Below are positions 1-64,000 of a stretch of DNA of 64,000 bases, piece after piece. Location of the stretch: the NCBI RefSeq assembly GCF_016756495.1, contig NZ_AP023243.1, positions 6,266,501-6,330,500 of the forward strand. The letters are read 5' to 3'. This DNA is from Mesorhizobium sp. 113-3-3. Lineage in GTDB: Bacteria > Pseudomonadota > Alphaproteobacteria > Rhizobiales > Rhizobiaceae. The stretch's first letter is position 1, and each line of letters begins with the position of its first letter. The notes beneath the pieces were generated by a model. That model saw nothing but the letters and a program-made list of their open reading frames with translations, made no database searches and was not told the DNA's origin. The translations under genes and the position numbers were made by a program.

Positions 1-378
1 CGCCGCCAGAAGTGGTACGCCCGCCTGCATAAGCAAGATGTTTGCGACGGTGGTGTAGGCGAGCGCCACGACGAAGGCGGTCGACGCGATGGCGAAACAG
101 AACCCCACGGCAAGGCCAGGCAAGCCCATGTCGCGAAACGATCTCAGCATGCCGCGCCAGCCGTCGCGCCAGGTCATGAACAGGAGAAGGAAGGCGGCGG
201 CCCAGACGGAGCGCCAGAAAATGACCGTCCAGCTGTCGCCGACGGTGATGAAGCGGGCGATGGTGCCGCCGAAACTCCACATCAGCGCCGACAGGAAGAC
301 CAGAAGCATGCCGATGCGTTCCTCGCGCGGCGAGGCGGTCGATACAGCAAGGCCTGCTGATGATGCTGCGTCTGTCAT
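1..378 (-). CDS. DMT-family (EamA-type) transporter, C-terminus cut by window edge
   Basis: Translation from ATG 378 leftward gives at least 126 residues before the window edge; the rest of the gene lies outside. After a polar N-terminus comes a hydrophobic helix (LVFLSALMWSFGGTIAR), then a second one including WAAAFLLLFM and a third around FAIASTAFVVALAYTTVAN. The early helix with its WS(F)GG segment and the second helix starting near a VIFWR motif are typical of the first EamA repeat of drug/metabolite transporters, inner-membrane permeases of about 10 helices. Substrate cannot be told from this fragment. A GTG or ATG further upstream was not favoured because the 136 bases between this start and the next gene look non-coding. 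Confidence 0.75.
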   Translation of the reverse strand, partial: MTDAASSAGLAVSTASPREERIGMLLVFLSALMWSFGGTIARFITVGDSWTVIFWRSVWAAAFLLLFMTWRDGWRGMLRSFRDMGLPGLAVGFCFAIASTAFVVALAYTTVANILLMQAGVPLLAA

Positions 379-514
379 GGGCGCGAGTGTCGAGCTTTTG
401 TGGACGGGACGATGCGCAAGAGGCGACAAAGAACTGCTCCGTTCGCGTAACGCAAAGGCTTGGAGAGCGGGTGATCCAGACACCGGCGACGATTGTGGCA
501 CCTTTGCCGCCGCG

Positions 515-1963
515 CTACTGGAAGTCGAAAGCGCTCAGGCCCGTCACCATCTCGTCGAGGCCGAGCGGACGTGTCACCGGCGGTTCGGCGCGCGCCAGGC
601 AGCCGACGCGCTCGCAAAGCCGGCAGGCGGGTCCAACCGGCGTCGCCGTCGGAGCGCCCAGTCCAGCCTTACCACCGCCCGCCGCGCCGGGCAGAGCGGC
701 GCCATAGACGATGTCGTCGCGAAAGCCGATATCGCAACCGATGAGCAGCGCGGTGCGGCGCGGACGCTCCGAGAACGCACCTTGCGGCCCTTCCAGTGTG
801 CGGGCGACGCACAGGAACTCGGCGCCATCGGGCATTTCCACCGCTTCGACGAAAACCTGGCCCGGCTGGGAGAAGGCGGCATGCACGGGCAGCTTGGGAC
901 AACCGCCGCCGAAGCGGCTGTGCGGAAAGCCCTGGCTGCCGGCCCTGCGAAATCGGTTCCCGGCATTGTCGACCTCCAGCATGAAGAAGGGCACGCCCGA
1001 CGCGCCTTGCCGCTGCAGCATGGTCAGCCGGTTCGCCGCCTGCTCGAAGGAAACGCCGAAGCGCGAGCGCAGGACGTCGATGTCGTAGCGGGCGCGGATG
1101 GCGGCCGCATGAAAGGCCTGGTAGGGCATCATCAGCGCATGCGCGGCATAGCGGCCGAGCTCGAAGCGGGCAAGGCGGCGGGCTTCATCGGTGGTCAGCT
1201 TGAGCGCCTGGATCTCGCCGGCGACTGCGACCGTCATGCGGATCAGGCAGGCCTCCATCGCCACCTCGCGCAGCTGGTCGAACGGCGACAGCCGCTCGGA
1301 CAGGAACAGGCGCTGCGAATGGCGGTCGTAGCGGCGACGCCAGTTGGGCATGGTGGCGACCGGCAGCACCTTGACCACGATGCCGTATTCGCGCTTCAGC
1401 CAGGCTTTCAGCGCACCGAACAGATCGTCGCCGGGATCGAGCACCGAGGTGAAAGCCTCGGCCTCTTCCTCAAGTGTCGAAAAATGGTTTGGCCGCCGCT
1501 CGAAGGTCTCATGCACCTCGTCGATCGGCAGGCGGGCGCCGGACAGCGCGGTGGCGCGGCCCTCGCGCGCCAGGAGTTCGTTGAGGTCCGACAGCCGCTC
1601 GGCCTGCTCGCGATAGGCGCGGAACAGTTTTATCACCGCGGCGGACGCATTGGGCGCCGCTTCGGCAAGCTCGATCAGCTCCTGGTCTCCCGGCAGTTCG
1701 CCGACCAGCAGCGGATCGGTGAACACTTCCTTCAATGCCGCGACCGACCCTCTCGCCTCGCCCTGCAACTCATGCGGGTCGACCTTGTAGACAGAAGCCA
1801 GCTTGAGGATGAGCTGCACCGTCAGCGGCCGCTGGTTGCGCTCGATCAGGTTGAGATAGGACGGCGAGATGCCGAGCCCCTCGGCCATCGCCGTCTGGGT
1901 CAGGCCCTTGGCGTTGCGGATGCGGCGGATGCGCGGCCCGGCGAAAATCTTCTGCTCAGCCAT
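515..1963 (-). CDS. XRE-type regulator of the ScfR/RamB class, probable regulator of aceA
   Basis: 482 aa. Residues 6-60 form a lambda-repressor/XRE helix-turn-helix (GLTQTAMAEGLGISPSYLNL). The middle region resembles the IrrE/ImmA-like domain of this family but has no HExxH motif, so a peptidase activity is not expected. The C-terminus carries a small cysteine cluster (CRLCERVGC) seen in short-chain fatty acyl transcriptional regulators. Members of this family, such as RamB of Corynebacterium, control glyoxylate and methylcitrate cycle genes. Here the gene is divergent from aceA across a 237-bp region, which supports control of aceA and self-regulation, although that is inference from family and position. 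The start at ATG 1963 gives the usual N-terminus directly before the HTH. Confidence 0.88.
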   Translation of the reverse strand: MAEQKIFAGPRIRRIRNAKGLTQTAMAEGLGISPSYLNLIERNQRPLTVQLILKLASVYKVDPHELQGEARGSVAALKEVFTDPLLVGELPGDQELIELAEAAPNASAAVIKLFRAYREQAERLSDLNELLAREGRATALSGARLPIDEVHETFERRPNHFSTLEEEAEAFTSVLDPGDDLFGALKAWLKREYGIVVKVLPVATMPNWRRRYDRHSQRLFLSERLSPFDQLREVAMEACLIRMTVAVAGEIQALKLTTDEARRLARFELGRYAAHALMMPYQAFHAAAIRARYDIDVLRSRFGVSFEQAANRLTMLQRQGASGVPFFMLEVDNAGNRFRRAGSQGFPHSRFGGGCPKLPVHAAFSQPGQVFVEAVEMPDGAEFLCVARTLEGPQGAFSERPRRTALLIGCDIGFRDDIVYGAALPGAAGGGKAGLGAPTATPVGPACRLCERVGCLARAEPPVTRPLGLDEMVTGLSAFDFQ

Positions 1964-2200
1964 CGACTGCCCTTGACAGGAATTTACATGACATTCGCGA
2001 CAATCCCGTCGCCCGCATCTTTACAATCATGACAAGTTTACAGCAGCGCTCTGTCAAACACAACACAGGTTTTCCCTTATCTCCGGCCTCATTGGTTGAT
2101 TTTTCTGGCTGATTTTGCGCCGCAATGTAAATTCAGTCACATTCCAAGGCGCCAGGAGCATGGCGCGCGGACAAAGCACAGCAATCCTTCGGAGTGACTC
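1964..2200. promoter_or_regulatory. Divergent control region between the ScfR-like regulator and aceA with repeated TTTACA elements
   Basis: The 237-bp region is AT-richer than the flanking genes. It holds TTTACA at 1983-1988, 2020-2025 and 2037-2042 and the inverted form TGTAAA at 2126-2131. The first two are followed by TGACA (1989-1993 and 2030-2034). Repeats in a divergent regulator-target region are candidate operator half-sites for the XRE regulator; this is inference, no binding motif was computed. Confidence 0.45.
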
Positions 2201-3490
2201 ATGACTGATTTTTACAATCTCGTTCCCTCGGCGCCGGAAGGTCGCTTCGACGGCATCGAACGTCCCTATTCGCCGGAGGATGTGAAGCGGCTGCGCGGCT
2301 CGGTGCAGATCCGCCAGAGTCTCGCCGAAATGGGTGCCAACCGGCTATGGAAGCTCATCCACGAGGAGGATTTCGTCAACGCACTCGGCGCCATGTCCGG
2401 CAATCAGGCGATGCAGCAGGTGCGCGCCGGACTGAAGGCGATCTATTTGTCGGGCTGGCAGGTCGCCGCCGATGCCAACACCGCCTCGGCGATGTATCCC
2501 GACCAGTCGCTTTATCCGGCCAATGCGGCGCCGGAACTGGTCAAGCGCATCAACCGGACGCTGCAGCGCGCCGACCAGATCGAGACCTCCGAAGGCAACG
2601 GGCTTTCGGTCGAAACCTGGTTCGCGCCGATTGTCGCCGACGCGGAAGCCGGCTTCGGCGGGCCGCTCAACGCCTTCGAGATCATGAAGGCGTTCATCGA
2701 GGCGGGCGCCGCCGGCGTGCATTACGAGGACCAGCTGGCGTCGGAAAAGAAGTGCGGCCATCTCGGCGGCAAGGTGCTGATCCCGACCGCCGCGCATATC
2801 CGCAACCTCAACGCCGCGCGGCTGGCAGCCGACGTGATGGGCACGCCGACACTCGTCGTGGCGCGCACCGACGCCGAAGCCGCGAAGCTTCTGACATCCG
2901 ATATCGACGAGCGCGACCAGCCCTTCGTCGACTACGATGCCGGGCGCACGGTGGAAGGCTTCTACCAAGTCAGGAACGGTATCGAGCCCTGCATCGCGCG
3001 GGCCGTCGCCTATGCCCCTCACGCGGACCTGATCTGGTGCGAGACCTCGAAGCCGGACCTGGCGCAGGCCAAGAAATTCGCCGAGGGCGTGCGCAAGCAC
3101 CATCCGGGCAAGCTGCTCGCCTACAATTGCTCGCCCTCGTTCAACTGGAAAAAGAACCTCGACGACGCCACGATCGCCAAATTCCAGAGGGAACTCGGCG
3201 CCATGGGGTACAAGTTCCAGTTCATCACGCTCGCCGGCTTCCACCAGCTCAACTACGGCATGTTCGAACTGGCGCGTGGCTACAAGGAACGGCAGATGGC
3301 GGCCTATTCCGAGTTGCAGGAGGCCGAGTTCGCGGCGGAAGCCAATGGCTACACCGCGACCAAGCACCAGCGCGAGGTCGGCACCGGCTATTTCGACGCC
3401 GTTTCGATGGCAATCACCGGCGGCAAGTCGTCTACCACCGCCATGCATGAATCGACCGAGCATGCGCAATTCAGGCCGGCCGCCGAATAG
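2201..3490 (+). CDS. aceA: Isocitrate lyase
   Basis: 429 aa, the usual length of the short bacterial class. It cleaves isocitrate to glyoxylate and succinate, the first step of the glyoxylate shunt, in the cytoplasm. The family signature KKCGH lies at residues 183-187 with catalytic Cys185, followed by GGKVLIPT. Other conserved segments are visible: [10 protein letters not shown] near residue 85 and [11 protein letters not shown] near 308. A good ribosome site (CGGAG) precedes ATG 2201. It is divergent from the ScfR-like regulator and is followed after 57 bases by an 80-aa gene and then a terminator, so these two genes probably share a transcript. Malate synthase is not in the window. Confidence 0.97.
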
Positions 3491-3547
3491 CGGATCAGAA
3501 AACACCGAGGAAACGCCCAACAGGGCTTCACACACAGGAGAAGACCA

Positions 3548-3790
3548 ATGGCATCGATAAGCCGCGTCAAGGAACGGGCCGAAGAACAATCGACCACGAT
3601 GAGCGTCGACCAGCAGGCGACGATCCGCATGCTGGCCAACGATCTGCACAGGCTCAACCAGTCGGTGATGAAGGCGGTCGAGGCGGGCGTCTCGGTGGAA
3701 CTGGTTCGCTCGGCGAGGCACCATGGCGGCGACGGCAATTGGGGCGATCTGCTGATCCCGGTGATCGTCACACAACAGAGCCATGGCTGA
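3548..3790 (+). CDS. Small hypothetical protein downstream of aceA
   Basis: 80 aa, preceded by a strong ribosome site (AGGAG, 3536-3540) and followed within 30 bases by a strong terminator, so it looks like a real last gene of the aceA transcript. The first 60 residues are predicted amphipathic helix with many charged residues (SRVKERAEEQ at the start, NDLHRLNQSVMKAVEAG in the middle); the C-terminus is short and polar. No known domain is recognised. Position suggests a role linked to growth on acetate or fatty acids, but nothing in the sequence states it. Confidence 0.72.
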   Translation: MASISRVKERAEEQSTTMSVDQQATIRMLANDLHRLNQSVMKAVEAGVSVELVRSARHHGGDGNWGDLLIPVIVTQQSHG

Positions 3791-3813
3791 CCGGAAATCG
3801 TTGCAACCCAACC

Positions 3814-3853
3814 TTCACCTGCGCAGCGTATGCGCAGGTGAATTTTATTTTTA
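3814..3853 (+). terminator. Rho-independent terminator of the aceA transcript
   Basis: Perfect 12-bp inverted arms (TTCACCTGCGCA at 3814-3825, TGCGCAGGTGAA at 3831-3842) with loop GCGTA, followed by a T-rich run TTTTATTTTTAT. This is the strongest terminator in the first 10 kb. Confidence 0.92.
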
Positions 3854-4031
3854 TGCAACCAATTCGTGGACAGGTCAGTACAGTACTGTTGCTTGACTCC
3901 ACTGTCGCAGGAGGCGTTTTCGGAAGCCTTTTATTTCACCTTGACATGGGGTGCGATCTCACGCCAATTGTCGCCCAGATTCAACTCTGCATTGAAATAG
4001 GGGCGAGCTTCTTGGCCGACTTGGGTGCCCA

Positions 4032-4475
4032 GTGAGTAACGAGGGCGAGACCGCAAAACATCCGAATCTGGTGACCCAGGATTCAACCACCGAGACGATA
4101 CGCAATCCCTCGCAGGTGCTTGTTGTCGGGAAATCGCCGATCAATCGCGTGGTGGTATCGAAGATCGTCGAACGATCCGGGCTCAAGCCGATCTCGGAAC
4201 CGCCCGATATGGCGGCGAAGACCTTGCGGACAATGGTGCCAGGCGTGATCGTGCTGGATGGCGGCGCGGACAACAAGGATTGCGACACGCTGATGTCCGG
4301 CATCGAAACGTTGCGGCGGGCTTCGGGAAAATCGTTTCCGCCCGTGATCCTGCTTTCGACCAAGACCGGAACGCCGGAGAGCCTGGGCCTGTCGAACGTG
4401 ATCGACGTGGTCGTCGCCAAGCCGATCACGCCCGAGCGGCTGCAACCGGTGATCGATCGCCTGATCAGCCGCTGA
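4032..4475 (+). CDS. Degenerate response-regulator receiver domain protein
   Basis: 147 aa with a GTG start; no clear ribosome site, so the start is uncertain (GTG 4071 is another option). Residues 25-147 read as a lone CheY-like receiver: strand LVVGKSPINRVVV, phospho-acceptor region VIVLDGGADN, and AKPITPERL holding the conserved Lys-Pro. The acidic pair that binds magnesium at the end of the first strand (normally DD or ED) is replaced by Gly-Lys, so classical phosphorylation is doubtful. There is no output domain. It may act by protein contact only. It is upstream of a palindromic repeat and convergent with a HAD hydrolase gene; no kinase is nearby. Confidence 0.75.
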   Translation: MSNEGETAKHPNLVTQDSTTETIRNPSQVLVVGKSPINRVVVSKIVERSGLKPISEPPDMAAKTLRTMVPGVIVLDGGADNKDCDTLMSGIETLRRASGKSFPPVILLSTKTGTPESLGLSNVIDVVVAKPITPERLQPVIDRLISR

Positions 4476-4478
4476 AGC

Positions 4479-4492
4479 GCGTCAGCTGACGC
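4479..4492. repeat. 14-bp perfect palindrome after the receiver gene
   Basis: GCGTCAGCTGACGC lies 4 bases after the stop codon of the receiver gene. It could be part of a weak terminator or the edge of the adjacent palindromic repeat. No T-run follows. Confidence 0.5.
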
Positions 4493-4511
4493 ATTTCAGG
4501 ACCTCGTTCCA

Positions 4512-4557
4512 TGCATGTCGACCTCCCAAAACCGCGGTCGGTTTTGAGCGACATGCA
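4512..4557. repeat. Intergenic palindromic (REP/RIME-like) repeat
   Basis: Nested inverted repeat in a convergent intergenic gap: outer arms TGCATGTCG (4512-4520) and CGACATGCA (4549-4557), inner arms AAAACCG (4528-4534) and CGGTTTT (4539-4545), loop CGGT. A very similar layout, with CATGTCG outside and AAAACCG inside, is familiar from dispersed intergenic palindromes in rhizobial genomes; that similarity is from memory. It may also serve as a bidirectional terminator. Confidence 0.7.
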
Positions 4558-4565
4558 AAACGCGA

Positions 4566-5282
4566 TCAACTTCTCCGAGTGATGTTTTGCACCAGCTCGG
4601 GCAATTGCCCGAGATCGGATATCTGGCGGAACCGCGGCTCGGCGTGCGGCGCTTCGACATGCTCGAGCACCCAGGTCAGTTCGTGCGGCACATGGACGCC
4701 CCAGCCGCCGGCCTCGATGGCCGGCACGACGTCCGATTTCAGCGAATTGCCGACCATCATGCTCTTTGCAGGGCCGTCGCCGTGGCGGCTGAAAAGACGG
4801 GAATAGGTCGCTGCATTCTTGTCGCTGACGATCTCGACCGCGTCGAACAGGTCGCCAAGGCCCGATCCGGCCAGCTTGCGCTCCTGGTCGAAGAGGTCGC
4901 CCTTGGTGATCAGCACGAGCCGGTATGCGCCGGCAAGTTTCTCCACCGTCTCGCGCACATGCGGCAAGACCTCGATCGGGTGGCCCAGCATTTCGCGGCC
5001 GGCCTCGAGGATCTCCGCTATGACCGAAGCCGGTACGCGCCCGTCGGTGACCTCGATCGCCGTTTCGATCATCGACAGGGTGAACCCCTTGATGCCGAAG
5101 CCGTAGACGGCAAGGTTGCGCCGTTCGGCCTCGAGCAATCGCGCCGAAATCTGTTGCTCCTCGCCATGATCGGCAAGCATGGCGGCAAAACGCTTCTCCG
5201 TCATGCGGAAGAACTGTTCGTTCTGCCAAAGCGTGTCGTCGGCGTCGAAGCCAATGGTCGTCAGTTCGTTGTTGTTTCGCAT
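4566..5282 (-). CDS. HAD-superfamily hydrolase
   Basis: 238 aa from ATG 5282. Motif I is GFDADDTLWQ near residues 11-20, with Asp13 as the expected nucleophile and Asp15 as acid/base; motif II is LVLITKGD; motif III/IV is MMVGNSLKSDVVPAIEAGG, giving the lysine and the acidic residues for magnesium. A helical cap lies between motifs I and II. This is a soluble phosphatase-type HAD protein; the substrate is not evident. A longer reading frame exists upstream to 5579 but its extra residues would cover the divergent promoter of the next gene and do not look like this family. The gene is divergent from a puuA-like gene. Confidence 0.85.
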   Translation of the reverse strand: MRNNNELTTIGFDADDTLWQNEQFFRMTEKRFAAMLADHGEEQQISARLLEAERRNLAVYGFGIKGFTLSMIETAIEVTDGRVPASVIAEILEAGREMLGHPIEVLPHVRETVEKLAGAYRLVLITKGDLFDQERKLAGSGLGDLFDAVEIVSDKNAATYSRLFSRHGDGPAKSMMVGNSLKSDVVPAIEAGGWGVHVPHELTWVLEHVEAPHAEPRFRQISDLGQLPELVQNITRRS

Positions 5283-5424
5283 CGATGCCTTCCGTGTTGC
5301 GAGCCGCCCGAACCTAAGCCGGCCGGCGTGATTTTCAACCGGAACGGGGAATGCCGGCAGCGCCTCCCTTCCCTTCCACAGTGGGGCACGGCTATACTCG
5401 GAAATCCGCAACCCAATCTGGTGA

Positions 5425-6861
5425 ATGATGCCGCCTGCAAAAAAGGAAGTCCGTCCGTCGAGCCGCGGAGGACGGGCGCGTACGCCTGCCTTCGTGAAAA
5501 ACCTGCGTGGTGTGAAGAACTGGAAGGAAGTCAGCGACTGGCTGGAATGGCGCGGCATCGAGGACATTGAATGCATCACGCCCGATCAGGCGGGCGTGGC
5601 GCGCGGCAAGATGATGCCGTCGAAGAAATTCACCTCCAACACCTCGCTGGCGCTGCCTTCGGCTGTCTTCATGACGACGATTTCCGGCGGCTATCCCGAA
5701 GACGGCAACGGCTTCCACTATCCGGAAGACGACGGCGACCTCAAGCTGATGCCGGACCTGTCGACGCTGACAGTAGTGCCCTGGGAAGAAGACCCGACGG
5801 CCGCCGTCATCTGCGACCTCGTCCACCAGGACGGACGCTCGGTCGAATTCACGCCGCGCAATGTGTTGAAGCGCGTGCTTGCCGCCTATGACAAGCTCGG
5901 GCTGAAGCCGGTGGTGGCGCCCGAGATCGAATTCTACCTGGTGCGCAAGAATCCGGACCCGGACTATCCGCTTACCCCGCCCGTCGGCCGCTCGGGCCGC
6001 GCGATCGGCGGCGGCGCCGGCTATTCGATCGCCGGCGTCAACGAGTTCGACGAACTGATCGACGACATCTACCATTTCTCCGAAAGCCAGGGCCTGGAGA
6101 TCGACACGCTCATCCATGAAGAGGGCGCCGGCCAGCTCGAGATCAATCTGCGCCACGGCGACCCGATCGAGCTTGCCGACCAGGTGTTCATGTTCAAGCG
6201 CACCATCCGCGAGGCGGCGCTGAAACACGAAATCTACGCCACCTTCATGGCCAAGCCGATCCAGGGCCAGCCGGGTTCGGCCATGCATATCCACCAGTCG
6301 ATCATCGACAAGAAGACCGGCAAGAATATCTTCTCGGCCGAGGACGGCTCGGAGACCGAGGCGTTCTTCCATTTCATCGGCGGCATGCAAAAGCACGTGC
6401 CGAATGCGCTGGTGATGTTTGCGCCCTATGTCAATTCCTACCGCCGGCTGACACAGGCGGCCTCGGCTCCGGTCAACAACAAATGGGGCTATGACAACCG
6501 CACCACGGCGTTCCGCGTGCCGCGTTCGGATCCGGCGGCGCGGCGCGTCGAAAACCGCATTCCGTCCTCCGACGCCAATCCCTATCTCGCGCTGGCGGCT
6601 TCGCTTGCCTGCGGGCTGATCGGCATCACCAGGAAGATCAAGGCCGAGCCGCCAGTGCTGACCACCGCCAATGCCCACGAGATCGACCTGCCGCGCAGCC
6701 TGCTCGAGGCCGTCGACCTGTTCGAGGGCGACGAGGAACTCTGCGCGCTGCTGGGCAAGTCGTTCGCCGCCACCTATGCGGCGATCAAGCGGGCGGAATT
6801 CGAGACCTTCATGGAAGTGATCAGCCCGTGGGAGCGGGAGTATTTGTTGCTGAATGTTTAG
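5425..6861 (+). CDS. puuA: Glutamine synthetase family protein, probable gamma-glutamylputrescine synthetase
   Basis: 478 aa. Glutamine-synthetase fold: an N-terminal beta-grasp domain (to about residue 120) and a catalytic domain with EIEFYLV near 170, EEGAGQLEINL near 232, the histidine motif GSAMHIHQS near 286 and the Arg-containing segment NKWGYDNRTTAFRVP near 352. Such non-GlnA synthetases ligate glutamate to an amine; PuuA makes gamma-glutamylputrescine for putrescine breakdown. The next metabolic gene is a PuuB-like oxidase, which fits this role, but related enzymes acting on other amines cannot be excluded. The stop codon TAG touches the first base of an octamer repeat array. Ribosome site before ATG 5425 is weak. 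Confidence 0.82.
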   Translation: MMPPAKKEVRPSSRGGRARTPAFVKNLRGVKNWKEVSDWLEWRGIEDIECITPDQAGVARGKMMPSKKFTSNTSLALPSAVFMTTISGGYPEDGNGFHYPEDDGDLKLMPDLSTLTVVPWEEDPTAAVICDLVHQDGRSVEFTPRNVLKRVLAAYDKLGLKPVVAPEIEFYLVRKNPDPDYPLTPPVGRSGRAIGGGAGYSIAGVNEFDELIDDIYHFSESQGLEIDTLIHEEGAGQLEINLRHGDPIELADQVFMFKRTIREAALKHEIYATFMAKPIQGQPGSAMHIHQSIIDKKTGKNIFSAEDGSETEAFFHFIGGMQKHVPNALVMFAPYVNSYRRLTQAASAPVNNKWGYDNRTTAFRVPRSDPAARRVENRIPSSDANPYLALAASLACGLIGITRKIKAEPPVLTTANAHEIDLPRSLLEAVDLFEGDEELCALLGKSFAATYAAIKRAEFETFMEVISPWEREYLLLNV

Positions 6862-6900
6862 GGGAATAAGGGAGTAAGGCAGTAGGGCAGTAGGGCGAGG
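6862..6900 (+). repeat. Left octamer repeat arm of the S23 cassette
   Basis: Starting right after the puuA stop codon: units GGGAATAA, GGGAGTAA, GGCAGTAG, GGCAGTAG, then GGCGAGG and the ATG of the S23 gene. It is the inverted form of the right arm: bases 6861-6896 match the reverse complement of 7289-7324 at 33 of 36 positions. The purine-rich end also supplies a ribosome-binding sequence for the S23 gene. Confidence 0.9.
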
Positions 6901-7269
6901 ATGGCGGCCAAGATTGAATCGTACAGAGATTTGATTGTCTGGCAGCAAGCTATGGATCTGGCGGTTTCGATCTACGAAACAACCAGAGCCTGGCCAAAGG
7001 ATGAGCGCTACGGGCTGACGGCTCAGGTACGTCGTGCAGCCACCTCCGTTCCCGCCAACATTGCCGAGGGTTACGGGCGAGAAAGCCGAGCCTCTTATCA
7101 GCAATTTCTCAGGATCGTGCAGGGATCTCTCAAAGAGTTGGAGACTCATCTGCTGATCGCGCAGCGCGTCGGAATCGCCTCTCATGAGGCAGCCGAACCA
7201 CTGATGAGCCGGAGTGAGAGCGTCGGAACCCTCTGGCGACTTCTCATCCGGAAATTGTCTCCTGAATAG
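6901..7269 (+). CDS. Four-helix-bundle protein of the S23 / 23S rRNA intervening-sequence (IVP) family
   Basis: 122 aa, typical for the family. Signature parts are visible: DLIVWQQAMDLAVSIYE at the first helix, LTAQVRRAATSVPANIAEG in the middle, then YQQFLRIVQGSLKELETHL, and a C-terminal helix with LWRLLIRKL. Family members occur inside 23S rRNA intervening sequences in spirochaetes and as free-standing genes; the related Avd protein serves diversity-generating retroelements. The molecular role of free-standing copies is not established. Base composition looks lower in GC, with codons such as AGA, TTG and TCT rare in the flanking genes, which suggests transfer. It is enclosed by inverted octamer repeats and sits between puuA- and puuB-like genes. 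Its ribosome site is made by the left repeat arm. Confidence 0.92.
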   Translation: MAAKIESYRDLIVWQQAMDLAVSIYETTRAWPKDERYGLTAQVRRAATSVPANIAEGYGRESRASYQQFLRIVQGSLKELETHLLIAQRVGIASHEAAEPLMSRSESVGTLWRLLIRKLSPE

Positions 7270-7270
7270 T

Positions 7271-7368
7271 CCTACCTACTGCCCTACTGCCCTACTGCCC
7301 TACTGCCCTACTCCCCTACTCCCCTACTCCCCTACTCCCCTACTCCCCTACTCCCCTACTCCCCTATG
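7271..7368 (+). repeat. Right octamer repeat array of the S23 cassette
   Basis: After a degenerate start (CCTACCTACT, 7271-7280) come four copies of GCCCTACT (7281-7312), six copies of CCCCTACT (7313-7360) and a final CCCCTATG (7361-7368). The last unit contains the ATG used as the first start of the puuB-like gene. The units are the reverse complement of those upstream of the S23 gene (AGTAGGGC and AGTAAGGG forms). The exact tandem copies indicate slippage expansion. Confidence 0.95.
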
Positions 7369-8661
7369 AGCACCATGCCCTATCAATCCCCCATTTCCCC
7401 CGGCCGCTCGTGGTATGAAGACACGGCGGGGCCTAGACCAGAATATCCGGCGCTGGATGGCGACCGAACCTGCGACGTTGTCATCATCGGCGGCGGCTTT
7501 ACCGGTCTGTCGGCCGCAACGCATCTCGCCAAGGCGGGAACCAATGTCGTTTTGATCGAAGCATACCGTTTCGGTGACGGCGCATCGGGCCGCAATGGCG
7601 GCCAGCTCGGCACCGGCCAGCGCGCCTGGGCCGAGGACCTGGAGGCCGAATACGGGCTGTCGCGCGCCAGGGCGCTGTTCGATCTTGCCGAGGAGGCGAA
7701 GGCGCATCTCATCGAATTCGCCGCCGCCAACCAGATCGATATCGACTACATGCCGGGCCAGCTCTCGGTGGCGCACAAGCCGCGCTATGTCGACGACTAC
7801 AAGGCGCATGCCGAGATCATGGCCAGCCGTTTCTCCTATCCGCACATCTCGTTCATGGATGCGAAGGAGACCGCAGAGCGGCTGGGCTCGACCGCCTATT
7901 TCGGCGGCACGCGCGACACCGGCACCGGCCATATCCATCCGATGAAGCTGGTGATCGGCACGGCGCGGGTGGCGGCCCAGGCCGGCGCGCAGCTGTTCGA
8001 AGGTACGCCATCGACGGGCATCGTTTCCACTGGCGGCAAGGTCAGGGTTTCCACGCCAAGAGGCACCGTGACCGCGCAGAAATGCCTGATCGCGGTCAAC
8101 GCCTATGGCGGCACGCTCGAACCGGTGAGTGCCGCGCACATCATGCCGATCGGCTCCTTCATCGGTGCGACCGTACCTTTGGGGACGGATTCGAACGTGC
8201 TGCCCGGCGGCGAGTCGGTCGATGATTCCCGCTTCGTGGTGCGTTATTTCCGCAAATCGAGGGACGGCCGGCTGCTGTTCGGCGGACGCGAGGTCTATGG
8301 CGTCAACGACCCCAAGGACATCCACATCCATATCCGCCGCCAGATCGTGGAGCTCTATCCGGCGCTGAAAGATATCGAGATCACCCATGGCTGGGGCGGC
8401 TATGTCGGCATCACTGTGCCGAGGAAGCCGTTCGTGCGCGAAGTGATGCCGAATGTGATCTCGGCCGGCGGCTATTCCGGCCACGGCGTCATGCTGTCGA
8501 ACTTCTTCGGCAAGCTCTATGCAGAGACCGTTGCCGGCAATCGCGACCGGCTGAAACTGATCGAGGACTTGAAAATTCCGCCATTTCCCGGCGGCCGGCG
8601 TTTCCGCACGCCGCTGCTTTTCCTGGCGCTCAACTGGTTCGCGCTGCGCGACCGGATCTAG
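7366..8661 (+). CDS. puuB: FAD-dependent oxidoreductase, probable gamma-glutamylputrescine oxidase
   Basis: 431 aa. A DAO-type FAD fold starts with VVIIGGGFTGLSAATHLAKAG-like Rossmann motif near residues 38-58 and the GDGASGRNGGQ segment that binds the flavin and is shared by PuuB/OrdL-type oxidases. The C-terminal part has GWGGYVGITVPRKPF and GGYSGHGVMLSN, also typical. PuuB oxidises gamma-glutamylputrescine to the aldehyde. Partner puuA lies upstream across the S23 cassette. The start is odd: ATG 7366 is the last part of the octamer array and has no purine-rich ribosome site; ATG 7375 is an alternative with the same problem. Expression may depend on read-through or coupling from upstream. 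Confidence 0.83.
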   Translation: MSTMPYQSPISPGRSWYEDTAGPRPEYPALDGDRTCDVVIIGGGFTGLSAATHLAKAGTNVVLIEAYRFGDGASGRNGGQLGTGQRAWAEDLEAEYGLSRARALFDLAEEAKAHLIEFAAANQIDIDYMPGQLSVAHKPRYVDDYKAHAEIMASRFSYPHISFMDAKETAERLGSTAYFGGTRDTGTGHIHPMKLVIGTARVAAQAGAQLFEGTPSTGIVSTGGKVRVSTPRGTVTAQKCLIAVNAYGGTLEPVSAAHIMPIGSFIGATVPLGTDSNVLPGGESVDDSRFVVRYFRKSRDGRLLFGGREVYGVNDPKDIHIHIRRQIVELYPALKDIEITHGWGGYVGITVPRKPFVREVMPNVISAGGYSGHGVMLSNFFGKLYAETVAGNRDRLKLIEDLKIPPFPGGRRFRTPLLFLALNWFALRDRI

Positions 8662-9018
8662 GGCATATCGGGGCAAAAATGCCCCCGGTTAGGGGAACTA
8701 TACGGGCCAGAAAGTGAGTCGCATGACCTGTTTCGACGCGACGCGCCTCGTGCTGGATCCAATCGCCATCACGATCTGATGTAATATTGTAATATTCATT
8801 GCCCTGGCGGCACATTGCGGAAATGCCGGTAAAGGCGCAGAATCCGCTATAATGGCGTACTGATGCCACAATCAGGGGCGAAAGGTTCGCGCTTCTGGGC
8901 GACTATTCGGGGATTGCTGCGGGCTTGCCCGTGTTGATTTTTGGGACCGATGCCGATCAGACGCCGGACTTCCGGCAACGATCGAAAGAACATTGGCCCG
9001 CTTATGGAGGTGGCGAGA
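8662..9018. other. Intergenic region after the puuB-like gene
   Basis: 357 bases. A 6-bp-stem hairpin (GGGGCA at 8670-8675, TGCCCC at 8680-8685) lies just after the puuB stop but lacks a T-run, so it is at best a weak terminator. AATATT occurs twice at 8786-8800, an AT-rich patch that may belong to a promoter for the SH3 gene. An open frame with TTG 8941 or ATG 8950 could extend the SH3 gene into this region. Nothing else was recognised. Confidence 0.4.
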
Positions 9019-9888
9019 GTGAGAGAGCCCTTCAGTTTCGGTGTTCCGGAACGTCGGCGCTTTGCCATGCAGTTTGGATACGACATGCGGCCGTCCTTCT
9101 GGCAGGAAGTCCGTTCGAACTCGCATCTGGTGATTGCAGCGGTCGGCACCGCCGCGCTGCTCGGCGTGGCCGCGGTGGCGCTCTGGCTGGCATTGCCAAC
9201 AAGCGAGCGGCAAGCAGCCGCCAGCCAGGAACAGAGCATTCCGACCATTCCGGTGAAAACGACGAAGATCGTGCCTGCCGGAACCACTGTGGCCGCGGCG
9301 ACCGTGCCGCAGCCCGCCCGCAAGTCCGACCAGGTCTCACCGACGACCGTGGCGGCGGTGAAAGCCAACATACAAGCGCTTGCCGCCAATAACCCCCGTT
9401 GGACCGAGGCCCAGCCGAAGCCCGCTTCGGCGGCATCCGATCAGGCGGCCACCCCTGACCAGGCTGAACCGGCGCCGGACAAACCGGCCACCGCCGCGGC
9501 ATTCGCACAATCGGCGACCGATACGGACGCTACTGCCGAACTTGCCAAGGTTGCCGCGCCGGCACCGGCGGCAGGCAGCAGTCCTGATGGAGCGAAGACC
9601 GCCGCCATCCCGCAAGTGCAGCCGCAAGCACCCGAGCAGCAGCCGGCGGCGAGCGATGACGATGGCAGCAACGCCAAGGCCAAGCATCGCAAAGTGGCGG
9701 CGGCCGGCAATGGGCGCATCCTGAGGGCAGTGACCATGCGCAGCGGCCCGAAGAAGAACGCAGCCGCCATCGGCACCGTGCCGGCAAGGACGTCGGTGCA
9801 GGTGATGAACTGCAAGCAATGGTGCCAAATCGTCTACAACGGCAAGACCGGCTGGATCTACAAGAGCTACATCAAGGCCGGCGGCTGA
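9019..9888 (+). CDS. Membrane-anchored bacterial SH3-domain protein
   Basis: 289 aa from GTG 9019, chosen because GGAGG lies 8 bases upstream; in-frame starts at TTG 8941, ATG 8950 and ATG 9004 are possible. A short cytoplasmic N-terminus is followed by one membrane helix (residues about 36-58, LVIAAVGTAALLGVAAVALW), a long Ala/Pro/Gln-rich low-complexity linker (about 60-215), and a C-terminal SH3b domain (VTMRSGPKKNAAAIGTVPA to GKTGWIYKSYI). SH3b domains of this kind bind peptidoglycan or peptides in the periplasm, so a cell-envelope role is likely. It is convergent with an SDR gene. Exact function unknown. Confidence 0.8.
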   Translation: MREPFSFGVPERRRFAMQFGYDMRPSFWQEVRSNSHLVIAAVGTAALLGVAAVALWLALPTSERQAAASQEQSIPTIPVKTTKIVPAGTTVAAATVPQPARKSDQVSPTTVAAVKANIQALAANNPRWTEAQPKPASAASDQAATPDQAEPAPDKPATAAAFAQSATDTDATAELAKVAAPAPAAGSSPDGAKTAAIPQVQPQAPEQQPAASDDDGSNAKAKHRKVAAAGNGRILRAVTMRSGPKKNAAAIGTVPARTSVQVMNCKQWCQIVYNGKTGWIYKSYIKAGG

Positions 9889-9905
9889 TGCCTCTCTGAT
9901 GCGCT

Positions 9906-10667
9906 TCAGATGCAGCGGCCGCCATCGACCTCCAGCGCCACGCCGGTGATGAAGGCGGCTTCATCCGAAGCCAGCCAGAGTGCGGCATTGGCGATGTCGA
10001 GCGGGGTCGAAAGCCGGCCGAGCGGGATCGAGGCGCGGAATGTCTCGCGAATCTGAGGCGTATCAGCGCCCATGAATTTCTCCAGCATGCCGGTTTCGCC
10101 GGCGACCGGGCAGAGGCAGTTGACGCGGATGTTCTTGGGCGCGAGCTCGACCGCCATCGACTTGGTGGCGGTGATCGCCCAACCTTTCGAGGCATTGTAC
10201 CAGGTGAGGCCGGGCCGTGGCCTGAGCCCCGCGGTGGAGGCCGTGGTCAGGATGACGCCGCCGCCTTGCCGCTCCATGATCGGCACCACGGCAAGGGCCG
10301 CGTGATAGATCGCCTTCATGTTGACGGCGGTGATCAGGTCGAAAGTCTCTTCGTCGACCTTGAGCATGTCGCCGTTGCGGTGGGTGTAGCCGGCATTGTT
10401 GACCATGATGTCGATGCGGCCGAAGGCGCTTTTGGCGGCATAGACCATCTCGTCGAATTCGGAGCGCAGCGAGACATCTGTCTGCGTCCAGATCGCCGCC
10501 TCGCCGATCTCGCCGGCAACGCGCTCCGCCCCCTTGGCGTTGAGATCGGCGACAACGACCTTGGCGCCCTCTTCGGCAAAACGCTTGGCCATGCCTTCAC
10601 CGAAGCCCGATGCCGCGCCGGTGATGATGGCGACCTTGTTTTCCAGACGCATGCTTTTCCCGCTCAT
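9906..10667 (-). CDS. SDR-family oxidoreductase (glucose/ribitol-dehydrogenase type)
   Basis: 253 aa. Classical short-chain dehydrogenase: nucleotide motif TGAASGFG near residues 17-24, NNAGYTHRNG near 90, catalytic Ser in TTASTAG, and the YNASK pair (Tyr and Lys) near 158-162, with a C-terminal VDGG close. Asp in VVVADLN after the second strand favours NAD over NADP. Start at ATG 10667; ATG 10652 (MRLENKVAI) is an alternative that begins exactly at the first strand. Substrate cannot be told; the closest functional types are 3-oxoacyl-ACP reductase-like dehydrogenases. It stands alone between the SH3 gene and the zwf operon. Confidence 0.85.
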   Translation of the reverse strand: MSGKSMRLENKVAIITGAASGFGEGMAKRFAEEGAKVVVADLNAKGAERVAGEIGEAAIWTQTDVSLRSEFDEMVYAAKSAFGRIDIMVNNAGYTHRNGDMLKVDEETFDLITAVNMKAIYHAALAVVPIMERQGGGVILTTASTAGLRPRPGLTWYNASKGWAITATKSMAVELAPKNIRVNCLCPVAGETGMLEKFMGADTPQIRETFRASIPLGRLSTPLDIANAALWLASDEAAFITGVALEVDGGRCI

Positions 10668-10949
10668 CGATATCTTCCGGAATCAGGCGGCGGACCGCCA
10701 TGGCCCATGCCGCGACAGACAATTTCTCCCTTAGCTTTCGTCACATTCACGTTCTATGCTGCACCTGCGAAAGCTTCCGGAGTCTTCGTTCACCGACAAG
10801 CCTCCGGCAAGCGCCAGTGTCAAGCGCACATGTGGACCCAATCAATATCCAGCGATTGGTCCTCGATGTGACACCATGGCACTGGAAAATTTAAATCGAT
10901 TAGAATATATCAGCCGCGTACTCGCGACCGGCGTCAAAGCGGACAGACC
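10668..10949. promoter_or_regulatory. Divergent promoter region of the SDR gene and the zwf-pgl-edd operon
   Basis: 282 bases. An AT-rich segment at about 10884-10913 (with TTTAAATCGATTAGAATATA) just upstream of zwf is the best candidate for promoter or operator. No consensus was computed. Confidence 0.35.
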
Positions 10950-12419
10950 ATGACCAGCCAGATCATTCCCGTCGACCCTTTCGACTTCATCATTTTCGGC
11001 GGCACCGGCGACCTGTCGGAACGCAAGCTTCTGCCGTCGCTCTATTATCGCCAGCGCGACCATCAATTCTCCGAGCCGACGCGCATCATCGGCACATCGC
11101 GCTCGAAAATGAGCGACGAGGAATTCCGGGCCTTCGCCAGCCAGGCGATCTCCGATCACGTCAAGCCGGCCGACATCGACGCCAAGGAGCTGAAAACCTT
11201 CCTGGCGCGGCTTTCCTATGTCTCGGCCGATGCGACGAGCGGCGCCGGCTTCGACAAGTTGAAGAAGGCGATCGGCGAGAGCGAGAACATCCGCGCCTTC
11301 TACCTGGCGGTGGCGCCGGCGCTGTTCGGCGATATCTCGCACAAGCTCAAAGAACACAAGCTGATCACGCCGAACTCGCGCATCGTGCTGGAGAAGCCGA
11401 TCGGTCGCGACCTTGCCTCGGCGCGGGCGCTCAACGATCTGGTCGGCGACGACTTCCACGAAAGCCAGATCTTCCGCATCGACCACTATCTCGGCAAGGA
11501 GACGGTGCAGAACCTGATGGCGCTGCGCTTTGCCAATGCGCTCTATGAGCCGCTCTGGAACTCCGCCCATATCGACCACGTACAGATCACGGTCGCCGAG
11601 ACCGTCGGCCTGGAAGACCGCGTCACCTACTACGACAAGGCCGGCGCGCTGCGCGACATGGTGCAGAACCACATGCTGCAGCTGCTCTGCCTCGTCGCCA
11701 TGGAGGCGCCGTCGTCGATGGACGCCGACGCCGTGCGCGACGAGAAGCTGAAAGTGCTGCGGGCGCTGAAACGCATCAACGGCAACGAAGCGCCGAAGCA
11801 CACAGTGCGCGGCCAGTACCGCGCCGGCGCCTCCGCCGGCGGGCCGGTCAAAGGCTATGTCGAGGAGCTCGGCAAGGACAGCAACACCGAGACCTTCGTC
11901 GCCATCAAGGCCGAGATCGGCACCTGGCGCTGGGCGGGCGTGCCGTTCTACCTCAGGACCGGCAAGCGGCTGGCGACCCGGGTTTCGGAAATCGTCATCG
12001 AGTTCAAGCCGATCCCGCATTCGATCTTCGGCGACAGCGCCGGGCCGATCTTCGCCAACCAGCTGGTCATCCGGCTGCAGCCCGACGAAGGCGTCAAGCA
12101 GTTCATCATGATCAAGGATCCAGGTCCGGGCGGCATGCGGCTGCGCCAGATCTCGCTTGACATGAGCTTCGCGCAATCCTTCGACGGCCGCGCGCCGGAC
12201 GCCTATGAACGGCTGATCATGGACGTCATCCGCGGCAACCAGACGCTGTTCATGCGCCGCGACGAGGTCGAGGCGGCGTGGAAATGGATCGACCCGATCC
12301 AGAATGCCTGGGAAGGCGCCAAGCAGGAAGCACAGGGCTATACGGCGGGCACTTGGGGGCCGTCGGCCTCGATAGCACTGATCGAACGTGACGGGCGGAC
12401 ATGGCACGAGAGCAATTGA
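10950..12419 (+). CDS. zwf: Glucose-6-phosphate 1-dehydrogenase
   Basis: 489 aa, normal for the family. It oxidises glucose 6-phosphate to 6-phosphogluconolactone with NAD(P)+, the first step of the Entner-Doudoroff and oxidative pentose phosphate routes. The nucleotide motif GGTGDLS is at residues 17-23 and the active-site signature RIDHYLGKE at 176-184, with the catalytic histidine motif AETVGLEDRVTYYDKAGALR near 215-234. First gene of zwf-pgl-edd; its 3' end overlaps the start of pgl by 19 bases, indicating translational coupling. Confidence 0.97.
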   Translation: MTSQIIPVDPFDFIIFGGTGDLSERKLLPSLYYRQRDHQFSEPTRIIGTSRSKMSDEEFRAFASQAISDHVKPADIDAKELKTFLARLSYVSADATSGAGFDKLKKAIGESENIRAFYLAVAPALFGDISHKLKEHKLITPNSRIVLEKPIGRDLASARALNDLVGDDFHESQIFRIDHYLGKETVQNLMALRFANALYEPLWNSAHIDHVQITVAETVGLEDRVTYYDKAGALRDMVQNHMLQLLCLVAMEAPSSMDADAVRDEKLKVLRALKRINGNEAPKHTVRGQYRAGASAGGPVKGYVEELGKDSNTETFVAIKAEIGTWRWAGVPFYLRTGKRLATRVSEIVIEFKPIPHSIFGDSAGPIFANQLVIRLQPDEGVKQFIMIKDPGPGGMRLRQISLDMSFAQSFDGRAPDAYERLIMDVIRGNQTLFMRRDEVEAAWKWIDPIQNAWEGAKQEAQGYTAGTWGPSASIALIERDGRTWHESN

Positions 12420-13117
12420 ACGGCGCCAGCTACAACTGGAACGCTTTCCCCGACCGGCCGCAACTGGCCGCGGCGCTGGCCGGCCGCGTGGCCGATCGCC
12501 TGGTGAAGGCGATCGCCGAGCGCGGCACGGCGGTGCTCGCCGTCTCCGGCGGCACCACGCCGGCAAAATTCTTCGCTGCCCTCTCAACGGCGCCGATCGC
12601 CTGGGACAAGGTGATCGTGACGCTGGTCGACGAGCGTTTCGTGCCGGCCTCCTCGCCGCGCTCCAATGCCGGGCTGGTGGCCGCCAATCTCTTGCAGAAT
12701 GCGGCCAAAGCCGCGCGCTTCGTGCCGCTCTACCATGAGGCGTCAGGCATCGAGGATGCGGCGGCATCGGACGATGCCGCACTGCGCTCCCTGCCCTGGC
12801 CGCTCGATGTCGTGGTGCTCGGCATGGGGCCGGACGGCCACACCGCCTCGTTCTTTCCCGACGCCGACGATCTGGCCAAGCTGCTCGATCCGGCCTCGGA
12901 CAGGATCATCCTGCCGGTTCACGCGGCCAGTGCGGGCGAGCCGCGGCTGACCCTGACGCTGGCGCGCATCATCGATGCAGGCTTCATCGCGCTGCACATA
13001 GAGGGAGAGGACAAGCGCACCGCCTTCGACGGCGCGGTCGCGACCGGCCCGCGAAAGCCGATCCGTGCCGTGCTCGACGCCGCTCCCAGGCCCGTAGAGG
13101 TTTTCTGGGCGCCTTGA
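12401..13117 (+). CDS. pgl: 6-phosphogluconolactonase
   Basis: 238 aa, DevB/Pgl type. It hydrolyses 6-phosphogluconolactone to 6-phosphogluconate. Conserved [10 protein letters not shown] near residue 49 and [13 protein letters not shown] near 140 are the family's sugar-phosphate-binding motifs; [10 protein letters not shown] is also present. The start ATG 12401 lies within zwf and is followed by the usual N-terminus. The gene is between zwf and edd in the same operon; a 35-bp hairpin separates it from edd. Confidence 0.95.
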
Positions 13118-13130
13118 TTTTATGTTTAGT

Positions 13131-13165
13131 GGTCCCGGCAACGGCGGGAGGATGTTTCCGGGACC
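13131..13165 (+). other. Intercistronic hairpin between pgl and edd
   Basis: Perfect 8-bp arms GGTCCCGG (13131-13138) and CCGGGACC (13158-13165) with a 19-base loop, without a following T-run. It lies upstream of the favoured edd start (ATG 13188) and could mark RNA processing or partial attenuation. Confidence 0.5.
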
Positions 13166-13187
13166 TCGCTTGAAAGGACCGACCGCC

Positions 13188-15011
13188 ATGACCGCAAGAC
13201 GCGACATCGAAGCCATCACGGAACGCATCCGCCAACGTTCGAAGGTGGGCCGCGAGCGCTATCTCGGCCGTATCGCCGAAGCGTCGAACCAGACCGCCAA
13301 CCGGTCGGTGCTGTCCTGCGGCAACCTCGCGCACGGCTTTGCGGTGTGCAGCCCCTCGGAAAAGCTGGCGCTCGGCGGCGACAAGGTGCCCAATCTCGGC
13401 ATCATCACCTCCTACAACGACATGCTGTCGGCGCATCAGCCCTTCGAGACCTACCCTGCCCTGATCAAGGAAGCCGCGCGCGAGGCCGGCGGCATCGCCC
13501 AGGTGGCCGGTGGCGTGCCGGCGATGTGCGACGGCGTCACGCAGGGCCAGCCCGGCATGGAGCTGTCGCTGTTTTCGCGCGACGTGATCGCCATGTCGGC
13601 GGCGATCGGCCTGTCGCATAACATGTTCGACGCCGCCGTTTTTCTCGGCGTTTGCGACAAGATCGTACCGGGACTGGTGATCGCGGCACTCACCTTCGGC
13701 CATCTGCCGGCGGTGTTCATTCCGGCCGGACCGATGACGACCGGCCTGCCCAACGACGAGAAGGCCAAGGTCCGCCAGCTCTATGCCGAGGGCAAGGCGG
13801 GGCGCGCCGAATTGCTGGAAGCCGAGTCCAAATCCTACCATGGGCCGGGCACCTGCACCTTCTACGGCACCGCGAACTCCAACCAGATGCTGATGGAAAT
13901 CATGGGCCTGCACACGCCGGGCGCCTCCTTCGTCAATCCCGGCACGCCGCTGCGTGAGGCCCTGACCCGCGAAGCGACGAAACGCGCACTCGCCATCACC
14001 GCGCTCGGCAATGCCTATACGCCGGTCGGGCGGATGATCGACGAGCGTTCGATCGTCAACGGCGTCGTTGGCCTGCATGCCACCGGCGGCTCTACCAACC
14101 ACACCATCCACCTGATCGCCATGGCGGCGGCAGCCGGCATCGCGCTGACCTGGCAGGACATTTCCGACCTCTCGGAAGCTGTGCCGCTCCTGGCCCGCGT
14201 CTATCCGAACGGGCTTGCCGATGTGAACCATTTCCATGCCGCCGGGGGGCTCGGCTTCCTGATCCGCGAACTGCTCGACGAGGGCGTCCTGCACGAGGAC
14301 GTGCAGACGGTGTGGGGTGAAGGCTTGCGCCCCTATGCGGTTGAGGCCAAGCTCGGCGCCGATGGCTCCGTGGTGCGCGAGGCCTCGCCGCAGGCCAGCG
14401 GCGACGAAAAGGTGCTGGCGCCGTTCCACAAGGCCTTCCAGCCGACAGGCGGCCTGAAGGTGCTGGCCGGCAATCTCGGCCACGCCGTCATCAAGACGTC
14501 CGCCGTCAAGCCGGAACGGCGCATCATCGAGGCGCCGGCCAAGGTGTTCGACAGCCAGCAGGGCCTGAACGAGGCGTTCAAGGCGGGCACACTGACCGGT
14601 GATTTCATCGCCGTCATCCGCTTCCAGGGCCCCAAGGCCAACGGCATGCCGGAATTGCACAAGCTGACCACCGTGCTCGGCATCCTGCAGGACCGCGGCC
14701 AGCGCGTCGCACTGGTCACCGACGGACGCATGTCCGGCGCCTCCGGCAAGGTGCCGGCGGCGATCCATGTGACGCCGGAGGCGGTCGAGGACGGACCGAT
14801 CGCCAGGATCCATGACGGCGACATCATCCGCCTCGACGCCGATGCAGGAACGCTGGAGGTGCTGGTGCCGGGAACCGAATTCGCGCTGCGCCGCACCGCC
14901 GAAGCCGATCTCATCGGCAACGAATTCGGCTTCGGCCGCGAGCTTTTCGCCGGCTTCCGGCAGCTGGTGGGCCGCGCCGACCATGGCGCCAGCGCTTTCG
15001 GGACGGCCTGA
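13188..15011 (+). CDS. edd: Phosphogluconate dehydratase
   Basis: 607 aa from ATG 13188, close to the 603 of E. coli Edd. This start has AAAGGA about 10 bases upstream; the longer frame from 13122 covers a hairpin and adds unconserved residues. Edd converts 6-phosphogluconate to 2-keto-3-deoxy-6-phosphogluconate using an iron-sulfur cluster. IlvD/Edd family features are seen: [64 protein letters not shown] and [13 protein letters not shown], carrying the cluster cysteines. Last gene of zwf-pgl-edd; the KDPG aldolase gene eda is not in the window. Confidence 0.97.
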
Positions 15012-15026
15012 GTTTTCTGGTCAAAT

Positions 15027-15055
15027 AAAAAGGGCGGCCTTGAGCCGCCCTTTTT
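15027..15055. terminator. Bidirectional rho-independent terminator between edd and the vWA gene
   Basis: AAAAAGGGCGGC (15027-15038), loop CTTGA, GCCGCCCTTTTT (15044-15055). The T-run on one side and A-run on the other allow termination of both convergent transcripts. Confidence 0.95.
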
Positions 15056-15071
15056 GCGTGTCCTGCTGGAG

Positions 15072-16742
15072 CTACTCTACCTTGAGCTCGCTCCGCTCGC
15101 CGGCCTTGACCGTGAAAGGCGTTTCCTTGTCGGCCTTGTCGGTGGTGAAATTGGTCACGAGCACGTAGTCGCCCGCCGCCAGCGTGGTCTGCATCTTTTC
15201 CCCGTAGGCGTAGGTGACCTGCTTGCGCTCGCCCTGGATGTTCTTCTTGGCCTCGAAGATCTTGAAGCCGTCCGCGCCCGGCGCGTCGACAGCCAGCACG
15301 CCCGCGTTCAGCGTCACGTTGACATCGGTCATCTGCCCGACCGTCACGCTGAAAGGCTGTTCCGTGGACACGGCCTGCACATCGACGCCCATCACATAGT
15401 CGCCCGGAGGCAGATCGAACTGGCTGTCGGGGCCGTAGGCGTAGGTCACCTGATCTCGGGTGCCGTCGAGCTTCTTGGCGGCCTTGTACACTTTCCAACC
15501 CACATCGGTTTCGGCCTTCTCGCCGCCCTGGGTGTAGAAGGCGTTGGCCTTGGCCTTGCCGACGCCGACGATGATGTCCTTGTCGACGACCTGGCCGGCG
15601 GCAAGCTGCATGGTCTCGCTTGCCTCGCCGGCTCCAAGCTTCACGGTGACCTTGGTCTCGCCGGCCGGAACGACGTACTTGACCTCGCCGTAGTTGCTGT
15701 CCGAGGTGCCGCCGGGATAGGCGATGCTGATCTGCGCATTGCGGTCGACTTCGGCCCCCGGCGCCGGTCGGGCATGGATCGAGAGTTCGGCGGCGTTCAA
15801 ATTGAGTGCGAGTTCGGTTGCCTTGTCCGCCGTCAGCGTGACCTTCTGCTGCGCCTTGGCGGCACCACTCGAGGCGACGACGATATAGTTGCCAGCGGGA
15901 ACGTGGAATTTGACAGCGTTGTAGCCGTCGTTGACATGGTCTCCACCGACACCCTTGGCATCGTCCGGAAAGACTTCATAGTAGACGTCGATCTTCGGTA
16001 CCTCGCCGCCCTCTTTCAAGAATGCCTGGGGAATGAGGTTGTAGTCGACCTCGGCCGCTTTCGGTGCAGGCGCGGGAGCCGGGGCTGGTTCGGGAGCCGG
16101 GGCCGGAGCTGGTGCCGGTGCAGCGACGGTTTCGACCAGCGCTTCCTGCAGCGCCTTCTCGTCGGAGGCCTGGATGTACTTGCCGCCGGTGTTTTCAGCC
16201 AGGCACGCGATCTGCTTGCCCTCGTCGGCCGTCAATCCAAAGCCGACGACGTCGGCGGTGAAGTCGACGCCGGATGCCTCGAGTTCCTTGCCCAGCGCGC
16301 ACGGGTCGCCGCCGCAGGTCTCGAGCCCATCGGTGATGAGGACGACGGTTGCCTTGTCCTCGGTGTATTTCAGCGCTTCGGCCGCCTGCTTGACGGCCGC
16401 CGTCAACGGCGTCTTGCCGAGGAATTTCAGACTGTCGGCGGCATCCGTGATGGCGCTTGCCGAGCCCGCCTGGGGCGGCACGATCAGCTGAATGTCCTCG
16501 CAGCTGCCTTTTTCGCGGTGGCCGTAGGCCATGAAGCCGATCTCATCGTCGGCGGGAACCGATTGAAGCACGGTCCTCAGCGATTCCCTGGCGATTTCGA
16601 GCTTGGGCTTTCCGTCGATCTGCGCCCACATCGAGCCGGAAGCGTCGAGAATGATGATGACCTTGTTTGCGGCAAAGCCGAACGTCGTCATCGACAAAAG
16701 GAGGATCGCCGCAGCGATGCTCCGTGACAATCCCACCATCAA
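15072..16742 (-). CDS. Exported von Willebrand factor type A domain protein
   Basis: 556 aa. Signal peptide in residues 1-24 (hydrophobic [15 protein letters not shown]). A vWA domain follows at about 26-215 with an intact MIDAS metal site: DASGSMW near residue 33, the threonine in [10 protein letters not shown], and DGLET. A Pro/Ala linker of (AP)n type at about 215-240 leads to several related beta-rich units of about 80-100 residues. The last two share QVTYAYG and GDYV motifs, so the tail arose by duplication. Likely periplasmic or surface protein that binds ligands via the metal site; biological role unknown. Located upstream of the terminator shared with edd and downstream of a TPR regulator on the same strand. 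Confidence 0.85.
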
Positions 16743-16825
16743 AATCTCCTGAGTAGCCGCCCCGCCTGCGACCCAAAACTATTTGAGCGCGTGTCGGGAC
16801 ACAAGCCCGGACGCAGCCATGTGGC

Positions 16826-18226
16826 TCAGGCGCCAACCGGCGGGGCCGGCCTGAAGCCCTCATGCTCGACGATGGCGCGATATCGGGCATCGGCCCGCAA
16901 CCCCTTGAAGGCTGGCTCGATGCGGATGCCCAGCATATCGTCCTCCTTGCGCCGCATCGCCTCTTCGAGGTAGCGGATCGCCTCGTCGTTGCGCCCCAGC
17001 ATCGCCGCCGTGCACGCCACCTTGTAGGCGGGCTCCAGGTTCCTTTCATACTGGCGGATCTGCTCGCCATACATGGCCGACAACAGTCCCTCGCCGCCGG
17101 CCTCGCGCAAGCCTTTCTCGGCGGCGTCGGCAATGGCCAGGCGTGCGCTGTTGTTGGCGATCCCGGCGGCGCGCCGGTATTCGCGCAGGAAATCGGTGAA
17201 GCGGCCCTGATCGAGATAGATGGTGGCCAGATATTCGGGCGGAGACCGTAAATTCGGTTCGGCCTTGGCCAGCTGCTGCAGGATCATCACGGCATCATCG
17301 ACCCGGCCGGCATAAAACAGGATGAGCGCCTTGTTGGCGATGATGGCGCGCGATTCCGGGTTCAGCGCCTGGGCCTTGCCGATCTCGGACAAGGGGGTGG
17401 CGGTCTCGCCTGTCACCATAAGGGTCAGAGCGTACCAATGGTGGGTCTGCGCGGCATTCGGATCGAGCCGGATGGCACGCTCGAACAACTCCCTCGATCG
17501 CTGGAAATCCTTCGTCCAGTAGAAGGTGGTGAAGGCAAGGGCGGCATAGGCGCCGGCATTGTCGGGGTCGAGCGCGATCGCTCGTTCGGCGGCGGCGACG
17601 GCGCGTGGATAGGCCTCGTTGGCCGGCATCAGCGTGAACTGGCTGATCGTGTTGTAGGCCTCGGCCAGTTTGACATAGGCATCGGCATAATTCGGGTCGA
17701 GCGTCGTCACCTCGGTCAGCAGCTGGATCGCATGGGTGAAGCCATCGGCCTGTCGGGTGCCGAGATGATAGACGGCGTCGAGGTAGAGATCCTGGACCCG
17801 GGAATCCGGGCGGTAGATGATCCGTGCCGGGGATGGATCGACATGTTGCATGGCCAGCGTGCCGGCGACCGCGAGCAACACCAATCCAGCCGCACCAAAA
17901 GCGAGCAGCGAGATTTGGGGCCATTTCGAAAATCCGGCAGAAGCGGCTGGGGCCGTCATCTGCGCAATCGCAGCCAAGGGCGGCGCGACCGGTTCCTCGA
18001 CCAGGTGCTCGGCGTCATCGGATGCGATCGGCTCACCGCCACGCAGCCACGTTTCGAACTCGTCCGTATAGGCAAACACCAGGCTCCTGGCGCCGCCGGA
18101 AATGCGGTGCACAGGCAGCCCGCGCTGTTGCTCCCAGCGCCGCACCGTGCGCTCGTCACGTCCGAAGAACGCGGCAATTTCCTTCCAGTCGCGAAGGCGA
18201 CGGTCGCGCTTGCTCGTCAAGGCCAT
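16826..18226 (-). CDS. CadC-like membrane regulator with N-terminal HTH and TPR domain
   Basis: 466 aa. Residues 10-75 hold a DNA-binding helix-turn-helix of the type found before excisionase/MerR-like domains (DWKEIAAFFGRDERTVRRWE, then RGLPVHRI). One membrane helix lies at about 105-127 (SLLAFGAAGLVLLAVAGTLA). The rest, about 180-440, is tetratricopeptide repeats (for example DNAGAYAALAFTTFYW and EPAYKVACTAAMLGRNDEA). The layout is that of one-component membrane regulators such as CadC, with a periplasmic sensor. The vWA gene follows 83 bases downstream on the same strand and is a natural target or partner candidate; this is inference. Confidence 0.8.
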   Translation of the reverse strand: MALTSKRDRRLRDWKEIAAFFGRDERTVRRWEQQRGLPVHRISGGARSLVFAYTDEFETWLRGGEPIASDDAEHLVEEPVAPPLAAIAQMTAPAASAGFSKWPQISLLAFGAAGLVLLAVAGTLAMQHVDPSPARIIYRPDSRVQDLYLDAVYHLGTRQADGFTHAIQLLTEVTTLDPNYADAYVKLAEAYNTISQFTLMPANEAYPRAVAAAERAIALDPDNAGAYAALAFTTFYWTKDFQRSRELFERAIRLDPNAAQTHHWYALTLMVTGETATPLSEIGKAQALNPESRAIIANKALILFYAGRVDDAVMILQQLAKAEPNLRSPPEYLATIYLDQGRFTDFLREYRRAAGIANNSARLAIADAAEKGLREAGGEGLLSAMYGEQIRQYERNLEPAYKVACTAAMLGRNDEAIRYLEEAMRRKEDDMLGIRIEPAFKGLRADARYRAIVEHEGFRPAPPVGA

Positions 18227-18412
18227 TGTCCCCTAATGCCCGTATCTGCCCGCATTCGCCTGATGCCCTCCAACACCAGGCTGGACTAGCATCGCCATCG
18301 ACATCAGTGCTTCGATGCCGCCGACGGCCCTGCCGGCGGACAGCATTGCTTGGCCTATCGCGGGTTTCAACCCGGCGAAAAGGTGGGGGCGTTTGCGCTG
18401 CTTCCAAGCGGC

Positions 18413-19432
18413 TCAGTAGGTGGTGCGGCGCTCTTCCGAGGGAGGCCTGCCGAACTGCAGCCGATAGCTCTGGGCGAAATAGGAATGCGAAGTGAAGCCG
18501 GTCGCGATCGCCACGTCGAGGATCGGCATATTGGTCTGGCGCAGCAATTCGCGCGCCCGCTCCAGCCGCAGCCGCATGTAGTAGCGGCCCGGCGTGACAT
18601 TGAGGTGGCGCAGGAACAGGCGCTCCACCTGGCGCACCGAAAGACCGGCCGACTTGGCGAGTTGCACCGCCGAGAGCGGTTCGTCGAGATGATCGGCCAT
18701 CAGTTCGACGATGCGCCTCAGCTTCTCCGACTTGCCGGTCAGGTCGCGTTCCGGCCCGACGCGCTGGCGGTCTCCGGCCGAGCGAATGCGCTCATGCTGG
18801 AACTGGTTGGCGACGCCATTGGCAAGGTTCGAGCCAAAATCGCCGCGCACGATCTCCAGCATCAGGTCGATCGAGGTGGTGCCGCCGGCGCAGGTGTAGC
18901 GCTTGCGGTCGATCTCGAAGACATTTCCGGTGCAGTTGATGTCGGGGAAGCGCTCCATGAAGCCGGCACGATTTTCCCAATGGATGGTGCAGCGGTAACC
19001 GTCGAGCTGGCCGGCCTCGGCCAGCAGATAGGACCCGACCGACAGCGCGCCAAGCGCGTTGCCGCGGCGGCCCCAGCTGCGCAGGGCCGCCAGAACCTTG
19101 CTCTTGCCGGGAAATTCGGTCGTCAGGCCGACCGAGACGAAGAGAATGTCGACAGGCGGCAGGTCGGCGACGCTGTAGTCGATCTTGAGCGGCAGGCCAT
19201 TGGACGCCATCACCGGATCGCCATCGGCCGACACCGTCGTCCAGCCATAGAAATCGCGGCCGAGCAGGCGGTTCGCCGAACGGAACGTGTCGATCGCGGC
19301 GGCCAGCGAGAACATGGAAAACTTGTCGACCAGCAGAAAGGCGAACTGCCGGCCACCTTGAACGGGATCAGTCACGACCGGCCGTTCCGGGGAAATGGTG
19401 GGGTTCGGCAAAACTGGCGCTTTCAGGGTCAA
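18413..19432 (-). CDS. GlxA-family transcriptional regulator (DJ-1/PfpI plus AraC HTH)
   Basis: 339 aa. An amidase-like DJ-1/PfpI domain at about 28-205 (QFAFLLVDKFSMFSLAAAID, then GALSVGSYLLAEAG, where the nucleophile cysteine of true enzymes is replaced by Ser) is followed by an AraC-type double HTH at about 235-335 (LSAVQLAKSAGLSVRQVERL and ILDVAIATGFTSHSYFAQSY). Relatives such as GbdR and CdhR control glycine betaine or carnitine use. It follows folD by 7 bases on the same strand, so the two are probably co-transcribed; a link to one-carbon units released by demethylation is possible but unproven. Confidence 0.85.
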   Translation of the reverse strand: MTLKAPVLPNPTISPERPVVTDPVQGGRQFAFLLVDKFSMFSLAAAIDTFRSANRLLGRDFYGWTTVSADGDPVMASNGLPLKIDYSVADLPPVDILFVSVGLTTEFPGKSKVLAALRSWGRRGNALGALSVGSYLLAEAGQLDGYRCTIHWENRAGFMERFPDINCTGNVFEIDRKRYTCAGGTTSIDLMLEIVRGDFGSNLANGVANQFQHERIRSAGDRQRVGPERDLTGKSEKLRRIVELMADHLDEPLSAVQLAKSAGLSVRQVERLFLRHLNVTPGRYYMRLRLERARELLRQTNMPILDVAIATGFTSHSYFAQSYRLQFGRPPSEERRTTY

Positions 19433-19439
19433 CCCGGGC

Positions 19440-20339
19440 TCAGAAGGAGGGCCGCTTCAATCCGGCCGCAAGGTAGGCAGAAGCTAACGTATTGGCCATC
19501 AGCATGGCAATGGTCATCGGCCCGACACCGCCGGGCACCGGCGTGATGGCGCCGGCTGCCTTGGCCGCCTCGGCATAGGCGACATCGCCGACGAGGCGCG
19601 ACTTGCCCTCGCCCTTCTCGGGCGCCGGAATGCGGTTGATGCCGACGTCAATGACGGTGGCGCCGGGCTTCACCCAATCCCCCTTGATCATTTCCGGCCG
19701 GCCGACAGCGGCGACAAGAATGTCGGCGGTGCGGGCAAGCGCCGGCAGGTCCTTGGTGCGGCTGTGGGCGATGGTGACGGTGCAGTTGGCGGCCAGCAGC
19801 AGATTGGCCATCGGCTTGCCGACGATGTTGGAGCGGCCGACGACGACGGCGTTGAGGCCGGACAGGTCCTTGCCGCGCACGCGCTCGATCAGGAGCATCG
19901 AGCCGGCTGGCGTGCAGGGAACGAAGGCGGTGTCGAGTTCGCCCGTGCCGAGCTTGCCGACATTGATGAAATGGAAGCCGTCGACATCCTTCTCCGGCGC
20001 GATCGTCTGGATGATCTTGCCGGCATCGATATGGGCAGGCAGCGGCAGCTGCACCAGGATGCCGTTGATGGCGGGGTCAGCGTTGAGGTCGCCGATGATC
20101 TTGAGCAGCGCCTCTTGGGAAGTTTCGGCCGGCAGCGTGTGCTGGAGCGAATGAAAGCCGCATTCCTTGGCCGTGCGCGACTTGGACGCGACATAGACCT
20201 GGCTCGCCGGATCCTCGCCGACGATGACCACGGCGAGACCGGGCTTGGCCTTGCCCTTGGCGACCAGCTCGGCGGTCAGCGCCTTGACCTTCCGCACCAC
20301 ATCCTCGGCAACGCTCTTTCCGTCAATCACTTCGGCCAT
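19440..20339 (-). CDS. folD: Bifunctional methylenetetrahydrofolate dehydrogenase / methenyltetrahydrofolate cyclohydrolase
   Basis: 299 aa, normal length. It interconverts 5,10-methylene-, 5,10-methenyl- and 10-formyl-tetrahydrofolate with NADP. Conserved parts: [13 protein letters not shown] near residue 50 with the catalytic lysine, QLPLPAH near 97, PEKDVDGFH near 116, and the NADP-binding [17 protein letters not shown] near 167; the C-terminus has [15 protein letters not shown]. It is the first gene of a two-gene unit with the GlxA-type regulator. Confidence 0.97.
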
Positions 20340-20477
20340 GAACCATCCTCAACCCTGTTTCGCCCGACGCCGCTTTCGAGACCGCAATGTCCTGGCGCCG
20401 GCAACATGCAGCGCGGCATTGTCACGAAAATTCCGGCACGCAATCCCGTCAAAGCGCCGTCCCATGCCGTTTACGCG

Positions 20478-20494
20478 AAAACCAGGATGGTTTT
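20478..20494 (-). terminator. Possible weak terminator after the Wzz/GumC-like gene
   Basis: AAAACC (20478-20483), AGGAT, GGTTTT (20489-20494), 29 bases after the stop codon of the leftward gumC-like gene. The stem is short and the T-run sits in the stem, so confidence is low. Confidence 0.35.
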
Positions 20495-20522
20495 GTTCGG
20501 CCTCGTCGACGTATCTTGTGGC

Positions 20523-23078
20523 TCAGAAGTAGCGGCGGCGGGCGCGGCTCTCGGTGAGTTCGCGCACCGCCTCGCGGAAATCGCGCAGGCTGGCGCGGAT
20601 TTCCTCGATCGGCGCCTGTTCGGCGGTTTCCTCAACCTGCGAAGGCTCGGCCGGCGGCTGGGTTGAATAGGCCGGTGACTGCGGCGGCGCGGGCTGCGGC
20701 GGGTACGGCATATGCCCGGCATAGGGCGCGGTGCCCTGGGCGTAGGGGCTGCCTGCCGGCGGCGCCTGCCAAGGCGGCGGATAGCCCGCCTGCTGTGCAG
20801 AGGGATAGGATGGCGGCGGCGGATAGAGCGGCTGCAGCGGCATTATCGGCGACCGCGACGGCGGCCCCATCGGCTGGGAATAGGTGGCATCGAAGCCTGG
20901 CGGGAAATGCGGCCGCGCATAGTCCGACGACCGCGGCATGAAGGAGGACTCCGGGTTCGGGAAACCGGAGGGCGCGACAGCATCCGCCGGCCGCACATTG
21001 CCGCCGAAGGCTGTGAATTCACTGTTATCGTCCGCCTCGGTGGATGGCTTGCGGGATACGGCGTTGCGCAGTCTCGCCATCAGCCCGGCGATGCGCCCAG
21101 GCCGTTCGGCGGGGGCAGCTTCGGCCTGTACCAAGGGCGGCGGCGGTACAGGCGGCGGGGGTGGCGCCGGCGGCACCGGCGCTGCCGGAATTGGTGGCGC
21201 GGGCGGCGGCGCTGCCCGGAATGCCTGCTCTTCCACAGGCGCCTTGCGGTCGCGGCGCGAACGCGATGTCGCTGTCTCACGCAAGCTTTCATAGGCGCCA
21301 CGCATGGCGCCGAGGCCAATTCCGGAGGCAAAGCCCAGGAACAGGCCGGCAAGCGCCATCACGACCCGCGATGGACCGTTCGGCTCAAGCGGAACGGAGG
21401 GCGGCGAGATGACGGTCATATTGGCGGTATTGATACCCTTCTGCTCGCCAATTTCCTTGGCGCGCAGCAGATATTGTTCATAGACCGAGCGCTTGGCCGC
21501 GGCGTCGCGCTCCAGTTCGCGCATCGAAACGAGGTCGCTGTTGACGTCGCCGCTACGGACCTTCATCTGCGCCAGTTGCGACGCCAAGTCCTGTTGGACC
21601 TGGATCGAGCGTTTCAGGTCAACCTGCAGCGACGAGGCGATGCGGCTGAGTTCCGCGGCAATGCGATCGCGCGCCCCGGCAATCTGCGCGTTGAGCGCCT
21701 GGAGTTCGGGATGACGCGGACCCAGCCGGACCGCCGCTCGATCCGCCTCCTGCTTGAGCGTGGCATATTGGGCGCGCAGATCGCTCATCGTGTTGGAATT
21801 GATTTCTTCCGGCAACGTACCGCCGAGCACCGAATTGACATTGATCGAGCGGGCAGAGGCAGCGCGGGCGTTCAGCTCCGCAGTGCGGGCACGAGCAACG
21901 GACAGTTGCTCGTTGACCTTGAGCATTTGATCATCGCTGATCAGGTGGCCCTGCGCGTCGACAAGGTCGTGCGTGGCCCTGAAATCCTCGACCTTGCGCT
22001 CGGCCGTCTCGACGCTTTTGCGCATCTCCTCAAGTTTCGCCGTCAATTCGTTGTTGGCCCGGCCGGCGGTGAGGGATTGAAATTCACCCGAGGTCTGCAG
22101 AAAGACATCCGTCATCGTTTCCGCGATCAGCGCCGATTTCTGGGCGTTCTGCGTGGTGACGCCGATCACGATCGTGGAGGTCTTGCCCGCGCGCTCTACC
22201 GAAAGGCTTTCGGCCAGATTGCCGACGGCAAGCGACAGGCGACGCGGTTCATCGCCACCGCCCGGTCCGTCGTGGCGCAACAGGATCGAGCGGATCAGTG
22301 ACATGACACCCAGACCGCCCGTGCCTTGGCCATTGAACTCCGGGTCGTCGGCAAGATTGAGCTTGTTGACGACCTTGCCCAGCACCGTGCCCGAGGTCAG
22401 CAATCTGATCTGGTTTTCGACATTGACGAGTGTCGCGTCGGGAACAACCGCCATCTGGGTGAGATCACGGTCCGAGAGTTTCAGGTCGCGCGGATCGACG
22501 ACCAATTCGGTCATCGATTCATACTTCTTCGGCGTCGACAGCGCGATCGCGATGCCGAGCCCAGCACCGATCAGTGTGGTCGTGATGATCAGCAATTTCG
22601 ACCTGGCAATGCCGCGCACCACCTGCATCGGATCGATCAGCGGCTTCCACTGCTGATCGTCTGCGCGATCGCCGGAGGATGCATCCGCTCCGCCCTGACG
22701 GCGGGATCCAGAGGTGTCATCCGGGCGAGTGCTGAGGGAAGATTCTTCAAAAGACTGCCTTGAGTACGGCTTGGCCGGCGGCAGATCGCCGGTGTCGGCG
22801 TCCGCCTGTGAGCGCCAGGTGTCGTCCCGTGCAGCCGCTTCCGGCGGCTCGTCCGGCGATAACCGCCCTGCCCCGGCGGCGGACTGCGTTGGGTTCGCCC
22901 GCGCCTCACGCTGCGAGCGGGCAAGGCGGTGGCGCGTGGCGGCATCCTCGCGCCATGCCGAATCCGCGCGATCGCCTATCGAGACCAGGGATGCGTCATC
23001 CTCACCGCGCATGGCCTGGCCGAGCGCCAGCAAGGAACGCTCGCGCCTCCAGTCCTCACGGTTTTCCCTGTCGACCAT
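20523..23078 (-). CDS. Wzz/GumC-like polysaccharide co-polymerase without tyrosine kinase domain
   Basis: 851 aa. A polar N-terminal extension (1-150) precedes the first membrane helix at about 161-180 (LLIITTTLIGAGLGIAIAL) and the Wzz motif beginning TPKKYESMTELVVDP. A long periplasmic coiled-coil follows (about 310-520), with the GNVR-type region and a second helix at about 570-595 (VVMALAGLFLGFASGIGLG). The cytoplasmic tail is Pro/Ala/Tyr-rich and has no Walker A motif, so unlike ExoP it lacks the BY-kinase domain. Such proteins set chain length and help export of exopolysaccharide. It is divergent from a flippase gene and belongs to the polysaccharide locus. Confidence 0.85.
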   Translation of the reverse strand: MVDRENREDWRRERSLLALGQAMRGEDDASLVSIGDRADSAWREDAATRHRLARSQREARANPTQSAAGAGRLSPDEPPEAAARDDTWRSQADADTGDLPPAKPYSRQSFEESSLSTRPDDTSGSRRQGGADASSGDRADDQQWKPLIDPMQVVRGIARSKLLIITTTLIGAGLGIAIALSTPKKYESMTELVVDPRDLKLSDRDLTQMAVVPDATLVNVENQIRLLTSGTVLGKVVNKLNLADDPEFNGQGTGGLGVMSLIRSILLRHDGPGGGDEPRRLSLAVGNLAESLSVERAGKTSTIVIGVTTQNAQKSALIAETMTDVFLQTSGEFQSLTAGRANNELTAKLEEMRKSVETAERKVEDFRATHDLVDAQGHLISDDQMLKVNEQLSVARARTAELNARAASARSINVNSVLGGTLPEEINSNTMSDLRAQYATLKQEADRAAVRLGPRHPELQALNAQIAGARDRIAAELSRIASSLQVDLKRSIQVQQDLASQLAQMKVRSGDVNSDLVSMRELERDAAAKRSVYEQYLLRAKEIGEQKGINTANMTVISPPSVPLEPNGPSRVVMALAGLFLGFASGIGLGAMRGAYESLRETATSRSRRDRKAPVEEQAFRAAPPPAPPIPAAPVPPAPPPPPVPPPPLVQAEAAPAERPGRIAGLMARLRNAVSRKPSTEADDNSEFTAFGGNVRPADAVAPSGFPNPESSFMPRSSDYARPHFPPGFDATYSQPMGPPSRSPIMPLQPLYPPPPSYPSAQQAGYPPPWQAPPAGSPYAQGTAPYAGHMPYPPQPAPPQSPAYSTQPPAEPSQVEETAEQAPIEEIRASLRDFREAVRELTESRARRRYF

Positions 23079-23262
23079 GTTCTTGGAGCTTCACTCTTTG
23101 GCCGCTGGGCAGCGGCGGTCGGCTATTCGTTAAACCACGCTAAACAAGCATAGGAAACAAAAGGTTAATTTTGGCCGGCCAGTGGGTAAGCTTTTCATAA
23201 CCTCAAGCGCTGGAATTTCAGCGCATCCGGGCCCCAGAACGGCACGTTAAGCTTTCCCGCCT
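23079..23262. promoter_or_regulatory. Divergent promoter region of the gumC-like and flippase genes
   Basis: 184 bases, AT-richer than the flanks, with an AT-rich block at about 23127-23175 (AAACAAGCATAGG and AAAGGTTAATTTT). It must hold both leftward and rightward promoters of the polysaccharide locus. No specific operator was recognised. Confidence 0.4.
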
Positions 23263-24573
23263 ATGGCTTCCCCAGATATGACCGAAGCTCGCGGCATACC
23301 GCAAAGGCGTAGTTTCGCCCGGATCGGCACTTTCGTGGCCGAGCGACGGGGGCTGGTGCGCGACTATTTTTCGGCGATCAGCGGCGCCGGCGGGCGATTG
23401 GTGTTTTCGCTGGCCTATTTCATCGCGCTCGCCAACACTTTGTCCATCTCCGAATTCGGCATGTTCGCCACCGCATCGGCGGCCGGCGTGATGCTGTCGC
23501 GGATCCTGGCCTTCGGTTTCATCTCGGCACTCTATCGTACCGCCACCATCCGCCCCAATCTGATCGGCACCTTCACCGCCGGCTTCCTGCTGCTCGGCAT
23601 CGTCTCGCTGCCGCTCCTGGCCGCAGCCTCGTTCGGCGTCTACCTGATCTTCTTCGCCGGCACCGTGCCGCTGTCGGTGTTTTCGGCAATCGTGTTCGCC
23701 GAAGCGCTGTTGTGGCGGCCGGTGGAGGTAGCGCTGATCGTCAACAACGGGCTGAGCAAGTTCGGCCGCGCCGCCATACTGGCAATCCTTGCAACGGCGC
23801 TGCGGGCGCTTGGCGCGGTGCTGTTCATGGTCTCGGCGCAGCACAGCATCTGGGCATGGTCGTGGTTCTATATCGGCGCCAACGCCGTCTCGCTGGTTGT
23901 GGCTTTCGGCTGGTTCTATCCGCGCCAAAGACTGCGGCTGCGCATCGAACTGTATCTGCGGCGGCTTGCCGATTCCATCTACGTCGCCGGCGCCGAAGTG
24001 CTGTTCTACCTGCAGTCGGAATTCGACAAGCTGCTGGTGCTGGCGATCGGCGGCCCGCATCTGGCCGGCATCTATGCCATCATCATGCGGCTGGTCGACC
24101 TGACCGCGATCCCGATCCGCACCTTCTCGATGATGCTGGTGCAGCGCATGATGCGCGCGCCGGACCTCTTGTCGCGGCTGGCGGTCAAGAGCGGCATCGA
24201 GGGCGGTGTCTTCCTGGTTTCGACGCTGGCGCTGCTGGCGCTCGGCATCGTGCTGCATTTCTTCCCCAACGCGCTCGGCAGAAACGTCTCCGAGGCCGCG
24301 CCGCTGGTGGCGTTGGCGATCTGCGTTCCGGGGCTGCGCAATCTGGTCGAATACCAGGCGGAGCTTCTGTTCGCGCGCGGCCAGACAGCGGTGCGGGCGC
24401 TCAATCTCGGCCTGCTCGCCGCGCTGAAGGCGCTGCTTTTGACCTATGTGCTGACCACCATCGCCGATACGTCGACGCTGGTGCTGTCGCTCAACATCGT
24501 CTTCCTGCTGCTCTATCTCGCCTCGATGCTGCTGACCTATTCGGCGCTGCGCAGGCCCGCGAAGGCGATCTAA
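23263..24573 (+). CDS. Polysaccharide flippase (Wzx/MOP-type membrane protein)
   Basis: 436 aa with about 12-14 hydrophobic segments. The N-terminal GGRLVFSLAYFIALANTLSI-like helix followed by SEFGMFATA is typical of the polysaccharide-biosynthesis members of the MOP superfamily. The middle contains AGAEVLFYLQSEFDKLLV, with the charged helix common in these flippases, and LAGIYAIIMRLVDL. It should move lipid-linked repeat units across the inner membrane. Its stop codon is 2 bases from that of the convergent DUF6492-like gene. Confidence 0.85.
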   Translation: MASPDMTEARGIPQRRSFARIGTFVAERRGLVRDYFSAISGAGGRLVFSLAYFIALANTLSISEFGMFATASAAGVMLSRILAFGFISALYRTATIRPNLIGTFTAGFLLLGIVSLPLLAAASFGVYLIFFAGTVPLSVFSAIVFAEALLWRPVEVALIVNNGLSKFGRAAILAILATALRALGAVLFMVSAQHSIWAWSWFYIGANAVSLVVAFGWFYPRQRLRLRIELYLRRLADSIYVAGAEVLFYLQSEFDKLLVLAIGGPHLAGIYAIIMRLVDLTAIPIRTFSMMLVQRMMRAPDLLSRLAVKSGIEGGVFLVSTLALLALGIVLHFFPNALGRNVSEAAPLVALAICVPGLRNLVEYQAELLFARGQTAVRALNLGLLAALKALLLTYVLTTIADTSTLVLSLNIVFLLLYLASMLLTYSALRRPAKAI

Positions 24574-24575
24574 AT

Positions 24576-25538
24576 TCAGCCAGCCAATCCGATCAGGCGG
24601 CGGATGCGGCCGATATCGGTGCCGATGAAGGATTGCATGCCGATCGCCACCTGCTCCGGCGCCATGCCGGCAACGAAGCGGCGGAACTCATCGTCCGACA
24701 ACGCCTCGCCCGTCCAGTGGACGCGGCAGAATTCCTCCGAACCGTGGAAGTGCCCGCCGCCGTCCAGCAGATCGTCGACATAGCGGCCATAGATCATGCA
24801 TTCGGAGAATTTGCGTGCCGAGCCGACGACTTCGACCCAGTCGCGGCCATGGGCCTTCTCGATCTGGCCGCACATGGCAAGCACGGTGTCGCGGCGCCAG
24901 GCGATCAGGGTCGAGATATAGTCGTGAGCCGACGTCCGCGACGAGTCGATGCCGAGCGCGGAACCCGCATTGCGCGACCAGATGCGATGCTCGTCGTGAC
25001 CGCCATCGGCAAGCACGCCGTCGCGGCGGAACAGCCGCACTTTGCCGTCACGCCAGAAAACCGAGCAGTCGAACGCCTTCAGGAACGCGACGTCGGAATC
25101 GCAGAAGACCAGAACGTCTTCCCTGGCATGCGCCGCGATGGCGATGCGGCGCAATTGCTGCACGTGCCAGCCGCGCAGCGGCTGCGTTTTCAGGCTGAGC
25201 CAGACGCGCCGGCGAAACAGGCTGAGCGGGTCGTCGAAAGCGCGCAGCCAGCGCGGCAGCAGGTCTCGCTCGTCGACAACAGTGCGCCGGCTGGTCTCCA
25301 ACTGACGGAAGAGCGCGACATCGCGGTGTTCGACCAGGATGTAGTGGTGCGCGGCCCCGGAAACATGCCGGTCAAGCGTCTCGCACAACAAGCGGCAGCG
25401 CTCGAAATCCGGCGCGTAGCTCGCCGTCACCACGGCCGCCGTCGGCGTCTTCGGCAGCAAGCCGGGGCCGGCAAGGGTGTCTGGAACGAACCTTTTGTTC
25501 AACGGCGCTCTCCGGCCGTTTGCGCGCCACGCGACCAT
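24576..25538 (-). CDS. DUF6492-like protein, possible glycosyltransferase, of the polysaccharide locus
   Basis: 320 aa from ATG 25538, which overlaps wecG by 40 bases. An alternative is TTG 25502, which has GGAGAG just upstream and overlaps the wecG stop as TTGA; then the protein has 308 aa. Motifs: AAVVTASYAPDFERC near the start, LVFCDSDVAFLKAFD (a DxD-type acidic motif, as in GT-A glycosyltransferases), and FSECMIYGRYVDDLL. This pattern matches DUF6492-type proteins of rhizobial polysaccharide loci as far as remembered. It is the third gene of a leftward operon (GT4, WecG, this). A longer frame upstream to 25754 only overlaps wecG out of frame. Confidence 0.7.
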   Translation of the reverse strand: MVAWRANGRRAPLNKRFVPDTLAGPGLLPKTPTAAVVTASYAPDFERCRLLCETLDRHVSGAAHHYILVEHRDVALFRQLETSRRTVVDERDLLPRWLRAFDDPLSLFRRRVWLSLKTQPLRGWHVQQLRRIAIAAHAREDVLVFCDSDVAFLKAFDCSVFWRDGKVRLFRRDGVLADGGHDEHRIWSRNAGSALGIDSSRTSAHDYISTLIAWRRDTVLAMCGQIEKAHGRDWVEVVGSARKFSECMIYGRYVDDLLDGGGHFHGSEEFCRVHWTGEALSDDEFRRFVAGMAPEQVAIGMQSFIGTDIGRIRRLIGLAG

Positions 25539-26293
25539 CTCTGCTTGACGACCCGCCACAGGAACACTGGATTGCCGACCACGTAGCGGCGCCAGAGCCG
25601 GGCCGGCTCGACTGCCAGCCTGAACAGCCATTCCAGGCGCAGGCGGCGCATCCATAGCGGCGCGCGCGGCACCGAGCCGCTCAGGAAGTCGAGCAGCGCG
25701 CCGACCGCGACCGGCATCGTGCAGTGGCGTTCGTCGATATGGCGTGCGATCCACAGTTCCTGGCGCGGAACGCCCATGGCGACCAGCAGCATGTCGGGCC
25801 GCAACGCCGCGATCCGGCCGATGATCTCCGGCTCCTGCGCGGCGGAGAAATAGCCGTCATGAATGACCACGAAATTGTGCTGCACGGCAAGGGCCGCCAG
25901 CTTGACCGACGCGGCCTCGGCGTTGACGCGCGTCGCGCCGAGCAACCCCACGGTCAGCGGCCGCGTCGAGGCCTGCAGGAAGGCCGGCACGAAATCGGTG
26001 CCGTTGAGATTGTCCGGAAACGGCGCGCCATAGAGAAGCTTTGCCGCGAGATCGACGCCGATGCCGTCCGGCAGGATGAGGAAATCGTCGAGCGCCTCGG
26101 CGAAGTCGGGGTCCGAACAGGCGATGTTAGCATTGTGGGCGTTGAGGAAGCTGACCTTGGTGAAGCGCCGCTCGGCGATCAGCCGGTTCAACAGGGCGAC
26201 GGCATCGTCCCAGCGGATGGCAAGCACCGAAATGCCGAGGATCGTCTTCAACCTGTCGAGCCCGAAGGCGGCGCGGGCGGTGTGCATGTTCAT
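25499..26293 (-). CDS. WecG/TagA/CpsF-family glycosyltransferase
   Basis: 264 aa. Start ATG 26293 overlaps the stop of the GT4 gene (ATGA), so translation is coupled. Family motifs are clear: FLNAHNANIA near residue 48, LPDGIGVDLAAKLL near 74, GLLGATRVNAEAA near 110, LVAMGVPRQELWIA near 160, and VGALLDFLSGSVPRAP near 190, with a C-terminal LEWLFRL segment used for membrane contact. These enzymes add N-acetylmannosamine(-uronate) or similar sugars to a lipid-linked intermediate; the actual sugar is unknown. Confidence 0.92.
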   Translation of the reverse strand: MNMHTARAAFGLDRLKTILGISVLAIRWDDAVALLNRLIAERRFTKVSFLNAHNANIACSDPDFAEALDDFLILPDGIGVDLAAKLLYGAPFPDNLNGTDFVPAFLQASTRPLTVGLLGATRVNAEAASVKLAALAVQHNFVVIHDGYFSAAQEPEIIGRIAALRPDMLLVAMGVPRQELWIARHIDERHCTMPVAVGALLDFLSGSVPRAPLWMRRLRLEWLFRLAVEPARLWRRYVVGNPVFLWRVVKQRWSRGAQTAGERR

Positions 26294-27462
26294 GCAAACA
26301 CCTCCTGCCTGACGGCCCCGAGTTTTTCCAAGCCATGCCGGATGGCGACATCCAGTGCCTTGACCTGCTGGCGATGGAAGGCGCCGCCATCGACGTCCCT
26401 GATATCGGTCGCCGCAGCCTCCAGGGCCCTGGCGAAACCGGCCGGATCGTCGGAGACGACGCAATTGTCGGGGCGATGCTCGATGCCGCGCAGCGAGCGG
26501 CTGGTGGCGACCGAAGGCAGGCCGAGCTCGAAGGTCTCGATGGTCTTCAACTGCACGCCGCTGCCGGCGGTGCTGATCAGCGGAATGACGGCAGCACCCG
26601 ACACGAAGGACGTGGCATCAGGGACACGGCCGACAAACGCGACGCCCGGATGTGTCGAGGTGATACCGGACGGTATGTGGCCGGCAATGCGGATGCGGAA
26701 ATCGGGACGCAGATGCGGCACCACCTTTCCCAGAAACCAGTCGAGGCCGATGCGGTTCGGCTGCCAGGTCCAGGTGCCGATCAACGCGGCGTCGCAGTCG
26801 ATCCGGCGCGGGCCATTCCGACCTGGCGCTTTGGCGCCGGTCACCAGGGGCAACGCCGCCGAGCGGTCATCGGAGGCGACGCCGAGTGCCGCGCGGTCTT
26901 CCTCGGCGAGCGTGAAGACAAAGCGCGCGCGGCGGCAGAGACGCTCTTCCACGATCTTTAGCAGCCTTGCCTCACGGCTGAACAGCAGGCGCTGGAACAG
27001 ACTACCGGCGGCAGCCGCGTTCTCCCGCGCCGAAAGATGCTCGACATTGTGGGCGACGAAGATCGAAGGCTTGTCTTTGAAGAGCTTTTCGAAGGCGCCG
27101 GCGAACTGCACGGAATTCAACACATAGCCATCGAACGGACCGGCTCGTTCGAGAGCGGCCTGGACATCGCGGTCGGACACCGCGCGCAGCTTGACCGACG
27201 CGAAGGTAAGGCCCGACAGCATTGCCTTGCCGACCCAGGCGAGCTTTTGCAGGGCAGAAGCGCTTTCGGTGCGCACGTCGATCGCACCCAGCACCACGGT
27301 GTCTTCCGGGTCGGCCGCGGCCTTCCCGGGCCAGGTGAAGCCTATGACCGTGACGCGCGCGCCAGCGCGCCGCAAAGCAGCGATGATCGCGGCATTGGCG
27401 ATCTCGTAGCCCGAGGCGAGAGCGCCATCGGGCACGATCGATGTGGCGAACAGCAGATGCAT
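26290..27462 (-). CDS. Glycosyltransferase, GT4-like (GT-B fold)
   Basis: 390 aa. N-terminal acceptor domain with the start MHLLFATSIVPDGALASGYE and AHNVEHLSARENA at about 140; C-terminal donor domain with ALIGTWTWQPNRIGLDWFL at about 230, FVGRVPDATSF and an acidic residue region KTIETFELGLPSVATSRS matching the E-x7-E area of GT4 enzymes. The layout matches family 4 transferases that keep sugar stereochemistry. First gene of the leftward three-gene operon and divergent from a GT2 gene. Sugar and linkage unknown. Confidence 0.85.
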   Translation of the reverse strand: MHLLFATSIVPDGALASGYEIANAAIIAALRRAGARVTVIGFTWPGKAAADPEDTVVLGAIDVRTESASALQKLAWVGKAMLSGLTFASVKLRAVSDRDVQAALERAGPFDGYVLNSVQFAGAFEKLFKDKPSIFVAHNVEHLSARENAAAAGSLFQRLLFSREARLLKIVEERLCRRARFVFTLAEEDRAALGVASDDRSAALPLVTGAKAPGRNGPRRIDCDAALIGTWTWQPNRIGLDWFLGKVVPHLRPDFRIRIAGHIPSGITSTHPGVAFVGRVPDATSFVSGAAVIPLISTAGSGVQLKTIETFELGLPSVATSRSLRGIEHRPDNCVVSDDPAGFARALEAAATDIRDVDGGAFHRQQVKALDVAIRHGLEKLGAVRQEVFA

Positions 27463-27633
27463 CTCACCTATCCTGTGGTGTAGCCGGTAGCAAAGCGCGG
27501 TGAACCCTTGATTAAGCGAGCACGGTCAGTGCCCGAAAGCCCCTGCCTGGCGGGCCTCTCCGCGCAAGGTGATTAACGAAACCTTATCATCGTGGTGCTA
27601 CCAGAGCGCGACTCACCATGTGGCTGGACACGG

Positions 27634-28632
27634 ATGATCCCTTTGCCATCGGATGGTTCGGTATCGATCGCTGGACGGTCTCCCCGGCTTAACGTCGAGG
27701 CTGTCGAAGCGGTCGTCACCTTGCCGACCTTCAAGCGGCCCGAACAGGTGCTGGAAACGCTGGCGTCGCTGCGCGCCCAGCGGACCGGCAGGCGCTTTGC
27801 CGTCATCGTCATGGAGAACGAAGCCGAGGCGCGGGAAGGCGCCAAGGCGGTGCTGCCGCTGTTGGAGCACGGCGAGATGCCGGGGATGGTCATCATCGCG
27901 CATGAGCGCGGCAATTGCAGCGCCTACAATGCCGGCTGGCAGGCGGCGGTTCTGCACTTTCCCAACTTCAGGCATCTGCTGGTCATCGACGATGACGAGA
28001 TCGCCGATCCGCACTGGCTGGAACGCATGTGCACGGCTGCCGAGACGCTCGGCGCCGATATTGTCGGCGGCCCGCAGGTGCCCGTCTTCGCAGACGCTGC
28101 CCATGTGAGATGGGCCGAGCATCCGGTGTTCGCGCCGCCCTACCGGGAAACCGGGCGCGTGCCGGCGCTCTATTCGTCCGGCAATCTTCTGGTCGGGCGC
28201 AACGTGCTGGTCGCCATGGGACCGCCCTTCCTCGACCTGAAGTTCAATTTCATGGGCGGCGGCGATTCCGACTTTCTCAGCCGGTCGGCGCAAAGAGGCT
28301 TTGTGCTCGGCTGGTGCGCGGAGGCCAAGGTTCGCGAGACCGTCCCGGCGCGGCGCGTCGCGGCCGACTGGATCCGCGCCCGCAGCCTGCGCAACGGCGT
28401 CATCTCGACACTGGTCGAGAAGAAGAAGCGCGCCGGCACGCCGCTGGCCGGCGCCAAGGTGTTCGCGAAGAGCCTGGCGCTGCTTGCCGCCGCGCCGTTT
28501 CGCGGCCTGATCCGGCTGGCACGGACCGGATCGCCGGCGATCGCCATCTACCCCGTCCATGTGGCGCTCGGCCGCGTGTTGGCCGAATTCGGATATGCCA
28601 ATGAGCAGTATCGCCAGCCCGAGAAAAACTGA
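27634..28632 (+). CDS. Glycosyltransferase family 2
   Basis: 332 aa from ATG 27634; GTG 27592 in the same frame is possible, and neither has a good ribosome site. A GT-A domain begins VVTLPTFKRPEQVLETLASL and has the nucleotide/metal motif VIDDDEIADPHWL near residue 120 and a later GGGDSDFLSR that fits the ED-type acceptor motif. The C-terminus has a hydrophobic stretch (SLALLAAAPFRGLIRLA) that may anchor it to the membrane. It overlaps the following Wzy-like gene by 32 bases. Donor and acceptor unknown. Confidence 0.85.
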   Translation: MIPLPSDGSVSIAGRSPRLNVEAVEAVVTLPTFKRPEQVLETLASLRAQRTGRRFAVIVMENEAEAREGAKAVLPLLEHGEMPGMVIIAHERGNCSAYNAGWQAAVLHFPNFRHLLVIDDDEIADPHWLERMCTAAETLGADIVGGPQVPVFADAAHVRWAEHPVFAPPYRETGRVPALYSSGNLLVGRNVLVAMGPPFLDLKFNFMGGGDSDFLSRSAQRGFVLGWCAEAKVRETVPARRVAADWIRARSLRNGVISTLVEKKKRAGTPLAGAKVFAKSLALLAAAPFRGLIRLARTGSPAIAIYPVHVALGRVLAEFGYANEQYRQPEKN

Positions 28633-29929
28633 GCGCGCCCCGCTCAGCGACGCGTTCACGCGCGACGGCGTGGCGACGGCTGTCGCCGCACTGCTGTTCA
28701 CCGTCATCATGGTGTCCTTCCGCCCGTTCCAGCCGGCCGGTGCCGAACTTACCGGCGACGGCGGCGACATCGTCAACCAGCTCGGCTTCGGTTCACTCGG
28801 CGCCATTTCGATCTTCTCGCTGCTGGCCTTTGCCGATCCGCGCATCGTGCGCTCGCTGCTCAGCCCGTCCTGGGTGCTGATGTTGGGCTTCTTTTTCCTG
28901 TCGGTCGTGCTGGCGACAGACCCGCCCTCGGCGATGCGCGCCGCGTCCTTCACCATGATCGGCATCCTGACCATGGCAACGATCCTGGCGCTGCCGCGCG
29001 ATGCCGAGTCCTTTTCGAAAGTGATCATCTTCACCGCCGTGGTGGTGATGGGACTTTCCTATGTCGGCCTGATCGTCTTCCCGCACGAAGCGCTGCACAC
29101 GGCCGATTCCCAGGAGCCCGAGCATGCCGGCCTTTGGCGCGGCGTGTTCACCCACAAGAACATCGCCGGCCCGATCATGGCCTGCTTCAGTTTCGCCGGC
29201 CTCTATCTCTACCGGCGCGGGCAACGCTGGTGGGGCGCGGGCATCTTCTGCGCGGCGATGATCTTCATGCTGCACACCGGCTCCAAGACCACTGCCGGCC
29301 TGGTGCCGTTCTCGATCCTGATCGTGATGTTTCCGAGCCTGATGGGCATGCGGCTCGGCACGCCGATCCTGTTTGCGCTGGCGATCATCGCCACCGCAGT
29401 CGGCACGCTGGGCATCGTCTTCCTGCCGCCGGTGAAGCATCTGGCGGCGATCTATTTCCCCGACCTGACCTATACCGGGCGCACGACGCTGTGGGAGTTC
29501 GCCGGCTCGATGCTGGCGAAGAAGCCATGGACCGGCTACGGCTATGAGAGTTTCTGGGGCACGCCGCTGCTGCTCAACCAGGACCAGCCCTTCGATAGGC
29601 CGTGGGACATCCGGACCATCGTGCACGGCCATGACGGCTATCTCGACATCGCCGTGCTGATGGGCATCCCTGCCCTTTGCGTGGCGGTCTACACTTTCCT
29701 GATCGCGCCGCTGCGCGACTACATGCGCATTCCGCTGCGCAAGGAAAACATCTATCTCGGCGACTTCTTCATGATGGTGGTGCTGTTCACCGCGCTCAAT
29801 GCTTTCCTCGAAAGCTTCTTCTTCCATCGCGGCGACCCGGTCTGGCTGTTCTTCGTGCTCGGCGTGCTTGGCCTGAGGCAGGTGTCGCTGCGGCCGATCG
29901 CGGTGCGCAGTCTTTCCCGGCCAGCCTGA
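28601..29929 (+). CDS. O-antigen ligase/Wzy-family polysaccharide polymerase (ExoQ-like)
   Basis: 442 aa from ATG 28601, with its start inside the GT2 gene. About 10-12 hydrophobic segments are seen. The large periplasmic loop typical of the Wzy_C/WaaL family contains FTHKNIAGPIMA, the TYTGRTTLWEFA motif and the HGHDGYLDIAVLMG segment with conserved histidines, as in ExoQ of Rhizobium. It probably polymerises repeat units of the exopolysaccharide made by this locus. Last gene of the rightward part; proC begins 60 bases later. Confidence 0.87.
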   Translation: MSSIASPRKTERAPLSDAFTRDGVATAVAALLFTVIMVSFRPFQPAGAELTGDGGDIVNQLGFGSLGAISIFSLLAFADPRIVRSLLSPSWVLMLGFFFLSVVLATDPPSAMRAASFTMIGILTMATILALPRDAESFSKVIIFTAVVVMGLSYVGLIVFPHEALHTADSQEPEHAGLWRGVFTHKNIAGPIMACFSFAGLYLYRRGQRWWGAGIFCAAMIFMLHTGSKTTAGLVPFSILIVMFPSLMGMRLGTPILFALAIIATAVGTLGIVFLPPVKHLAAIYFPDLTYTGRTTLWEFAGSMLAKKPWTGYGYESFWGTPLLLNQDQPFDRPWDIRTIVHGHDGYLDIAVLMGIPALCVAVYTFLIAPLRDYMRIPLRKENIYLGDFFMMVVLFTALNAFLESFFFHRGDPVWLFFVLGVLGLRQVSLRPIAVRSLSRPA

Positions 29930-29965
29930 CAGGGGCTTCCCCAGAGAACCGCGAGCGTCTATGTC

Positions 29966-29987
29966 AAAGCCTCCTTCGGAGGGCTTT
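29966..29987 (+). promoter_or_regulatory. Hairpin covering the ribosome site of proC
   Basis: AAAGCCTCC (29966-29974), loop TTC, GGAGGGCTTT (29978-29987), 9 base pairs with one bulged G. The Shine-Dalgarno GGAGG of proC (ATG 29990) forms the 3' strand, so the fold would hide it. It may alternatively be a terminator for the wzy-like gene, as TTT follows the stem only weakly. Confidence 0.5.
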
Positions 29988-29989
29988 CG

Positions 29990-30805
29990 ATGACGATCAG
30001 GCTTGTTCTCGCCGGCTGCGGCAATATGGGTTACGCCATGCTCTCGGGCTGGCTGAAATCCGGCAAGCTTGCGCCGTCGGCGGTCTTCGTGGTCGAGCCC
30101 AATGCGGAGCTGCGCCAGCGCGCTGCAACGCTTGGCTGCGCCACATCAGCGGATGCCAGTGAGATTCCAGCCGATGCGGTGCCCGATCTCGTCGTCATCG
30201 CGGTAAAACCCCAGGTGATCCGCGACGTCACCGCCGACTACAAGCGTTTCGGCGACGGCCGTACCACCTTCGTCAGCATTGCCGCCGGCACGCCGGTCGC
30301 CACCTTCGAGGACATCCTCGGCAACCGCGCGCCTGTCGTGCGCTGCATGCCCAACACCCCGGCTTCCATCGGCAAGGGCATGATGGTGGTGTTTTCCAAC
30401 CCGCTCGTCTCCGATGACACCAAGCGCTTTGTCGCCGACCTGCTGTCGGCGAGCGGCGAAGTGGCCACCATCGACGATGAAGGCCTGATGGATGCGGTGA
30501 CGGCCGTATCGGGATCGGGGCCAGCCTACATCTTCCATTTCATCGAAGCGCTGACCGTGGCCGCCGAAAAGGCGGGACTGCCTACGGCAACCGCCAGGCT
30601 GCTCGCCATGCAGACCGTCTATGGCGCCGCCTCGCTCGCCGTCGAAAGCCAGGAAGACCCCGGCGTGCTGCGCCAGCAGGTGACCAGCCCGAACGGCACG
30701 ACGGCTGCAGCTCTTGGCGTTCTGATGGGCGAGGATCGGTTGACCAATTTGCTGACTCAGGCGGTTGAGGCGGCGCGACTGCGGTCGATCGAGCTGGGGA
30801 AGTAA
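29990..30805 (+). CDS. proC: Pyrroline-5-carboxylate reductase
   Basis: 271 aa, usual length. It reduces pyrroline-5-carboxylate to proline with NAD(P)H. N-terminal Rossmann motif LVLAGCGNMGYAMLSGWL at residues 4-21, VVIAVKPQVI near 67, RCMPNTPASIGKG near 118, and the family signature region AVSGSGPAYIFHFIEAL near 168-184 with QQVTSPNGTT near 226. Starts with ATG 29990 with GGAGG in a hairpin. Convergent with the SAF oxidoreductase gene with only 4 bases between stops. Confidence 0.96.
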   Translation: MTIRLVLAGCGNMGYAMLSGWLKSGKLAPSAVFVVEPNAELRQRAATLGCATSADASEIPADAVPDLVVIAVKPQVIRDVTADYKRFGDGRTTFVSIAAGTPVATFEDILGNRAPVVRCMPNTPASIGKGMMVVFSNPLVSDDTKRFVADLLSASGEVATIDDEGLMDAVTAVSGSGPAYIFHFIEALTVAAEKAGLPTATARLLAMQTVYGAASLAVESQEDPGVLRQQVTSPNGTTAAALGVLMGEDRLTNLLTQAVEAARLRSIELGK

Positions 30806-30809
30806 GCCC

Positions 30810-32126
30810 TCAGTTCGCTCCGTACAGCATCTCGTCCTGCAGCCGGCGCAAGGCGAACAGCCTCGTCGTCCGGTCGGGCGCGGCATTGTCGGCGGTCAGC
30901 AACTCGCCCTTCCTGACCTGTTTCAGCACCTTGCCGCCCTCGAGCAGGCCGACCGGTACGGCGTGCTGGGCGCGGGCTTCGCCGACGGTCATCGTCCAGG
31001 AGCGATAGCAGGTCTCGCCGATCGCATCGAAGCTCTCGCCGGCTGCCAGGTCGCGCTTGGCGACCGCGCAGACTTCGGCGACCGGCCTTGGCAGCGGCAC
31101 CATGTCGGGCTTGCCGGACAGCATGATGCGGGCGGCGGTCAGCGGCACTTCCAGTGACGTCAGATGATAGGGCCGGAACAGGCTGTAATAGGGACCGTGG
31201 CCGATATGCAGATCGTCCATGCGCTCGATGATGCGCGGATGCGTGGCCTCGACGATGACGAAGACGCCGGGCGCCACGCCCTTGCCGATGGTGTAGTCGA
31301 CGACGCCTTTTTTCAACAACAGCCCGCCATCCTCGCGCGGGATCAGCACCTTGACGAGATCGTCGCGGTCGGCCTTCGGGCCGTGCATGCCCGGCACGTC
31401 GGGCACCAGGCCGGTGGCGTTGGCGATGGCGCACATCTCGACCATGGTTTTCGAGCCGTCGACGAACTCGACCAGCATGCGCGGGTTCATGTTGCGGCGG
31501 ATCGCTTCCTCGCGATAGTCGTCGGGCATGGCGTCGTGGTTGAGCGGATTGTTCTTGCCCTTGCCGGCCGAGACGATGGTCAGGCCGAGTGCGGTGGCGA
31601 ACTCGATCAGCTCCATGCAGCTCGACGGCTCGTCGCCGGCGCCGACCGAATAGACGACGCCGAGCCGATCGGCCTGCTGCTTGAGATAGCAGCCGATGGT
31701 GACGTCGGCCTCGACATTCATCATCACCAGATGCTTGCCGTGCTCCATCGCCATCAGGTCGAAATCCGCGGCGACGCCCGGCTTGCCGGTGGCATCGATG
31801 ACGACGTCGATCAGCGGATTGGTGACCAGCATCTCGTTGGAGGTGATGGCGATCTTTCCCGCCTCGATGGCTGCGGTGACTTTGGATGCCGCGTCTGCCT
31901 CGACCGCCATCGCCTCGTCGCCATAGGCTATGCGGATGGCGTCACGCGCGGTGTGCGGGCGGCGGGTGGAGACGGCGCAGACCGAAATGCCCGGCATCAG
32001 CATGCCTTGCGTGACAAGGTCGGTGCCCATTTCGCCCGAACCGATGACGCCGATGCGCACCGGACGACCCTCGGCGGCACGGCTGGCGAGATCGCGGGCA
32101 AGCCCGGTCAAGGCGACATTGGTCAT
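30810..32126 (-). CDS. NAD(P)-dependent oxidoreductase, homoserine-dehydrogenase-like, with C-terminal SAF domain
   Basis: 438 aa from ATG 32126; a longer frame to 32330 adds residues without family character. The N-terminal NAD(P)-binding fold has RIGVIGSGEMGTDLV near residue 23 and VVIDATGKPGVAADF near 108. A catalytic domain follows, with SVGAGDEPSSCMELIEFA and AGKGKNNPLNHDAMPD. The C-terminus (about 350-415) is a SAF-like domain, which has led to FlgA labels for such proteins; it is not a flagellar gene. It is divergent from a galactitol-type PTS permease across 344 bases, so it probably acts on the imported sugar or polyol phosphate. Exact reaction unknown. Confidence 0.78.
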   Translation of the reverse strand: MTNVALTGLARDLASRAAEGRPVRIGVIGSGEMGTDLVTQGMLMPGISVCAVSTRRPHTARDAIRIAYGDEAMAVEADAASKVTAAIEAGKIAITSNEMLVTNPLIDVVIDATGKPGVAADFDLMAMEHGKHLVMMNVEADVTIGCYLKQQADRLGVVYSVGAGDEPSSCMELIEFATALGLTIVSAGKGKNNPLNHDAMPDDYREEAIRRNMNPRMLVEFVDGSKTMVEMCAIANATGLVPDVPGMHGPKADRDDLVKVLIPREDGGLLLKKGVVDYTIGKGVAPGVFVIVEATHPRIIERMDDLHIGHGPYYSLFRPYHLTSLEVPLTAARIMLSGKPDMVPLPRPVAEVCAVAKRDLAAGESFDAIGETCYRSWTMTVGEARAQHAVPVGLLEGGKVLKQVRKGELLTADNAAPDRTTRLFALRRLQDEMLYGAN

Positions 32127-32470
32127 GGGTGAGATGTCCACAGCTTCTTCGTTTGCGGCCGGATTAGCAGGGACAGGTCGCGTGTGCCAATGAAACCGCG
32201 CGCGAGCGGCGATTCCCGGCGAAAATGACCGGGGAAAGGCATCTGCGCCCTGGCCGATTGGCCCAAAGGGTTGCCAATTGACATTGTTGTGAACAGCCCC
32301 AATAAAACATTCGTTTGCTAACAAAGGCAAATGTTCACTGGACGAACGCTCGGAGGGGTATTCGTCTCACGGCAATCTGGGGAGTGCCTTTGCGCCGAGC
32401 TGGCGGCAAAGGCGTTGAATGAGATCAAGGAGCATCGCGAGGCATAGGCTCGGGGCTCCAGGGAGGAAGA
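32127..32470. promoter_or_regulatory. Divergent control region of the SAF oxidoreductase and PTS operon
   Basis: 344 bases. An AT-rich core at 32280-32340 contains an imperfect inverted repeat, AACATTCGTTTGC (32306-32318) and GCAAATGTT (32327-32335), a candidate operator. A further GTTGTGAAC near 32285-32293 and GTTCAC at 32334-32339 form another inverted pair. No regulator gene adjoins. The rightward PTS gene has ribosome site GGGAGGAAG before ATG 32471. Confidence 0.45.
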
Positions 32471-33877
32471 ATGGATACTGTTCTCGCTGGCCTCAAGGGG
32501 GCCATCGACACGCTCGGCGCGACAATCCTGCTGCCGATCGTCATTTTCATCATAGCCGTGGTCTTGGGCGCCAAGGTCAACAAGGCCTTTCGTGCCGCCG
32601 TCACCATCGGCGTCGCCTTCATCGGTATCAATCTCGTGCTTGGCCTGATGTTCACATCGATCGGTGACGTCGCCAAAGCCATCGTCACCAACACCGGCAT
32701 CCATCGCGACATCATCGATGTCGGCTGGCCCTCGGCGGCGGCGATCGCCTTCGGCTCGTCGGTCGGCCTGTGGGTCATTCCGGTCGGCATCCTGGTCAAC
32801 ATCGTGCTCTTGCTCACGCGCATGACGCGCACGCTCAATGTCGACGTCTGGAATTTCTGGCACTTCGCCTTTGTCGGCTCGCTCGTCGTCGCCGCCACCA
32901 ACAATCTGGGCTACGGCATTGCCATTGCCGCCCTCGTCGCGGCACTGTCGCTGCTGTTCGCCGACTGGTCGGCGCGCGCGGTGCAGCAGTTCTACGGCGT
33001 GCCCGGCATTTCGGTGCCGCATCTCGCCTCGGCGCAGATCCTGCCGATCGCCATCATCCTGAACTGGATCATGGACCGCATTCCCGGCATCAACCGCATC
33101 AACATCAACACCGAAACCATCGAGCGCCGCTTCGGCGTGTTCGGTGAGCCTGTCGTGCTTGGCCTGATCATCGGCCTCGTGCTCGGCGCCATCGCCTTCT
33201 ACAATGCGGGCGATCTCGGCACGGTGCTGGCCAAGGTGCTGGGCACCGGCATGACGCTGGCGGCGGTGATGCTGCTCCTGCCGCGTATGGTGAAGATCCT
33301 GATGGAAGGCCTGCTTCCGGTTTCCGACGCGGCGCAGGAATTCGTGCGCAAGCGCACCGGCGACCGCGAGCTGCTCGTCGGCCTCGATTCGGCGATCCTG
33401 ATCGGCCATCCCGCGGCGATCTCGTCGTCGCTGATCCTGGTGCCGATCGCCATCATCCTGTCGGTGATCCTGCCGGGCAACCGCGTCATCCTGTTCGCCG
33501 ACCTGGCGGTCATCCCGTTCATCGTCGCCATGACCGCGCCGCTGGTCAAAGGCAATGTGTTCCGCATGGTGGTGATCGGCACGGTGACGCTGGCGATCGG
33601 CTTCTATGTCGCCAATGCGCTGGCGCCGCTGTTCACAAGTGCGGCCGTCGCCTCGGGCTTCAAGCTGCCGGCGGATGCACTTCAGATCACCTCGGTGGTC
33701 GACGGCTTCCTGTGGGTTCCCTATGTCATCATCGAGGCGATCCAGGGGCTGGGGCTGGTCGGTATCATCGTGATCGCCGTGGTCATCGCGGCGCTGTTCG
33801 TCCTCTATCGCCGCAATCCGCTCGGCTGGGAGCGGGCGGCGGGCGCCGAGGACGAGCCGGCCGAAGGCACCGCCTAA
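32471..33877 (+). CDS. PTS galactitol-family transporter subunit IIC
   Basis: 468 aa integral membrane protein with about 10-12 hydrophobic segments. The N-terminus DTVLAGLKGAIDTLGATILL and the following LPIVIFIIAVVLGAKVNKAF match GatC-type permeases (PTS-Gat family), as do the later GVPGISVPHLASAQILPIA and IMDRIPGINRINI segments. It should carry a sugar or polyol across the inner membrane with phosphorylation by IIA and IIB, encoded next. The transported sugar is not evident; family members take galactitol, arabitol or others. Separated from the IIA gene by a 12-bp-stem hairpin. Confidence 0.88.
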   Translation: MDTVLAGLKGAIDTLGATILLPIVIFIIAVVLGAKVNKAFRAAVTIGVAFIGINLVLGLMFTSIGDVAKAIVTNTGIHRDIIDVGWPSAAAIAFGSSVGLWVIPVGILVNIVLLLTRMTRTLNVDVWNFWHFAFVGSLVVAATNNLGYGIAIAALVAALSLLFADWSARAVQQFYGVPGISVPHLASAQILPIAIILNWIMDRIPGINRININTETIERRFGVFGEPVVLGLIIGLVLGAIAFYNAGDLGTVLAKVLGTGMTLAAVMLLLPRMVKILMEGLLPVSDAAQEFVRKRTGDRELLVGLDSAILIGHPAAISSSLILVPIAIILSVILPGNRVILFADLAVIPFIVAMTAPLVKGNVFRMVVIGTVTLAIGFYVANALAPLFTSAAVASGFKLPADALQITSVVDGFLWVPYVIIEAIQGLGLVGIIVIAVVIAALFVLYRRNPLGWERAAGAEDEPAEGTA

Positions 33878-33901
33878 CCGCCATCGCCTTCAATTCGAAA
33901 C

Positions 33902-33930
33902 GATCGTGCGCCCTCTGCGGGCGTACGATC
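33902..33930 (+). other. Intercistronic hairpin between PTS IIC and IIA
   Basis: GATCGTGCGCCC (33902-33913), loop TCTGC, GGGCGTACGATC (33919-33930): 12 pairs in RNA including one G-U wobble. No T-run follows. A stable hairpin in this place may slow 3' decay of the IIC message or attenuate transcription so that IIA/IIB levels differ from IIC. Confidence 0.6.
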
Positions 33931-33946
33931 CACAACGGAGCAAGAC

Positions 33947-34408
33947 ATGTCCGACGGCCTCTTGCAGCTTCTGGATCCCGAAGCGATCGTGCTCGGATCC
34001 GATGCCTCGACCAATGAGGAGATCATCCGCGTCCTGGCCGGCCGGCTGGAAGCACTGGGCTATGTCAAAAGCTCCTATGCCGATGCGGTCGTGCGCCGCG
34101 AAATGACCATTCCGACGGGGCTGCCGCTGGAGCGCGCCGACAATGTCGCGGTGCCGCACACCGATCCCGAACATGTGCTGAAGCCCGGCATCGCCATGGG
34201 CACGCTCAAGAAACCAGTGACCTTCGCCAACATGGAAGACCCCGACGAGAAGCTGCCGGTGGGCTTCGTCTTCCTGCTTGCCATCAATGACAAGGACAAG
34301 CAGATTGAAGCGCTGCAGTCCGTCATGGCCACCATCCAGAATCCCGACGCATTGGACGGCTTGAGGTCGGCCAGGACGCTTGACGACGTGCGCGCCGTGC
34401 TCGGCTGA
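33947..34408 (+). CDS. PTS sugar transporter subunit IIA (fructose/mannitol/galactitol type)
   Basis: 153 aa. The phosphorylation motif is GLPLERADNVAVPHTDPEHV, with His71 as the expected phospho-acceptor, and a second His nearby at 76, as in GatA and FruA IIA domains. Residues 80-153 complete the domain. It passes phosphate from HPr to the IIB protein encoded 20 bases downstream. HPr and enzyme I genes are not in the window. Confidence 0.9.
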   Translation: MSDGLLQLLDPEAIVLGSDASTNEEIIRVLAGRLEALGYVKSSYADAVVRREMTIPTGLPLERADNVAVPHTDPEHVLKPGIAMGTLKKPVTFANMEDPDEKLPVGFVFLLAINDKDKQIEALQSVMATIQNPDALDGLRSARTLDDVRAVLG

Positions 34409-34428
34409 AACCCAAGGAGAAGCAAGAG

Positions 34429-34716
34429 ATGTCCAGACAGAAAACAATTCTCTTTGCCTGCGGCACCGGCATCGCGACGTCGACCGCGGTCAACGTGGCC
34501 GTCACCGAGGCGATGAAGAAGCGCGGCCTCACTTTCAACGCCCAGCAGGCGAAGGCCACCGAAGTGCCGGGGCTGGCCGACAGCGTCGACTTCATCGTCG
34601 CCACCACGCCGATCTCGGCTTCGGTAACCAAACCAGTCATCAAGGGCCTCGCCTTCCTCACCGGCGTCGGAAAGGACAAGGTGCTCGACGAGATAGAGGC
34701 GCAGCTGCGCAAGTAG
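34429..34716 (+). CDS. PTS sugar transporter subunit IIB (galactitol type)
   Basis: 95 aa. The phospho-cysteine loop ILFACGTGIATSTAV at residues 7-21 has the active-site Cys at 11 followed by GTG, as in GatB. The remaining sequence forms a small alpha/beta domain (VDFIVATTPI and VIKGLAFLTG). It receives phosphate from IIA and gives it to the sugar in IIC. Last gene of the PTS operon; convergent with a multicopper oxidase gene. Confidence 0.9.
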   Translation: MSRQKTILFACGTGIATSTAVNVAVTEAMKKRGLTFNAQQAKATEVPGLADSVDFIVATTPISASVTKPVIKGLAFLTGVGKDKVLDEIEAQLRK

Positions 34717-34728
34717 TCGCGGGCGACG

Positions 34729-34747
34729 CAGCCTGGCGACCAGGCTG
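34729..34747. terminator. Hairpin between the PTS IIB and multicopper oxidase genes
   Basis: Perfect 8-bp arms CAGCCTGG (34729-34736) and CCAGGCTG (34740-34747) with loop CGA in a convergent gap of 34 bases. No T-run, so termination is only suggested by position. Confidence 0.45.
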
Positions 34748-34750
34748 ACC

Positions 34751-36145
34751 TCAAACCACTCTGACGTAGCTCGTCATGCCCGACTTCTGGTGCTCGATGA
34801 TGTGGCAGTGCAGCAGCCAGTCGCCGGGATTGTCGGCGACGAAGCCGAGGCTCACCTTCTCGTTGGGCTGGATGAGATAGGTGTCCGATATCAGCGGCTC
34901 AACCTGCCGCGTCGAGGACGACAGCACCTTGAAGCTCATACCGTGCAGATGCATCGGATGCGATTGCGGTGTCAGGTTCTCCATGTCGATGACATAGCTC
35001 TTGCCGAGCTTCAGTTCGGCCAGCGGCGCGGTCGGATCTGATGTATCGCCTGGCCACGGCACCTTGTTGATGGCCCAGAAACTGTAGCCCAGCGAACCGC
35101 AGATGCCGTCGCTCGGTACGTTTTCCGCCGTGGCGCTGAGCGCCAGGGAAATATGATGGGCGGCTGTAAGATCGACCTCCGCCACCGGATTGACCTCCAG
35201 CGGAGCAACTTCGCGAACATCCCGCTTGAGCGAACTGCCCGTCGCGCGCAGGGTCGCCAGGATCTTGGGCTTGGTGCCCCTGACATCCCGCAGGCTCACC
35301 AGTGCGCCTTCCTGGTCGGGCATGCGGATGGCGAGTTCCATCCGCTGCCCCGGCCCAAGCAGCAGGGCATCGGGTGAAAAACGCTGGGGCACGGGATTGC
35401 CATCCAGCGCCATCACGATCGCCTCGGCGCCGTCGACGCGAAAGGCATAGATGCGCGTGACGTCGGTGATGGCGACGCGCAGCCGCACCAGCCCTCCGGC
35501 CGGGGCGTCATAATGCGGCTGATCAAGCCAATTGGCGGTGCGCACCGTGCCGTATGTGCCGGTTTTCGCGGCATCGCGCGGCCGGAACTGGTCGATGAAC
35601 TGGCCGTCGTCGCCGAGACGCCAGTCGCGCAGATTGAGGACGAATTCGGCGTCGAATTTCGGATCGTTCGGATTTTCCACCACGATCACGCCGGTCAGGC
35701 CGTGGCCCATCTGCTCCAGCGTGTTGCAATGCGGGTGGTACCAGAAGGTGCCGGCATCGGGCGGGGTGAAGGCGTAGTCGAAATGATCGCCGGTGTAGAC
35801 ATAGGGCTGCACCAGGAAGGGCACGCCATCCATCTTGTTGGGCACGCGAATGCCGTGCCAGTGGATGGTCGTGGGATCATCCATGGCGTTGACCAGACGC
35901 GCCGCGAAGGGTTCGCCCTTCTTCATCCTCAGCACCGGCGGCATTCCGGCGTTGCCATAGGTCAGCACATTGTTGGTCGGGCCGATGTCCATCAGCCTCG
36001 CCTGGACCTTGGCCGTCTGCAGCACTACCGGCTCCGGGCTGGCGGCCGCCAAGCTGGCAATCCTGCCGATGGCCGAAAGCCCAACTCCGGTTGCGCCAGC
36101 GACGGCGGCCGTTTTCAAGAGCCCGCGGCGTGTCCATCCGGTCAT
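34751..36145 (-). CDS. Multicopper oxidase with Tat signal
   Basis: 464 aa from ATG 36145. A twin-arginine signal starts the protein (TRRGLLKTAAVAGATGVG), so it is exported folded. Copper ligands are in place: HWHG near residue 93, HPH near 135, then HPMHLHG near 397 and HCHIIEHQKSGM at about 445 near the C-terminus, giving the type 1, 2 and 3 centres. No methionine-rich insert typical of CueO was noticed. Possible roles are copper tolerance or oxidation of phenolic or metal substrates in the periplasm. It stands alone between the PTS operon and metH. ATG 36382 would add unrelated upstream sequence. Confidence 0.92.
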   Translation of the reverse strand: MTGWTRRGLLKTAAVAGATGVGLSAIGRIASLAAASPEPVVLQTAKVQARLMDIGPTNNVLTYGNAGMPPVLRMKKGEPFAARLVNAMDDPTTIHWHGIRVPNKMDGVPFLVQPYVYTGDHFDYAFTPPDAGTFWYHPHCNTLEQMGHGLTGVIVVENPNDPKFDAEFVLNLRDWRLGDDGQFIDQFRPRDAAKTGTYGTVRTANWLDQPHYDAPAGGLVRLRVAITDVTRIYAFRVDGAEAIVMALDGNPVPQRFSPDALLLGPGQRMELAIRMPDQEGALVSLRDVRGTKPKILATLRATGSSLKRDVREVAPLEVNPVAEVDLTAAHHISLALSATAENVPSDGICGSLGYSFWAINKVPWPGDTSDPTAPLAELKLGKSYVIDMENLTPQSHPMHLHGMSFKVLSSSTRQVEPLISDTYLIQPNEKVSLGFVADNPGDWLLHCHIIEHQKSGMTSYVRVV

Positions 36146-36275
36146 TCGGCGCTCCAACTGCAAAGCCTGGGATTTATCGTCGCCTTGGATCACAGGCGAG
36201 CCGCCAGTGCAAATGCCGATATTGGCACACCGCGTCTCGCCATGACGGCAGGATGAGACGACAGAGCCTCCCGCC

Positions 36276-40085
<3,810 letters not shown>

Positions 40086-40119
40086 TTTCTATCCTTTTGG
40101 CGACCATTCTGCCCATGTC

Positions 40120-40139
40120 ACATAAGGATATCTTTATGT
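40120..40139. promoter_or_regulatory. Palindromic operator upstream of metH, SahR-like
   Basis: ACATAAGGATATCTTTATGT is a 20-bp palindrome with one mismatched pair, 35 bases before the metH start codon. SahR, an ArsR-type regulator of methionine and S-adenosylhomocysteine genes in proteobacteria, is recalled to bind ATAAAG-ATATC-type palindromes upstream of metH and ahcY. Assignment rests on that recollection and the place of the site; no motif scan was possible. Confidence 0.65.
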
Positions 40140-40261
40140 CAATATACGCTTCTCGCTAGACGGAGTCACGCGCCATTGCAGGTGCCAGAGCAACAAACGT
40201 CAAAAGCGACCGTTGCCGGGGCGTCCATTGCCCATCCAACTGGACACGCGGCACTCCTGTG

Positions 40262-43200
40262 TCAGTTCAGATCAGCCAGCAAGGCTTGCGCCTCGGCGAG
40301 GTTCTTCTCGGAGCCTGCGGTGAGGTCGTCCATCTTGCGCTCCCTGAAGATGACCAGCGCCTCCTGGCAAGCGGCGATCGCTTCCTCGGCCAGCGCCTTG
40401 TCCTTGCGGGCAGCGCCCAGGTCGGTCAGCACGTCGCACAGGCTGTCCTCGGTGAAGGCGACAGCCGGAACCGAATTGATCTTCTTCTGCATGGCGATGG
40501 CCTCGCGCAGGATCGGCACCGCTTCCTCGAAACGGGCGACGTTGTTTTCCGAACGGCCGGCCAGCGTCAAGGCATAGCCGACCTCGTTCTGCAGGCTCGC
40601 CCAACGGTCGGGGTCACGAGCGCGGCCGACCTCGTCGGCCAGCTCCCGGTTGACGGCGATCGCCTCGTCGAACACTTCAGGCGACGGCGCCTTCGCGCCG
40701 ATCATACCAAGCACATTGGCGAGGTTGCCCTGCGTGGTCGCCCAGCGCTCGGGATCGCGGGCGCGGCTGCGCACCGCCTGGATGCTGCGGTAGATGCCGG
40801 CCGAGCGCTTCAGCAAGGCGACGTCGTTGCGCCAATAGCCCAGCGACGACAGCGCGCTCGCCAGGTTGGACTGGTTGCGCGTCCAGCCATCGGCATCCTT
40901 GTCGCGGGTCGTCACTGTCAGCGCCGCCTCATAGGCCTGCACCGATTTCGCCATGATGTCCGGATCGGACGCGGCACTTGCCTGCATCATGCGGGCATTG
41001 CCGAGATCGCTTTCGACCGAGGCCCACGGCGTGCGGTCCAGCAGGGTGGCGTAGACGGCAAGGGCAGCCTCATGCGCGGTCGCTGCCTTCTGGTAGAGCG
41101 ACGGATCGTTGCTCGCGCCAGCGAGGTAGTAATAGGCGCTGCCGAGATCGTTCTGCAGTTGGGCGTGATCCTGCGGTACGGCGGCAAGATCGTAGAACGG
41201 CAACGCCGCTTCAAGCGCCGTCACCGCCTGCTTGAATTCGTCGCCGTCCTGCACCCGGTCGCCCAGCACCAAAAGGACATGGCCGAGCCCCCATTGCGTT
41301 GCTGCCCAGGCGTCGGGATCGCTGTCGCGGGTCTGCACCTCGAGCGCTACGCGATAGGCCGTCACCGAGCGTTCGAGCGCTTCGGTCGGCCCATCGGCCT
41401 TGCCCAACATGGAGAGTGCTGCACCCAGCCGGTATTGTGTCTTTGCCCAGTCTTTCGGCGCGCCGTCCTTGGTCCGCACTGTGAGCGCGGCGTCATAGGC
41501 GGCGACCGCCTGTTCGAGCACCGATTTGTCGCCGGCGCGATCGCCCCAGGTCGACAGCGTGCTGCCGAGACTGTGCTCGATCGAGGCAAACTCGGTGGGC
41601 GCGGCCGTAGCCGTGTAGACTTCGGATGCGCTGCGATAAGCGGTTGCCGACTTTTGCAGATAGTCTGTTCCCGTGTCGCGCTCGCCGAGCGAAGCATAGG
41701 CGGAGCCCAGATTCTGTTGCAGCGAGGCCCAGTCGAGCGGCAGTTTTTCACGCGGATATTCCGAGAGTGCGGCCTCATAGGCGGACACCGCCTTGAGCAG
41801 TGTCGCCGTGTCGCCCTGCTTCACGCCGAGGCGCTGCAAGGCATTGCCGAGCGTCAGCTGGCCGTTGGCCCAGCTCGCCGGCGCATGCTCGCGCGTCCAC
41901 ACGGTGAGTGCCGCTTCGGCCGCTTCGCGCGCGTGCTGCAGCGTCGGGATGTCGCCATTGATCTCGCCGATCGTCTCCAGCGCCGAGCTCATATTGTTCT
42001 GGATCGTCGCCCATTGCGCCGGCGCGCGTTCCCGGGTCATTTCCTCCGTCGCCGACTGGTAGGCGGCGACCGCCTGCTCAAGTGTTGCGACGTCCTTCTC
42101 GCGCGCGCCGAGACGAAACAGCGCCGCACCGAGATTAACCTCGCTCAAGGCCCAATCGAGCGGCACGCGCTCGCGGCTATACTCAGTCAACGCGGCGCGA
42201 TGCGCCTTGATCGCAGCGCGGAAACTGCCGCTGCTCGTTTCGCGCTCGCCGAGCTCCGACAGCACGATGCCGAGGTTGTTCTCAGTCGCCGCCCATTCGA
42301 GCGGCACCTTCTTCGCCCCCTGCACCTCGAGCGCCGCCCGGAATGTGGCGACCGCCTTGTCGAGCAGCGCGGTGCCACTCTCGCGCTGGCCGAGCCGCCA
42401 GTAGACCGTACCGAGATTGCCTGAGGTGGACGCCCAATCGTCCGGATAGGTTTCCCGCGTATAGACCGTCAGCGCCTGCTCGAAGGCCGCGGCCGCCTTG
42501 TCGAGGTTTTCGCGCCCGGCCTCGCGCTCGCCCAGCGTGGAGAGACTGGTAGCAAGATTGTTCTGAGTGGCCGCCCACTTTCGTGGCGTCTTTTCACGCG
42601 ACACATAGGTCAGGCTCTTTTCATAGGCCGCGACGGCCTGGACTAGAAATGCGTTGTCGCCGGAAAACGTGCCCTGATTGGAAAGCGCCTCGGCTTCCGC
42701 CCCCTTGTAGAACCACGCATCCTCGTCGCTCCATCTCTCGGCTTCGTCATAGGCCTTGGCGTAGTCCTGCGCGGCCTTGAGATAGTCGAAAGACAGCTCG
42801 TAGGTCTTTGCGCTGCTGGCGAAGACTTCCGCGAATTCGAGCCGACGCGCCTTGAGATCGGCTTCAGCCTTGTCGACCGTATTGGACAATTCGCCGACGC
42901 GGGCCTTGGCTTGTTCGTGGAATTTCTGCGCGGCATCGAGCGCACCTTCCTGCACCGCCTGGTCGGCCAGTTTCGACAGGCGCACGATCTCCGGGTCCTG
43001 ACTCTTCAGCGCGGCCTGCTCGGCCAGAACCTGCTTCAGCCGCTCGGCCTGGCCGCGCAGCAATTTGTCGAGTTCGGCCGGGTCCTTCGGCGTGTCGGCG
43101 CCGAGCGTCTTCAGCATGGCATAGAGCGCATCCATCGGCACGCCGCCGTCGCGCGAAATGGTTTCGATCTGGCGGCGTTCCGGGTCGGGCAGCACCGAAA

Positions 43201-44137
43201 TGGTGAGCAGCAGCCGGCGGCGCTCGCTGAGGATTTCGCCCTCATCGCCCTTCGGCGCTTCGGCCGGCGTACCGAAATACAGCAGCCGGCGCAGGCTCTC
43301 ATTGACCCATGGCCGCTGCTGGCCGTTGGTCTTGAGATAGACCTCCTCGCCGATCATGCGCAGCACGGTGCCGAATTCCTCGCCGCCCATCGTGTCGATG
43401 TGGCGCAGGATCGCCGCCGCATAGGGGCTGTTGCCGTCGGCCGGCCCGTCGAGCGCCACCTTGCCGGGTTCGGCGGCAAAGCCGATGACCTGGCCGAGGC
43501 TGTCGTCGGCCGAGCCGTTGACCGGCGCATTGCTCTTCAGCGCCACGACGCTGCGCGTTTCGCCGAGACCGCCGGCGCCGATCGGCTTGCCCTCGTCATC
43601 CGGCGCCAGCTTCAGCAGCGTGCCCGGCGGGAACGGATCGTTGCGGCAGGCGTCGAGCAGCACGATGGTGACCGGCACCCTGGCCTTGAGTTCGGCAACG
43701 ATCGACGACAGCGGCACCAGCTTCTCGCCGGCGTCGTCGAGCGCCGAGACATCGGCATCGACGGGGATCAGAAAGTTTTCGCCGCCGGCCTCGATGCCGT
43801 GGCCGGAATAGTAGATGACGGCGACGTCGGCGCCTTCGGCATCGTCGACGAAGCCTTCGAGATCGCGCCGCAATTTGCGCGCATCGCGGTTGGTGGCCAC
43901 GGATGTTTCGAAGCCGAGCTTGTCGAACATTTCCTCGATGGCGCGGGCGTCATTTTCCGGATTGGGCAGTTTGCCGACATGCTTGTAGTCGGACTGGCCG
44001 ATGACGAGTGCCACGCCTTTCAGCGCCTTGGGCTCCTCGGCATGAGCCGGGACCAGCGCGCACAGGCACAGAATCAGCGCCGCGGCGAACGCCGCGCAAA
44101 TGCGCACCCTTTCGACTGCTACTCGCCCAAGCTGCAT
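40262..44137 (-). CDS. Exported caspase-like (peptidase C14) protein with about 15 TPR-like repeats
   Basis: 1291 aa from ATG 44137; TTG 44158 would add seven residues. Signal peptide (AAFAAALILCLCALVPAHA), then a caspase-like p20 domain (about 38-230 by this numbering) with VALVIGQSDY, the catalytic His in YYSGHGIE (His113) and Cys in LLDACRND (Cys164), so the dyad is intact. A coiled-coil region follows (about 320-440). The rest consists of about 15 repeats of 47-51 residues with WA-x-x-Q-N-N-L-G-type consensus. Such caspase-TPR proteins of proteobacteria have no established role; a signalling or proteolytic function in the periplasm is inference. Confidence 0.88.
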   Translation of the reverse strand: MQLGRVAVERVRICAAFAAALILCLCALVPAHAEEPKALKGVALVIGQSDYKHVGKLPNPENDARAIEEMFDKLGFETSVATNRDARKLRRDLEGFVDDAEGADVAVIYYSGHGIEAGGENFLIPVDADVSALDDAGEKLVPLSSIVAELKARVPVTIVLLDACRNDPFPPGTLLKLAPDDEGKPIGAGGLGETRSVVALKSNAPVNGSADDSLGQVIGFAAEPGKVALDGPADGNSPYAAAILRHIDTMGGEEFGTVLRMIGEEVYLKTNGQQRPWVNESLRRLLYFGTPAEAPKGDEGEILSERRRLLLTISVLPDPERRQIETISRDGGVPMDALYAMLKTLGADTPKDPAELDKLLRGQAERLKQVLAEQAALKSQDPEIVRLSKLADQAVQEGALDAAQKFHEQAKARVGELSNTVDKAEADLKARRLEFAEVFASSAKTYELSFDYLKAAQDYAKAYDEAERWSDEDAWFYKGAEAEALSNQGTFSGDNAFLVQAVAAYEKSLTYVSREKTPRKWAATQNNLATSLSTLGEREAGRENLDKAAAAFEQALTVYTRETYPDDWASTSGNLGTVYWRLGQRESGTALLDKAVATFRAALEVQGAKKVPLEWAATENNLGIVLSELGERETSSGSFRAAIKAHRAALTEYSRERVPLDWALSEVNLGAALFRLGAREKDVATLEQAVAAYQSATEEMTRERAPAQWATIQNNMSSALETIGEINGDIPTLQHAREAAEAALTVWTREHAPASWANGQLTLGNALQRLGVKQGDTATLLKAVSAYEAALSEYPREKLPLDWASLQQNLGSAYASLGERDTGTDYLQKSATAYRSASEVYTATAAPTEFASIEHSLGSTLSTWGDRAGDKSVLEQAVAAYDAALTVRTKDGAPKDWAKTQYRLGAALSMLGKADGPTEALERSVTAYRVALEVQTRDSDPDAWAATQWGLGHVLLVLGDRVQDGDEFKQAVTALEAALPFYDLAAVPQDHAQLQNDLGSAYYYLAGASNDPSLYQKAATAHEAALAVYATLLDRTPWASVESDLGNARMMQASAASDPDIMAKSVQAYEAALTVTTRDKDADGWTRNQSNLASALSSLGYWRNDVALLKRSAGIYRSIQAVRSRARDPERWATTQGNLANVLGMIGAKAPSPEVFDEAIAVNRELADEVGRARDPDRWASLQNEVGYALTLAGRSENNVARFEEAVPILREAIAMQKKINSVPAVAFTEDSLCDVLTDLGAARKDKALAEEAIAACQEALVIFRERKMDDLTAGSEKNLAEAQALLADLN

Positions 44138-44309
44138 CGCCAACCCCGGAACCCGCAAGGCGCGATCTTACCTCGCGAGATGGCATCATGATGGCCGGCG
44201 CATGGCAAGGCCTGGGGTGAACGGTGTTCTTGTCGTGAGGCGCGGATGCTGGCTGGTTTTCACGCCGTGAGCGGGTAGTCTTCAGCAAAGGGCTTCAGAG
44301 GAGGTTGCG

Positions 44310-45080
44310 ATGAGTGATTTCACGCCAAAATTTGATTTGGCTGGCAAGGTGGTGCTGGTCACCGGCGCTTCGCGCGGTATTGGCCGCGCCTGCGCGCTGG
44401 CCAGCGCCGGCTCCGGCGCCGACATGATCGTCGGCGTGCGCAACAAGGCCGACGGTGCTGCGCTTGTCGCCGAGATCGAACGCATCGGCCGGCGGGCGCT
44501 CGCCGTGCAGATGGATGCGACCGATCTTGCCACGGTGCGCAAAGGTGTCGCCGACGCGCATGCCGCCTTCGGCCGCATCGACGTTCTGGTCAACAATGTC
44601 GGGCTCGGGCCGGAAAACCTGGCGGAGAACGTCACCGAGGAGGATTTCGACCTCACCGTGAACGTCAACCTCAAGGGCACGTTCTTCACCACCCAGGCGG
44701 TCGGAAAGCTGATGATCGCGCAAAAAGGCGGGCGCATCATCAACATCAGCTCGCAGGCCGGCACGGTGACGCTGAAGGGCGAGGCGATCTATTGCATGAC
44801 CAAGGCGGCGATCAACCATCTGACGCGCTGCCTGGCCGCCGAGTGGGCGCAGCACAGGATCGCCGTCAACAGCGTGGCGCCGACCTTCATCTGGACCGAT
44901 GGCACACGCCCCTCGCTCGCCGAACCGGATTTCCACGCGCATGTGCTCGGCCATATCCCGCTCGGCCGCATCGGCGACCCGATCGATGTGGCGGGAACCG
45001 TGGTGTTCCTCGCCTCACCCGCAGCGTCGCTGATTACGGGAGCGAATATTTTGGTCGATGGTGGCTGGTCGGTGGCGTAG
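44310..45080 (+). CDS. SDR-family oxidoreductase
   Basis: 256 aa with a strong ribosome site (AGGAGG). Classical SDR: TGASRGIG near residues 20-27, NNVGLGPENL near 94, the catalytic Ser in NISSQAG and Tyr/Lys in YCMTK near 158-162, and the C-terminal ILVDGGWSVA. Nothing fixes the substrate; family members include 3-oxoacyl-ACP reductases and sugar-acid or polyol dehydrogenases. It is convergent with the alpha/beta hydrolase gene and near a transport cluster, so it may belong to the same pathway. Confidence 0.87.
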   Translation: MSDFTPKFDLAGKVVLVTGASRGIGRACALASAGSGADMIVGVRNKADGAALVAEIERIGRRALAVQMDATDLATVRKGVADAHAAFGRIDVLVNNVGLGPENLAENVTEEDFDLTVNVNLKGTFFTTQAVGKLMIAQKGGRIINISSQAGTVTLKGEAIYCMTKAAINHLTRCLAAEWAQHRIAVNSVAPTFIWTDGTRPSLAEPDFHAHVLGHIPLGRIGDPIDVAGTVVFLASPAASLITGANILVDGGWSVA

Positions 45081-45093
45081 GCTTGCGCCGGCC

Positions 45094-45912
45094 CTAAGCC
45101 TTGTCGACGCTGGCCAGAAACCGCGCGAAGATCGGGTCGAAACGGTCGGGCGAATCCCAGAACGGCGCATGGCCTGAATTGTCGAGCAGATGCGTCTTGC
45201 CTTCCCACAGGTTGGAAAATTTCACGGCCGAGACGAAGTCGGTGTTGACGAAGGGTTCGTCGATGCCGTTCAGCACGGCGATCGGCGGCGTCTTGCCGGC
45301 GACGATCTCGCGCTGGTTGCGGCCGGTGCCGGCCGAAAATTTCTCGAACATCAGGCGCCGCGCCCGCCCGTCGGTGCGCGCAACCGTGTCGATGAGAAAC
45401 GGCTCGAACGGCTCCCCGCAGGTGCTGCGCGCATAAGCCTCGACATCGGCTGCAGTGAAGGTCTCCTGCCCGGCAAGGTGCATGTGCGGGCTCGGCTTGA
45501 AGCCGTTGCCGACTTCCTCGGGCGCCACTGGCGGGGTGCCTGTAATCATCAGGCCGAGCAGGCCTGGAAAGCGGTCGATCATCTCCAATCCGATATGGCC
45601 ACCAAGCGACCAGCCGAAGACGATGGCCTTGTCGATACCGAGCAGGCCCAGCACTTCGGTCATCGCATCGGCATAGCCCTCCATGCTGTAGGAGCGGTCC
45701 GGATCGATCGCATCGCCTGATGCCCCATGCCCCGGCAGATCGGCGGCGATGATGCGGTAGCGCTCGCCCAACGGGCTCTCGAGCTGGTTGCGGAAAACAG
45801 CACTCGATGACGAATTGCCGTGGATCAGCAGGACGGCGGTGCCTTTGCCGCCGGTCTCGCGAAGGGCGACCCTGCCGTGGCTGGTTTCAAGGATCTTCTG
45901 CGTGATCGTCAT
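45094..45912 (-). CDS. Alpha/beta-fold hydrolase
   Basis: 272 aa. Catalytic triad elements: oxyanion segment LLIHGNSSSS near residue 30, nucleophile elbow FGWSLGGHIG near 100, and the C-terminal histidine in LLDNSGHAPFWDSPDRF near 250. The fold matches soluble esterase or haloalkane-dehalogenase-like enzymes. It is divergent from the ABC transporter operon across 190 bases holding two palindromes, so it probably shares control and acts on the imported compound or a precursor ester; substrate unknown. Confidence 0.85.
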   Translation of the reverse strand: MTITQKILETSHGRVALRETGGKGTAVLLIHGNSSSSAVFRNQLESPLGERYRIIAADLPGHGASGDAIDPDRSYSMEGYADAMTEVLGLLGIDKAIVFGWSLGGHIGLEMIDRFPGLLGLMITGTPPVAPEEVGNGFKPSPHMHLAGQETFTAADVEAYARSTCGEPFEPFLIDTVARTDGRARRLMFEKFSAGTGRNQREIVAGKTPPIAVLNGIDEPFVNTDFVSAVKFSNLWEGKTHLLDNSGHAPFWDSPDRFDPIFARFLASVDKA

Positions 45913-45983
45913 GGTCCGCTCCGTCTGGAATTGCCTTGTTTAAGTGCAGGTGCGCAGCAAAGCGCCACGGCTTCCATACCTTT

Positions 45984-46002
45984 TCGGGAATCGTGTTCCC
46001 GA
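45984..46002. promoter_or_regulatory. Perfect inverted repeat, candidate operator 1 of the transporter cluster
   Basis: TCGGGAA (45984-45990), spacer TCGTG, TTCCCGA (45996-46002), between the divergent hydrolase and substrate-binding protein genes. Could bind a dimeric regulator or form a hairpin. Confidence 0.45.
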
Positions 46003-46012
46003 TCAGGATGCG

Positions 46013-46030
46013 TTGAAAAATCCTTTTCAA
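46013..46030. promoter_or_regulatory. Inverted repeat TTGAAAA-N4-TTTTCAA, candidate RpiR operator
   Basis: TTGAAAA (46013-46019), spacer ATCC, TTTTCAA (46024-46030), 72 bases before the start of the substrate-binding protein gene. Dyads of the GAAA-N-TTTC type are frequent for RpiR-family regulators, and such a gene lies at the other end of the cluster. Link is inference. Confidence 0.5.
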
Positions 46031-46102
46031 ATAAGAACAATTATGCGTAGATTGTCAATTATCCAACTCCCGATGAACGGGAGGAAAACAGGGAACAGCA
46101 CG

Positions 46103-47356
46103 ATGAAATCCAAATCCGCCGCCACCAGAATCCGCCATATGCTGATGAGCACCGCGCTGATCGGCATGTTTGCCGTATCCGCCGTTCCCGCCTTTGCCGA
46201 TGTCGTCAAGATCGGCCTGCTGGCGCCGATCACCGGGCCCGCCGCGGCGGACGGCCAGGAATTCCAGCGCGGCGTGCAGATGGCGATCGATGAGGCAAAC
46301 GCCGCCGGCGGCGTCGCCGGCAACACGTTCGAACTGGTGGTCGGCGACGTCAAGGATCAGTCCGCCGGCAACGTCACCAGCGCCGTCGAGCGGCTGCTTG
46401 GCGATCAGGGCGTGCAGTTCATGCTCACCGGCTACGCCAGCCTGACGAATTTCGAGATCGACAACATGGCCGAAGCCGAGATGCCTTATATGCTGGCTGC
46501 CACCTCGCAGCAGACCAGGGACATCATCGCGCCGCACCCGGACAAATACATGTGCTGCTGGTCGCTGACGCCGTCCTTCGACGCCTACAACACCGACGTC
46601 ACCCTGTTCGTCGAGAAGCTCGCGGCCGACGGCAAGATCACCTTGCCGTCCAAGAAGGTCGCCATCATCTCCTCCGACAACGCCTATTCCAAGACCATCT
46701 CCGAAGGCATGAAGAAGACCTTCAAGGAGAAGGGCTGGACCATCACCGTCGATGAGATCGTCCCCTTCGGCGAAGTGACCGACTGGCGCTCGATCCTGGC
46801 CAAGGTGCGCGAGAATGTGCCTGATGTCGTCATCAACACCGACTATCTGCCGGGCAATTCGGCATCCTTCCTCAACCAGTTCCTCGAGCAGCCGACCAAG
46901 AGCCTGGTCTTCCTGCAATACGCGCCGAGTGTCCCGGAATTCGTCGAACTGACCGGCAAGAAATCGAACGGCGTCATCTACAATCTTCTGGGGGGCGCGC
47001 TGACCACGCCGAAGAACCCGCGCGCCGACGAGGTGGCGGCCAAGTTCAAAACGAAATTTGGCGTCGAGAGCGGCACCTATGGCGTCGCGCTCTACGAAAT
47101 GACCAATGTCTATTTCGACGCGGTCAAGAAGGTCGGCGGCGCATCCGACCACGCGGCGATCATGAAGGCGCTGTCGGAAACCGACAAGCAGGTCGCCGAA
47201 GGCCGGCTGAAGTTCGATCCCGCCACGCACCTTGCCACGCAGGGCGACGACTATATCCCGATCACCTTCTTCCAGATCTGGGACGGCCAGCGCACGCTGA
47301 TCTCGCCGGAGAAATATGCCACCGGCGCCTTCAAGCTCCAGCCCTGGATGCAGTGA
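46103..47356 (+). CDS. Branched-chain amino acid-type ABC transporter, substrate-binding protein
   Basis: 417 aa from ATG 46103, preceded by GGAGG and followed by a clear signal peptide ending VSAVPAFA before DVVKIGLLAPITG. The periplasmic-binding protein type I fold (Leu/Ile/Val-BP class) has GPAAADGQEFQRGVQMAIDE near residue 45 and AIISSDNAYSKTISEGMKK near 195. Ligand cannot be told; members bind amino acids, amides, urea or aromatic acids. First gene of a five-gene transport operon with spacing of 3 bases to the next gene. Confidence 0.93.
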   Translation: MKSKSAATRIRHMLMSTALIGMFAVSAVPAFADVVKIGLLAPITGPAAADGQEFQRGVQMAIDEANAAGGVAGNTFELVVGDVKDQSAGNVTSAVERLLGDQGVQFMLTGYASLTNFEIDNMAEAEMPYMLAATSQQTRDIIAPHPDKYMCCWSLTPSFDAYNTDVTLFVEKLAADGKITLPSKKVAIISSDNAYSKTISEGMKKTFKEKGWTITVDEIVPFGEVTDWRSILAKVRENVPDVVINTDYLPGNSASFLNQFLEQPTKSLVFLQYAPSVPEFVELTGKKSNGVIYNLLGGALTTPKNPRADEVAAKFKTKFGVESGTYGVALYEMTNVYFDAVKKVGGASDHAAIMKALSETDKQVAEGRLKFDPATHLATQGDDYIPITFFQIWDGQRTLISPEKYATGAFKLQPWMQ

Positions 47357-47359
47357 GGA

Positions 47360-48097
47360 ATGGCCCTGCTTGAACTGGACGACGTCTCGAAGGCCTTCGG
47401 TTCGCTGAAGGCCGTCGACGGCGTGTCGTTCAAGGTCGAGGCCGGCGAGATCTTTGGCATCGCCGGCCCGAACGGCAGCGGCAAGAGCACGCTGTTCAAC
47501 ATCATCACCGGCATCCCGTTCGGACCAGACCGGGGCCGCATCCGCCTCGACGGGAGCGCAATCAACGGCAAGTCAGGGCATGCCATCGCGCGGCTCGGCC
47601 TTGCCCGCACCTTTCAGCGCGAGACCAGCTTCGACGGGCTGACCGTATTCGAGAACGCCTTGATCGGCGCCAGCTACGGCAAGCAGGAGAAAGCGGCCGC
47701 AGTCGCCCGCGATGTCGCCGCCGAGGCGCTGGAATTCGTCGGCCTGGGGTCCGTGTCCTTCGGACGGCTGGCCGGCGAACTGTCCGTCTTCGAGCGCAAG
47801 TGCCTGATGCTTGCCACCGCGATAGCCATGCAGCCGCGCATGCTGCTGCTCGACGAACCGGCCTCAAGCCTGACCAAACCCGAGATCGAGACATCGATCG
47901 GGCTGATCCGCCGCACCGCTGAGCGCGGCATCACCATCCTTCTGATCGAGCATGTGCTGACCTTCCTGATGAGCCTGTCGCAGCACCTTCTGGTGCTCAA
48001 CAATGGCCGCGTGCTCGCCGCCGGCGAACCGGCTGATGTGATCGCCGACCCGCGCGTCATCGAAGCCTATCTCGGGACTAGGAGGGCGGTGGCGTGA
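47360..48097 (+). CDS. ABC transporter ATP-binding protein, LivG type, with altered signature motif
   Basis: 245 aa. Walker A GIAGPNGSGKST near residue 32 and Walker B MLLLDEPASSL near 158 are intact, as is the switch His in LLIEHVL. The ABC signature, usually LSxGQ, reads ELSVFERK here: the glycine and glutamine positions are Phe and Glu. The FQRETSFDGLTVFENAL segment is typical of LivG-like proteins. It would pair with the LivF-like protein encoded next, whose start overlaps its stop by 4 bases. Confidence 0.9.
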   Translation: MALLELDDVSKAFGSLKAVDGVSFKVEAGEIFGIAGPNGSGKSTLFNIITGIPFGPDRGRIRLDGSAINGKSGHAIARLGLARTFQRETSFDGLTVFENALIGASYGKQEKAAAVARDVAAEALEFVGLGSVSFGRLAGELSVFERKCLMLATAIAMQPRMLLLDEPASSLTKPEIETSIGLIRRTAERGITILLIEHVLTFLMSLSQHLLVLNNGRVLAAGEPADVIADPRVIEAYLGTRRAVA

Positions 48098-48807
48098 ATC
48101 CCATCCTCACCGTCGAAGGCGTCACCGCCGGTTACGGCCGCGTCACCGTGCTGCACGACATTTCCCTGGAGGCCGGCCGCTTCGGCAATGTCGGCCTGTT
48201 CGGCCCCAATGGCCATGGCAAGACGACGCTGCTGCGGGCGATCTCCGGGCTGCTGCAACCAAAGAGCGGCCGCATCCTGTTCGATGGGCAAGACATTTCC
48301 GGCCGCAGCGCCCGCGCCATCGTCGGCACCGGGCTGATCCATGTGCCACAAGGCAACCGGCTGTTTCCCGATCTCTCCATCGCCGACTGCATGGCGCTCG
48401 GCGCCTATTCGCCGCGTGCCCGCCCGCATGAGGCGGAGAACCGCGAGAAGGTGATCAAGCTGTTCCCGAAGCTGGCGGAACGCTGGCGCCAGCGCGTGCG
48501 CACCCTGTCGGGCGGCGAGCGCCAGATGGTGTCGATCGGCACGGCATTGATGAGCCACCCGCGCTTGCTGATCCTCGACGAGCCGACGCTGGGGCTGGCG
48601 CCCAAGATCAAGGATGAGCTGTGCGCCTCGGTCATGGACATTTCGCGCGGCGGCGTGCCGCTCATCGTCGTCGAGCAGGACATCGAATTCCTGCTCGAAC
48701 TGACGCAGCAGCTCTACCTCGTTAATCACGGCGCGGTGGCGACCGAGATCAAGCCGGGCGAAAGCCTCGACCACGGCGAGATCATGTCGATGTATTTTGG
48801 CCACTAG
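48094..48807 (+). CDS. ABC transporter ATP-binding protein, LivF type
   Basis: 237 aa with all motifs canonical: Walker A GLFGPNGHGKTTLL near residue 33, signature LSGGERQM near 138, Walker B LLILDEPTLGLAP near 158, and VVEQDIEFLLEL near 190. It energises the transporter together with the LivG-like subunit. Start overlaps the stop of the preceding gene (GTGA type). Confidence 0.93.
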   Translation: MNPILTVEGVTAGYGRVTVLHDISLEAGRFGNVGLFGPNGHGKTTLLRAISGLLQPKSGRILFDGQDISGRSARAIVGTGLIHVPQGNRLFPDLSIADCMALGAYSPRARPHEAENREKVIKLFPKLAERWRQRVRTLSGGERQMVSIGTALMSHPRLLILDEPTLGLAPKIKDELCASVMDISRGGVPLIVVEQDIEFLLELTQQLYLVNHGAVATEIKPGESLDHGEIMSMYFGH

Positions 48808-48816
48808 GATTCTGAG

Positions 48817-49692
48817 ATGAGCGCATTGGCGGAAATCCTGTTCGGCGGCCTTTTCCAGGGCTCGCTCTACGCCATGATGGCGGTCGGGCTGGCCCTGGTC
48901 TGGACGACGATCGGCGTGTTCAATTTCAGCCATGGTGTGTTCATGATGCTGGGCGCCTACATCGCCTGGCAACTGGTCGAGCTCGGCCTGCCGGCAGCGG
49001 TCGCCTTTCCGATCGCCGTCGTGGTCATGGCCGGCGTCGGCTGGATCCTGCAGGCGAGCGTCGTGCGGCCGCTGATCGGCCGCCCCAACATCGTGCTGGT
49101 CGTCGTCATCACCACGCTTGCCGCCGGATCGCTGATCGAGAACGGCGCCCTGACCATCTGGGGGCCGCGCTCGAAGCAGATCCCGGCGCTGATCGACGGC
49201 AACGCCACAATAGGCGGCGTCGGCGTCTCGCTGCACCAGATCGCCATCATCGTCATCACGCCGCTGATCCTGGCCGCGCTGTGGATGTTCCTCAACCGCA
49301 CCCGGCTTGGGCTGGCGTTGCGTGCCGTGGCGCAGAACGAGGATGCCAGCCATCTGGTCGGCCTCAACGTCACCGCGCTATATGGGCTGGCCTTCGCCAT
49401 CGCCGCTTCGCTGGCGGGACTCGCCGGCATCTTCATGGGCGGCTATCGCTTCATGTCACCTGTCATGGGCAGCGACCCGCTGCTCAAGGCGCTGATCGTC
49501 GTCGTCTTCGGCGGCATATCGAGCATATCGGGACCGATCTTCGCCGCCTATCTGATCGGCTTCTTCGAGGCTGCCTGCAGCTACTATTTCGGCCTCTACT
49601 GGACGCCGGCGCTGCTGTTCGGCGTGCTGATCCTGACCCTGATGGTGCGCCCCGAGGGCATTTTCGCCAGCCGCTCACGAGGCCTCGCATGA
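48817..49692 (+). CDS. ABC transporter permease, LivH type
   Basis: 291 aa, about 8 hydrophobic segments. The start SALAEILFGGLFQGSLYAMM, and GVFNFSHGVFMMLGAYIAW at about 33-51 are typical of LivH proteins; the cytoplasmic coupling loop with LALRAVAQNEDASHLVGLN is near 165-183. Forms the membrane pore with the LivM-like protein. The stop codon overlaps the LivM start (ATGA). Confidence 0.93.
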   Translation: MSALAEILFGGLFQGSLYAMMAVGLALVWTTIGVFNFSHGVFMMLGAYIAWQLVELGLPAAVAFPIAVVVMAGVGWILQASVVRPLIGRPNIVLVVVITTLAAGSLIENGALTIWGPRSKQIPALIDGNATIGGVGVSLHQIAIIVITPLILAALWMFLNRTRLGLALRAVAQNEDASHLVGLNVTALYGLAFAIAASLAGLAGIFMGGYRFMSPVMGSDPLLKALIVVVFGGISSISGPIFAAYLIGFFEAACSYYFGLYWTPALLFGVLILTLMVRPEGIFASRSRGLA

Positions 49693-50723
49693 CCGACACG
49701 ACCTCGACGATGCCACCAATCCGTACAGCGGCGGCAATTCCGATCGCGCCCGGCCGCACACCCTGGAAACATGAGGCCGTCGGCTTCGTGCTCGGCTTCG
49801 CGCTGCTGGCGCTGTTGCCGTTGGTCTTCGGCGACACCTATGCCCGCCACATCCTGATCATGGCCTTCATCTATGCTATCGTCGCCTCGAACTGGGACCT
49901 CAGCCTCGGCTATGGCGGCGTCTTCAATTTCGGCCATCTGGCGCTGTTCGGCATCGGCGTCTATGCCTACAGCCTGCTGACCAAGCTGGCCGGGCTCGAC
50001 CCCTGGATCGCGCTGTTTGCCAGCGGCGTCATCGCCACGCTGGCGGCGATCCTGGTGACCATCCCGATCCTGCGGCTGAAGGGCATCTACATCATCCTGG
50101 TGACGTTCGGCTTCGCGCAGCTGGTGATGCAGGTGATCCTCAGCCAGTCCGACATCACCGGCGGCACGCAGGGCATCGTGCGCATCCCCGGCCTCTACTG
50201 GTTCGACCACAACATGGTCCGCGACGCCAAATTCGCTTATTTCTACATCGCGCTGGCGCTGCTGGTGGCAAGCACTTTGTTCCTGCGCGTGTTCGTGCGC
50301 TCGCGCGCCGGCGCCAGCATCGTGGCGTTGCGCGACAATGAGGAATACGCCATCAGCCGCGGCGTCTCGATCGTGCGCCAGCGCATGCTGACGCTGGCGG
50401 CCAGCGCCTTCTTCACCGGTGTTGCCGGCGCCTTCTACGCCGCCTACCAGCGCAATGCCTCGATCGACGTCTTCGGCATGAGTCTGGCGACCATCATCCT
50501 GTCGATGGTGCTGCTGGGCGGCACCAGCACCATCTACGGCGCCATCATCGCCTCTTTCGTGCTGACGATCTTCGCCGAGTGGATGGCCGATTTCGGCGCA
50601 TGGCGGCCGATGATCACGGCGGTGCTGATCATCGGCGTGATGCTGGCCTATCCCAGCGGGCTGGCCGGCATGATCAAGGCCGCATGGGGCGCTGTCGCCG
50701 GCCGCCTGAGGCGTCCGGCCTGA
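49689..50723 (+). CDS. ABC transporter permease, LivM type
   Basis: 344 aa from ATG 49689, which overlaps the stop of the LivH-like gene (ATGA). The first 35 residues are polar; about 9-10 hydrophobic segments follow. Motifs include LSLGYGGVFNFGHLALFGIG near 72-91 and the coupling loop IVALRDNEEYAISRGVSI near 213-230. Last gene of the operon; its stop is 3 bases from that of the convergent ArgE/DapE-type gene. Confidence 0.93.
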   Translation: MTDTTSTMPPIRTAAAIPIAPGRTPWKHEAVGFVLGFALLALLPLVFGDTYARHILIMAFIYAIVASNWDLSLGYGGVFNFGHLALFGIGVYAYSLLTKLAGLDPWIALFASGVIATLAAILVTIPILRLKGIYIILVTFGFAQLVMQVILSQSDITGGTQGIVRIPGLYWFDHNMVRDAKFAYFYIALALLVASTLFLRVFVRSRAGASIVALRDNEEYAISRGVSIVRQRMLTLAASAFFTGVAGAFYAAYQRNASIDVFGMSLATIILSMVLLGGTSTIYGAIIASFVLTIFAEWMADFGAWRPMITAVLIIGVMLAYPSGLAGMIKAAWGAVAGRLRRPA

Positions 50724-50726
50724 CCC

Positions 50727-52043
50727 TCAGCGCACGCCGCACCAGTCGATCACCGAAGCGGCGATGACCTTGGCGGTCTCGACGACAGACTCGACCTCGA
50801 CATATTCGTTGGCGCCATGGAAACCGTCGCCCGACGGGCCGAAGATGACGCCATCGACGCCAGCACCCGCATAGTGCGCGGCATCGCAAACGGCAACGAA
50901 GCCGCGCGCCTGCGGCGCCTTGCCGATGGCGGCCTTGCGCTTCATCAGCGACGTCACCAGCGGGTGGTCGACCGGGGTGTTCATCGGCGGGAAATGCAGT
51001 CCGCCGAGTTCCCACTGAATGGTCGGCGGGTTGTCGCGCAGCCAGGCATCGGTCTGGGCGAAATGATGGACGAACGCCTCGAAATCGCGGCGATAGTCGA
51101 CCGAGTTCTCATCCGGCAGGAACTTCATGTCGAGGTCGAGCACGGCGACATCGGGGATGATGGCCGGATTGGTCATCACCGTCGGCAGGCCATGCTCGCC
51201 CAGACCGGTGCCGCCATGCACGACGCCGATGTTGATGGTGTTCATGCCGAGCGGCAGCAGCGGATGGGATTTCGCCCGCGTCCGGTCGAGCTCATACTGG
51301 CGCACGGCCCCAATGAAGCGGGCGGCGAGCTCGATCGCGTTGACGCCCGGCTTCAACCGGTCCTTGTCGTGGCGCTGCGGATAAATCTCGTTGTAGCGCA
51401 GCGCCGAATGCGCGTTGCGGCCGCGGATCGTCACCCGCGCCCATTCAAGCCCACCCTCGACCGGCAGGACATCGCCCCAGGTCGGCTCGGCGACGAGCAC
51501 CGCCTTGGCGAGCTTGCCCTTCTTCACCGCGTCTATGGCGCCGAAGCCGCCGGCTTCCTCGTCGACGACGGAGTGGATCGCCAGCCGGCCCTGCAGCGTG
51601 ATGCCGGCCTTTTTGATCGCGCGCGCGGCGGCGACGCAAGCCGCGACGCCGCCCTTCATGTCGACGGCACCCCGGCCATAGAGCCGGCCATTGGTAATCT
51701 CGCCACCGAACGGATCGACCGACCAGTCCTTCATCTCGCCGACCGGCACGACATCAATATGCCCGCACAGGATCAGGCTGCGGTCCTCGTCCCCGGCCCA
51801 TTCGCCGACCAGATTGGGCCGGCCAGGCAAGGCGTCCCACTGTTCGGTGCGAAAGCCATCCTGCTTGAGGATCGGTTCGAGCAGCGCCTGGACATCCGCT
51901 TCGCGGTTGATCGCCGGATTGGGCTCGAATTTGGGATTGACCGAAGGGATGCGGACCATTTCGCGGGTCAGCCCGATCAGCCAGTCGCGGTCGGCCTCGA
52001 TCCCGGCCTGCACGGCGTCGATGATGGTCTTGATATCAGGCAT
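50727..52043 (-). CDS. ArgE/DapE-family deacylase (M20 metallopeptidase family)
   Basis: 438 aa from ATG 52043; the longer frame upstream overlaps the RpiR gene out of frame. Metal-site motifs of the M20 family: LILCGHIDVVPVG near residue 85, GRGAVDMKGGVA near 115, and the catalytic Glu in SVVDEEAGGFGA near 155; a dimerisation domain is in the middle (GRNAHSAL). It should hydrolyse an N-acyl or peptide-like bond. Together with the transporter it suggests uptake and hydrolysis of an acylated amino acid or dipeptide-like compound. It lies 41 bases downstream of the RpiR-type gene, probably one operon. Confidence 0.9.
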   Translation of the reverse strand: MPDIKTIIDAVQAGIEADRDWLIGLTREMVRIPSVNPKFEPNPAINREADVQALLEPILKQDGFRTEQWDALPGRPNLVGEWAGDEDRSLILCGHIDVVPVGEMKDWSVDPFGGEITNGRLYGRGAVDMKGGVAACVAAARAIKKAGITLQGRLAIHSVVDEEAGGFGAIDAVKKGKLAKAVLVAEPTWGDVLPVEGGLEWARVTIRGRNAHSALRYNEIYPQRHDKDRLKPGVNAIELAARFIGAVRQYELDRTRAKSHPLLPLGMNTINIGVVHGGTGLGEHGLPTVMTNPAIIPDVAVLDLDMKFLPDENSVDYRRDFEAFVHHFAQTDAWLRDNPPTIQWELGGLHFPPMNTPVDHPLVTSLMKRKAAIGKAPQARGFVAVCDAAHYAGAGVDGVIFGPSGDGFHGANEYVEVESVVETAKVIAASVIDWCGVR

Positions 52044-52084
52044 GATTGTTCCTTCCTCGCATCGCCGCATCGGGCGTATCGACG

Positions 52085-52993
52085 TTATTTCCGTGGGGTT
52101 TTGGGTTTGGCGCTCTCGCTGTCCGGCGACAGGGCGGCATCGAGGGTGACGGCATTGGCGCTGCGGATCTTCTCGATGTCCTCGATGCGCTTGCGCACGC
52201 CGGCGCCATGGCCTTCCAGCGCATGGGCAAACACCGTCTCCATCTGGGCGACGGCGGTGGCCAGCGTGTCGAAAGGCGAATTGGCGTCGATCGCCGCGAC
52301 CATGGTCAGGTCGGCGATCTCTGATATCGGCGACAGCCACACATCGGTGAACAACAGGATGGAGACGCCGCGTTCATGCGCCTGTTGGGCAAAGCGCACC
52401 ACGTCCGACTGGTAGCGCCGATAGTCGAAGACGACGAGGAGGTCACGCTTGCCAAGGTCGATCAAGAGGTCGAAATCGGCCGGGCTCAGCGAACCAATGT
52501 CGCGCACGCCGGAGCGGAATTGCAGGAGGTAACCGGCAAGCATGGAGGCGATGTGCCGGCTGAAACGGCCGCCCAGCAGCACCACCTGCCCCTTGGTTTC
52601 GAGCAGCAGATTGACCGCCCGCGTATAGGCCTGCAGCGGCACCGCGGTGCGCGTGCGCTCCAGGCTGTCGGAAACCGAGTGGAAATAGGCGAGTGCGGTG
52701 CCTTCGCTGGAGCCGCCCGGCCGCTTGGCCTCCATCATCAGCAGCGGCGAATGCAGCCTGGATTCCACCTCGGTAAGCAGCCGCGCCTGGAAATCGGCAA
52801 AGCCGACATAGCCGAGCTTGGTCATCAGCCGCGTCACGCTCGGATCGCTGACCCCGGCGCGTCGCGCCAGCCGGGTCGCCGTGCCAAGCCCCGACATCGG
52901 ATAATCGGCAAGCAGGACCTGGACGATCTTTTCTTCCGCCGAGGTGAAGGCCAAGGTGGTGTTGGCCAGTTCTTCGCGGATCGACATGGTCAT
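52085..52993 (-). CDS. MurR/RpiR-family transcriptional regulator
   Basis: 302 aa. N-terminal RpiR-type HTH at about 5-80 (MSGLGTATRLARRAGVSDPS and VTRLMTKLGYVGFADFQ), then an SIS domain at about 125-255 (GQVVLLGGRFSRHIASMLA and LVVFDYRRYQSDVVRFAQQA). These regulators sense sugar phosphates or other phosphorylated or small ligands and often repress neighbouring catabolic genes. First gene of the leftward unit with the deacylase; it probably controls the divergent-convergent cluster at 45.1-52.0 kb. Confidence 0.92.
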   Translation of the reverse strand: MTMSIREELANTTLAFTSAEEKIVQVLLADYPMSGLGTATRLARRAGVSDPSVTRLMTKLGYVGFADFQARLLTEVESRLHSPLLMMEAKRPGGSSEGTALAYFHSVSDSLERTRTAVPLQAYTRAVNLLLETKGQVVLLGGRFSRHIASMLAGYLLQFRSGVRDIGSLSPADFDLLIDLGKRDLLVVFDYRRYQSDVVRFAQQAHERGVSILLFTDVWLSPISEIADLTMVAAIDANSPFDTLATAVAQMETVFAHALEGHGAGVRKRIEDIEKIRSANAVTLDAALSPDSESAKPKTPRK

Positions 52994-53024
52994 CGCCTCT
53001 CGCTGACGGAAAGACGATTATCTT

Positions 53025-53044
53025 ACAATTTCACTTTCAATTGT
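53025..53044. promoter_or_regulatory. Inverted repeat upstream of the RpiR-type gene
   Basis: ACAATT (53025-53030), spacer TCACTTTC, AATTGT (53039-53044), 32 bases before the rpiR start. The following TCAAATTTGGAAAA is also AT-rich. A candidate autoregulatory operator; inference from place and symmetry. Confidence 0.4.
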
Positions 53045-53168
53045 CAAATTTGGAAAATGTCTTACAGACCCGCATGAGCGGTCCCAGTATGGATTGCGCA
53101 ACGACGTGACGGCACAGGCCATCCGCATTGCGCGACACCATAGCGGATCGAACGGGAGCGTTCGCCCC

Positions 53169-54788
53169 CTATTTGAAACTGGCGATGGGCAGGAATTTCA
53201 CGGCGGAGCCGGTGAAGCGGCGGTGATCAGACGTCTGTCCCCGCGGCTGGAAACCGTCGAGATAGACCTTCTCCGGCGCCGTGCGGATGAAATTGGCTGC
53301 GACGACAGGCGCCGCTGCCGAGCCGGTTCCCCCAGAAATGCCGCGACCGGAGACGGGCACGATCACGGCGGTGGCCTCGGGATCGAGGCGCGGCTGGACG
53401 CGGTCGGCCTTGGGGCTCGTCCTGACGCGGTCCTCGGGTTTCGCTGCAGGGACGGCAACCTGCCGAGCGGCCAGCCCATCAAGGCCGGTATCGGGATGAT
53501 GCATGGCCAGCAAGGCGGCGACGGCATCGGCGGATTTGGCTGCTTCCGGCTGGCGCGCCGGGCTCGTCTGGCTTTGCGGTCGCCATGTCGGCAAGGGGAT
53601 GTTGAGCGCCACCATGTCGGGCGCGGCACTCGCGGTAGCGGTGTCCGTCTTGCCCATTTCGGCATTGGCCACCACCGGCTTGGCCGCGGAAAGTTCGGCC
53701 TGCGCCGACACGCTGGCCATCGCCAACGGCGCGGCTTGCGGTGTCGGAATGCTGGCCGTGGCTGCGGCGCGCGGGGCGAAGGCCGGCAACGGCACTGTTT
53801 CGGGCGCCATGGCCATGACGATCGCTTCGGGCGTCTTGCCGTTCTCCTCGGCGAGCGGTTCTTCGGCCGCATCGGCGGAAGCCACCTGGATGTCCGCGCG
53901 CTGGGCTGCCTCCGGCGGCACGATGGCGATGCCCTGCCCTGGCGCCTTGGGCTCGACCGACTTGGCCGGTTTGCGCGGCGCCGGGACCGCTTCCGCGACA
54001 TCATCCGCCTCGTCCGTGCCGCGGCCCAGAAGGGTCGCCAGCAGGCCACGCGACTTGCGCTGGTCGCCGCCGGCGCTTGCCAGCTCGATGTTGGGCGTGC
54101 CGGCGGCCTTGCGCGATTTGTAGGCGGCAAGCGCCTGGTCATAGCCGGGCAGCGGCCTGCCGTCGCTCGGCACATGCAGCGTGTTGCCATTCGGGAAGAC
54201 CCTGGCGAGTTCCTGGCGGCTGATGCCTGGCCAATGCCGCACATTGCCGACATCCATGTGAATGAAAGGCGAGCCGGAGGTCGGATAATAGCCGACGCCG
54301 CCGCCCTGCATTCTGAGGCCGATGTCGCGCAGCTTCTTCAGCGGCACGTCAGGCAGGAAGAAATCCATGGCGCGGCCGACCATGTGCTGGCTTTCGCGCG
54401 CCACGCCCTTCGAGCGGCTGCGCAGCATGGCGTTGGTCGCCGGCGAACGATAGGCGCTGACCACATGGATATAGCCGCTCGAGCCGCTGGCGCGATAAGC
54501 CTGCCAGACGAGGTCGAACAGGCGCGGATCCATCCTGGTCGGCTCGTTGCGGCGCCAGTCGCGCAGCATGAAATTGATCTTCTTCAATCCCGCCTGATCG
54601 TAGCGCCCGTTGCGCTTGAAGACGATCTCGGCCTTCTCGCCCGTGTGGAGATGCTGGATCTTCAAGGCGCGCGTCTCGGCGAACGCACTGGTGACGCACA
54701 GGCAAAGCAACGCCAAGGCAATGGCCGGCAACCATGTCCAACGATGGGAGGCGCCGGGCGCGGTCTGTTGGCTTTCAATCACGGTCAT
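53169..54788 (-). CDS. DUF882-type exported protein (YcbK/M15-like) with long low-complexity tail
   Basis: 539 aa from ATG 54788; the longer frame to 54896 adds a basic stretch. Signal or anchor sequence (WLPAIALALLCLCVTSAFA) at about 18-36. The DUF882/M15-like domain is at about 38-190: VVSAYRSPATNAML, SQHMVGRAMDFFL and PFIHMDVGNVRHWPG supply the His and Asp residues of the zinc-peptidase fold. Relatives act on murein, for example E. coli MepK (YcbK). The remaining 350 residues are Pro/Ala-rich with no fold recognised; E. coli MepK is only 182 aa, so the tail is unusual. No operon partner is evident. Confidence 0.82.
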   Translation of the reverse strand: MTVIESQQTAPGASHRWTWLPAIALALLCLCVTSAFAETRALKIQHLHTGEKAEIVFKRNGRYDQAGLKKINFMLRDWRRNEPTRMDPRLFDLVWQAYRASGSSGYIHVVSAYRSPATNAMLRSRSKGVARESQHMVGRAMDFFLPDVPLKKLRDIGLRMQGGGVGYYPTSGSPFIHMDVGNVRHWPGISRQELARVFPNGNTLHVPSDGRPLPGYDQALAAYKSRKAAGTPNIELASAGGDQRKSRGLLATLLGRGTDEADDVAEAVPAPRKPAKSVEPKAPGQGIAIVPPEAAQRADIQVASADAAEEPLAEENGKTPEAIVMAMAPETVPLPAFAPRAAATASIPTPQAAPLAMASVSAQAELSAAKPVVANAEMGKTDTATASAAPDMVALNIPLPTWRPQSQTSPARQPEAAKSADAVAALLAMHHPDTGLDGLAARQVAVPAAKPEDRVRTSPKADRVQPRLDPEATAVIVPVSGRGISGGTGSAAAPVVAANFIRTAPEKVYLDGFQPRGQTSDHRRFTGSAVKFLPIASFK

Positions 54789-54986
54789 GCCTTGCACATT
54801 GTTGCAGTTTCGGGCGATTTGACGTCTTCGCCGGATGCGGAGCCTTCTTTTCGAACCCCTCGACCGGACAAGCAGGCTTGACCGGCAGACGGGCATCCAT
54901 CCCCGCCCTATCGATGAACAGCATCTTGGTTAACGAATCGTGTTCGAATGGGCCTTCCCTGCCTCGAACGGATTCAACCGGTCGCC

Positions 54987-56129
54987 TCATCGGAACAGAT
55001 ATTTCGAGACTTCCGGATTGCCGCGCCGCCACATCACATTGTCCAGGAAGTAGTGGTGCACGTTGATGAATATCCAGGCGATGAAAAGGAAAAGCGACGA
55101 GCCGAGCACCGCCTTGTTGTAGGGAACCATGGCCGTCAGCGCCATCGGCACCAGCCAGAAACCGAGCGCTCCGAGAATTCCGCCGAAGACGACGAAAGCC
55201 AGCACACGCAGCCTGTACACCGGTCCAAGCGGGGACAGGACCTTCGGTCGCAACCGCTCGACGGCATCCGCGCGGTCGCGCTCGACATTGGTCTGGTAGC
55301 GCCAGACCACGGCCAGATACTGCAGCGAATGCATCGCCGGCACGACGAGCAGCCAGAGCGGGTTCAGCGTCACGAACAGGATCCAGGCGTAAAGCGACAC
55401 GACATAGGCGACGACGCCGTTATAGGGCAACGCGCCACCATGCTTGCGCCAGCGATTGATGAACATCACGGCGGTTGCAGCCGAGGAGGCGGCCGCGATC
55501 GACATGGCGACGGTGATGAGCCATGGCGGAACCGCGAAGGTGTAGTAGTCCAAACCCCAGAACTGCCTTTGGGTGATCACGACGTTGGTCTGGAGCCAGG
55601 CGAACAGCCAGACGGCGTAGCCGTTGAACAGCAACACCTTCTTGTCCTGATCGCTGAAGAATTTGCGCTTCAGCACGGCATCCACCATCAGCATGCCGTA
55701 GCCCTGCTTGACGTAATGCCAGCCTACGAAAAAGCCCATGGCGTTGGTCGCATAGCCGAGCAGCCGGGCGTTGCCCGTCAGCGCGCCATAGGCAAAGAAG
55801 GCGATCATGGCGAGCGGAACGACAATGCCAGCCAGGATATAGCGGATCTGGAGTTTTCGGCTGTAGCCGTCGCCGCGCACCTTGCGCGCGAAATTGCGAT
55901 AGAAGATCTGGTACGAATGACCGAAATGCGGCTGGTTTATGAGGTGCGAGAGCACGAACATCGTCAGCGTCACGGTGGCTTCATACCGTAGCGGCAGGAC
56001 ATACAGGATCGGCAGGATGAGAAGCGCGCTTCCGCCAAGCATGAAGAAGTCGATGAACGGGCCAAAGAGATATTTTTGCGGAGTGGCTGCTGCCGAAGCC
56101 GAGGCAGCCGCCGAAAGGTGAAGTGCCAT
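54987..56129 (-). CDS. Multi-pass membrane protein with conserved-looking histidines, function unknown
   Basis: 380 aa with about 8-9 hydrophobic segments (for example SALLILPILYVLP, GIVVPLAMIAFFAYGAL, VLAFVVFGGILGALGFWLV). Histidines lie at or near segment ends: SHLINQPHFGHSYQIFY, FVGWHYVKQGYGMLM, AMHSLQYLAVVWRYQ and NVHHYFLDNVMWR. Such clusters may bind metal, as in membrane oxygenases or the Brp/Blh carotene dioxygenase group, but no specific family is recognised. It stands alone between the DUF882 gene and the tad locus. Confidence 0.75.
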   Translation of the reverse strand: MALHLSAAASASAAATPQKYLFGPFIDFFMLGGSALLILPILYVLPLRYEATVTLTMFVLSHLINQPHFGHSYQIFYRNFARKVRGDGYSRKLQIRYILAGIVVPLAMIAFFAYGALTGNARLLGYATNAMGFFVGWHYVKQGYGMLMVDAVLKRKFFSDQDKKVLLFNGYAVWLFAWLQTNVVITQRQFWGLDYYTFAVPPWLITVAMSIAAASSAATAVMFINRWRKHGGALPYNGVVAYVVSLYAWILFVTLNPLWLLVVPAMHSLQYLAVVWRYQTNVERDRADAVERLRPKVLSPLGPVYRLRVLAFVVFGGILGALGFWLVPMALTAMVPYNKAVLGSSLFLFIAWIFINVHHYFLDNVMWRRGNPEVSKYLFR

Positions 56130-56312
56130 GGTGCCTTCTCCCTGTGATCGTTTATCTAGCCATCGCCAACGATCAATCCGACAGGCAGCCTAACCGCCAA
56201 TCGATAGTCCTATTATCATATCCAAGCCTGCGATTCGCGCATAGCCGCGTGTAGTCTATCAAGCAAGAACTACATCGCTATAGCCCCGCGTCGCCGACGA
56301 TGCGGCAGGACT

Positions 56313-56852
56313 CTAGTTCAGCTGATTCAGGATTCCGGAGCTGGTTGCGACCATCAAGGCGGAGTATATCTGCATGGCCATTGCGCAGATGGCAGCGGCC
56401 GATATTGGCACGCCAAATGGCACGACGCCCTTGCGGTCCATGTGCTGCACATAGTGGCGAAATATTCCCGCCGGCAGCAAAAAGGGATTCTTGACCAGCG
56501 CGGCCGTGGCGATTGCAAAGACCAACAGCAGCACGGAAAAGACGGCAAGGTTGCTTCCGCCGATCAGAAAGGGCGTGACGCTCAACAGCTTCACATCGCC
56601 GGCGCCAATCTTGCGCAAAAGCCAGAATGGAAAGAGCGCAACGAACAGAATGAGGCCACCAAGCGCACTGATGCCCATCTCCAGCCACGAACCGGTCTGC
56701 AGGGAGTGCAACTGCAGCGCGCCAAGCCCCAGGCAGAGCAGTAGCAACACGTTACGGTTGGTGATCTTCTGCACGGTGAAATCCGTCCAGGCTATTTTTG
56801 CAAGGAGCAAGATGGCGACGGCTTTAAACAAGAGCGAAACGGTGAGCAGCAT
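56313..56852 (-). CDS. tadV: Type IV prepilin peptidase, TadV/CpaA type
   Basis: 179 aa, about 5-6 hydrophobic segments. The two catalytic aspartates are visible: in IAWTDFTVQKITN near residue 24 and in KIGAGDVKLL near 86. This short class lacks the methyltransferase domain of PilD and cleaves Flp pilin and pseudopilin leaders at the inner membrane. Last gene of the leftward tad operon, 8 bases after tadD. It serves the pilin encoded on the other side of the intergenic region at 61312-61530. Confidence 0.92.
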   Translation of the reverse strand: MLLTVSLLFKAVAILLLAKIAWTDFTVQKITNRNVLLLLCLGLGALQLHSLQTGSWLEMGISALGGLILFVALFPFWLLRKIGAGDVKLLSVTPFLIGGSNLAVFSVLLLVFAIATAALVKNPFLLPAGIFRHYVQHMDRKGVVPFGVPISAAAICAMAMQIYSALMVATSSGILNQLN

Positions 56853-56860
56853 CGGACAGG

Positions 56861-57400
56861 CTACCGTTCTATATTCTGCACGCTCGACGACAGCAGCTTC
56901 AGATTGTTGGCGACGGTCGGATCGTTGGGCGCCAGTTCATAGGCCTTGAGGAAGTTGCGGCGTGCGTCCTGCAGCTTGCCGCGCAGCAGGTAGGAGTAGC
57001 CGACATTGTTGTAATATTCCGGCGACGCGCCAACCAGCTTGAAGGCCCGCGCATAAGCCCGGTCGGCAAGGTCGAAGCGGCGGATGCGGTCGCATGATGC
57101 GGCCAGCCCCATCCAGGCGCCGCCATCATTGGGCGCCAGCTGCGTCGCCTTGAAGAACAGCGCGCCGGCATTGCCATAGTTTTCCGCGCGGAACTGGTTC
57201 TTGGCTTCGGCGACGGCCTGGTCGGAGGCGTAATATTCGACGTCGCTGACGGTCTTCAATCCGTCGAAGGCATCGCCAAAAGAGGTGACGTCGCCTTTTG
57301 ACGGCTCGTTGGTGCGAACGACACCGTCGGTGGCATCCGTCTGGCAGCCGGCAAGCAAAACCGTCAACAGGCAGAACGCCGCCGCGATAGCCCTCTTCAT
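56861..57400 (-). CDS. tadD: Tad pilus lipoprotein with TPRs, TadD
   Basis: 179 aa from ATG 57400. Lipoprotein signal with lipobox LLAGC at residues 15-19. Tetratricopeptide repeats at about 60-165 (ENYGNAGALFFKATQLAPND, ARNFLKAYELAPND...). TadD proteins are outer-membrane-targeted TPR lipoproteins that help place the secretin. Between tadC and tadV in the same operon. A longer frame to 57430 begins without a good start. Confidence 0.88.
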   Translation of the reverse strand: MKRAIAAAFCLLTVLLAGCQTDATDGVVRTNEPSKGDVTSFGDAFDGLKTVSDVEYYASDQAVAEAKNQFRAENYGNAGALFFKATQLAPNDGGAWMGLAASCDRIRRFDLADRAYARAFKLVGASPEYYNNVGYSYLLRGKLQDARRNFLKAYELAPNDPTVANNLKLLSSSVQNIER

Positions 57401-57454
57401 ACAGATTCCCCCAAGGGTCTCAGACCTCATATTAGAATCAGATCATACACGCAA

Positions 57455-58405
57455 TTAGAAGATAATGCCCTTCATACGGATGATCACCGGCAACATGATA
57501 ACCATCATAACCACAGGGAAGATACAAAGCCCCAACGGAATCATCATCTTTACCGGTAGAGAATTGGCGCGCTCCTCGGCGCTCAGAATTCTCTGGCCAC
57601 GCATCTCGGCGCTATAAACACGCAAGGCATCGGTGAGGCTGGTGCCGAGTTCTTCCGATTGACGGAACAGGACAGCCAATGCCCGCGCCTCGTCAAGTCC
57701 GATGCGATCCGAGAGTTCGCGCAGCGCTTCCCGCAACGGTTTGCCAGCCCGCAACTGCAAGTTCATGATCGACAGCTGTATTCCCAGCCACTTGTGGGTG
57801 GCGGCCATTTCATGGCTGACGCGTTCGACTGCCCCCTCCAGGCTCATGCCGGCATCGGCACAGGTGATCATCATGTCCATGAAGTCGGGGAAAGCCCGAC
57901 GATAGATCTGTTTCTGGCTGTTCTCGAAACGGTCGAGCAGAATGGAGGGAATTACAATACAGGCGAGGCCGAACAGGGCAGATCCGGCAAGGGTGATGAA
58001 ACCCGGCAGGTTCGGCGGCAGAACACGCGACAGGAGTGCATACATTGCCAGAAAACCGATGCAGACTGCAGCGAGGCGGGACAGCGTATAAATCAGCGGT
58101 GCGCTTGATTGATAAAAGCCGGCGCGAAACAGCTTCGCTTCCAGGGCGTTTGGGGCTTCCCGTTCCTTCTCGATCGACTTGAAGTAGGCATCGACCGGCC
58201 GTTGCGCCGCAAGCTTGGCGAGCTGGTCTTGTCCGAGCATCGATCGGCGGTCTGTACTTCCTTCACCCATCAGGCTCTGCGCGACGAGCTTTCGTGTCTG
58301 CAGCGCCGGCAAGAAGACCAGAGCTCCGAACAGGAAGAAGGACACCGCCGTCACAAAGACGGCAATGGACACCAAGAAGCCCAGGTCCTGAATGTTCGAA
58401 AACAA
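57455..58405 (-). CDS. tadC: Tad pilus inner-membrane platform protein TadC
   Basis: 316 aa. One N-terminal helix (SIAVFVTAVSFFLFGALVF), two further ones near 110-165 (VCIGFLAMYALL, ALFGLACIVIPSIL) and one at the C-terminus (IPLGLCIFPVVMMVIMLPV). The T2SSF domain lies at about 175-300 with FPDFMDMMITCADAGMSLEG and LAVLFRQSEELGTSL. It pairs with TadB and follows it by 18 bases. Confidence 0.93.
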   Translation of the reverse strand: MFSNIQDLGFLVSIAVFVTAVSFFLFGALVFLPALQTRKLVAQSLMGEGSTDRRSMLGQDQLAKLAAQRPVDAYFKSIEKEREAPNALEAKLFRAGFYQSSAPLIYTLSRLAAVCIGFLAMYALLSRVLPPNLPGFITLAGSALFGLACIVIPSILLDRFENSQKQIYRRAFPDFMDMMITCADAGMSLEGAVERVSHEMAATHKWLGIQLSIMNLQLRAGKPLREALRELSDRIGLDEARALAVLFRQSEELGTSLTDALRVYSAEMRGQRILSAEERANSLPVKMMIPLGLCIFPVVMMVIMLPVIIRMKGIIF

Positions 58406-58423
58406 TTTCTTCCGCGCTCCCAG

Positions 58424-59392
58424 TCAAAAATCGAAAGTAACCATCCGGTACATGATGAAGTCGCCAAGCAGCGCCCATACGCCAAAGCCCAGAAACACAG
58501 GCATAACCATCGGGTCGTGCCACACCTTGCCATAATAGGAGGGCGCAATGACCTGCAGGATCAGGAACATCACGACCGGAAACAAGGAGATGATCCACGC
58601 GGAGACGCGACCTTCGGCCGAAAGCGCCCTGATTTTCATCCGCAATTTCTGCCGTTCACGCAGAACCGAGGAAAGATTGGACAGAATTTCGGTCAAATTG
58701 CCGCCCGTCTTGGCCTGGATCGACAGCGATACCGACAGCAACTGAAGGCCCTCGAAGCCGACACGCTGTGAAAGCTTTCGCACGGCCTGCTCGATGCTGA
58801 GGCCAAAGGTGATCTCATCGGAAACGATGCCGAACTCGGTGCCGAGGGGATCGGCCATCTCGCGCGCGACCAGAGCGATCGCGACCGAAGCCGGGTGTCC
58901 GGCGCGCAGCGAACGAACGATCATATCGAGCGCATCCGGCAGCTGTCTGGCAAATTTCCGGATCCGTCTGTTGCGGGCGCGCCGGAGGACAAGAAGCGGC
59001 AGGACAAGTCCTACGACCAGAAAGGTAAGGAGCGACGCCAAAGTAGAAAAATTGAAGAGTGCCAGCAGCAACGCCATCGCCAGCCCGGCAAGCAGGAATG
59101 TCGCGGCGAAGGTCAACGGATTTCCAGTAATGCCGGATTGAGTATAGAGCCTGTTCAACCAGACCATTCCAAAAAGAAAGTCGCCAGTGTCAGTGAGGCC
59201 ACGCTCCCGCAGCAATCCCTGCAACGTTTGCTCGGCCGGAACCTCGCCAGCGAGCCGCTTCAATCGGCGATTGACTGCCATGGATCGAGAGCGGCGGCCG
59301 GCAAAGGAAAGATAGAGAGCTTCGCCTGCCAGAATGACTGAGGCTGCCGCCAGCATGTAGATGAAGTACAGCAGAGCTTGACCGGTCGGCAT
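58424..59392 (-). CDS. tadB: Tad pilus inner-membrane platform protein TadB
   Basis: 322 aa. N-terminal helix (LYFIYMLAAASVILAGEALY), then a basic cytoplasmic part, two helices near 95-130 (AATFLLAGLAMALLLALF and LVVGLVLPLLVL), a T2SSF domain at about 145-275 with LPDALDMIVRSLRAGHPASV and SLSIQAKTGGNLTEIL, and a C-terminal helix pair. Its start overlaps the tadA stop by one base region (59392), so they are coupled. Confidence 0.93.
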   Translation of the reverse strand: MPTGQALLYFIYMLAAASVILAGEALYLSFAGRRSRSMAVNRRLKRLAGEVPAEQTLQGLLRERGLTDTGDFLFGMVWLNRLYTQSGITGNPLTFAATFLLAGLAMALLLALFNFSTLASLLTFLVVGLVLPLLVLRRARNRRIRKFARQLPDALDMIVRSLRAGHPASVAIALVAREMADPLGTEFGIVSDEITFGLSIEQAVRKLSQRVGFEGLQLLSVSLSIQAKTGGNLTEILSNLSSVLRERQKLRMKIRALSAEGRVSAWIISLFPVVMFLILQVIAPSYYGKVWHDPMVMPVFLGFGVWALLGDFIMYRMVTFDF

Positions 59393-60780
59393 CAGAGGGC
59401 AACCTGCGGATTGAAGGCGTCCTTGGCAAAATGATGGCCAAGCGTCGCGGCCTCCGGAGCGAAGCGCGGACGGACGCCGGTTGCGCGAAAATCTCCGATG
59501 ACTTTGCCTTCGGCTGTGACCTCGCGGCGGACGAAATGATAGATTTCCTGGAGTTGCACGATATTGCCCTCCATGCCGGTCAGTTCCGATATGGAGGTGA
59601 CACGCCGGCCGCCGTCCGAAAGACGCTGCGTCTGGACGATGATATCGATGGCGGAGGCAATCTGCGCCCGGATCGAGTCGTGCGTCATCGGCATGCCGGC
59701 CATGCCGACCATCTGTTCGAGCCGCGAGATCGCATCGCGCGGCGTGTTGGCATGGATGGTGGTCATCGAGCCTTCGTGGCCAGTGTTCATCGCCTGCAGC
59801 ATGTCGAAGGCTTCCTCGCCGCGCACCTCGCCGACGATGATGCGGTCCGGCCGCATGCGCAGCGCGTTCTTGACCAGTTCGCGCTGGCGAATCTCGCCCC
59901 TGCCCTCGACATTGGGCGGGCGCGTCTCCAGCCGGCCGACATGCGGCTGCTGCAATTGCAGTTCGGCCGCATCCTCGATGGTGATCAGTCGTTCCTTCGA
60001 GGGTATGTAGCTCGACAATGCATTGAGCAAGGTGGTCTTTCCGCTGCCGGTGCCGCCTGAAACCACGATCGATTTGCGCGCCTGCACGGCGATGCGCAGC
60101 AGTTCGATCATCGGCGGCCGAATCGAATTGAATGCCATCAGACGTTCGAGCGAATAGGGATTCTTGGAGAATTTGCGGATCGAGACCAGCGGGCCATCCA
60201 CCGAGACAGGCCGCACCGCGATGTTGACACGCGAGCCGTCATCCAGGCGGGCATCGACCATGGGCGACGATTCGTCGACACGCCTGCCGATGGCCGAAAC
60301 GATCTTGTTGATGACGCGCAGCAGATGCGCCTCGTCGCGAAAACGAATCGCTGTCTCTTCGATCATGCCACGCCGCTCTATGAAGACGCGCCTGTGGGTG
60401 TTGATCATGATGTCGGTAATCGAATCGTCCTTGAGCAGCGGTTCGATCGGCCCGAGACCCAGCATCTCGTCGGCGGTGTCGCTGGTCAGTTGGTCGAGTT
60501 CGCGCGCGTTGAGCGGAACGGCGCGGCCGCGCACGAACTCGCGTACGATCGGCCGGATCTCATTGAGGATTTCGGTCTTGGACGCGTTTTCAAGGGCTGT
60601 CAGGTTGAAGCGGTCGATCAAATGGCGGTGCAGCTCGACCTTGAGAGTCAGGAAATCGTCGCCATGGGACTCGATGTCGGCTGCCGGAGAAAGGGCTGGC
60701 GCAACGGGCAGCACCGTGAGTGGCTCAGGTTTTGAGACCGCGGGCTGCTCGCCCGCCCCTTTGATAAACCGCCCCAGCAT
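59392..60780 (-). CDS. tadA: Tad pilus assembly ATPase TadA/CpaF
   Basis: 462 aa. Secretion-superfamily ATPase: N-terminal region to about 160, then Walker A VSGGTGSGKTTLLNAL near 243, the Asp/Glu boxes (LITIEDAAELQL, RPDRIIVGEVRGEEAFDML) and the His box (EGSMTTIHANTPRDAI) near 340. Supplies energy for Flp pilus assembly at the inner membrane. First gene of the leftward operon tadA-tadB-tadC-tadD-tadV, reading away from the large shared intergenic region. Confidence 0.96.
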   Translation of the reverse strand: MLGRFIKGAGEQPAVSKPEPLTVLPVAPALSPAADIESHGDDFLTLKVELHRHLIDRFNLTALENASKTEILNEIRPIVREFVRGRAVPLNARELDQLTSDTADEMLGLGPIEPLLKDDSITDIMINTHRRVFIERRGMIEETAIRFRDEAHLLRVINKIVSAIGRRVDESSPMVDARLDDGSRVNIAVRPVSVDGPLVSIRKFSKNPYSLERLMAFNSIRPPMIELLRIAVQARKSIVVSGGTGSGKTTLLNALSSYIPSKERLITIEDAAELQLQQPHVGRLETRPPNVEGRGEIRQRELVKNALRMRPDRIIVGEVRGEEAFDMLQAMNTGHEGSMTTIHANTPRDAISRLEQMVGMAGMPMTHDSIRAQIASAIDIIVQTQRLSDGGRRVTSISELTGMEGNIVQLQEIYHFVRREVTAEGKVIGDFRATGVRPRFAPEAATLGHHFAKDAFNPQVAL

Positions 60781-61311
60781 AATCCCCTATGCTCCCCTTC
60801 GACGCATATTAGACGAAACTAATCATTAACCACCTAAGGCACAAGCGCCCGAACGCCCGCGCGCACGCAATACTTTCAACATAGTTAAAGACAGGCGCCG
60901 GAAAATATCGTTTTTATTCGCACTCAGACATGAGAGCGTTTTAAGCTGTGGATCATTCCGCAACCCTTGCGTGCTCCGGAGGCATGGAGCTTGCCGGAAA
61001 TCCGTACTAACCCCTTAGATATAAAGGATTATGCTATCTCACTAAAGTAGCTATAACTTAATTAGCTTGACGACATAAATGTGAACGAATGGTTAAGAGC
61101 GCTTGAAAAACTAGACGAATCAAGCTCTTGCTGGAATTTAACGTCGCCCTGAACTCCACAGTTCATGTATTGGAAAGTTAAGGAACTGTTAATCCCGTTT
61201 GACACCGCAAATTCTCGAGACCTAGGATCGAGGTGACGGGGGATGCTTGGGTATGGGGTACATCCTTGGCTCTGTCTCGTCGGGTTCAAACCTCCAAAGG
61301 GAGAAATTGAC
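60781..61311. promoter_or_regulatory. Large AT-rich divergent control region between tadA and flp
   Basis: 531 bases without a credible gene. AT-rich blocks at about 60815-60835 and 61000-61080 (for example TAGCTATAACTTAATTAGC) are likely to hold the promoters of tadA (leftward) and flp (rightward). The region is much longer than other gaps of the window, and a long flp 5' leader is possible. Ribosome site AAAGGGAGAAA precedes flp. No operator was identified by eye. Confidence 0.5.
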
Positions 61312-61530
61312 ATGAAGAAGCTCATGACGATGACCCGGCAGTTCCGCGACGATGAAAACGGCGCTGCCATGGTCGAATATTCCATCCTTATCGGCATTAT
61401 CGCCGTTGCATCGATCCTGACGGTCCTCGCCATCGGCGGGTGGGTGAACGGTCGCTTCTCGGCGCTCTGCACCGCGCTCGATGGCCACCCGACCGGCACT
61501 TGCAACGCTGCCACCGGTGTCGGCAGCTGA
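61312..61530 (+). CDS. flp: Flp-family type IVb pilin
   Basis: 72 aa. Basic leader MKKLMTMTRQFRDDENG, with cleavage expected after Gly in ENG-AAMVEYSILIG; Glu and Tyr at the usual positions 5 and 6 after the cleavage site. A hydrophobic helix follows (IIAVASILTVLAIGGWV). The C-terminus has two cysteines (C-x10-C in FSALCTALDGHPTGTC) that may form a disulfide loop. Major subunit of the Tad pilus for surface attachment. The ribosome site is strong. A large hairpin follows its stop codon. Confidence 0.95.
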   Translation: MKKLMTMTRQFRDDENGAAMVEYSILIGIIAVASILTVLAIGGWVNGRFSALCTALDGHPTGTCNAATGVGS

Positions 61531-61542
61531 TCGCCTGACCAC

Positions 61543-61576
61543 GTTCAGGCCCGGATCGTTCGAGCCGGGCCTGAAC
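61543..61576 (+). terminator. Large hairpin directly downstream of flp
   Basis: Perfect 12-bp arms GTTCAGGCCCGG (61543-61554) and CCGGGCCTGAAC (61565-61576), 12 bases after the flp stop; the loop itself contains TCG-TT-CGA. No T-run follows, so it may be an mRNA-stabilising or partial attenuation structure that raises flp over cpaB. Confidence 0.7.
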
Positions 61577-61622
61577 CCGATCGCAGCGGGCGAATCCCGC
61601 ATTGGGGCTTGGGGCTTGGGAC

Positions 61623-62663
61623 ATGCGCGCCAATACACTTATCATGATCGTACTCGCCGGGGTGTTCGGCGTCCTGGCTGTTGTCCTGGTCAATATCTGG
61701 CTTGCGGGCCAGCGAAGCGCCATGGCGCAAACGGGGGTCGTGCAAGGCAGCATGGTCGTGGTTGCGGCAATGCCGCTGAAGTTCGGTGACGCTCTGAGCG
61801 CAGATAAACTGCGCGAAGTCGCATGGCCGGCGGGCGCGGTTCCAGCCGGGGCATTCAAGTCAACAAAAGACGTGTTAGCTGGCGACGGTGCCAAGCAGGC
61901 ATTGCAAACGATCGGCGTCAATGAGCCGATTCTTGCTACCAAAATCACCGGCCCCGGCCAGCGCGCCACGCTTTCAGCGGTTCTCGGCGAAGGCATGAAG
62001 GCCGTGTCCATCCGCGTCAATGACGTGCTCGGTGTGGCCGGCTTCGTCTTCCCGGGCGACCGAGTAGATGTGCTGCTGACGCGCACGGTGCGCGACACTG
62101 ACGGCGCGGACAAGAGTTTTGTCGATGTATTGCTGCAGAGCATGAAGGTGCTCGCCATCGACCAGGTGGCCGACGAGAGCAAGGATAACCCGACTGTGGT
62201 CAAGTCGGTGACGCTCGAGGCCAGCACCAAGGATGCGCAAAAACTGACACTGGCGGCAGGCGCCGGCCAATTGTCGTTGGCGCTGCGCCAGGCTGCTGCC
62301 AGCAAGGGGGAGACGACCGAGCGGGTGACGCTTTCCGACCTGACCGGCGAAACGCCGGAGGACGTCGCCAAAAGGCAGGCCGAGCTCGACAGGAAGGCAG
62401 CCGCCGAAGCTGAGGCCGCAGCCGAGCGCAAGCGCGCCGAAGACAGGATTGCTGGACTGACCCAGGCGGTAGAGCGCGTGGGAAACCGCCTTGATGAGTT
62501 GGGCAAGGCCAAGCCGGCTCCGGCGGTAGCCTCGGCCCCGGAAGCCAGGGAAGTCGTCAAGGAAGTGGTGAAATATGTGCAGCCTGAACCGCCGAAGAAC
62601 GTGACCGTGGGCGTATTCCGGGGTGTGAAGCTCGAGACGTATGACGTGCCGCGACAACCGTGA
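61623..62663 (+). CDS. cpaB: Flp pilus assembly protein CpaB/RcpC
   Basis: 346 aa from ATG 61623. N-terminal membrane helix (LIMIVLAGVFGVLAVVLVNI) followed by a SAF-type domain (about 45-110, with VVVAAMPLKFGDAL) and a CpaB C-terminal region (GMKAVSIRVNDVLGVAGFVF and GDRVDVLLTRTV). A charged helical stretch at about 255-285 is Ala/Glu/Lys-rich. CpaB works with the secretin CpaC in the periplasm. The last part is Pro/Val rich. Confidence 0.93.
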   Translation: MRANTLIMIVLAGVFGVLAVVLVNIWLAGQRSAMAQTGVVQGSMVVVAAMPLKFGDALSADKLREVAWPAGAVPAGAFKSTKDVLAGDGAKQALQTIGVNEPILATKITGPGQRATLSAVLGEGMKAVSIRVNDVLGVAGFVFPGDRVDVLLTRTVRDTDGADKSFVDVLLQSMKVLAIDQVADESKDNPTVVKSVTLEASTKDAQKLTLAAGAGQLSLALRQAAASKGETTERVTLSDLTGETPEDVAKRQAELDRKAAAEAEAAAERKRAEDRIAGLTQAVERVGNRLDELGKAKPAPAVASAPEAREVVKEVVKYVQPEPPKNVTVGVFRGVKLETYDVPRQP

Positions 62664-62723
62664 TATAAGGCGCAGCTAATAATAAGGTGGGGGCTGCCAT
62701 CGGCAGCAATCGGGGAGACGGGG

Positions 62724-64000
62724 ATGCACGGGTTTTGGGTTAGGGTGGCGACGGCCGCTTTGTCCTGTGTGGCGGCGCTGCTGCTATCGAGCCTTGCGGC
62801 CGACGCAGCCGACCGCTTCATCGACGTGTCGAACCCCAGCGTCCATCGTATCTTCCTGCCGGTGTCGCAATCGGTGACGGTGCAGGTGAGCGCCAATCTG
62901 GGCGATATCGTCGTCGGCGACGAGAAGATCGCCGATGCCCAGCCGATGACCGACCGCACGCTCTATGTCATCGGCAAGGGCGCCGGCACCACCACGGTCA
63001 ATCTGTTTTCCCCGGACAAGCGCTCGCTCGGCGTCATCCAGATCGAGGTCGGCCTCGACGTCAGCGACATGGCGCAGGCGATCCGCCAGGTGGCGCCAAA
63101 GGCGCGCATCGAAATCGGTTCGATCAACGGCAGGGTCAGGCTTGGCGGCCACGTCAGGGATGGCGCCACGCTGGCGGCCATCATGGAAGTCGCGCAGCAA
63201 TATGGCCCCGATGCCATCATCAACTCAGTCACCGTCGATGATAGCCAGCAGGTCAATTTGGCTGTGCGTATATTGGAGGCGAAGCGCAACGCAGGCCGGG
63301 ATCTTGGCGTATCGATCAAGAGCACCAACAGGAGCGGCACGACCAAAGTCGGAACCGGCGACGCCGCTGTCGACGCGGATGGAACGGTGCTCGGAGCGGG
63401 AGACCTTGTCAGTGGTATTCTTTCGAAGGCTAACCCCTTCGCGGCACTGATCACCCGGGTTATCGACAGCAACATCAAGGTTGACCTCATCATAGAGGCG
63501 CTCGAGGCAAAGGGCGTGGTGCGCACGCTGGCAGAGCCCAACCTCACCACGCTTTCAGGCGAGCCTGCCAGCTTTAATGCTGGCGGCGAAGTTCCGATCC
63601 GCAGCGTCGACGCCAATGGCCAGGTCCAAATCCAGTACAAGCAATTCGGCGTCAACCTTCTGTTCACGCCGGTGGTGCTGGAAGACAACAAGATCCACAT
63701 GAAGCTTGCTCCGGAAGTCAGCGACCTGACCAGCTTCACCACCGCCGGCGACCCGATCTTCACCAACCGTAAACTGTCGACCGTGGTTGAGCTGCGCGAC
63801 GGCCAAAGCTTCGCGGTGGGCGGACTGTTGTCGAGCAAAACCACCAAACTGCAGAACCAGGTGCCGTGGCTCGGCCAGGTGCCGGTCATCGGATCGCTGT
63901 TCCGCAATTCGAGCAACCAGAAGGAAGAGACCGAACTGGTCGTGATCGTCACGCCGCATATCGTGCGGCCGGTGAAACCCGGTGAACAGCTGGCGACACC
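62724..64000 (+). CDS. cpaC: Tad pilus outer-membrane secretin CpaC/RcpA, C-terminus cut by window edge
   Basis: At least 425 residues read open to the right edge. Signal peptide (ALSCVAALLLSSLAADAA), then pilus-formation domain (SVHRIFLPVSQSVTVQVS), BON-like region (GRVRLGGHVRDGATLAAIM), and the secretin domain with EALEAKGVVRTLAEPNLT, VPIRSVDANGQVQIQYKQFG and VPWLGQVPVIGSLFRNS, which form the beta-barrel. It is the outer-membrane gate for the Flp pilus. Ribosome site GGGGAGACGGGG precedes ATG 62724. Third gene of the flp operon; cpaD and cpaE are expected beyond the edge. Confidence 0.93.
   Translation, partial: MHGFWVRVATAALSCVAALLLSSLAADAADRFIDVSNPSVHRIFLPVSQSVTVQVSANLGDIVVGDEKIADAQPMTDRTLYVIGKGAGTTTVNLFSPDKRSLGVIQIEVGLDVSDMAQAIRQVAPKARIEIGSINGRVRLGGHVRDGATLAAIMEVAQQYGPDAIINSVTVDDSQQVNLAVRILEAKRNAGRDLGVSIKSTNRSGTTKVGTGDAAVDADGTVLGAGDLVSGILSKANPFAALITRVIDSNIKVDLIIEALEAKGVVRTLAEPNLTTLSGEPASFNAGGEVPIRSVDANGQVQIQYKQFGVNLLFTPVVLEDNKIHMKLAPEVSDLTSFTTAGDPIFTNRKLSTVVELRDGQSFAVGGLLSSKTTKLQNQVPWLGQVPVIGSLFRNSSNQKEETELVVIVTPHIVRPVKPGEQLAT

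Follow-up and report, generated by a model that had tools for sequence, protein, structure and literature searches.

The S23 locus of Mesorhizobium sp. 113-3-3

The stretch of DNA analysed here, referred to throughout as the window, comprises 64 kb of the 7.73 Mb genome of Mesorhizobium sp. 113-3-3 (G000), which carries one S23 gene; among named database entries the product of this gene is matched best by Mesorhizobium proteins. This gene lies at 6901–7269 on the forward strand, encodes a product of 122 aa and is situated between two protein-coding genes of the same orientation: a puuA-like gene of the glutamine synthetase family (5425–6861, 478 aa) and a puuB-like gene for an FAD-dependent oxidoreductase (7375–8661). 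The names given to these neighbours in the initial annotation stand as family resemblance only; the downstream product is a DAO-type FAD oxidoreductase according to its profile matches, whereas the upstream product scores 223.8 bits against NF045547 (GGputSyn), below the cut-off of 650.

The central product exceeds the curated cut-offs of PF05635 (123.9 bits, cut-off 33.8), TIGR02436 (116.5 bits, cut-off 24) and NF008911 (173.6 bits, cut-off 137) in profile searches and has a predicted four-helix fold, so that its identification from the letters as an S23/IVP four-helix-bundle protein was correct. The AF2 model is a four-helix bundle with a mean pLDDT of 93.7, and Foldseek aligned it best with the S23 structures 2gsc (TM to query length 0.90) and 2rld (0.77–0.80), followed by Avd (4dwl, 0.72–0.76) and the DGR ribonucleoprotein 8ub7 (the two together spanning about 0.72–0.77). 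Against the Avd equivalog profile NF033474 (DivGenRetAVD) the protein scores 20.8 bits, the cut-off being 80. PF05635 was the sole Pfam match, and no transposase, nuclease or recombinase domain was detected in the 122 aa; the site-specific nuclease of a homing element is therefore lacking from the protein. In the Xanthomonas S23 protein (2gsc), four-helix bundles reportedly assemble into a homopentamer (PMC4990558). A resident reverse transcriptase was considered as a requirement for keeping the S23 gene and rejected, RVT_1 being absent from 54 of the 118 S23-positive genomes of the genus; G000 itself has one RVT_1 match, at C1:6567571, and the window ends at C1:6330500, so that the S23 gene lacks the adjacent reverse transcriptase of a DGR.

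The S23 gene is enclosed by two tandem arrays in inverted orientation. The left arm (6859–6896, forward strand), located by arm comparison and with an array finder, is composed of units of about 8 nt, TAGGGGAA TAAGGGAG TAAGGCAG TAGGGCAG followed by TAGGGC. The right arm (7275–7366, reverse strand) has units which are the reverse complement of those on the left; in an 8-nt register, counted by eye, it contains four copies of GCCCTACT, six of CCCCTACT and a partial unit. When the arms are compared directly, 6859–6896 is 92% complementary to 7289–7326 over 38 nt, with a spacing of 392 nt, bearing out the inverted octamer arrays first noted here. By eye, CAG is found in the inner units (GGGCAG/CTGCCC) and CTCCCC in the outer right units, and the order of unit variants in the two arms is roughly mirrored. 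The array finder returned five tandem arrays from the window, the two arms being the only ones built of 8-mers, and none from three mononucleotide-shuffled copies. Automatic pairing, in which one mismatch was allowed between consensus units, failed to pair the two arms; their inverted match rests on the direct comparison. A direct heptamer run at 61602–61620 (TTGGGGC, 2.7 copies, 19 nt) is the sole 7-mer array among the five.

The array had been described as filling the gap between the puuA stop and the puuB start exactly. This is nearly so: the TAG stop at 6859–6861 doubles as the first unit of the left array, but the native start of the downstream gene, the reading frame of which is open from 7366, is placed at 7375 by comparison with empty sites. 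The S23 gene is, as had been suspected, lower in GC (0.558, GC3 0.61) than its neighbours (0.626, GC3 0.84, and 0.636, GC3 0.80). A computed RNA fold pairs both arms (−216.8 kcal/mol, z −4.56), and an Rfam search of 4500–9500 at E 0.1 matched no family.

The puuA–puuB junction across the genus

A puuB query matched all 146 genomes of the genus, at least three of them weakly (G069, G070, G122). The junction census covers 90 of these genomes, namely the 30 best matches, 53 taken as alternate rows of the ranking with contig-edge rows skipped, and 7 picked as S23-negative. An S23 gene was present in 35 junctions and an internally deleted one in a further junction (L043), 27 held an insert lacking S23, 16 were empty, 5 were classed as other and 6 ran into a contig edge; an S23-less insert is here any junction above 25 bp without an S23 core, five spacers having been moved by hand to the class "other". 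The seven genomes picked for missing S23 were divided between empty (4), S23-less insert (2) and other (1). The empty junctions are 15–21 bp long and carry no array, and it is these, together with the other states found at the same site, which support the earlier suggestion of an insertable cassette.

In filled junctions the S23 reading frame is at least 110 aa long in 28 of 35 and shorter, that is broken, in 7. The upstream gene ends with TGA at 12 of the 16 empty sites and with TAG or TAA, mostly the array's own stop, at 29 of the 35 filled with S23; in 34 of these 35, stops occur in all three frames within the first 60 nt. Of the S23-less inserts, 25 out of 27 form a better fold-back than any of 40 shuffled versions, the exceptions being L050 and L303. 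On visual inspection the inserts consist of heptamers of other units (GCGAATA, GTGAATG and others), arrayed in inverted orientation around short loops. No target-site duplication was seen when filled and empty puuA–puuB sites were compared by eye; the element thus has neither the duplication nor the transposase domain of an insertion sequence or MITE.

Several junctions show further peculiarities. The empty junctions L299, L305, L308 and L321 carry TAGGGCAC ahead of the native spacer, possibly as a scar of one unit that remained when the element was lost. In five genomes (L035, L052, L268, L291 and L296, from G020, G082, G090, G089 and G107, respectively) draft contigs break off within the puuA–puuB arrays, and drafts may consequently under-count these elements. 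At L148 (G112, C40:1-1600) the S23 cassette is antiparallel to puuB with its arms kept; either a flip through recombination between the inverted arms or a contig-end assembly effect is possible.

Arms and periodicity at other S23 loci

S23 genes were found in 118 of the 146 genomes of the genus, with one to six copies each. They fall at few junctions, which include, besides puuA–puuB with its octamers, acyl-CoA dehydrogenase–HIBADH-like (unit GGCAGTA) and nuoC–nuoD-like (units GTGAATG and AGTAGTG), the latter two being named from flanking peptides. Outside the genus, a phylum sample yielded S23 in 62 of 398 genomes, and loci were added from a scan of named genomes, in which the best 80 of at least 585 loci were used, and from viral contigs (29 loci, which may be host DNA). 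The best 80 named loci include members of the Cyanobacteria, Bacteroidota, Planctomycetota, Acidobacteriota and Chloroflexota, Clostridia-type MAGs and a Methanophagales archaeon.

Arms were scored by comparing the upstream flank of each locus with the reverse complement of its downstream flank. The threshold of 18.8 is the 99th percentile of 938 mismatched non-genus pairs, same-site genus loci having been kept out of this null. The 157 non-genus loci of the three sources have a median score of 19, against 9 for mismatched loci, and 81 of them exceed the threshold; this set retains the near-duplicates L130/L131, L104/L105, L100/L142, L246–L248/L259 and L249/L251. Amongst the first-listed genus loci 28 of 31 exceed it, with L021, L024 and L029 just under. 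Under one threshold, therefore, arrays flank other S23 copies beyond chance, in line with what the initial annotation had envisaged. Such arms are uncommon at neighbouring genes: 46 of the 80 named S23 loci have arms over threshold, compared with 2 of 94 neighbouring genes of the same loci, and a 7- or 8-nt period at z >3.5 was found in 57 of 80 compared with 3 of 94.

The octamer, which had been taken as the repeat type, is true of the window, but the 7-nt unit is commoner elsewhere: the best period among the 81 passing loci is 7 nt in 67, 8 nt in 10 and another length in 4, and the mean z over non-genus loci is 4.55 at lag 7 and at most 0.5 at every other lag. The units themselves differ by locus (GGTTGCA, GGGAGTC, AATAGGG, CCACTAA, GACAAGG and others).

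That S23 and inverted repeats occur together outside rRNA was also upheld: protein genes flank both sides in the window, and a 23S motif scan of 109 loci flagged none convincingly. By a crude longest-ORF call of direction, which fails for copies inside genes, both flanking genes are co-directional with S23 in 51 of the 80 named loci and both opposed in 7. In 23 of 29 testable loci, no more than 13 nt separate the upstream stop from the beginning of the arm. Among individual loci, L130 and L131 (both G357) have identical flanks over the compared stretch, perhaps through segmental duplication. In two genomes (L116, L140) the S23 gene lies, from a reading of the peptides, between accB-like and accC-like genes, with its stop near the accC start. 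At L122, L125, L126, L129 and L132 it is directly upstream of a gene beginning MSHQS or similar, presumably cysN-like, a recurrent operon junction.

Site fidelity, exchange and selection

The presence of S23 at puuA–puuB follows the phylogeny of the flanks no better than shuffled labels do. On a flank tree of 84 junctions, which is short (540 columns) and prone to recombination, S23 state required 28 changes against a mean of 26.3 for shuffled labels (433 of 500 as low), and 10 of the 28 are forced by strongly supported branches. The S23 proteins, in contrast to shuffled labels, keep to their sites: across six sites the protein tree required 5 site changes, the minimum possible, compared with 44.2 after shuffling, in a tree of 92 rows with an assigned site and 141 without, repeat loci of one genome being kept. 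Transfer between sites is hardly seen on this tree, which weighs against mobility.

At puuA–puuB, over the 27 usable S23 genes, the pS is 0.74 for S23 and 0.42 for the flanks, on scales which are not strictly equal as GC3 differs between the two, and the correlation between them is weak (rho 0.20). L045 and L056 have close flanks (pS 0.24), yet their S23 genes are divergent (pS 0.75) and belong to different clades, whilst L283 and L287 have distant flanks (pS 0.39) and nearly the same S23 gene (pS 0.10). The right-arm unit tracks the S23 subclade (14/4 versus 2/11, with 31 of 36 classed, p 0.001), and unit composition covaries between left and right arms (rho 0.63, n=36 elements). S23 lineages are therefore faithful to their site, yet swapped between species, and the discordant pairs, the link between arm and subclade and the covariation of the arms together indicate that the gene and its arms are exchanged as one unit at their own site. 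A homing element would vary in its presence at a given site and spread laterally there, and both features are observed; ordinary recombination of flanking DNA, together with loss, could be the source of part of the pattern.

The S23 protein is under purifying selection, with a dN/dS of about 0.07 in unsaturated pairs from 27 of the 35 puuA–puuB S23 genes; the other 8 were dropped for an unsuitable automatic start or frame, and L289, which looks frameshifted, was retained.

Copies inside genes

Frame S23+2 stays open across the entire S23 gene and at least 30 codons to either side in 9 of 215 loci, and in six of these both parts of one host gene, encoding an error-prone polymerase, PglX or an IIG/DrmMI-like methylase, lie in the open frame. 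Profile continuity across the insert is tight for the error-prone DNA polymerases of L204 (4–566 and 569–1047) and L245 (5–573 and 562–1047), PglX of L253 (317–1007 and 1015–1209) and the IIG enzyme of L161 (2–495 and 505–665). It is looser for L162 and L168, in which the DrmMI-type profile ends near 440 and picks up near 591–596; for L167, L177 and L196 the matches are no more than partial ones of methylase type, so that their host gene is less sure. The arms of seven of the nine have a period of 7 or 8 nt at z >4, and no clear arms were seen in L196 and L253.

The proportion of synonymous shuffles leaving the frame open is 0.231 for L168, 0.123 for L177, 0.080 for L196, 0.066 for L245, 0.058 for L161, 0.026 for L162, 0.019 for L167, 0.007 for L204 and <0.001 for L253, values which form no fair joint test as the nine were chosen for openness. 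A tendency to an open +2 frame is also present in junction S23 genes, which have 5.46 stops in it against 6.78 in synonymous shuffles, and the frame is open in 7 of 200 other S23 genes, with closed flanks, where 1.5 would be expected; an open +2 frame alone is consequently weak evidence of host translation. Nor is the constant +2 frame of the in-gene copies independent evidence, because frame +1 of S23 contains stops in all 200 other genes. It is profile continuity which is independent support for the putative insertion within genes.

The read-through insert of L204 is matched by four more database proteins (best 61% identity over 98%, at the level of protein, not DNA), three of which have all the error-prone-polymerase domains and one most of them. 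In our reading, an EHRRG-like motif of these L204-type proteins would be the S23 core NIAEG read in frame +2. In protein P0122 the S23 core seems to be altered, with the host frame continuing. The host is probably translated through the insert. RNA splicing was considered for these copies and judged unlikely; as they keep the frame open, it would not be needed.

Arrays without S23

G000 was searched for hairpins with one IUPAC pattern of four TAG-headed heptamers, which gives an incomplete catalogue as TAG-headed 7-mers alone are covered. The pattern matched 27 times at 8 places, and its reversed control once. By eye, imperfect heptamers in inverted orientation make up a short hairpin at each of the 8 places, with raw inverted-arm scores of 17 to 29.5; one lies, in our reading, between F1-ATPase beta-like and epsilon-like genes. 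The pattern was found in 139 of the 146 genus genomes, with few matches of the control. S23-positive genomes (n=118) have a median of 36 matches, S23-negative ones (n=28) 12 (p 2e-6), and with genomes below 5 Mb excluded the medians are 37 and 18 (p 4e-4), the arms of the S23 genes themselves being counted in the positive genomes.

Relation to known systems

The closest parallel is provided by the rRNA intervening sequences (IVSs) of Leptospira and Coxiella, which likewise have an S23-family ORF within terminal inverted repeats and have been called selfish. In Coxiella, heptameric repeats are reported beside the S23 start (PMC4990558), which fits kinship with the element described here; the same source judges the S23 ORF expendable and probably not made in vivo. 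The window element differs in lying in an operon junction of protein genes instead of an rRNA gene, in its arms of tandem 8-mers and in the purifying selection on S23. Its protein and inverted repeats make it kin to the rRNA IVSs, but its location is not that of an IVS. In the literature searched, no paper combined two of the S23/IVP terms, and S23 and a heptamer term occurred together, among the matches listed, in the Coxiella IVS paper only.

Intergenic arrays of 7-nt tandem repeats are known from Xanthomonas (GGGAATC; two genomes have 70 and 75 inverted pairs, respectively), Nostoc (GGGGATT/GGGGACT) and Beggiatoaceae/Microcystis (TAACTGA), inverted pairs being few in Nostoc and single in the Beggiatoa set (PMC4692102, PMC4679880). 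These resemble the arms of S23 loci in period, tandem arrangement and intergenic position and, in Xanthomonas, in often forming inverted pairs. The main text of the two papers does not mention S23 or four-helix proteins, and PMC4692102 describes the arrays as without link to mobile elements and as regions of raised stability. The published findings on Nostoc and Xanthomonas count against making all such arrays remnants of an S23 element.

Avd of the DGRs shares the four-helix-bundle fold (TM about 0.72–0.77); however, the S23 score is under the NCBIfam cut-off, and no RT, TR or VR adjoins the S23 gene. The Rickettsia palindromic elements (RPE) are palindromic inserts in frame within coding genes, and the paper describing them contains no occurrence of "heptamer" or "S23" (PMC10969869). 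The S23 element shares the short palindromic kind with RPE and other MITEs, but encodes S23 in a second frame. REPIN/RAYT systems combine one protein gene, for a REP-associated tyrosine transposase, with inverted repeats and many short genomic relatives, the REP repeat being a fixed palindrome. The S23 protein, by contrast, has PF05635 only, and its units are variable heptamers. Lastly, 18 genes of the S23 family have been reported from cas loci, where one separates cmr3 from cmr2, and read as CRISPR-Cas-associated (PMC3936711); the habit of occupying operon junctions offers another reason for their presence there.

Interpretation

The reading we favour, and consider moderately probable, is that the window contains a single S23 element, selfish and homing-like, in which a gene for an S23 ring protein is combined with two inverted 7-/8-nt arrays travelling with it. 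This reading builds on what was computed about the arrays (their association with S23, their period and the match between arms), about the sites (empty junctions, fidelity and lateral exchange) and about the reading frames (purifying selection on S23, open host frames). That the unit is mobile is somewhat better supported and appears likely; "mobile" rests on allele exchange and presence/absence, because transfer between sites is hardly seen. The element would settle where an insertion into a host transcript can be tolerated: at the stop codon that ends the upstream gene in an operon, the array supplying stops; within a few large genes for DNA processing, S23 being in another frame and that of the host left open; or in rRNA, as the S23-bearing intervening sequences. 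The S23 protein would be required for movement, and spread at a site would proceed by copying into an empty allele through host recombination or repair. Hairpins lacking S23 may be non-autonomous or decayed copies. We are doubtful, though willing to entertain it, that the S23 ring binds the repeats; were the pentamer to grip them in single-stranded form, each subunit taking roughly one unit, the period would be fixed at 7 or 8, the sequence free and the arms matched. This reading must also accommodate the 76 of 157 non-genus loci under the arm threshold, including the archaeal L193 (18.0), the pattern matches in 22 of the 28 S23-negative genomes, the broken S23 genes at filled junctions and the small net charge of the S23 proteins (median +2, 213 proteins), all of which weigh against it.

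The same observations allow an operon-internal RNA device, which we regard as unlikely but as the most serious competitor. Here the flanking genes would be uncoupled when RNase III cleaves a long hairpin that the arms form in the mRNA, and S23 would bind the arms and regulate its own synthesis; the whole would be kept for its function, inherited vertically, often lost and swapped by ordinary recombination. The predicted stem (z −4.56), the prevalence of co-directional neighbours (51/80), the purifying selection and the confinement of S23 clades to one site all agree with such a device, and RNase III processing has been reported for the Coxiella rRNA IVS (PMC4990558). However, close relatives manage without the element, deeply different S23 clades occur on close flanks, and cleavage would ruin the host message of the in-gene copies.

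An improbable alternative is that S23 acts like Avd, which is said to be essential for the retrohoming of DGRs (PMC10053308), and makes an RNA copy of the element available to an RT encoded elsewhere. The likeness of its fold to Avd in DGR ribonucleoproteins (4dwl, 8ub7, TM about 0.72–0.77) and the weak DivGenRetAVD match (20.8 bits) point this way, whereas no RT lies inside the unit and RVT_1 is missing in 54 of the 118 S23-positive genus genomes.

Excision and rejoining at the RNA level, as in an intron-like intervening sequence, would be in keeping with the name and history of the family and with arms predicted to pair, but is very improbable given that the host frame of in-gene copies is stop-free through arms and S23, which splicing would not need, and that the array mostly provides the upstream stop at puuA–puuB. 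Equally hard to credit is S23 as a passenger landing by chance in arrays that are a host feature of operon junctions: G000 has S23-less hairpins at 8 places to one S23 element and arrays occur in S23-negative genomes too, yet the arm unit tracks the S23 subclade, differs between loci whilst matching across the gene, and such arms are rare at neighbouring genes (2/94).

Returning to the S23 element, its members are in our reading a site-faithful, homing-like selfish class of which the rRNA IVSs are a special case. A wider version, in which a single such class extends across the prokaryotes, is offered tentatively and falls short of being probable. Its hallmark would be inverted arrays of fixed 7-/8-nt period and free sequence, because a pentameric ring would hold single-stranded repeats one unit per subunit, and the rRNA IVSs, the two-frame inserts in genes for DNA polymerases and phage-defence methylases and part of the unexplained intergenic heptamer arrays (those of this genus, of Xanthomonas and perhaps of cyanobacteria) would be its forms or remnants. 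Our confidence in it was lowered slightly by published findings on the arrays of Nostoc and Xanthomonas, which speak against their having come from a mobile element.

Implications

Structures of S23 proteins have been solved since 2006 (2gsc), yet their function is not known in the literature searched, and heptamer repeats are over-represented in many bacterial genomes, with a role described as still open (PMC4692102). A second surprise is a whole protein-coding element within genes for DNA polymerase or defence methylases, where the host frame is apparently left open in another frame. In annotation, an S23 gene that lies between cas genes need not be assigned to their pathway (PMC3936711). 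The link between S23 and heptamer arrays makes both the binding of repeats by the ring and the spread of the unit directly testable, and the inverted 7-/8-letter runs at S23 genes may contribute to an explanation of bacterial repeats that have been puzzling so far.
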